From: a virus
IMG/VR virus record: IMGVR_UViG_3300025141_016780
Coordinates: 1 to 24,824 of that record
Length of the DNA: 24,824 nt
Reading direction: 5' to 3' (one strand)
This document shows positions 1-24,824 of this stretch, in pieces; position 1 is the stretch's first letter; every line of letters starts with the position of its first letter. Below the pieces are notes generated by a model that did no database searches, was not told the DNA's origin, and saw only the letters and a program-made list of their open reading frames with translations. The position numbers and the translations under genes were made by a program.

Positions 1-190
1 CTATAATTGCGACATCAGAATTCTTTAAAGCTTCCTCAGTTATATTTCCAACTGTAGATATTTGTGAATCTACACCAATATCATTAAAATATTTACAATA
101 GTCATTGACCCATATTCTATATGAGCCAGAAGAGATATTTTGATCTAAAGTAAGAAATGTTATTTTTAAACTATTTTTAACTTTTTTCAT
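1..190 (-). CDS. Glycosyltransferase-like protein, N-terminal part only
   Basis: The first 63 codons of a minus-strand gene are present; the rest lies beyond the window edge. The frame opens with ATG at 190 and begins MKKVKNSLKITFLTLDQN, followed by SGSYRIWVNDYCKYF. A hydrophobic first strand followed by a Gly-Ser-Tyr-Arg-Ile loop and an amphipathic helix is typical of the N-terminal Rossmann half of GT-B glycosyltransferases. It is the last visible gene of the glycosylation operon that extends to 5351, starting 24 bp after the preceding stop. The fold call rests on pattern and context; no catalytic region is visible. Confidence 0.55.
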   Translation of the reverse strand, partial: MKKVKNSLKITFLTLDQNISSGSYRIWVNDYCKYFNDIGVDSQISTVGNITEEALKNSDVAII

Positions 191-214
191 TTTTTAAATT
201 CCAGCCAGGATAAA

Positions 215-1486
215 TTAATCTTGTGATTGAAAATGCCCAGCAATAAGTGCCTGGTGCGATGGATGACCGCTGGCTGTTTTTCCTACCTCATAGACTTTAA
301 ACATTCTTGACAGCTGGCAAAGTGTAAAAATATCCTTAGCGCAGCCAAACCTCTCATCAAAATCATCTAATATCCAGACGGGCTTTGTGCTCTGGCACTG
401 CGTACTTTCTAGATTGATAACATCCCTAAGAACTGTTCCTTCATCATGGAGCCCATCAATATAAAATAAATCTACATTGCTTGCTCTCGATGCTAATTCA
501 CTACTGGTCTCTTGAAAATAATTGAATCTATCATCACATTCATAAATTTCTACATACTTTCTACTTCTAACGTCTCTTGGATCACAAGACATAACAAAGC
601 CTTTTTCACTATCTCCATCTGAAACATATTTGCAAAAATTGTAGAACTGCCAGCCCTCGGCTGTTCCTACCTCTACTATTCTATTTCTATCAAAAGATTC
701 GGCAATTCTAGTTAGATAAAAGCCTCTTTTCATTAAATTTGAAAGTATTTCCCTACGCATTTTGTTAGAGACAATATTCGCCGTGTCGAGTTTTTTATTT
801 TGAATAGGAAGATTTATATCATTCCAGAGTTCTTGATAGTCTTCTGGAACTTCAATATCTTCTATTGCTCCGTAGTTTTTATAAAGATTTGTTAGTTCTT
901 GAGACTTTGTAAAAACATACTCAAAATTCATTCCTGCAAAATTTCTTTGAATCGGTTGACACACTGAGCAGAATGTGGTATTTGTTAAAGATAGAACATC
1001 ATGAATTGGATTTTCTATGACAAATTCAGTATACTCATCCTGATCTATTCCCACCTGGCACTGGAGGAAGAGATAGCCGCCAACTTTTAGGACTCTTTCC
1101 ATCTCTGCCATCATTTTTGAAGGATCTATTGAGTGATCAATAACATTTGTATACACGAAATCAAATGTCTCATCTTCAAAGTCTAGATTGTGCATATCTC
1201 CATGAATTACGCTGGGTTCATGCGGAATAATATCAATCCCGATGGCATCGACAATTCCCATTTCATTTAGTGCAACAACTTCTTGTCCGGTTCTTGCACC
1301 TACACATAATGCCTTTGTCTCACTATTTAAAATATTTCCAAACTTAGAAAACTCTCCCTTAAAACCACTAACCTTTAATTCCCACTCTTCACCTAGCCAC
1401 TTTACCCTCTTTTCTGGGTTTAGTGTCTTTTTAGATTGAAAAGCAATATAGTCTTTATAGTCTTTATAATGTCTAACTTTTTTCAA
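215..1486 (-). CDS. Two-domain SAM-dependent methyltransferase
   Basis: This 423-residue protein appears to carry two methyltransferase-like domains in tandem. The first (about residues 55-145) has the glycine motif ALCVGARTGQE at 59-69, an acidic strand end GIDII at 83-87, and LDFEDETFDFVYTNVIDH at 101-118, as in Methyltransf_11 proteins. The second (about 245-420) has IVEVGTAEGWQFYN at 270-283, SCDPRD at 300-305 and LFYIDGLHDEG at 340-350, the pattern of Methyltransf_24 enzymes that often sit in sugar and glycan clusters. A CSVC pair at 173-176 could bind metal. The gene overlaps the upstream glycosyltransferase by 14 bp, so it is translated from the same operon. I infer methylation of a sugar or glycan precursor; the substrate cannot be read from sequence. 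Confidence 0.75.
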   Translation of the reverse strand: MKKVRHYKDYKDYIAFQSKKTLNPEKRVKWLGEEWELKVSGFKGEFSKFGNILNSETKALCVGARTGQEVVALNEMGIVDAIGIDIIPHEPSVIHGDMHNLDFEDETFDFVYTNVIDHSIDPSKMMAEMERVLKVGGYLFLQCQVGIDQDEYTEFVIENPIHDVLSLTNTTFCSVCQPIQRNFAGMNFEYVFTKSQELTNLYKNYGAIEDIEVPEDYQELWNDINLPIQNKKLDTANIVSNKMRREILSNLMKRGFYLTRIAESFDRNRIVEVGTAEGWQFYNFCKYVSDGDSEKGFVMSCDPRDVRSRKYVEIYECDDRFNYFQETSSELASRASNVDLFYIDGLHDEGTVLRDVINLESTQCQSTKPVWILDDFDERFGCAKDIFTLCQLSRMFKVYEVGKTASGHPSHQALIAGHFQSQD

Positions 1487-2402
1487 TTAATTTCTCCATT
1501 GCAGAAAAATACATCTCTGCTGCATTATTCAAATTATAACTCTTGTCACATAATATTTTTAAATAATTTTCAAAATCTAGTGGTGGCGGGCTGTACAGGT
1601 CTAATGGTGAAAAATCCCAGTCTAAATCATCTATAACAACCTTCTCAAGAGAAGATATTTCCTTAGTACCTCCTGATGATGAACAGACTATGGTGCAATC
1701 ACATGCAGCTGCATCGACTACAACGTTTGGGCAATGATCTAAAAATGCAAGATGGACAAAAGTTGAAGAAGTTTTATATATTGATATTAAAGATTTCCAA
1801 GGCAAATGACCCAAATAAAATATTCTATTGTTTATTAGTGACTCATATCCTAAAAAATCCTCTTTTGTTGCACCTTTTCCTGCTACAAGCAGCACAGATC
1901 TATCGCTTGCTTTTTCAATAAAGTATCTAATATTCTCCCTTAACCTTTTGTGAGGTCGCCAGGATGATGCACACACCCATATCTCTTTATCACCAAATGT
2001 TTCTTTCATGTCAGCAGGTTCAATTTTGTCAATTAAATGAGTATTTGCACCATTTGATATTACATAGCTAGATTCATGCTCTCCAAACCAAGAAGTTATC
2101 AAATCTTTATTAAACTCTGACTGAAATACAACGGAATCCGATTCTAAATAAGTCTTTTTAATATTGGTATTTAATAAATTATAATCTTGCGATGTATTAA
2201 AATATATTCCATCTAGCCGTGTAATTCGAGGTATAGTTTTAGGAAATAGTGACTCTATAAGAGAGAATTCTATATCAGCTTTTTCAAAACTATCTACAAG
2301 TCTAATCTTACTGTCTTCTAGCAGACTATTAAATAGTCCCTTTGAAAAACTATTTGGACCGCTATCTGACGATGGATTAAAATTTGTTAAAACGACATTC
2401 AT
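1473..2402 (-). CDS. GT4-like glycosyltransferase (GT-B fold)
   Basis: This 309-residue protein has the layout of family GT4 (Glycos_transf_1) enzymes. It has a short N-terminal Rossmann half, the linker SEFNKDLI at 95-102 with ISNGAN at 115-120, and a donor-binding half that starts CASSWRPHKRLREN at 144-157. It then continues with FYLGHLPWKSLISIYKTSS at 195-213 and the nucleotide-sugar region CPNVVVDAAACDCTIVCSSSGGTKEI at 224-249. The usual Glu of the E-x7-E motif is replaced by Asp-Ala-Ala, which suggests a divergent donor site. The start overlaps the cupin stop in an ATGA and the end overlaps the methyltransferase gene. At about 310 residues it is short for the family. Its likely role is addition of a sugar to a phage or host surface glycan. 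Confidence 0.75.
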   Translation of the reverse strand: MNVVLTNFNPSSDSGPNSFSKGLFNSLLEDSKIRLVDSFEKADIEFSLIESLFPKTIPRITRLDGIYFNTSQDYNLLNTNIKKTYLESDSVVFQSEFNKDLITSWFGEHESSYVISNGANTHLIDKIEPADMKETFGDKEIWVCASSWRPHKRLRENIRYFIEKASDRSVLLVAGKGATKEDFLGYESLINNRIFYLGHLPWKSLISIYKTSSTFVHLAFLDHCPNVVVDAAACDCTIVCSSSGGTKEISSLEKVVIDDLDWDFSPLDLYSPPPLDFENYLKILCDKSYNLNNAAEMYFSAMEKLIEKS

Positions 2403-2725
2403 CTATTGTAGTCATCTTCAATTCTAACAACATCATCTAGATGTGGTGTGCTGACTTCTACTAGAGTAACATCACCGTCATCTGCTGCAAATCTATGAAT
2501 CTGGTGAGGTGAGATGTGTAGACTCTTTCCTTTTATAAACTTTTCGACATTATCATTTTTATCATAATTATAAAGAGTTCCCTCTATGACATATATCGTT
2601 TCTTCCTTTGTCTGGTGAAACTGTTTTGATAGTCTGTGACCCGCTTTAATGTGGAGTAATTTTCCAACGTAGCTTGAAGTTTTTGCCCAGATTTCTTCGT
2701 GACCCCAGGGCTTGTTAATTCTCAT
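2399..2725 (-). CDS. Single-domain cupin, mannose-6-phosphate isomerase type II-like
   Basis: This is a 108-residue single cupin. It opens KPWGHEEIWA at 5-14, the signature start of the cupin half of bifunctional ManC/AlgA-type enzymes and of related stand-alone cupins. The metal-binding positions are visible: HQTKEE at 37-42 (His plus Glu), then GTLYNY, SLHISPHQIHRFA at 68-80 with further His residues, and a final strand VTLVEVSTP. It shares ATGA start/stop overlaps with both the GT2 gene upstream and the GT4 gene downstream. It probably isomerises or epimerises a sugar phosphate or nucleotide sugar used by the neighbouring transferases. Exact chemistry is not decidable because these small cupins are functionally mixed. 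Confidence 0.75.
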   Translation of the reverse strand: MRINKPWGHEEIWAKTSSYVGKLLHIKAGHRLSKQFHQTKEETIYVIEGTLYNYDKNDNVEKFIKGKSLHISPHQIHRFAADDGDVTLVEVSTPHLDDVVRIEDDYNR

Positions 2726-3429
2726 TCAATAAACCCGCGCGATCTAACAATATTGACTGTAGATATTTGACTTTTTTCCTCATAGTCTCTGTGCGGTATA
2801 GATACTGAATTTATATTGTATGTGTAGCAAACCTGGTCGATATAATGTCTTGAAGATGATATGCTGAGCAATGGTAGCATTAGTGCTTGATCATATCCTC
2901 TTTTAAACCAGTTCCCGTGTATATCTTTGAAATTTTTATCACTTATTTTCGACAATAGCGATGCTTTAAATGTTCTTAAGTGGGATGAGGACCAGGGCCA
3001 CGCATACGGATCGACATTTGCTGGCATTGATTTAGATATATTGGCTCCATTGACGTCCCACTGGTGTCCTGTCCATACAACGTCATGCCCTTCTTTATAT
3101 GAATTTATTATAATTTTTACAGTATCATCATTGCATAGATAGTCATCACCATCTACGACTGCTATTATAATATCATCAAGATCTTCAAAACTACGAGCAG
3201 TTTCAACAATATTTCTTAGTGCATATTTTTTTTCATTATTTTTAATAACTGTAAATTTATCTTTTTTAAATTTTGATACTAGCTCGTAAGTTCCATCCTC
3301 AGACATATCATCAATGATAATTGCATCCCAGTCTTCGGAACTTTGATTTACTAGGCTCGCACCAAGCTTTTCTAAATTTTTCTCCGCATTGTAGCATGGA
3401 ACTATAAATAAAACTCTCACTTTATCCAC
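2722..3429 (-). CDS. Family 2 glycosyltransferase (GT-A fold)
   Basis: This is a 235-residue GT2 enzyme. The N-terminal strand VRVLFIVPCYNAEKNLEKL at 4-22 is the classic GT2 opening. IIIDDMSEDGTYEL at 37-50 carries the nucleotide-binding Asp pair, and IAVVDGDDYL at 89-98 supplies the metal-binding DxD. A Trp-rich stretch WTGHQWDV at about 119-126 and a C-terminal GNWFKRGYDQALMLPLL probably form the acceptor side. It overlaps the fusion glycosyltransferase by 13 bp and the cupin by 4 bp. The length fits a minimal GT2 catalytic domain. Donor and acceptor are unknown. Confidence 0.85.
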   Translation of the reverse strand: MDKVRVLFIVPCYNAEKNLEKLGASLVNQSSEDWDAIIIDDMSEDGTYELVSKFKKDKFTVIKNNEKKYALRNIVETARSFEDLDDIIIAVVDGDDYLCNDDTVKIIINSYKEGHDVVWTGHQWDVNGANISKSMPANVDPYAWPWSSSHLRTFKASLLSKISDKNFKDIHGNWFKRGYDQALMLPLLSISSSRHYIDQVCYTYNINSVSIPHRDYEEKSQISTVNIVRSRGFIE

Positions 3430-5351
3430 TCTCCCATAGATTCAGGGTGAATTGCAGATCCCACTGTTATGCACGAAGTCGGTTTGTTAAAATCAACCTT
3501 GGAATGAAATACCCACCCTCCAATTTCTGTCTCAAGCTTTGTTGCCATATCTGAAATATCCTGGTCAGTAACATCGGACCATTTTTTATCAAAAAACATG
3601 TTATTTTCAACTGTATCTTCCTGTGAAACATCGTACAAGCTTTGCCAGTGCTTAGACCAGTAATTTTTATATGTTTTAATCTTTCTTTCAATATCATACC
3701 ACGAATAGTGAATAACAGATGGCAAGCCGTTTGTAATATTCTGGAGCCACGATGAATACGCAGCGAGTGCATCTTCTGCCCCGTTTATCGCAAGCTCTCT
3801 TGCTTTATGCGCATCCTCTGTATAGAAGTTTACAAATGGTATTGGATCATACGTATCTGACCTGACATAGTCACATCCGTCTGAACCCGGTAAAGAATAA
3901 AGCTCGCCTGCGTCATCAAACTTTCTTAGTGTTGCAGGTATTCCGTGTGTAATATGGGGTCTATTTCTAGAAAGTCTCCATTTCCACGGATTGACATCTA
4001 TTCTTAATTTTCCCTTGCTTCCCCAGAATTCTAGGACTGGGAGTGCTACTAGATCCATTGTCTTGGGTATTTTTCTAACTAACTGCTTTACTTTTTCGTA
4101 ATCTCTTTCATGAACTACTTCATCTGAATCCTGTTGCCAGCAAAATTCACCCGTACAGATTGCTCGTGCCATTGCCTTTTGAAGACCGTCATAAACAGCA
4201 AATCTCTTATTGTTCCAATCTCTTTTCTGAACATGCACAATTAGCCTTTCATCTTTATTTGCAATTTCACTTAGCCTCTCTATAGTGCCGTCTGTTGAGC
4301 CTCCATCAACAACAACTACCTGGTCACAAAAACCCAGCAGCGATTGAATCGACGCCTCAAATGGATATTTTTGAGAAATACAGTTATGCGTCGTAGTGTA
4401 TCCGCTAATAGTAGGTTGTCTATCCTGCTGCGTGTTTATCTCGTCCCAAAATCTTGATGTTCCACCCATCAACCACTCTACTGTATCCTGGAGACTGCTA
4501 GATGAAAACCAGGATTCATTCTTGTGCAAAACATTATCATTTATTATAAGATCGCATCCTAAAAGTTTTGCCTCAATGACAGTTCTTGGACAGGTGTCAC
4601 CGCCGAGAGGTAAGAATACCAATCCTTTTGAAGATGCCATTTTATCCAACATTTCTTCATGCTTTAAATCTGATACTATTTCATACTCTATGCTTTTATC
4701 TTCACAGTATGAGACAGCAGCATCGACACCCTTTATCCACGAATTACTTCCTACTATTAAATAAGTCTCAGACTTATCATTTTTAGAGTTGCTAAATTTT
4801 GAAACATATTCAAAAAATTCAGGAGAAAATAAAGAGCTAAGAAGAATTGAATTTTTCTTTTCAAGGAATGGAAAATGACTCTCATAAATCTCTCTTTGGC
4901 AATCTGACATCCAGAATAAAGATTCTGCACCGTAGAAAAATGCAGAAATTAACTTTCCAACCATTCTATTTTGACAATCACATGCAGTGCCAAGCTCAAA
5001 TTCATGTTTCTCTGGCGATCTATATCCGCAGAATTTAAAGTCATATTCAACTATTGCATATCTTAAATTAGCAATTATTGATGGAATCAATTCAGTATTC
5101 ATTCCTGAAAAGTTTGTAAATACCCAGAACTTTTCAATTCCCTGGGAGAGCAATTCCATTGTAAGTTGGGATGATCTTATTTTGCAAATATTTTTACCGT
5201 TGGCTGAATTTATAAGAACTTCTGTTGTAAGCTCAGCGCCGCCGGCGTAATCTTCGACAAACATATCCGAGACGAATACGATATCAGCATCAGATATTTT
5301 TTCTTCTAATGGCTTTTCAAAATTACCAGTTGGAAAGGGACTATTAAACAT
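3417..5351 (-). CDS. Fused GT-B plus GT2 glycosyltransferase
   Basis: This 644-residue protein appears to join two transferases. Residues 20-300 look like a GT-B/GT4 enzyme: DIVFVSDMFVEDYAGGAEL at 23-41, FWMSDCQREIY at 146-156, LIVGSNSWIKGVDAA at 198-212 and LPLGGDTCPRTVIEAKLLGCD at 248-267, with the P-x-x-x-I-E-A donor motif. Residues 313-640 form a GT2 domain: ISGYTTTHNCI at 315-325, VVVVDGGSTDGTIERL at 345-360, and CWQQDSDEVV at 404-413 with the DxD metal motif. It is the first gene of the glycosylation operon, with 67 bp of noncoding sequence upstream and an AGAGG ribosome site 7 nt before ATG. The two domains may add successive sugars. The GT2 half is clear; the GT-B half is clear in its C-terminal donor site and weaker at the N-terminus. 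Confidence 0.8.
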   Translation of the reverse strand: MFNSPFPTGNFEKPLEEKISDADIVFVSDMFVEDYAGGAELTTEVLINSANGKNICKIRSSQLTMELLSQGIEKFWVFTNFSGMNTELIPSIIANLRYAIVEYDFKFCGYRSPEKHEFELGTACDCQNRMVGKLISAFFYGAESLFWMSDCQREIYESHFPFLEKKNSILLSSLFSPEFFEYVSKFSNSKNDKSETYLIVGSNSWIKGVDAAVSYCEDKSIEYEIVSDLKHEEMLDKMASSKGLVFLPLGGDTCPRTVIEAKLLGCDLIINDNVLHKNESWFSSSSLQDTVEWLMGGTSRFWDEINTQQDRQPTISGYTTTHNCISQKYPFEASIQSLLGFCDQVVVVDGGSTDGTIERLSEIANKDERLIVHVQKRDWNNKRFAVYDGLQKAMARAICTGEFCWQQDSDEVVHERDYEKVKQLVRKIPKTMDLVALPVLEFWGSKGKLRIDVNPWKWRLSRNRPHITHGIPATLRKFDDAGELYSLPGSDGCDYVRSDTYDPIPFVNFYTEDAHKARELAINGAEDALAAYSSWLQNITNGLPSVIHYSWYDIERKIKTYKNYWSKHWQSLYDVSQEDTVENNMFFDKKWSDVTDQDISDMATKLETEIGGWVFHSKVDFNKPTSCITVGSAIHPESMGEWIK

Positions 5352-5418
5352 AACTACACCTCTGTCTATTGATATACCATTTTAACAAAGAATGTATATA
5401 AGTTTAACTTTGATTTTC
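5352..5418 (-). promoter_or_regulatory. Leader of the glycosylation operon with motif ATAGACAGAGGT
   Basis: This 67-bp gap follows the fibre gene and precedes the first glycosyltransferase. On the minus strand it reads GGTATATCAATAGACAGAGGT, then seven bases to ATG. The 12-mer ATAGACAGAGGT (5358-5369) recurs exactly upstream of another minus-strand gene at 13962-13973. It includes the AGAGG ribosome site; the AT-rich run before it is a candidate promoter -10 region. No U-tract terminator hairpin for the fibre gene is evident. Confidence 0.35.
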
Positions 5419-7491
5419 TTAATTAAACTCTCTAAATTGATTCATTTCAAATAAAACAACGCCGCTTATATCCCACAGTCCAGAGGATGGTGCATTGAGT
5501 GGGTCCATGGAGATGCAAACTCTCTCGCCTGCACTCATTGAGACATTTAATGGAACATTAAGTGTCTGACCGCCGGCAAGGTGGACACCGTTAAACGAAA
5601 CTGTTGAGTTTGATCTGCCAAAGCCTATAGGGGTTACTAGCGATGTAATGGCGCCTAGACCTGCCACACTAAGTGAATCCATTTTTTGATCTTTTCCATG
5701 GAATACATCGAATCTTACGTTTCCAGGACTTGATATGGTATTTGTACCAGACCCAGACATACTAATTTTCATATTTCTCAATGTGCAGTCAAACGGTGCA
5801 ACTAGAACGAACTCAGAATACGGAACAGATCGCCCACTATCCGTTCCAGCATTTCCAAGTGCAAGCCACGCTGGTTCATTTGTGTGTGTGGCATTCGGCC
5901 ACTTTGAAGAAAAGTATGTAGGAATTGTAATTCCCGAAGGTGCTGACGCTATGCCGGCATGGCCAGAACCAAACATAACAGAGCCGCTGACTTCTAGTGC
6001 GAGACCGTCTACAGGAGTCTTTTGTCTAGTGCCACCCATGACTGATGCCCCGCTTACAACAAGATCACCTGCTACAAGTATTGTGCCCTTTGTAGCAGTT
6101 CCCATAGAGCCAGATGTACCTGAGAGATACAACTTGATATCGGCGCCCAGTGGTACGATTTCAGATGCTGCGGTAACACTATTTGTTCCAAACAGAGCCT
6201 GATCTGCTCCGCCATCAACAAGAACCATTCCGGGAGATGCTGATGACCCCACCCTAAAGTCTGTTGTTGATGCGTTGTCATTTATAATGACGCCACCGCC
6301 TGTTATTTTTAGCTTTTCTTCCTTTGTTGTTGTAGTATCTCTTACTGTTCTAAATACCATCTCGCCAGGATGCGATCCTGCACTAATTGTGCCACCTGGT
6401 TTTGCTTGAACATATATGTCACCAAATGTTTCATATGATGAGCCATCATACCCCTTGAAATCTATGGTGCCAAGGAAATCACTTGCATTGACAGCAGTCG
6501 GAGATGCACCAGTTCCTCTTCCCTTTACAATTTCAAGCTGGGATGCATCTGTATCATTAAAGTTCTGGCTAACTCTCATGACACCCGTAGCTGTAGCATC
6601 AGAATGTGCTTCGAAAAGAACAACGGGAGCCGGTGTACCAACACCAACTCTATCATTTGTTGCATCGACAAAGAGGGCATGAGATAAATTATTAGACTCA
6701 GCCCTGAAATTAATAATTTTAGATTGATCATTTACTACAACTTCAGATCCTGTGCAGTGTAGATACATGTCCTGAGTTGGGCCAGCAAATATTCTAACTC
6801 CGCTACCGCCGCTAAGAATCAAATTTTGGCCAGGTGCTGCCCATATACTAGCATCTGGTGCCATATTATCTGGCTGAGTATCCCAGACAATTCTACTTTC
6901 TCCTGGACTATCTAATACTATTGCAGCGTTTGGTGCACCAGAAGATACTGGTGCTGTTCCTTGAATATGCAATGTTCCAGAGACTAATGTGTCGCCTCCA
7001 AAGACAGCTGTACCTCTTGTCGCTGAAGACTGAGTATATTTAGATCCTGAAACATAAAATGATACGTCTGCGCCAGATGATTCATCTATTGATGATCCTG
7101 CGCCGCCAGAGTTGATTAAGACCTGATCATTGTTTCCTGATACTAAAAGCGCTGAAGTCTTATTAACAGTTTCAACTCTAAAATCTTGTGCTGCGCTTTG
7201 TTGATTAAATACTGCGCCGCCGCCAGCAGCGAGCAAGATATCAGCAGTTGCCGCGGAAGTTCCACCCACTATGACAGTTGTAGTTGCCGGTGTATTGGGA
7301 TACAAGAACGGAGCATTCAGAGTCCAGTTGCCGCCGCCGCCGCCGCCCGTTGAAGATATTTCAATCTGGTTTCCATACTGAGAGCCGCTGCTAATCGTTA
7401 CATTTGCACCAGCCACCAGGTAAGACTTGCCATCGACGTTCCTGGTTATTGAGCCAGATATTGCTGTAGCTCTAAAATCTTCGTCTGCCAT
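5419..7491 (-). CDS. Tail fibre / receptor-binding structural protein
   Basis: This 690-residue protein is rich in Ala, Gly, Ser, Thr and Val, with few charges. It contains degenerate repeats typical of marine phage fibres: DFRVETVNKTSALLVSGNND near residue 102, NFRAESNNLSHALFVDATND near 263, and DFRVGSSASPGMVLVDGGAD near 414. Each is followed by a short Gly-rich turn. Between them are repeated SGTSGSMG-, VSGTLHI- and GVGTPAP-like segments. The N-terminus SGSITRNVDGKSYLVAGANV leads into a run of six glycines encoded by a GCC/GGC triplet run, probably a hinge. The C-terminal 150 residues look like a distinct globular beta domain, a possible receptor-binding tip. It has a good GGGAGAAGAG ribosome site. 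Position between two lectin-like genes and a glycosylation operon supports a surface role. Confidence 0.75.
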   Translation of the reverse strand: MADEDFRATAISGSITRNVDGKSYLVAGANVTISSGSQYGNQIEISSTGGGGGGNWTLNAPFLYPNTPATTTVIVGGTSAATADILLAAGGGAVFNQQSAAQDFRVETVNKTSALLVSGNNDQVLINSGGAGSSIDESSGADVSFYVSGSKYTQSSATRGTAVFGGDTLVSGTLHIQGTAPVSSGAPNAAIVLDSPGESRIVWDTQPDNMAPDASIWAAPGQNLILSGGSGVRIFAGPTQDMYLHCTGSEVVVNDQSKIINFRAESNNLSHALFVDATNDRVGVGTPAPVVLFEAHSDATATGVMRVSQNFNDTDASQLEIVKGRGTGASPTAVNASDFLGTIDFKGYDGSSYETFGDIYVQAKPGGTISAGSHPGEMVFRTVRDTTTTKEEKLKITGGGVIINDNASTTDFRVGSSASPGMVLVDGGADQALFGTNSVTAASEIVPLGADIKLYLSGTSGSMGTATKGTILVAGDLVVSGASVMGGTRQKTPVDGLALEVSGSVMFGSGHAGIASAPSGITIPTYFSSKWPNATHTNEPAWLALGNAGTDSGRSVPYSEFVLVAPFDCTLRNMKISMSGSGTNTISSPGNVRFDVFHGKDQKMDSLSVAGLGAITSLVTPIGFGRSNSTVSFNGVHLAGGQTLNVPLNVSMSAGERVCISMDPLNAPSSGLWDISGVVLFEMNQFREFN

Positions 7492-7505
7492 CTCTTCTCC
7501 CTAAC

Positions 7506-7730
7506 CTATTTATTCCCAATAATATGAACATGCACATTGCCTGTTATCGGTGCAGAGGTTCTTATTGTACATCCTGTATTTGTTACGTCAAATGCCCAGA
7601 CATTTACGTTTTTTATAATACTGGTTGCTGTTACAAAAGGTGTATTTGTAAAATTATATGATAATGTAACTGTATCTGTACTTACAAAGGCTACAGATTT
7701 TTCCTGAATCTCTACATTTAGCATTCCCAT
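7506..7730 (-). CDS. Small beta-rich, H-type-lectin-like protein
   Basis: This 74-residue protein is the shorter of two tandem paralogues. It reads as alternating beta strands: VTLSYNFTNTPFVTATSI, then NVNVWAFDVTNTGCTIRTSA and GNVHVHIIG at the end. The order of a strand ending before a Pro, a variable turn, a strand with aromatic residues, and a closing H-x-H strand resembles the roughly 70-residue H-type lectin domain also found on phage tail proteins. It lies 14 bp upstream of the fibre gene and starts 1 bp after the stop of its paralogue. Likely a virion surface or fibre-tip accessory protein. The fold is inferred from pattern only. Confidence 0.6.
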   Translation of the reverse strand: MGMLNVEIQEKSVAFVSTDTVTLSYNFTNTPFVTATSIIKNVNVWAFDVTNTGCTIRTSAPITGNVHVHIIGNK

Positions 7731-7731
7731 A

Positions 7732-8055
7732 TTAGCATGTCCTTATTGCGTGAAAGTGAACATCTCCAGTAAACGGTGCACTGGTCTCTATGGTTACATG
7801 AGTTGTTGACACACCTGTAACCCATACGTTTACATTGCCTATTTTTGCAACTGATATCGCAGTTATTCTAGGCACGCTTTCAAATGTCTCAGTGAATGCA
7901 TAGGTTCCCGTTGTTGTTCCATTGAATGATATTAGCCCCACCTCAATTTCAACTTTTGTAGGTGAACAATATTCCCAAACGGGAGCCTTTCTAATATAAG
8001 GATATACCTTTCTAAATCTATTCTTATCTTTCTTTTTAAAAGAAGCTTTTCCCAT
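7732..8055 (-). CDS. Beta-rich, H-type-lectin-like protein with basic N-terminus
   Basis: This is a 107-residue paralogue of the 74-residue protein that follows it. The last 70 residues align well: FTETFESVPRITAISV, NVNVWVTGVSTTHVTIETSA and GDVHFHAIRTC match the same blocks in the neighbour. The first 30 residues are different and very basic, MGKASFKKKDKNRFRKVYPY, and could anchor the protein to another virion component. A strong GGGGGTGAG ribosome site precedes ATG. I infer tandem duplication of one small carbohydrate- or receptor-binding domain with one copy gaining or losing the basic head. Confidence 0.6.
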   Translation of the reverse strand: MGKASFKKKDKNRFRKVYPYIRKAPVWEYCSPTKVEIEVGLISFNGTTTGTYAFTETFESVPRITAISVAKIGNVNVWVTGVSTTHVTIETSAPFTGDVHFHAIRTC

Positions 8056-8094
8056 TATCTCACCCCCTGACTATAAGTATAGTGAAATAGAGAT
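8056..8094 (-). promoter_or_regulatory. Candidate promoter/operator with perfect inverted repeat
   Basis: The 39-bp gap between phoH and the lectin-like pair contains ACTATAAGTATAGT at 8070-8083, a perfect inverted repeat with a two-base centre. On the minus strand it gives TATACT, a good sigma-70-type -10 sequence, 23-28 bp before the ATG at 8055. A convincing -35 box is not visible. It could be a promoter, an operator, or a middle/late phage promoter element. Confidence 0.35.
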
Positions 8095-9387
8095 TTAAAT
8101 TAGTCTTGATGCTTCAGTTGCTATTTTAGATCTCTCACCTTTTAGAAGTGTAACATGACCAGAAAGTGTGCTATTTTTAAATTTTTCAACAACCACCGTC
8201 AGACCATTTGATAAAGAGTCAATATAGGGTGTGTCAATCTGTTCAATGTCTCCGAGTAAGACTATTTTTGAATTTTCTCCAACTCTTGTAATTATTGTTT
8301 TTAATTCATGAATAGTTGAGTTTTGAGATTCATCAACTATAATAAACGTATTATTAAAAGTTCTTCCTCGTATAAAAGATAAGGGAGCAACCTCGATCAG
8401 CCCCTTGTCTCTCATAACATTATAATATGTAATATCCTTAAAAGCGACTCTAAAATTATCTGAAATTGGTGATAGCCATGGATCCATTTTATCATTCATG
8501 TCACCAGGTAGAAATCCTATATCTTTTCCGACAGGCTGGATACTTCTAGTAATTATTATTCTCTCGTGATGATTAGACTTAAGTGATGATATTGCTGCCA
8601 TCAATGTCAAATATGTTTTTCCCGATCCTGCTATTCCAGTAAGTGTGACTAGCGGAATATTCATATCTGTCAGAAGATCAAGTGCGAACTTCTGCTCTTT
8701 GTTTCTCGGTGAGGTCTTTATTAAATCATTTAGATCAGACTTGAGATGAACTATTTTTTCTCCGTCAAATCTACCCATCATAGATGACCCACAGTCAGAT
8801 TTTCCAATTATAAATTGATTTACTGAAAGACTTGATGATTCTTCACTAGTAAGAATTAGCTCTTTGTTTGAAAAGAATTTATCAATATTTTCTTTTGATA
8901 CTGTTATCAGCTTTTGGCCATTGTAAATTTGTGACTCAGAGTGGACTATCTTATCTTTATTGTAATCCTCAGAATTTATTCCCAATGCATCACACTTTAC
9001 TCTAAAGTTTATATCTTTTGTAATTACTGTGACTTGTCTCTCAAGCTCATTTGAAACACCGACTGCAAGACCAATTATTCTATTATCAGCATGACTAGGG
9101 CTCAATCCTTCAGGTACAAATGTATTGTGATTGACTTCGACCTTTATAGTCTGGCCATTATCTATTTCAATTCCTTCGTGAATATTCCCTTTCATCCTGA
9201 GATCATCGAGGTATCTATTGACGTACCTTGCTGCCTCTCCTACGACACCGTGCTTCTCCTTAAATCTGTCAACTTCATCCAGTACAATCAAGGGTATTAC
9301 GACATCCGATTCTGGAAATGAGTGAATTGAATCCTTATCGTAGAGCAAGACAGAAGTGTCTAAAATGAATACTTTTCTTTGTGACAT
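8095..9387 (-). CDS. phoH: PhoH-like protein with N-terminal PIN domain
   Basis: This 430-residue protein has the PhoH2 architecture. The N-terminal PIN nuclease domain (about 1-150) has VFILDTSVLLYD at 6-17, PLIVLDEVDRFK at 32-43, DNRIIGLA at 101-108 and VITKDINFRVKC at 121-132, giving the acidic residues of the active site. The C-terminal PhoH NTPase domain (about 225-430) has Walker A GIAGSGKT at 251-258, SIQPVGKDIGFLPGD at 282-296, and Walker B FIIVDESQN at 348-356 followed by LLGDIEQID. PIN-PhoH proteins are reported as RNA helicase/RNase-type enzymes; phoH is a frequent phage auxiliary gene. ATG follows an AAGGAAAAAA ribosome site. The gene is divergent from the sigma-like gene at 9442. 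Confidence 0.92.
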   Translation of the reverse strand: MSQRKVFILDTSVLLYDKDSIHSFPESDVVIPLIVLDEVDRFKEKHGVVGEAARYVNRYLDDLRMKGNIHEGIEIDNGQTIKVEVNHNTFVPEGLSPSHADNRIIGLAVGVSNELERQVTVITKDINFRVKCDALGINSEDYNKDKIVHSESQIYNGQKLITVSKENIDKFFSNKELILTSEESSSLSVNQFIIGKSDCGSSMMGRFDGEKIVHLKSDLNDLIKTSPRNKEQKFALDLLTDMNIPLVTLTGIAGSGKTYLTLMAAISSLKSNHHERIIITRSIQPVGKDIGFLPGDMNDKMDPWLSPISDNFRVAFKDITYYNVMRDKGLIEVAPLSFIRGRTFNNTFIIVDESQNSTIHELKTIITRVGENSKIVLLGDIEQIDTPYIDSLSNGLTVVVEKFKNSTLSGHVTLLKGERSKIATEASRLI

Positions 9388-9441
9388 TGTAAATTTTTTC
9401 CTTAGTAAATATTATTCTTAAAACATAGCGAGAAAGATTAA

Positions 9442-9675
9442 ATGAAATGTTATCAACTATATGAGATCTCCGGTAAAACATGTGATAAATCTAACTGTAG
9501 ACACTGGGTAGACTTGAAGCGGTATTCAAATTGCACAGTAATAGCAGCGAAAGATGGGCCTATGACTTTGCAGAAAATCGGGGATATCTTCGGTATTACA
9601 AGAATGAGAGTTTGCCAGATTGAGAAAAAAATATTAACCAAGATAAAGCCCTATATTTCAAATATAAGGCAATAG
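9442..9675 (+). CDS. Small zinc-finger / sigma-70 region 4-like protein
   Basis: This 77-residue protein is one of few on the plus strand. Residues 41-68, MTLQKIGDIFGITRMRVCQI and onward, are an almost textbook sigma-70 region 4.2 helix-turn-helix, which binds the -35 element. The first 35 residues carry four Cys (3, 14, 19, 31) spaced like a zinc finger. There is no region 2, so it is not a complete sigma factor. T4-type phages use a short region-4-only protein (gp55/gp33 system) for late transcription, and similar small proteins occur in marine phages. I infer a transcription regulator that redirects host RNA polymerase. It is divergent from phoH, with 54 bp between the two start codons. 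Confidence 0.75.
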   Translation: MKCYQLYEISGKTCDKSNCRHWVDLKRYSNCTVIAAKDGPMTLQKIGDIFGITRMRVCQIEKKILTKIKPYISNIRQ

Positions 9676-9691
9676 TTGATTTTATAAATAA

Positions 9692-9901
9692 CTATTTGTG
9701 AATTATATTTTTAAAATTTCTTCTTGATGCTATTGACATTTCAATCTCTTCGGTTGGAATATCTAGCGCTTCTTTTATTTCAAGCAAAGATTTTTCAATC
9801 TCATCTGTGATTAAATCTTCTTCCTGAACATATACAACTACGGGTTCTGGATTTCGCAATAGGGAAATATTTTTTATTTTTTCATAAATTTTCATCTTCA
9901 T
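9692..9901 (-). CDS. Small protein following the ZorA-like gene, function unknown
   Basis: This 69-residue protein is acidic in the middle and basic at both ends, with no membrane segment. VVVYVQEEDLITDEIEKSL may form a strand plus helix, followed by a helical KEALDIPTEEIEMSI. It overlaps the end of the ZorA-like gene by 20 bp, so the two are probably co-translated. A second ATG at 9895 is equally usable. The overlap suggests a partner or regulator of the motor pair. I do not recognise the family. Confidence 0.6.
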   Translation of the reverse strand: MKMKIYEKIKNISLLRNPEPVVVYVQEEDLITDEIEKSLLEIKEALDIPTEEIEMSIASRRNFKNIIHK

Positions 9902-10658
9902 TTCTCTCTTTGTTTTCTGGAATGTCTAGTTTTACTTTTTTTCTGAATGATGGCAATGCTGTTTGAACCCAGCCTATGCTCTCTGCAATTTGCTCTGTTA
10001 CGGGTTTTAGCTCAGCTAGAACTTCATTAGTTTTTGTCAAATGTTCAGAAGAAGCCTTGGTTACAATTGCATTCTGATCCATAGCCTCTGTAACGGAAAC
10101 TATTTCATCAACATATTTTTCCTGCCATGTTCTAAGCATTTCGATTGAATCTTTAAACTTAGAAATTGTCATCTGAGTCTCTGTATTGATTCCCATCTCC
10201 AGGCCCTCTACAAGCTCCTCGATAGCTTTTCCTAAAGCCTGGATATTAGAATTTGCAAGATTAACTGTAAAATCTTTCATGCTTAAATTTAAATTCTCAA
10301 GAAGGTTCTCAATATTTTTAAGAGATTTTTCATTTGATATTTCTTCATCATCTTTTACAAAACTTAAATTTATAAAAAGTGACGTAGACAATCCAACAAT
10401 TGAAGATCCAAATGCAATTTTCAACCCTTCAAGTAATTGAGGTATTGATCCTTCTGTATCTGATACGTCAAACCCTATCAGACCCTGCCAAATTCCAAAA
10501 AATGTCAGGAGAACACCGGTGGATGTTGCACCATATGCTAGCTTTCTAGGATCTAGCTGTATTTTTTCATATTTTTCTGATAAGAAGTAGGATAAAATAC
10601 AAAGAATTCCAAATATTCCTGGCAGAAAGGAAAGTATATTTACATAGCTAAAATTCAT
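9882..10658 (-). CDS. MotA/TolQ/ExbB-type proton channel protein, ZorA-like
   Basis: This 258-residue membrane protein has three hydrophobic segments at about 6-28, 45-64 and 77-100, then a long helical, probably coiled-coil tail to about 240. The channel signature is ATSTGVLLTFFGIWQGLIGF at 44-63 followed by LLEGLKIAFGSSIVGLSTSL at 75-94, as in MotA/TolQ/ExbB proteins and particularly ZorA of Zorya. The start codon overlaps the stop of the ZorB-like gene by 1 bp (TAATG). Such proteins form a pentameric ring around a MotB-type dimer and use ion flow to drive rotation. The tail of about 150 residues is much shorter than the long tails described for defence ZorA proteins. No ZorC or ZorD gene is adjacent. 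Confidence 0.8.
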   Translation of the reverse strand: MNFSYVNILSFLPGIFGILCILSYFLSEKYEKIQLDPRKLAYGATSTGVLLTFFGIWQGLIGFDVSDTEGSIPQLLEGLKIAFGSSIVGLSTSLFINLSFVKDDEEISNEKSLKNIENLLENLNLSMKDFTVNLANSNIQALGKAIEELVEGLEMGINTETQMTISKFKDSIEMLRTWQEKYVDEIVSVTEAMDQNAIVTKASSEHLTKTNEVLAELKPVTEQIAESIGWVQTALPSFRKKVKLDIPENKERNEDENL

Positions 10659-11368
10659 TATAATGTCTCCGATATTTTCTTTAAGCTTTCTTCTGGATTA
10701 ATCATAATTGTAAATTCAACTCGTCTGCTTGCGTATGGATCTTCCCTGCCTTCGCTATCATATTTCAATCTTGAAAATGAAAATCCGTTTGCAGTTATTG
10801 TTAAAATTGACCAGTCTATAAGCTGCTGTGGTGTTTGTGTAAAACAATACTCGAGAACGTTTCTAGATCTATTTTGAGAAAGTTCCATATTATTAAAGTA
10901 AGACTCATCCCTACCTACACTTTCACTCCACTCACTAGACGTATGTCCTTCAATTTTTATCTCAGATATTACACCCTGGTTATTACTAAGAATATCTAGG
11001 TATCTTGGCCAGAAATCAGAAAGTATTTTCTCAAACAAAGGTGAGACTTTTGAATCACCCGCAGCGAACAATACTTCAGGTGATTCAAATCTAAAAGTAA
11101 GCGTGTCATCATCTATTGATGCATCCCACTTTTTTAAATCTTTATCAAACTCTTCATGAAGGGCATTTGCTATTTCCGCCCTTCTGTCAATAAAGTCTGC
11201 CACTATATTTTCAATATCATCGTGAGAAGCTACTGCTTCTTCAACAGCTTTTTCAGATTCTTTTTTTATCACTGTGGCATAACTTACAGTGATAAATAGA
11301 AAAACCATCATAAGCCCAGTCATCATATCTGATATTGATAACCACGGATCTTTTAAACGTCTGGCCAT
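10658..11368 (-). CDS. MotB/OmpA-type motor protein, ZorB-like
   Basis: This is a 236-residue protein with one N-terminal membrane helix and a C-terminal OmpA-like peptidoglycan-binding domain. The start, DPWLSISDMMTGLMMVFLF at 7-25, is very close to the characteristic ZorB N-terminus; Asp14 at the head of the helix is the expected proton-carrying residue. A helical linker covers about 40-85. The OmpA domain runs from about 90 to 228, with IKIEGHTSSEW, LSQNRSRNVLEYC and ASRRVEFTI as the peptidoglycan-contact blocks. It is the first gene of the motor pair. Within the family the dimer pairs with five channel subunits. Compared with MotB, the WxSxSDxMTGLMMVFL pattern favours ZorB. No good ribosome site precedes the ATG. 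Confidence 0.82.
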   Translation of the reverse strand: MARRLKDPWLSISDMMTGLMMVFLFITVSYATVIKKESEKAVEEAVASHDDIENIVADFIDRRAEIANALHEEFDKDLKKWDASIDDDTLTFRFESPEVLFAAGDSKVSPLFEKILSDFWPRYLDILSNNQGVISEIKIEGHTSSEWSESVGRDESYFNNMELSQNRSRNVLEYCFTQTPQQLIDWSILTITANGFSFSRLKYDSEGREDPYASRRVEFTIMINPEESLKKISETL

Positions 11369-11479
11369 GTTATATAATTATCATACTTTTAAATAAAAGC
11401 CAGGGCGAAGAATTCCAGTCTAAAATATTAGCATCTAGAAACTTCAATATTTACTTGCATAGCATACAGCCGAAAGCAA
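11369..11479 (-). promoter_or_regulatory. Leader of the ZorB-like gene
   Basis: This is 111 bp between the DUF6356-like gene and the ZorB-like gene. On the minus strand the end reads GTATGATAATTATATAACATG, with several TATAAT-like sequences directly before the start codon. A clear ribosome site is absent. A 10-codon frame starting in an ATGA overlap with the DUF6356-like stop (11478-11446) is the only other coding-like sign. Promoter position is not certain. Confidence 0.25.
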
Positions 11480-11668
11480 TCATAAATTTCTAATCTTTTC
11501 AGCTATGTCAGTTGCAGTTGTCTCAAACAAGAAAGGAAGCATGGCATGAATCATGCATGCAATACACGCACTTCCCATCAATACGGATATCTTTGCTGCT
11601 CTTATCATATGACTAGCATATGTCATATTATTTTCTTTAAGGTGTCTCGTAAGCATTTGTTTATACAT
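11480..11668 (-). CDS. DUF6356-like small membrane protein
   Basis: This 62-residue protein matches, by eye, the short DUF6356 pattern: a soluble N-terminus with Met-Thr-Tyr-Ala-Ser-His, then one hydrophobic helix ISVLMGSACIACMIHAMLPF at 27-46, and LFETTATDIAEKI. The His-Ala-x-Leu-Pro-Phe-Leu-Phe block is the family hallmark. DUF6356 proteins are known to me from proteobacterial chromosomes, and their function is unknown. ATG at 11668 has AAAGG about 10 nt upstream. It lies just upstream of the ZorB-like gene and downstream of the tRNA. As a membrane protein beside a membrane motor it may act at the inner membrane, but this is guesswork. Confidence 0.65.
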   Translation of the reverse strand: MYKQMLTRHLKENNMTYASHMIRAAKISVLMGSACIACMIHAMLPFLFETTATDIAEKIRNL

Positions 11669-11694
11669 ATTATGTAGACCTTTAAGTGTAATTA

Positions 11695-11767
11695 TGGAGA
11701 TGGCAGGAATCGAACCTGCGACCTGCTACGTGCAAGGCAGCTGCTCTCACGTCTGAGCTACACCCCC
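11695..11767 (-). tRNA. tRNA-Ala (anticodon TGC)
   Basis: A complete cloverleaf is present on the minus strand: acceptor GGGGGTG/CATCTCC, D stem GCTC/GAGC, anticodon stem GCTGC/GTAGC with loop CTTGCAC (anticodon TGC), variable loop AGGTC, and T stem GCAGG/CCTGC with loop TTCGATT. The third acceptor pair is G-U, the main alanine identity element. The discriminator is A and no CCA is encoded. The conserved hairpin element at 11776-11808 ends 8 nt before its 5' end. It is the only complete tRNA in the window and may help tmRNA function or Ala codon use. Confidence 0.95.
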
Positions 11768-11775
11768 TTTAAAGA

Positions 11776-11808
11776 TGAGGCATCTGTAATCCCATGCCTC
11801 CCTGCGGA
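11776..11808 (-). repeat. Post-stop hairpin element, copy A
   Basis: This 33-nt element lies 8 nt after the stop of the 71-residue gene and is identical over 33 nt to copy C (12350-12382). On the minus strand CCGCAGGGAGGCAT leads into a loop and returns as ATGCCTC, giving a 7-bp stem GAGGCAT/ATGCCTC. There is no U-tract, so it is not a standard intrinsic terminator. It sits between a protein gene and tRNA-Ala and may stabilise the mRNA 3' end or direct tRNA processing. Confidence 0.75.
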
Positions 11809-11816
11809 TTTCTTAT

Positions 11817-12032
11817 TTACTTCTTCTGAACGAATGCGTACAGCTTTTCAGCTTCAGCAATGACATCTTCAGTTGTATAAGGCGGCACTGGCTTTCGCTG
11901 ATACTTGCTGTCATTCTCTGCAGCGAAGTGTTCATTATTTTCAAGACGATTAGCCCTGTCAATTACAATTCCTGTAGCCATTCCCAGCAAATCCGTGCGG
12001 AGCTGGTACCCGCTTTTATTATTATCTCCCAT
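11817..12032 (-). CDS. Small conserved-type phage protein, function unknown
   Basis: This is a 71-residue soluble protein with an AAGGGAGAATAAA ribosome leader before ATG. The N-terminal SGYQLRTDLLGMATGIVIDR and the later block TTEDVIAEAEKLYAFVQ look like a family of small T4-like marine phage proteins with a Tyr-x-x-Arg-x-x-Leu-Leu head and an Ile-x-x-Ala-x-x-Leu-x-x-Phe-Val tail. I recall the pattern but no assigned function. It is followed by hairpin copy A and preceded by copy B, so it belongs to the same post-transcriptional group as the cold-shock and lipoprotein genes. Confidence 0.7.
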   Translation of the reverse strand: MGDNNKSGYQLRTDLLGMATGIVIDRANRLENNEHFAAENDSKYQRKPVPPYTTEDVIAEAEKLYAFVQKK

Positions 12033-12064
12033 TTTATTCTCCCTTAGTGTGTGTATGTAATGGG

Positions 12065-12107
12065 TGAGGCACCTATCTTCAGAATTGAAACCCGTGCCTC
12101 CCTGCGG
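12065..12107 (-). repeat. Post-stop hairpin element, copy B (diverged)
   Basis: This copy lies 8 nt after the stop of the cold-shock gene. It keeps CCGCAGGGAGGCA and TGCCTCA at the two ends, but the loop is longer and different. The top stem pair has changed from T-A to C-G on both sides (GAGGCAC/GTGCCTC instead of GAGGCAT/ATGCCTC), a compensatory change that supports an RNA stem. No U-tract follows. Confidence 0.75.
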
Positions 12108-12115
12108 TTTGTATA

Positions 12116-12316
12116 TTAGACGCTAAATGATTCTCTAATATTTACAGCGCATGGTCCCTTTCTACCTTCACTTATCTCAAACTCAACCCTATCACCTTCA
12201 TTAGCGGTGCCGGCTCGAAGCTCAGAGACGTGAAAGAAAATATCATTTCCCTCATTTTGAGTAATGAATCCAAAACCCTTGTTTGTGTTAAAAAATTTAA
12301 CTTTACCTTTATTCAT
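12116..12316 (-). CDS. csp: Cold-shock domain protein
   Basis: This 66-residue protein is a full-length single cold-shock domain: GKVKFFNTNKGFGFITQNEG at 4-23 holds RNP1 (KGFGFI), DIFFHVSEL at 25-33 holds RNP2, and RVEFEISEGRKGPCAVNI completes the barrel. These proteins bind single-stranded RNA or DNA and melt RNA structure, acting as transcription antiterminators or translation helpers. Its gene lies between two hairpin elements, which a CSP could act on, though that is speculation. An 18-codon frame starting in hairpin copy C ends in an ATGA overlap with its start. Confidence 0.95.
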   Translation of the reverse strand: MNKGKVKFFNTNKGFGFITQNEGNDIFFHVSELRAGTANEGDRVEFEISEGRKGPCAVNIRESFSV

Positions 12317-12349
12317 ATTATTTTTTCTTCTTTTGTTATTGTTGTAAAT

Positions 12350-12382
12350 TGAGGCATCTGTAATCCCATGCCTCCCTGCGGA
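12350..12382 (-). repeat. Post-stop hairpin element, copy C
   Basis: This copy is identical over 33 nt to copy A and lies 6 nt after the stop of the 38-residue lipoprotein gene. It forms the same GAGGCAT/ATGCCTC stem. The region between it and the cold-shock start holds a possible 18-residue leader frame. Confidence 0.75.
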
Positions 12383-12388
12383 ATATAA

Positions 12389-12505
12389 TTATTCTACAAA
12401 TTCGTCATTTGTATCAGACGAATTAGCAGTATCACCCGTATCGCTATCTTTATTGCCGCAGCCAATCAAAAATACGAGTATAGAAATTGTAAAAATATGC
12501 TTCAT
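12389..12505 (-). CDS. Tiny lipoprotein (38 residues)
   Basis: This short gene was found by reading the minus strand by eye. The product begins MKHIFTISILVFLIGCGNKD, a complete lipoprotein signal: one basic residue, a hydrophobic run, and the lipobox Leu-Ile-Gly-Cys with Cys16 as the lipidated residue. The mature part is only 23 residues, acidic and rich in Asp, Thr, Ser and Asn. A strong GGAGGT ribosome site lies 5 nt before ATG, and a conserved hairpin follows the stop; together these support a real gene. Small phage lipoproteins are known for superinfection exclusion and for spanin or lysis functions; which applies here is not visible. Asp at +2 is absent, so outer-membrane sorting is possible. 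Confidence 0.75.
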   Translation of the reverse strand: MKHIFTISILVFLIGCGNKDSDTGDTANSSDTNDEFVE

Positions 12506-12665
12506 TGTTTACCTCCAATCACGAATACTATACTGAAGAAATGATGTGTATAACTTTAAAACTATTCATCGTGTAACTTTAAAACCCACAATGCCTACAT
12601 AGTGCTCCTGGTGTGTCTTCTGGTATAAGTAGATTCTATGCATAACCATAACCACCTGCAATCAT

Positions 12666-12683
12666 GTCCTGGTTAACCAGGAC
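12666..12683. repeat. 18-bp perfect palindrome
   Basis: GTCCTGGTTAACCAGGAC is a perfect palindrome. As RNA it would give a 7-bp stem with a TTAA loop; as DNA it is a candidate dimer-binding operator. It directly abuts a second hairpin at 12684-12696. Confidence 0.7.
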
Positions 12684-12696
12684 GGCCCTTAGGGCC
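12684..12696. repeat. GC-rich hairpin GGCCC-TTA-GGGCC
   Basis: A 5-bp GC stem with a three-base loop lies immediately beside the 18-bp palindrome. There is no U-tract on either strand, so it is not a standard terminator. The two together could form stacked hairpins. Confidence 0.6.
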
Positions 12697-12733
12697 TCTA
12701 ATGATATATATAACAGTATATCTGCAATTCGAA

Positions 12734-12757
12734 TATAACTATTAATCAGCTGCTGAA
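12734..12757 (-). repeat. 24-bp direct repeat, copy 1
   Basis: This is identical over 24 bp to 13513-13536. It starts TATAACTATTA and ends ATCAGCTGCTGAA. It contains TCAG-CTG-CTGA, a short inverted repeat. The two copies are 779 bp apart and bracket the 36-codon frame and the esterase-like gene. Confidence 0.85.
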
Positions 12758-12761
12758 TATA

Positions 12762-12872
12762 CTACTTGTTTTCTTGCAAGGGGAACGTTCTTTTTCGAAT
12801 CGTTGAATCATGAAGCAAAGGACGAGTGGTTGCAGTCGTCGCAATTATTAAATCGTAATTGTTTTCTTTCAT
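12762..12872 (-). pseudogene. Possible 36-residue gene or N-terminal gene remnant
   Basis: A short minus-strand frame opens with ATG 7 bp after the stop of the esterase-like gene and ends in TAG 4 bp before the 24-bp repeat. The product starts MKENNYDLIIATTATTRPL and ends FPLQENK. The Tyr-Asp-Leu-Ile-Ile-Ala strand with Thr-Arg-Pro-Leu-Leu-His resembles the N-terminus of some glycosyltransferase-like proteins, which suggests a truncated gene. No clear ribosome site is present. It could also be chance. Confidence 0.3.
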
Positions 12873-12879
12873 TGAGATT

Positions 12880-13509
12880 TTAAATTATCTTTAGCAGTAA
12901 TTCTTTAATAGCATTTTTCATATGATCGGGATGATTGTAGTTGTCAGAAGCCATCTCTTCAGCTTCAGATTCTTTATTATTGTTTATCATCGACTCAAGC
13001 TTTCCAGGATAGCTGTCATAGTTTTTCCAATTTTCTTTTCGATAAGTTAGTTTGTCATACTTTGCTTTTGAATCTGGCCATGGATCAGCAAGGTGTGTAT
13101 ACGAAAAACTTGTTCCAGAATTTTGGGCATCAACTACACCCAGCGTTCCTGCGCTATATCCAGCTAAATATTTCTTGACATTCTGCCCGTCATATGCAGC
13201 TCCGGATTTGTCACGAGCGACTTTTTCTAAATCTTTCCACGGTACTTTATGATCTTTCGCAATAATAAAGAGTGCTGTTTGGTTTATTCTCCTTACTGCT
13301 GCGCTAGCAGTATCTTCTTTTTTTACGCTACCGGGGTCGGAACTAATAGACGACAGCTGCCTATCAAGTTCTTCAACAACATTGTCAGCTCCGCCTGATT
13401 TCCCAGGGCGGAGACCAGGATAAAAGAAAATAATCTCTGTTGTGTAGTGTGAGAATTCTTCAGTCACTTCTTTGATCAATCTTCTTAATCTTGATTCAGA
13501 TATCAGCAT
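12880..13509 (-). CDS. Esterase/lipase-like protein with N-terminal LRRLIKE tag
   Basis: This 209-residue protein opens MLISESRLRRLIKEVTEEF, a short tag also seen in three other proteins here. The remainder shows alpha/beta-hydrolase-like features: strand EIIFFYPGL at 25-33, nucleophile elbow YLAGYSAGTLG at 114-124 with Ser119 in G-x-S-x-G, LADPWP at 140-145 with a possible acid residue Asp142, and YNHPDHM at 191-197 with candidate His193/His196. This is compatible with a serine esterase or lipase; I do not recognise a named family. ATG is only 3 bp from the 24-bp repeat and lacks a ribosome site, so the repeat may carry the promoter or translation signal. Confidence 0.6.
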   Translation of the reverse strand: MLISESRLRRLIKEVTEEFSHYTTEIIFFYPGLRPGKSGGADNVVEELDRQLSSISSDPGSVKKEDTASAAVRRINQTALFIIAKDHKVPWKDLEKVARDKSGAAYDGQNVKKYLAGYSAGTLGVVDAQNSGTSFSYTHLADPWPDSKAKYDKLTYRKENWKNYDSYPGKLESMINNNKESEAEEMASDNYNHPDHMKNAIKELLLKII

Positions 13510-13512
13510 GAT

Positions 13513-13536
13513 TATAACTATTAATCAGCTGCTGAA
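13513..13536 (-). repeat. 24-bp direct repeat, copy 2
   Basis: This is the second identical copy of the 24-bp sequence at 12734-12757. It ends 3 bp before the start codon of the esterase-like gene on the minus strand. The 11-bp core TATAACTATTA occurs a third time at 13971-13981, also just upstream of a gene start, so the core is a candidate phage promoter element. Confidence 0.85.
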
Positions 13537-13545
13537 AGATAAAAA

Positions 13546-13570
13546 TGGTGGACCCTGCAGGAGTTAAACT
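13546..13570 (-). repeat. tmRNA 3'-end-like fragment
   Basis: On the minus strand this reads GTTTAACTCCTGCAGGGTCC followed by ACCA. It matches 18 of 24 positions of the true tmRNA 3' end, including GGGTCCACC at the end. The 5' half of the T-stem is missing and the universal T-loop C is T, so it cannot fold as a tRNA arm. It probably arose by partial duplication of the tmRNA end, or by recombination at a tRNA-like site. It includes an encoded CCA, unlike the intact gene. Confidence 0.45.
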
Positions 13571-13952
13571 AGTGACAGACGCTAGTTAGCTTTTTTCTAA
13601 TAGGCCTTATTGAACCGGCAATACGACATGGGTCTTCATCAGTTTTGGTTCTCTGTTGCCAGCCTCTCATCATATCAGGAAGCTCCTTCAAAAAAGGATA
13701 CTGTGACTCATCATCGAGGGAGACGGCCTCCTCGGCAAGAGCCTCACACTTCATGAGATGTTTATTAATGCAGTCAGCACATCTCATCTCAGGTCGATTT
13801 AGGTGATCCTCAAGTAACGTTAGCTGCTTACATATCTCCCTGACGTTAAACATCGGATTCATGATGCCTGCTAGCCGTGAATTATCTCCGGCACACTCAG
13901 ATAGCAACTCTTCCTTGATGAGACACCTTAGCTGGCTTCTTGTAATTTTCAT
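13569..13952 (-). CDS. Cys-rich phage protein with N-terminal SQLRCLIKEEL tag
   Basis: This 127-residue protein begins MKITRSQLRCLIKEELLSEC. The centre, ICKQLTLLEDHLNRPEMRCA at 40-59 then DCINKHLMKCEALAEEAVSL, has CxxC (58, 61), His65 and Cys69 and looks metal-binding. It resembles a small-protein family I recall from marine phages, with Leu-Leu-Glu-Asp-His-Leu and Arg-Cys-x-Asp-Cys-Ile-x-Lys-His blocks; no function is assigned. Its leader carries ATAGACAGAGGT with AGAGG 10 nt before ATG. It is the first gene after tmRNA and ends exactly where the tmRNA-like fragment begins. Confidence 0.7.
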   Translation of the reverse strand: MKITRSQLRCLIKEELLSECAGDNSRLAGIMNPMFNVREICKQLTLLEDHLNRPEMRCADCINKHLMKCEALAEEAVSLDDESQYPFLKELPDMMRGWQQRTKTDEDPCRIAGSIRPIRKKLTSVCH

Positions 13953-13961
13953 TATAAAAAA

Positions 13962-13981
13962 ACCTCTGTCTATAACTATTA
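13962..13981 (-). promoter_or_regulatory. Leader motif: TAATAGTTATA plus ATAGACAGAGGT
   Basis: On the minus strand TAATAGTTATA runs into ATAGACAGAGGT. The first part is the core shared with the two 24-bp repeats; the second recurs exactly at 5358-5369 before the glycosyltransferase operon. Both lie shortly before a start codon. This suggests a phage-specific promoter plus ribosome-binding leader. Confidence 0.4.
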
Positions 13982-14008
13982 TGTTACAAGTAGATGTTCT
14001 TAAAAGGG

Positions 14009-14373
14009 TGGACCCGGCGGGAGTCGAACCCGCGTCCGCAATAGCTTCAAAGTCAAGTCATTCACAGGTTTATCTAATTTACTATCACAAATTAGAAAAG
14101 GTAGTCGGATATCCCTACGCTTACCGACCTGTTGCGCCCCACCTGTTTCCAGGGAACCATTCTGATTTTTTTATTTCGCAGGAATCTACCTGTTATCTTA
14201 AGTTGGGTATCAAGGTCTTAAGCAACCCCGCCGATTAAGCCGCTAGGCGGACAGAATCGAAGTGATAATTGTTATTGGCAATTAAAGTTTTGAAACCGTG
14301 TTTAAGGTCCACTGTTTCCTGTGACCACCTGCACTCTTCTTCTCTACTACCCCGTCGAAGCCGTTTCGGGCCC
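14009..14373 (-). ncRNA. ssrA: Transfer-messenger RNA (one-piece)
   Basis: The minus strand begins GGGCCCGAAACGGCTTCGACGGGG and ends with T-arm GCGGG-TTCGACT-CCCGC followed by CGGGTCC and discriminator A. The two ends pair as a 7-bp acceptor stem with G-U at the third pair, as required for alanine charging. The CCA is not encoded exactly (CCC follows). The message part has resume codon GCC and a TAA stop within a helix-5-like stem around CGCCTAGCGGC. At about 365 nt the length is normal for a one-piece tmRNA. It starts 1 nt after the stop of the Hc1-like gene, so it is probably cut from a polycistronic transcript. tmRNA rescues stalled ribosomes and tags nascent proteins for proteolysis. No smpB gene is visible in the window. 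Confidence 0.96.
14235..14279 (-). other. tmRNA proteolysis tag ANNNYHFDSVRLAA
   Basis: Fourteen sense codons run from resume codon GCC to TAA and give ANNNYHFDSVRLAA. The Leu-Ala-Ala end is the ClpXP/ClpAP-type degron of bacterial tags; the start Ala-Asn-Asn-Asn-Tyr is close to the usual Ala-Asn-Asp-Glu/Asn-Tyr. The inner part (His-Phe-Asp-Ser-Val-Arg) is unlike the tags I remember. Confidence 0.88.
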
Positions 14374-14374
14374 A

Positions 14375-14560
14375 TTATGACTTGTTAGTTTCCAAAGATG
14401 TCTTAACAAGCTCTGCTGCACGTTGCTTAAGTAGACGAAGTCCCTTTCTAGCTCTGACACCAGCTGACTTGTTACCGCTAGCATTTTTGTGAACGTCAAG
14501 CTCCAGGCTCTCAACAAGAACCTTTAGCTCAGTCCATTCTTCTAACATACTTGATGACAT
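14375..14560 (-). CDS. Histone H1-like Hc1 family protein
   Basis: This 61-residue protein has the Hc1 pattern: ELKVLVESLELDVHK at 11-25, then the core GNKSAGVRARKGLRLLKQRA at 29-48 and a final helix. The Gly-Asn-Lys-x-Ala-x-x-Arg-x-Arg-Lys block is the family hallmark seen in chlamydial and Bacteroidetes Hc1 proteins. The core is basic. Such proteins bind and compact DNA. In a phage it could act on host or phage DNA. AGGAGA precedes ATG. The stop is 1 nt before the tmRNA 5' end, so the two are probably co-transcribed. Confidence 0.75.
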   Translation of the reverse strand: MSSSMLEEWTELKVLVESLELDVHKNASGNKSAGVRARKGLRLLKQRAAELVKTSLETNKS

Positions 14561-14570
14561 TTTATTTCTC

Positions 14571-14804
14571 CTAGTCTATTGTAAGTATTTTCTTCTTTTC
14601 TTTTATGACTTCATCTTGCTTCTGAACAAGCTTAGATATTCCTAGCATTTTATCTCTACTCTCTAATTCAAGTGATAAAAGATATATTATTTGAAGCTTC
14701 TGATCTTCAGTTACTCCAAAGTTTATAATTTCCTTAACTATCTCACGACACTGTATCATTTTTTCAGTGTGAAGATCGCTTTCTGATTTACCGTAAGATT
14801 TCAT
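14571..14804 (-). CDS. Small helical protein, function unknown
   Basis: This 77-residue, charged, mostly helical protein has no recognised motif. Two helical blocks are visible: MIQCREIVKEIINFGVTEDQ and LQIIYLLSLELESRDKML, with a Lys-rich end. The start overlaps the upstream gene stop by 4 bp (ATGA). The first block, with Glu-Ile-Val-x-Glu-Ile-x-x-Phe-Gly-Val, is typical of small phage proteins but I cannot name a family. Confidence 0.65.
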   Translation of the reverse strand: MKSYGKSESDLHTEKMIQCREIVKEIINFGVTEDQKLQIIYLLSLELESRDKMLGISKLVQKQDEVIKEKKKILTID

Positions 14805-15283
14805 TTTATCTCATATTCTCCCAAAATCTCATCTTTTCTAATATGAGAGTCAATCTTAATTCTATTTTCAGACTTTATAGTCAAGATTTTTATTTGAACA
14901 GAATCGCTTACCTGATCTCTTGCTATTATTATAGATTCACCCCACATGTCATTATCAAATATAAATTTTATATTTTCCCATATTGATATATCACATTTGT
15001 GCGTACTTAAAATGGAGACTATATCTACCGGTAGCGTGGGAATTATATCATCAATCTTTACTATTGACTTTACATCTTCCACACTGTGAACAATTTCTGA
15101 CTTACAAAAATCTGTTATATTGTGAATTACACCACAATTGTTACATTCGCAAAATTTAGGAACTAAGTCATCTTCATCATCAATAATTGAAAAAGTAACA
15201 AACTTATGAAATATGGGATCTTTACTTTTTCTATACTGAGGAAGAACACAGTGACACTGAATTAGATGTCTTATTCCTTTCAT
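14801..15283 (-). CDS. Zinc-binding-type phage protein, function unknown
   Basis: This is a 160-residue protein. The N-terminal RHLIQCHCVLPQYRKSKDP at 5-23, HKFVTFSIIDDEDD at 26-39 and PKFCECNNCGVIHNITDF at 42-59 place Cys10, Cys12, Cys45, Cys47 and Cys50 as a likely zinc site. I have seen this arrangement in proteins of marine T4-like phages, where it is of unknown function. The C-terminal half is a beta-rich domain ending in LTIKSENRIKID. AAGG lies just before the ATG. It is translationally coupled to the 77-residue gene after it. Confidence 0.7.
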   Translation of the reverse strand: MKGIRHLIQCHCVLPQYRKSKDPIFHKFVTFSIIDDEDDLVPKFCECNNCGVIHNITDFCKSEIVHSVEDVKSIVKIDDIIPTLPVDIVSILSTHKCDISIWENIKFIFDNDMWGESIIIARDQVSDSVQIKILTIKSENRIKIDSHIRKDEILGEYEIK

Positions 15284-15286
15284 CTT

Positions 15287-15547
15287 TTACCTTTTTCTGG
15301 TACTCTTCTTTGTGCTGTTTGACTCTTTCATAATTTCACCCATAGTCTTTTCAACATTTCCGTATCCGTTTGTTAGTGACTGCTGTATGGAGTTTTGAAC
15401 TATAGCACTAACCTTTTTTAAGTCTCCCTCACTTATTGAAATCATCTTCTGACGCGAGGCAGATATTAAATTATTAGTGACATTCTCACCAGTAAAGTTG
15501 AGAAGCTGTACGATGCTTCTATTGAGTTTTGTATTATTTGTAGCCAA
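15287..15547 (-). CDS. Small protein with basic tail, TTG start, function unknown
   Basis: This 86-residue protein starts with TTG at 15547, supported by a near-perfect AGGAGG ribosome site 5 nt upstream; no nearby in-frame ATG exists. It is helical and Asn/Ser-rich, and ends in a Lys/Arg run STKKSTRKR that could bind nucleic acid or act as a tail. The stop lies 3 bp before the next start. I do not recognise the family. Confidence 0.7.
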   Translation of the reverse strand: MATNNTKLNRSIVQLLNFTGENVTNNLISASRQKMISISEGDLKKVSAIVQNSIQQSLTNGYGNVEKTMGEIMKESNSTKKSTRKR

Positions 15548-15595
15548 AATGACCTCCTGTATATAGATAATCTAGATATCTAAATAAGTAAAATA

Positions 15596-16966
15596 CTATG
15601 GTCTACTACAGGGTAAAATACAACCCGTGGATGATATAGAGGTAGCTATTGACATTGACATTTTAATAGATGTAACTAGAGAATTTGTTGAAATATTTTT
15701 TATGCCCCTAGCCTTTAAAATTGACATAAGATGATTTTCAATCTTTGAGTCTTTATTGATTTTTTTAGAAAGATTTACTCTATTCACAACCCCCGTGCTA
15801 ATGATAGACGGAATTGATCTAAAAAATTTATCAATATTCTCAATAATAAGTGGGTCTCTCATTAAGTCACTCTGCCCAATTCTAATTTCTGTCCTACCGG
15901 AAGATAGACACTTAATTCTTTCATTAAAAAGACGCTGACCTGCTGGCTCAAGAATTTTATCTCTTTTTTCCTTTATCTCTCTAATCTGAATTAAAGCTCT
16001 CTTTTCACAATTATTATTTTGTATTGAAATACCCTCTGAGTGGGCATAGATGCTATTAACTGTGGAAATTTTTTCAATTACAGATTTTGAAATTAAATCA
16101 CCCTTATACGATGAGGTAATGTCACATCCGCAAACTGCACTAAGATCACTAAAAATATTAACAGTGGTTTCTGTTATTGGAATTTCTATGGGCATCACAT
16201 CAATGGTTTTTTTATTATTATTAATGTAGATTGTATTTTTAACATCAGGAGAAAGACCTCGAACAAATAAAATATATGGTTCCCTAGATTCAGATGCATA
16301 AGTTAGTAGATGGTGTATTTCAGAAACCTCAAGAATTACTCCATCAATTATTACACAGTTAACATCTCTTCTCTTCCACCCTGTTCCTAGAAAATTTTTA
16401 TCAACATGTAGCGGAAAATTATATCCATCACGTACAACTATAGCAGAATTTACTTTATTTGTTTTTTCAACAACTATCTTTCTTGATGATCCTGATAGTG
16501 ATATTGAATATTTAACAATCTCTCTTGTTGTCTTATCATCAAATATCTGACGTATGATCTGATCAAAAGATTTTTTATCTGCTATCTTTCCGACACTACA
16601 TATTTTTTTAATAAGTTCATTTGCCTCCAGCCAGAGGCTATCAGAAATAGTCTTATGATGCTTTTCTGCAATAATCTCAGGAAGCATATCTTTTAATAGG
16701 AATAAAGATAGTAAAAGTGTTATTTCTCCAGAGCCCGGAGAAGATAATTCAGATCTAATGGCCTCTTTAAGGACTATAGGCTTAAATATCTTTTCATGAA
16801 AGTGATCATCTTTAAGCAGCAGATATGATTGAATTAAATCAGATGTTCTAGTTTTATTAGAAACTAAAATATTGTGATCAAGATTTTGAATTGACTCTAT
16901 TGATCTTTTTACATGATCTAGAAATACCTCGCTAGACCTTCTTGATGAAAAAATAATATCTGTCAT
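15596..16966 (-). CDS. Divergent GroEL-type chaperonin-like protein
   Basis: This 457-residue protein (456 from ATG at 16966; a GTG lies one codon upstream) seems to align with GroEL along its length. Numbering from GTG, SSPGSGEITLLLSLFLL at 76-92 sits where GroEL has GDGTTTATVLAQAI. VIIDGVILEVSEIHHLL then ESREPYILFVRGLSPDV at 206-243 matches the apical segment with ISNIREMLPVLE and GKPLLIIAEDVEG. RLFNERIKCLSSGRTEIRIG at 346-365 matches LQERVAKLAGGVAVIKVG. IENIDKFFRSIP-IISTGVV at 376-395 matches RVEDALHATRAAVEEGVV, so Asp380 lines up with GroEL Asp398. Distances between blocks are close to GroEL's. The ATP-site Asp of GDGTT appears to be Ser, so ATP use may be altered or lost. It starts 27 bp after prkA. 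I infer a phage chaperonin; unrelated structural mimicry is possible. Confidence 0.55.
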   Translation of the reverse strand: MTDIIFSSRRSSEVFLDHVKRSIESIQNLDHNILVSNKTRTSDLIQSYLLLKDDHFHEKIFKPIVLKEAIRSELSSPGSGEITLLLSLFLLKDMLPEIIAEKHHKTISDSLWLEANELIKKICSVGKIADKKSFDQIIRQIFDDKTTREIVKYSISLSGSSRKIVVEKTNKVNSAIVVRDGYNFPLHVDKNFLGTGWKRRDVNCVIIDGVILEVSEIHHLLTYASESREPYILFVRGLSPDVKNTIYINNNKKTIDVMPIEIPITETTVNIFSDLSAVCGCDITSSYKGDLISKSVIEKISTVNSIYAHSEGISIQNNNCEKRALIQIREIKEKRDKILEPAGQRLFNERIKCLSSGRTEIRIGQSDLMRDPLIIENIDKFFRSIPSIISTGVVNRVNLSKKINKDSKIENHLMSILKARGIKNISTNSLVTSIKMSMSIATSISSTGCILPCSRP

Positions 16967-16993
16967 CACTAAGCACTTATAAAATGATTCAAC

Positions 16994-18925
16994 TTAAGAA
17001 TCTCTCCAGAGATTATTAGAAGCATAGATTAAAGCCTCCTCTGCACTACTTTCATTGTATCCGTATTCATCTATGAGAGTTTCAATCATATTGTTATACT
17101 TCTTTCTCTGATTATCATCTCTTGACTTGCTCTTTGTTATGATTCTTGCAATATCTTTAACAGATGATATTAGATAAGATTCAATGGCCTCTTTTAAAGG
17201 TCCATATGATGAGTAATCAACAATTTCACCATGTCTAAGTTTTGCAAACATATACGCTGTAACATCACTTCTAAATCCGTCTCTAGATGATCCAGTTATA
17301 CCAATTTGTTCCTCAATTGATCTCATAAATTTTTCGTCTGGGTCTCTCTCTTCTTTTGTCACCCTGTCTTTAACCTTTGCCCTAGTCGAAAAACATTCAG
17401 CGTTATCTAGGTAAGAATCAAATAAGGATTGTGCCTGTTCTTCATAAGCTGTAATAAATGCCTTTGCAATCTCATTTTCCAGCATCTTTAGATACTCATC
17501 TCTTATTACTTTCTTTAATAGCTCAAGATAGTGTGACCTATCGTCATCAGATATGACTTGATCATCTACCTGTGATATTAGGGAGTCTATTACAGATACC
17601 GGTGTAATCATATCCCTGTCTGAATCTGTTAGGGCATTATCTAAAGATTTCATAATAAATCTAGTTGATATTCCCCTCATACCTTCATTTCGACATTCAT
17701 CTCTAAGATCTTTGATATCTATTTTTTTTACCCTTCCTTTCTCAATAACGTCTTCTCCATTATAAATCTTCATTTTTGTGACTATGTCACACTTCTGTGA
17801 AGGCTGAAGTCTTGACATTACAGAAAACATAGATGCAATTCTAAGAGTGTGCGGAGCAATGTGTATGCTTTTAAATTCAGATCTATTTATCATCTTTTCA
17901 TAAATCTTAATTTCCTGATCAAGCTCTAAAACATAGGGAACGTCTATTTTAACAATTCTATCTAAAATAGCTTCATTTGTATGCTCACTTTTAAACTTAT
18001 TCCACTCAGACTCATTGCAGTGTGCAAGAATAACACCGTCAAAGTGAATCATAGCATTTTTCCCAGGTGACGGAATACGCTTTTCCTGTGTGGCAGTTAT
18101 GACTGTATGCAAGAATTCTATTTCATTCTTAAACATCTCAATAAGCTCAACAATTCCTCTGTTTCCAACATTGAATGCACCATTAAGAGAGAGAACCCTT
18201 GGATCATCTTCTGGATATAGATCTAGTTTAGAAATATCTTCAGAACCAATCAGAACAGAAACGTCTTGGCTGTTGGCATCCATTGGGGGAACTGATGCGA
18301 TTCCTCTTCTCGCTCTTTGTGAAAATGTTGCCTCAATAACGGGAAAATTCTCATATGCTCCATCTAGGTCATTTAAAAGTCTATGTCTTGCTACTGGGCT
18401 AATATCTCCCTCAATTGTTATATTTAGGATTTTTTCAAATTGAGCCCTTAGTGATCTTGGTACAAGCTGCATAGGCTCACCCCTCTGTGGGTCTCCCTCT
18501 AGGTGATAGAATCTCTTACCTTCTAATGCACTTTTAATATGTTCTGTAAGGGCTGATTTTCCAGCACCAACTGGTCCCATTAAGAGAAGCACCTGTCTAC
18601 TTTCCTCTCCTTTAGACGCTGCAGAGTTTAAAAATCTCATGACTTTTGAAATAACATTTTCCATTCCAAAAAATTCATCTTTAAAGTAGCTATATACTCT
18701 AACACTATTACCATCAAATATTTTTCTACATCTTGGATCTGACTCTTCCATCCTACCCACACCCTCATCCTCAATTACAGAACAAAGTCTTCTGTGTGCT
18801 GTCTGTAAGATAGAAGGATCTTTTTTAATGATTTCTAGGTACTCTAGAAAGCTACCAGAAAATTTCTTCTTTTTTGCTTTCTTTCTCTGTTCTGATATGA
18901 TTGTAAGAAAATCTTTTTTGGACAT
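16994..18925 (-). CDS. prkA: PrkA/YeaG-family serine protein kinase (AAA+)
   Basis: This is a 643-residue protein, essentially the full length of E. coli YeaG. The N-terminal AAA+ domain has Walker A GPVGAGKS at 117-124, then YHLEGDPQRGEPMQLVP at 140-156 and HFDGVILAHCNESEW-like sensor blocks. The C-terminal part contains DEKFMRSIEEQIGI followed by SSRDGFRSDVTAYMFAKLR, the conserved end of PrkA. Known members are stress or starvation-associated kinases; some work suggests AAA+ protease-like activity. ATG follows AGGAAG. It lies downstream of yeaH and spoVR homologues and upstream of the chaperonin-like gene. There is no sign of frameshift or truncation, so it is likely functional. Confidence 0.93.
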   Translation of the reverse strand: MSKKDFLTIISEQRKKAKKKKFSGSFLEYLEIIKKDPSILQTAHRRLCSVIEDEGVGRMEESDPRCRKIFDGNSVRVYSYFKDEFFGMENVISKVMRFLNSAASKGEESRQVLLLMGPVGAGKSALTEHIKSALEGKRFYHLEGDPQRGEPMQLVPRSLRAQFEKILNITIEGDISPVARHRLLNDLDGAYENFPVIEATFSQRARRGIASVPPMDANSQDVSVLIGSEDISKLDLYPEDDPRVLSLNGAFNVGNRGIVELIEMFKNEIEFLHTVITATQEKRIPSPGKNAMIHFDGVILAHCNESEWNKFKSEHTNEAILDRIVKIDVPYVLELDQEIKIYEKMINRSEFKSIHIAPHTLRIASMFSVMSRLQPSQKCDIVTKMKIYNGEDVIEKGRVKKIDIKDLRDECRNEGMRGISTRFIMKSLDNALTDSDRDMITPVSVIDSLISQVDDQVISDDDRSHYLELLKKVIRDEYLKMLENEIAKAFITAYEEQAQSLFDSYLDNAECFSTRAKVKDRVTKEERDPDEKFMRSIEEQIGITGSSRDGFRSDVTAYMFAKLRHGEIVDYSSYGPLKEAIESYLISSVKDIARIITKSKSRDDNQRKKYNNMIETLIDEYGYNESSAEEALIYASNNLWRDS

Positions 18926-18977
18926 GTCTTCCTATTCCCTATAAAAAATTGTATCACGATTAATTTGATAATAAATA

Positions 18978-20285
18978 TCAAATCTCCCAAACTTCATCTT
19001 CAATAATTGTGAAGAATCTTACGCCGCCCTTCCAGAGCCTTAAGATGTGATTGACGACAGCTTCTGCATAGTCTAGCTCAAGATCTCTGCCATCATGCTC
19101 ATGCTCCAGAACAAGACAGCCATCAATGACATCTTTGACTAAAATTCTTGGAATTGAGTTTACACCAATATTTTTTAGTAAATCATTTCTAACAACTTTC
19201 CAGCCATCTTCGTCTGAAACCTCATCAATTGTTATTCCCTTCTTCTTTTGTGAATAGCTAAATAAATTTAGCTCTTCACAATCCTCTCTCTCAAGAAGAC
19301 ACCTTAGTGCAGATTCATCATCGTGAACTGCTCTATTGAAAAAACACTCCTTAATTCCGTCTTTTTCCTCAATTTTTTTAAAGAGATAAAATCCAATATG
19401 ATATGGATTTATGCTTCCGATATGAGGTCTAATGACCTGATTATGTGATCTTATAAACGGCATGTGAAGAGAACTATCCAGCCCTAGATCTTGCATAATC
19501 TTATAGTGCCAAAAGCTTGCCCAGCCTTCATTCATAATCTTTGTCTTAACCTGCGGAATAAAGTAATGAGACTCTTCTCTTACTATGTCAATTAAGTCTC
19601 TTTCCCATTCTTCTAAATGGCTTCCATGCTCAACTATAAATCCTAAAAGATCATCATCAAGATGTATTGGAATCTTATCTAATCGAGTTGAATCTACAGC
19701 TATATTATCAACAGGATTGTTAATTTTATCAATTAGATCTTCTCTAATTTGTCTATGGGGGATTCTTTCTCTCCCGTTTCTTTCCGTTTGAAATCTAACT
19801 GAGTGTGCTGCGTCTAGGACCTCTTCTACCTTTTCAACACCAATATTTGGATCCTCAATGTATTTTCTTACGCGATCTCGAGCTGTTTTAAATTTCATAA
19901 TTGCTGAACTGGGTCGAGTATTTGAAAAAATTCTATTATTTTTAAAAAAATCTGAGTGTCCTACACAGTGAGCCATTATTAATATTTGAAGATAGAGAGG
20001 ATTTTCTCTCATAAGATACGCAATCGATGGATTAGAATTTATGATTAGCTCATATGGAAGTCCCTCCATCCCAAGTGTATACATCTGGTGAGTTCTTTCA
20101 AAAGATTTTCCGTAAGACCAGTGACGGTAGTGAGATGGCATTCCGTGATACGCCATGTGTCCCATCATTTCAAAATAATCAACAACCTCATATATTATTG
20201 GAAACCAGTCAAGTCCATAAGATTCAGCAATCTTACAGATCTTATCGTCCCACACTTCTAGATCAGAGAATGACCAGTCAGACAT
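18978..20285 (-). CDS. spoVR: SpoVR/YcgB-family protein
   Basis: This is a 435-residue SpoVR-type protein, slightly shorter than B. subtilis SpoVR and E. coli YcgB. Recognisable blocks are AESYGLDWFPIIYEVVDYFE, YHGMPSHYRHWSYGKSFER, LPYELIINSNPSIAYLMREN, LQILIMAHCVGHSDFFKNN, IMNEGWASFWHYKIM and NPYHIGFYLFKKIEE, in the family's usual order. The biochemical activity is unknown; in Bacillus it affects spore cortex formation, and in other bacteria it is linked to PrkA and YeaH. The start overlaps the yeaH-like gene by 8 bp. The His-rich conserved positions are intact. Confidence 0.93.
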   Translation of the reverse strand: MSDWSFSDLEVWDDKICKIAESYGLDWFPIIYEVVDYFEMMGHMAYHGMPSHYRHWSYGKSFERTHQMYTLGMEGLPYELIINSNPSIAYLMRENPLYLQILIMAHCVGHSDFFKNNRIFSNTRPSSAIMKFKTARDRVRKYIEDPNIGVEKVEEVLDAAHSVRFQTERNGRERIPHRQIREDLIDKINNPVDNIAVDSTRLDKIPIHLDDDLLGFIVEHGSHLEEWERDLIDIVREESHYFIPQVKTKIMNEGWASFWHYKIMQDLGLDSSLHMPFIRSHNQVIRPHIGSINPYHIGFYLFKKIEEKDGIKECFFNRAVHDDESALRCLLEREDCEELNLFSYSQKKKGITIDEVSDEDGWKVVRNDLLKNIGVNSIPRILVKDVIDGCLVLEHEHDGRDLELDYAEAVVNHILRLWKGGVRFFTIIEDEVWEI

Positions 20286-21453
20286 TTAAACCACCAAATA
20301 GCTTTGTAAACGAAGGCCAGATATCGTCTGATGAGTTGATCTTTATAATCTTAAATGATCCACCAACTATTGGAAGATAAAGAGTGTACAGTGTTGTTGG
20401 ATCATTTGCCCAGGCAAGTTTTTCACCCTCAGGAGTGACTTCCGTGTAGCAGTATAGCTGGGAAATATCTTTTAACCTTATAGAGAGCTGAAGTGCTTTT
20501 TCATTATCGTCAATCCAGTTATCTCCATCAGAGCAATGAAATGTATAAATATTCCAGGAGCTTGGGTGGTATCTCTTATCTATGATTTCCAGACATCTAT
20601 CTAGTGCAGATGATGCAAAAGTTCCTCCGCTACTCACCTTTCCAAAAAAATCATCCTCATTAACCTCTTTTGCATTAATGTCGTGAGAGATGAATACTAG
20701 ATCAACATTTGTGTATTTGTATCTTAAAAAATGATATAGAAGAAAGAAAAACGATCTAGCCATAAATTTCTTATCTTTGCTCATTGATCCAGACGTGTCC
20801 ATCATAAAGAATATAACTGCATTATTATTTTCCTTTGGAAACTCCTTAATATGTCTGTATTTAAGGTCATCTTTATGAAAAGGAAATCTCTGATCACCCT
20901 CTGGATCAAATGATCCATTTCTCTCAGATGACTTCTTTCTTTTAATTTTATTTTTAAGTGTTTCTTTTTTTGATAATCTTGGTCTAATTCCTTTTTTTCT
21001 ATACCCAGATCTTTTAAATTTTTCTCCAACAATATTTTTAAATTTCTTCTTTTCAAGCTCAGGAAGATTAAGACTATCAAAAAGATAGTGAGATAATTCT
21101 TCTAAGGTAATTTCAACTTCATAAAGCTCTTCACCTGGCTTGTCTCCTGCCCTTTCTCCAGCTGGCTTTCCCTTGTTCTTTCCTTGAGAAATTTTCTGAC
21201 CCTTTCTAACATTTTTTCCGGGTGCAGATCCAACCTTTTTATTTTTATTATTATTTCCATAGACAAATCTATATTCTTTTATTCCTCTAACTGGAATCTT
21301 TATCTTTTTCTTTCCATTCTTTCCTATGATTGATTCATCAGAGACGATATTGTAAATACCCTCTCTCATTGCTTTTTCTATTTTCTTTTTGTGACGGCTT
21401 CTATCAGCTGCTGATCTATCTGCTGAAGTTTTATGTTCTTTAAATGTAGACAT
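20278..21453 (-). CDS. yeaH: YeaH/DUF444-family VWA protein
   Basis: This is a 391-residue DUF444 protein (E. coli YeaH is 427). The first 100 residues are very basic and start KEHKTSADRSAADRSRHKKK, the typical family head. The VWA domain has MIDAS motif MMDTSGSMSKD at 217-227, KVSSGGTFASSALD at 272-285 with the MIDAS Thr, and FHCSDGDNW at 305-313 with its Asp. VWA domains often partner AAA+ ATPases, which fits the PrkA homologue two genes downstream. It is the first gene of the three-gene module; upstream is a 72-bp gap with no strong ribosome site. Confidence 0.93.
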   Translation of the reverse strand: MSTFKEHKTSADRSAADRSRHKKKIEKAMREGIYNIVSDESIIGKNGKKKIKIPVRGIKEYRFVYGNNNKNKKVGSAPGKNVRKGQKISQGKNKGKPAGERAGDKPGEELYEVEITLEELSHYLFDSLNLPELEKKKFKNIVGEKFKRSGYRKKGIRPRLSKKETLKNKIKRKKSSERNGSFDPEGDQRFPFHKDDLKYRHIKEFPKENNNAVIFFMMDTSGSMSKDKKFMARSFFFLLYHFLRYKYTNVDLVFISHDINAKEVNEDDFFGKVSSGGTFASSALDRCLEIIDKRYHPSSWNIYTFHCSDGDNWIDDNEKALQLSIRLKDISQLYCYTEVTPEGEKLAWANDPTTLYTLYLPIVGGSFKIIKINSSDDIWPSFTKLFGGLNV

Positions 21454-21525
21454 ATGTGATTAAGTATCTCTGTCAAGTTAATGATAACAACGTCCGACAA
21501 AACCTTAAAATTTGTTGCTTAGGTT

Positions 21526-22023
21526 TCAGTCGCTATTTAAGATACTTTTTACCCAGTCAGCTGCAGGTCTAAGATACCCAATACATCTTTTTTTAAAATC
21601 GTCTATCGATAGCCAGTCTGCAGAGGCGTGCTCTATTTTTCCTGTATTCGGATTGGGCCTTATGGTGGGTTCTGCTTTTGTTGATGCAACGTATAGTGTT
21701 ACAGTATTACAGGGTATTGATATCTTTCCCCACTCAAAGCTAAGCTGATCTGGGCTGATTCCTGACTCCTCGTGTGTCTCTCTAATCGCAGCTTCGAGTG
21801 ATGACTCACCTGGATCAATTAGACCCTTTGTTAAGTCATACATTCCATTGTGCTTCGGCTTTGTAGACCTTAATCCGAGAATTTTCCAATCATCATCAAA
21901 TTTTTTTACAACAACAATTCCTGAAGCTCTGGGAGAATTTCCTTCGAGCTCTATTGTCTCCCGTATAATTCTTCTTAATTGATATAGCTGTCTTTTTCTA
22001 TCTCTCACTTCAATAAGCCCCAC
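21526..22023 (-). CDS. Nudix hydrolase with LRRIIRE tag
   Basis: This 165-residue protein has a full Nudix box, GLIDPGESSLEAAIRETHEE and then SGI, at 67-89 (G-x5-E-x7-R-E-U-x-E-E-x-G-U). It also has the strand YDLTKG just before it and YVASTKAEPTI after it, as in MutT/ADP-sugar type enzymes. The N-terminus QLYQLRRIIRETIELEG at 12-28 contains the same Leu-Arg-Arg-x-Ile-Lys/Arg-Glu tag as other proteins in the window. The start is GTG at 22023; no better in-frame ATG exists and the ribosome site is weak. Probable role: hydrolysis of nucleoside diphosphate derivatives; substrate unknown. Confidence 0.9.
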   Translation of the reverse strand: MGLIEVRDRKRQLYQLRRIIRETIELEGNSPRASGIVVVKKFDDDWKILGLRSTKPKHNGMYDLTKGLIDPGESSLEAAIRETHEESGISPDQLSFEWGKISIPCNTVTLYVASTKAEPTIRPNPNTGKIEHASADWLSIDDFKKRCIGYLRPAADWVKSILNSD

Positions 22024-22132
22024 ATGTATATCTTAAATATTTCTAACTTTTAATAGGTGAAAAAATATCAATTTAATTTATAGCTTGATGAGATTCCACG
22101 TGTGTCATAAGTAAATTATAGGCGAGGGTAAA
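22024..22132. promoter_or_regulatory. Divergent promoter region between Nudix and protease genes
   Basis: These 109 bp separate two divergent genes, so they should hold promoters in both directions. On the minus strand CTATAAATTA resembles the T4-type late promoter core TATAAATA. On plus, a CCACGTGTG sequence and TAAATTATAG lie before the ribosome site GCGAGGG. No single promoter is decisive. Confidence 0.35.
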
Positions 22133-22930
22133 TTGCGAGATAGTTTAAAAAAATTTATTAAATTTATTTTCTCGATGGTTAAAAAGCTATCTATACTAAT
22201 ACTGATATTAGTTTGCATAATACCCCTGATTATAATTCCTTTAGTTCCAAGAGTGATTGATTATGTAGAGGAAATTCGGTATCCAGAGGATAATTTTGTC
22301 ATGATATACCTGATATCGATGTCTGATATTCAGCTATCTGATACAGGAATTTCTAATGGGTATCCGGACGTCTATGAGGGTCAGGCATCTGGGATGGCTA
22401 TTGCTGATTCCGACGGAAAGACATATGTGCTGACAGCAGATCACTTTTGTGATAACTTTGACGAGATGTATATAGCTAGAAACTTTTTAAATCTTGGTTC
22501 AATATTACAAATTTATGATTTTTACGGTGACTACTGGGATGCAAAAATAGTCATGCAAGATTCAAAGCTTGATCTATGCTTAATTGAAACTAACATGCCG
22601 ATATCTAGAGAAATTAATGTAGCTGAAGAAATGCCTGAACTTGGAGATGAAATTTATTCAATAGCAGCACCGCTTGGATTCGGAGGAAATGGTGCTGCTC
22701 TTCACTTTAACGGACAGTTTTCTGGCTGCGATGGCTCTCATTGCTACTTTACAATTCCTGCAGCCGGAGGAAGCTCTGGAAGCCTAATATTAAATGGAAA
22801 GGGCGAGGTTGTCGGAATGACTCAGATGGCTGCTCACAGGATGCAAAATGTAGCATTTGGTGTAGGGGCTGCTCAAATTAGAGATTTTCTTACCAGGGCT
22901 GAAGAGGAACTGGATGCTGATCTTCTCTAA
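22133..22930 (+). CDS. Membrane-anchored trypsin-like serine protease
   Basis: This 265-residue protein has a basic N-terminus and a strong hydrophobic segment at about 18-40 (KLSILILILVCIIPLIIIPL), so it is anchored to the inner membrane with the domain probably outside. The chymotrypsin/DegP triad is visible: LTADHFC with His104, SKLDLCLIE with Asp147, and AGGSSGSLIL with Ser215 in G-S-S-G-S. Later, VGMTQM and FGVGAAQIRDFL complete the C-terminal barrel. The start is TTG with GAGGG 5-6 nt upstream; an alternative ATG at 22175 has no ribosome site and would remove most of the N-tail. It may degrade host or superinfecting-phage proteins, or act in lysis. It overlaps the convergent 105-residue gene by 41 bp. 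Confidence 0.88.
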   Translation: MRDSLKKFIKFIFSMVKKLSILILILVCIIPLIIIPLVPRVIDYVEEIRYPEDNFVMIYLISMSDIQLSDTGISNGYPDVYEGQASGMAIADSDGKTYVLTADHFCDNFDEMYIARNFLNLGSILQIYDFYGDYWDAKIVMQDSKLDLCLIETNMPISREINVAEEMPELGDEIYSIAAPLGFGGNGAALHFNGQFSGCDGSHCYFTIPAAGGSSGSLILNGKGEVVGMTQMAAHRMQNVAFGVGAAQIRDFLTRAEEELDADLL

Positions 22931-23207
22931 TTGAGTCAAGCATCCCGGAAATTCTACTTACAACAAGAGCAGATCTCCTTCTAAAGTACTTCGGCTCAGG
23001 ATCTCTTAGTCCCAATCCCAGGTATTCTGCCATCTTAGGATTTGTCTTGGCGATCTTTCTCCAGACCTTTCTAAATTTTCTACTAAGTTTCCGCCTGTCA
23101 TCGATGCGTAGAGAGTCAAGCATAAGATATAGCTCTTCACAAGTTATAGACGGAATAACACCAAGCTCTATCATATTTAGCTGAATGTGAAATCTTTTGG
23201 TATTCAT
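22890..23207 (-). CDS. Small basic phage protein, function unknown
   Basis: This is a 105-residue basic protein. FHIQLNMIELGVIPSITCEE at 6-25 and ELYLMLDSLRIDDRRKLSRK at 25-44, continuing FRKVWRKIAK, match the pattern of a family I recall from marine T4-like phages: Leu-x-Asn-Met-x-x-x-Gly-x-Ile-Pro, Leu-Asp-Ser-Leu, and a Arg/Lys-rich Phe-Arg-Lys-x-x-Arg-Lys-Ile. FRRRSALVVSRI follows. Function is unknown; the charge suggests nucleic acid or virion-protein contact. The last 13 codons and stop overlap the protease gene on the other strand. The overlap is unusual but both proteins look real. Confidence 0.7.
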   Translation of the reverse strand: MNTKRFHIQLNMIELGVIPSITCEELYLMLDSLRIDDRRKLSRKFRKVWRKIAKTNPKMAEYLGLGLRDPEPKYFRRRSALVVSRISGMLDSIREDQHPVPLQPW

Positions 23208-23285
23208 AGTCAGTGTGCATGTGCGGGTTACTAATCACCAGACACGGTGGTAACTTTCACCTCTATTAACTTAATTTTGAACTCA

Positions 23286-23301
23286 ATTGACATTAGTCAA
23301 T
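23286..23301. promoter_or_regulatory. Inverted repeat ATTGACATTAGTCAAT
   Basis: Six-base arms ATTGAC/GTCAAT surround a four-base spacer. It lies about 110 bp upstream of the metallopeptidase start in a 199-bp gap. It includes a TTGAC -35-like sequence, and could be an operator or promoter part. Confidence 0.4.
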
Positions 23302-23368
23302 CGTGCCGAGTCCCGCTCCATTTTAATTCCCGGTACCTAAAATATAGATAACCGAATAATAATTATAA

Positions 23369-23380
23369 GCTAGATCTAGC
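23369..23380. promoter_or_regulatory. 12-bp palindrome GCTAGATCTAGC
   Basis: A perfect 12-bp palindrome lies 26 bp before the metallopeptidase ATG, a common operator position. The AT-rich AATAATAATTATAA directly before it could contain a -10 box. Confidence 0.4.
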
Positions 23381-23406
23381 CAAATTTACACGTAAGAATT
23401 GAAAAA

Positions 23407-23832
23407 ATGAGAAAATTATTAGTATCTGACCAGATAAACCTAAGCCCTGACCAGGTAAGACTGTTAGGTGAGTTTGTAGTATTCTGTGAGAAATCTCTTC
23501 CAATAAAAAATGGATATACTGTCAAGGTTGTTGCGAATAGAGATCAGCACAATATTGGAACGACCGCAGCCTACATGGTCGGTGGAAATGAGTGCAGGGT
23601 ATACGGAAAGAATAGGGCGCTTGTTGACATCTTGAGATCAATAGCACATGAGATGGTTCACATGATGCAGGACGAGCAGGGGATGATCACAGGACCTGTG
23701 CAGGATGCTGGAGGATTTCACGAGGACCAAGCCAACGCGAAGGCCGGTGAGCTAATCAAGCTATTTGCCAAGAGCTCTCCAGAGCGGCGTGGCATATATG
23801 AGAGAAAGCGGATCAGGGGTAGGATTCTCTAG
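23407..23832 (+). CDS. Small zinc metallopeptidase (HExxH)
   Basis: This 141-residue protein has ILRSIAHEMVHMMQDEQG at 75-92 with HExxH at 81-85, and GGFHEDQANAKAGELIKLF at 102-120, where Glu106 is the probable third zinc ligand (gluzincin pattern). The first half, VANRDQHNIGTTAAYMVGGN, forms the expected beta-sheet edge. Small stand-alone metallopeptidases like this are frequent in marine phages and have no firm role; they may process virion proteins or attack host proteins. It is on the plus strand with a weak AAGAA site and overlaps the lysozyme gene's end by 4 bp. Confidence 0.85.
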   Translation: MRKLLVSDQINLSPDQVRLLGEFVVFCEKSLPIKNGYTVKVVANRDQHNIGTTAAYMVGGNECRVYGKNRALVDILRSIAHEMVHMMQDEQGMITGPVQDAGGFHEDQANAKAGELIKLFAKSSPERRGIYERKRIRGRIL

Positions 23833-24824
23833 GATATCTCTGCTGCTAGAGGATCGTTTGGAAACCACTTCTTTATGGCCTTCTTTGTGTTTGCCTTTGC
23901 CCGTGTGACAGCAGATCCTACCTTTCCAAGTCCTGCATTAGCCTGAGCAGCTGCCTCTATAGCAGAATTCATATCAGTGTATCCCTTTCGAGCATCACCG
24001 CCGGTCTGCTTGTTTGCCTTGCTACCTAGACGGTTTACAAGAAACTTTACAGCGACCTCTGCAGCGACCTTTGGATCATTCAAAAGATCGGGATTGCTCA
24101 GTATATCCACACCTGTTATCTGTGCGTACTTCTTATATGATCCTCTAAAAGTGAGCTGATTAAACCCACGACCTCGATACTTCCACCCGTCATCAGTTCC
24201 CTCTCTATTTCCATACCTTCCACCGTAGACGAGGCTAAAGAATCCCTTAGGATCTTTTTTTAGCTCTTCGACCTCTGAGTCTCCCTTACCCTTGAGCTTT
24301 GATCCAAATATGGTTCTAATTCTGCTGAGACCTGTCTTGTCATACGGTTTCTCACCCTGAGGTATGAACCCTGACTCCTTTCCTATGACACCGAGAATTG
24401 CAAGCCTAAGTCGTGGATCTGTAATCTTAGCCTTGTCAAGCTCTGTCTTTATTAGACCTATATTTGCCCCTGGATCACCGCCAGCAACAGTCTCAGCTGT
24501 CGACTCTATGGGCTCTTTTTCTTTATCCGTAGAGGACTCTTCTTCACCGCTCATGTCTCTCTTCTTAATCTCTGTGAGAAAAGCGTCACGAATTGCTGAT
24601 CTTATAAGAGATTCAGATAGCTTCGGTACGATCACCTTTGGAGCGTTTGGAGCGCCTGCCTTATCCTTTTTAGCAGCTCCCTTCTCTGTTCCTGCATACT
24701 TCTCTCTTCCTACTGCTGCTTTCTCTCCGGCCTTCATAATCCTGCCCGCCTTTCTTCTCGTCACTTTGTCCTTCGATGCCAGCGATCTATGAAGCAAGAT
24801 AAGGGCTCCCTTTGACTGCTCATA
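23829..24824 (-). CDS. GH19 chitinase-like lysozyme, 5' truncated by window
   Basis: The open frame continues to the window edge, so the true start may lie outside; the TTG at 24797 is only a possible start. Numbering from that TTG, residues 111-300 form a GH19 domain: LAILGVIGKESGF at 133-144 with the catalytic Glu141, GGRYGNREGTDDGWKYRGRG at 192-211 followed by FNQLTFRGSYKKYA, then VDILSNPDLLNDPKVAAEVA. GH19 enzymes cut peptidoglycan or chitin; in phages they are endolysins or virion lysozymes. The N-terminal 110 residues are Lys/Ala-rich and contain LSESLIRSAIRDAFLTEI at 60-77, a variant of the shared Leu-Arg-x-x-Ile tag. No signal peptide is visible. A virion-associated lysozyme is as likely as an endolysin. 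Confidence 0.85.
   Translation of the reverse strand, partial: YEQSKGALILLHRSLASKDKVTRRKAGRIMKAGEKAAVGREKYAGTEKGAAKKDKAGAPNAPKVIVPKLSESLIRSAIRDAFLTEIKKRDMSGEEESSTDKEKEPIESTAETVAGGDPGANIGLIKTELDKAKITDPRLRLAILGVIGKESGFIPQGEKPYDKTGLSRIRTIFGSKLKGKGDSEVEELKKDPKGFFSLVYGGRYGNREGTDDGWKYRGRGFNQLTFRGSYKKYAQITGVDILSNPDLLNDPKVAAEVAVKFLVNRLGSKANKQTGGDARKGYTDMNSAIEAAAQANAGLGKVGSAVTRAKANTKKAIKKWFPNDPLAAEIS

What the first reader, a model, noticed from the sequence alone, without database searches (positions are those of the whole stretch)
16994..21453. Complete YeaH-SpoVR-PrkA operon on a phage genome
Three adjacent full-length genes encode homologues of YeaH (DUF444/VWA), SpoVR/YcgB and PrkA/YeaG. In bacteria these families co-occur and are induced in stationary phase, nitrogen starvation or sporulation, with the molecular mechanism still unclear. 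The catalytic and MIDAS residues are intact. Carried by a phage, the module could put the host into, or take it out of, a starvation-like state. The gene order (yeaH, spoVR, prkA), the 8-bp overlap and the chaperonin-like gene immediately downstream are unusual.
Basis: partly seen in the sequence, partly recalled or inferred. Interest (0 to 1): 0.75.

Follow-up and report, generated by a model that had tools for sequence, protein, structure and literature searches.

The report
Bacterial starvation gene trio in phages
A large uncultured T4-related virus of bacteria carries a complete, strongly conserved set of three genes that bacteria switch on when they starve, and dozens of its relatives do too, so the virus probably needs this protein-handling machine of unknown exact job during infection.

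Summary
yeaH (20278-21453), spoVR (18978-20285) and prkA (16994-18925), all on the minus strand, are full-length members of PF04285, PF04293 and PF08298+PF06798 on a virus record with phage flanks. It is not a one-off. At least 89 distinct viral loci carry the trio in the same order, under strong purifying selection, in large 'Far-T4' phages. The PrkA tree shows one capture in this group, sister to Clostridia-type PrkA. At least two other phage lineages, including Thermus phages, acquired the trio separately, so 'phage with trio' is not new. Near-complete relatives lack it, so it is a widespread cassette, not core. The downstream 'chaperonin-like' gene really has the GroEL fold but lacks the ATPase P-loop. 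It occurs without the trio in relatives, so it is a neighbour rather than an operon partner by descent. New here: SpoVR models as a gluzincin-like metallopeptidase fold with an invariant H-x3-H...E site and no catalytic Glu. Best reading: a phage copy of an AAA+/VWA protein-remodelling machine (PrkA/YeaH) with SpoVR as client or effector, kept to run infection in starved hosts. The direction of the effect on the host is not shown.

The parts
20278..21453 (-). yeaH: DUF444/VWA protein, 391 aa, complete MIDAS; first gene of the trio
   Evidence: PF04285 E 3e-108; MIDAS residues invariant in 221 homologues
18978..20285 (-). spoVR (YcgB family), 435 aa; overlaps yeaH by 8 bp; predicted gluzincin-like fold with H106-x3-H110...E253 and no catalytic Glu
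   Evidence: PF04293 E 1e-117; model pLDDT 90.3; VIA-align Z 8-11.5 to metallopeptidases; residues
16994..18925 (-). prkA (YeaG family), 643 aa: AAA+ ATPase with C-terminal PrkA domain; Walker A intact
   Evidence: PF08298 4.3e-138 and PF06798 3.3e-80; solved relatives 9xip, 9xiq, 9xir E 7e-91; alignment
15596..16969 (-). orf4: chaperonin (GroEL) fold, 457 aa, P-loop GDGTT absent; 24 bp after prkA; conserved Far-T4 gene, not restricted to trio carriers
   Evidence: phmmer to GroEL 4e-6; AF2 pLDDT 90.6; Foldseek 2.3e-25, TM 0.79 to 4v4o_G; P-loop check; present without trio
14801..15283 (-). orf6: conserved protein of unknown function that follows orf4 in the clade
   Evidence: profile found in 88 loci, synteny
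14007..14373 (-). tmRNA (tag ANNNYHFDSVRLAA), in the same place in 10 of 24 related loci scanned
   Evidence: ARAGORN; Rfam RF00023 E 5e-42
8095..9387 (-). PIN-PhoH protein, conserved downstream marker of the locus
   Evidence: phrog_2765 1.4e-100; PIN_4 and PhoH domains; synteny
21526..22023 (-). NUDIX hydrolase gene upstream of yeaH, present in part of the clade
   Evidence: PF00293 2.8e-14; 40 loci
22133..22930 (+). divergent trypsin-like protease gene, upstream of the trio in much of the clade
   Evidence: PF13365 3.2e-9; 77 loci

Best explanation
The locus is a phage-carried copy of the bacterial PrkA-YeaH-SpoVR stress module, captured once by an ancestor within the Far-T4 phages and kept since as one cassette (shown). 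The proteins most likely work together as an ATP-driven protein-remodelling machine: PrkA is the AAA+ motor, YeaH the VWA adaptor that grips clients through its MIDAS metal, and SpoVR, a metallopeptidase-fold protein that has kept a metal site but lost the catalytic base, the client or effector that PrkA-YeaH loads or activates (inferred from domain anatomy and by analogy with MoxR-type AAA+/VWA pairs). In infection it would supply an activity that bacteria make only in stationary phase or starvation, so that a slow, large phage can complete protein folding, assembly and translation upkeep in nutrient-limited cells, alongside tmRNA and PhoH at the same locus (inferred).
For: Full-length genes with conserved motifs. 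All 89 window-type loci keep the three genes together on one strand in one order with near-zero spacing, as expected for co-translated partners. Rough dN/dS is 0.03-0.10 for the trio against 0.13-0.32 for orf4 in pairs with usable dS. Window-type PrkA forms one fully supported clade. PrkA from Bacillus anthracis forms oligomers with ATP and shows no detectable kinase and negligible protease activity, which fits a remodelling ATPase (PMC13001217). E. coli yeaG and yeaH mutants share a nitrogen-starvation phenotype (PMC4664914). [quoted passage not shown] SpoVR fold and metal-site pattern.
Against: No expression, interaction or activity data for any phage copy. The SpoVR fold match rests on VIA-align Z 8-11.5; Foldseek alone gave nothing below E 0.001. 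SpoVR crosslinks RNA in vivo in B. subtilis (PMC12456014), which a pure protein-client model does not predict. Near-complete relatives G046 and G047 do without the trio, so it is not essential to the phage type. The host is unknown.
Confidence: 0.45

Rival explanations
1. Host-state control: the phage trio sets the host's stress programme (for example RpoS or toxin-antitoxin balance), holding cells in or pulling them out of a starvation-like state.
For: Bacterial yeaG loss changes metabolic heterogeneity and rpoS output in nitrogen-starved E. coli (PMC4664914). spoVR was the most abundant sporulation-type viral gene in an oxygen-minimum-zone virome, whose authors proposed host persistence (PMC8940887).
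Against: No direct target is known in bacteria. The capture is from Clostridia-type PrkA, and whether such a machine can act on an unrelated host's regulators is not known.
Confidence: 0.25
2. Virion morphogenesis: the trio is an assembly chaperone for phage structural proteins, together with the chaperonin-like orf4.
For: In Thermus phage Lalka8 the trio lies between a minor head protein gene and terL, and in YS40 next to terL. In the window it lies beside an ATPase-dead chaperonin gene.
Against: In the window's group the trio lies about 70-105 kb from terL and the capsid genes (positions). orf4 occurs without the trio and the trio without orf4. Relatives with the same capsid type lack the trio.
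Confidence: 0.18
3. Counter-defence or defence: the AAA+/VWA pair works against host immunity or superinfecting phages.
For: Other AAA+/VWA pairs occur in conflict systems (own knowledge); a weak AAA match to DolB, E 9.8e-7; ZorA/ZorB-like genes lie in the same window.
Against: No PADLOC match for YeaH or SpoVR; the DolB match covers only the AAA region. The bacterial trio has a stress phenotype.
Confidence: 0.06

Closest known systems
Bacterial yeaG-yeaH-ycgB / prkA-yeaH-spoVR stress operon (E. coli, R. etli, Clostridia)
   Same: Same three protein families, adjacent, same strand; conserved MIDAS and Walker A
   Different: Order is usually prkA-yeaH-spoVR in bacteria but yeaH-spoVR-prkA here; carried by a phage; own well supported PrkA clade
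Trio of Thermus phages YS40, TMA, MN1, Lalka8
   Same: Phage-borne, same three families, same gene order yeaH-spoVR-prkA
   Different: PrkA only 28-32% identical, separate branch of the tree, located beside terL; no orf4
Trio of other T4-like phages (loci L044-L065) and of huge phages LR745206, LR756511, LR756502
   Same: All three families; T4-type gp23 capsid gene in those of the records tested
   Different: Bacterial order prkA-yeaH-spoVR where adjacent; separate PrkA branches; 30-41% identity
Ralstonia jumbo phage RsoM2USA SpoVR (ORF28) and PrkA (ORF30)
   Same: Phage with SpoVR and PrkA close together (PMC8504454)
   Different: Both nearly identical in E-value terms to proteobacterial proteins, different phage group; the paper treats them as unrelated replication and signalling genes
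GroEL / Cpn60 (for orf4)
   Same: Fold over the whole chain
   Different: P-loop GDGTT missing, about 70-90 residues shorter, fast evolving

Membership tests
PrkA/YeaG family | AAA_PrkA domain plus PrkA C-terminal domain above curated cut-offs | tested here: met
   460.7 and 269.9 bits against cut-offs of 25
PrkA/YeaG family | Walker A motif intact | tested here: met
   GPVGAGKS at 117-124
PrkA/YeaG family | Protein kinase or protease activity | not testable with these tools
   Disputed even for bacterial PrkA (PMC13001217)
YeaH/DUF444 family | DUF444 match and MIDAS (DxSxS, T, D) | tested here: met
   363 bits against 27; D219, S221, S223, T278, D309 invariant
SpoVR/YcgB family | PF04293 over the whole protein plus SpoVR_C | tested here: met
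   393.8 bits against 27; 31.5 against 27.6
Bacterial-type three-gene operon | Three genes adjacent on one strand | tested here: met
   Overlap 8 bp, gap 52 bp; same in 89 relatives
Bacterial-type three-gene operon | Induction in starvation or stationary phase | not testable with these tools
   No transcript data for the phage
Active gluzincin metallopeptidase (for SpoVR) | Gluzincin-like fold | tested here: inconclusive
   Nine best VIA-align rows are metallopeptidase or putative hydrolase folds, Z 8.1-11.5; Foldseek not significant
Active gluzincin metallopeptidase (for SpoVR) | HExxH with catalytic Glu | tested here: not met
   H106-C/V/A-x-x-H110 in all 191 aligned sequences; His and E253 kept, Glu absent
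GroEL/Cpn60 active chaperonin (for orf4) | Chaperonin fold | tested here: met
   Foldseek E 2.3e-25
GroEL/Cpn60 active chaperonin (for orf4) | ATPase P-loop GDGTT | tested here: not met
   Window sequence PGSGEIT in its place; no window-type copy has the motif
Far-T4 phages | T4-type gp23 capsid and terminase closest to immuto, Mel-JY01, RM378 | tested here: inconclusive
   Shown for long trio-carrying relatives; the window fragment itself has neither gene

The most novel reading that the evidence does not exclude
SpoVR is a metallopeptidase-fold protein whose conserved metal site serves binding and not peptide cleavage, and PrkA-YeaH is its dedicated AAA+/VWA loader; Far-T4 phages took over this whole machine as their own proteostasis system, separate from any control of the host's stress response.
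Probability: 0.22. Interest if true: 0.72.

Novelty: new variant of a known kind. Interest (0 to 1): 0.5.

Why it matters
The PrkA-YeaH-SpoVR operon is widespread in bacteria and strongly starvation-induced, yet its biochemistry is unsettled. Several phage lineages have captured it independently and hold it under strong selection as an intact unit, so its activity can be moved between hosts and is worth carrying. The phage versions are compact, naturally co-selected sets for reconstituting the complex. The SpoVR metal-site prediction gives a direct mutational test. It also corrects the habit of calling viral spoVR a sporulation gene: these genes come with prkA and yeaH in phages of hosts not known to sporulate.

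Tried and rejected
Chromosomal fragment or prophage remnant: rejected. It is a virus record, the flanks are phage genes, and relatives on contigs up to 361 kb mostly carry a T4-type capsid gene. Chaperonin gene as a fourth partner of the trio: rejected as a rule, since it is kept where the trio is absent and missing where the trio is present. Trio as core gene of the phage group: rejected by G046 (309 kb) and G047 (340 kb), which lack PrkA and SpoVR matches, with the caveat that they may be incomplete. Prevalence from terminase-anchored contigs: led nowhere; only 1 of 24 has the trio, but most do not reach the 70-105 kb needed. Foldseek for SpoVR: no significant hit. No paper in the held library found linking SpoVR to a zincin fold, or describing the trio in Far-T4 phages; subscription papers are not covered. 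Enterobacter phage LAU1 YeaG/YeaH lie at the very end of the record and look like host DNA, so it was not counted as a phage carrier. Huge phage LR756511 PrkA sits on a very long branch, so its placement is unsure.

Full report
Observation. The window is a 24,824-base virus record. On the minus strand, yeaH (20278-21453, 391 aa), spoVR (18978-20285, 435 aa) and prkA (16994-18925, 643 aa) are complete ORFs with Pfam scores far above cut-off. yeaH and spoVR overlap by 8 bp (ATGTCTGA), and spoVR and prkA are 52 bp apart. The YeaH MIDAS set is complete and invariant across 221 homologues, and the PrkA Walker A is intact. Flanks are phage-like: endolysin (23829-24797), PhoH, methyltransferase and glycosyltransferases, a tRNA and a tmRNA.

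How common. Scans of the viral collection gave 78 PrkA loci and 242 SpoVR relatives, of which the best 80 were kept. After merging copies of the same contig, 118 distinct loci hold all three genes: 89 in the order yeaH-spoVR-prkA and 29 in the order prkA-yeaH-spoVR, all on one strand. In the 89, the yeaH-spoVR junction has a median of -8 bases. So the order and the overlap are group traits, not oddities of this window.

Which phages. Of 20 long trio-carrying records, 16 have a T4-type gp23 capsid gene and 17 a terminase match. For a 242-kb member of the window's group, the closest isolates for capsid and terminase are Flavobacterium phages immuto, Microcystis phage Mel-JY01 and Rhodothermus phage RM378. 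RM378 and its relatives are the 'Far-T4' phages (own knowledge of the group; the Far-T4 paper PMC4360716 does not mention SpoVR or PrkA). None of these isolates was among the trio carriers. The window fragment itself carries neither marker gene, so its placement rests on the clade its trio belongs to.

Origin. In the PrkA tree the window-type phages form one clade (support 100), sister to a Clostridia/Bacillota group (support 97 for the join), with nearest bacterial identity of 55-58%. A second T4-like phage group (loci L044-L064 and L075) is a separate clade, the Thermus phages a third, and YeaG-type phage genes (L066-L071, LR745206) lie apart again. That means at least three captures. A 73%-identical 'Methylococcaceae TMED69' gene (L168) nests inside the phage clade, beside yeaH, spoVR and orf4, and the same assembly holds a T4-type capsid gene: most likely a phage contig binned into a MAG.

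Cassette, not core. Anchoring on the PhoH gene instead of the trio, near-complete relatives G046 (309 kb) and G047 (340 kb) have the same capsid type and keep orf4, but have no PrkA or SpoVR match. G009 carries the trio far from orf4. The trio therefore moves, or is lost, as a unit.

Selection. Rough pairwise dN/dS (saturated dS, so only indicative) is 0.03-0.10 for the trio and 0.13-0.32 for orf4 in the usable pairs. The trio is used.

The chaperonin-like neighbour. orf4 (15596-16969) matches GroEL weakly by sequence (4e-6). Its AlphaFold2 model is confident (pLDDT 90.6) and matches GroEL over the whole chain (Foldseek 2.3e-25; TM 0.79 to 4v4o_G). The P-loop GDGTT is replaced in every window-type copy; nine full-length copies of about 540 aa near the trio in other members keep it. 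So orf4 is a degenerate chaperonin, probably not an ATPase. It is a resident Far-T4 gene next to which the trio sits in this lineage.

SpoVR. No solved relative is found by sequence. The model (pLDDT 90.3) has no significant Foldseek hit, but the nine best VIA-align rows (Z 8.1-11.5) are M1, M3, M32-type metallopeptidases, LTA4 hydrolase and putative hydrolases of that kind. The alignment independently shows H106-x3-H110 and E253 invariant in all 191 phage, bacterial and Thermus-phage sequences, while position 107, where gluzincins have the catalytic Glu, is always Val, Cys or Ala. Sequence pattern and fold agree. I infer a metal-binding pseudo-peptidase, or a different metal enzyme using the same 2-His-1-Glu site. 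The Z values are moderate, so this is a prediction. SpoVR crosslinks RNA in B. subtilis (PMC12456014), which must also be accommodated.

Mechanism. Bacterial data: yeaG and yeaH share a nitrogen-starvation phenotype in E. coli (PMC4664914); prkA is the most (p)ppGpp-induced gene in R. etli and is co-transcribed with VWA and SpoVR genes (PMC3188799); B. anthracis PrkA is an ATP-oligomerising AAA+ protein without detectable kinase and with negligible protease activity (PMC13001217). AAA+ plus VWA is the architecture of MoxR-type remodelling pairs (own knowledge). Committed reading: PrkA motor, YeaH adaptor, SpoVR client or effector, used by the phage for protein upkeep in starved cells. Shown: identity, co-conservation, selection, capture history. 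Inferred: complex formation, SpoVR as client, benefit in starved cells. Rivals are host-state control, virion assembly and counter-defence. Thermus phages keep the trio beside terL or head genes, which is the best hint for assembly; in the window's group it lies far from those genes.

Novelty. Phage copies of the trio are on record in Thermus and huge phages, SpoVR and PrkA are reported in jumbo phage RsoM2USA (PMC8504454), and spoVR as a viral gene in an oxygen-minimum zone (PMC8940887). New here are the Far-T4 cassette with its fixed order, the multiple captures, the dead chaperonin neighbour, and the SpoVR fold and metal-site prediction.

Noticed in passing
window 9882-10658 and 10658-11368 (-): Adjacent ZorA-like (PADLOC ZorA2 1.6e-23) and ZorB-like (ZorB2 7.3e-79) genes, as in Zorya defence, on a phage. 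The ZorA-like protein is short (258 aa), no ZorC/D/E gene was recognised, and only one phage record has a ZorB-like match.
   Followed up: partly
L014 3255-5816 (+): SpoVR of this relative is interrupted in frame by an intein with LAGLIDADG domain (Intein_splicing 3.6e-10, LAGLIDADG_3 3.3e-17). G053 also has a SpoVR split by about 1.2 kb in one open frame of 874 codons.
   Followed up: partly
L168 (NHDW01000006.1): A 306-kb contig filed as Methylococcaceae MAG TMED69 carries the phage-type yeaH-spoVR-prkA-orf4 and is probably a mis-binned phage.
   Followed up: partly
window 14007-14373 (-); L009, L081, L088, L097 and others: Phage tmRNA at the same place between orf6 and PhoH, with two tag types (ANNNYHF..RLAA and ANDNV..ALAA) in different members; could help to link hosts.
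   Followed up: no
L121, L122, L123, L135, L140, L147, L150, L152, L028: Full-length chaperonins (about 540 aa, GDGTT present) near the trio in a subgroup, in addition to the degenerate orf4 elsewhere in G009.
   Followed up: partly
window 22133-22930 (+): Divergent trypsin-like protease gene with an N-terminal hydrophobic stretch, kept upstream of the trio in 77 loci.
   Followed up: no
L146 about 11312-12041: A 0.7-kb insertion between spoVR and prkA in one relative; not identified.
   Followed up: no
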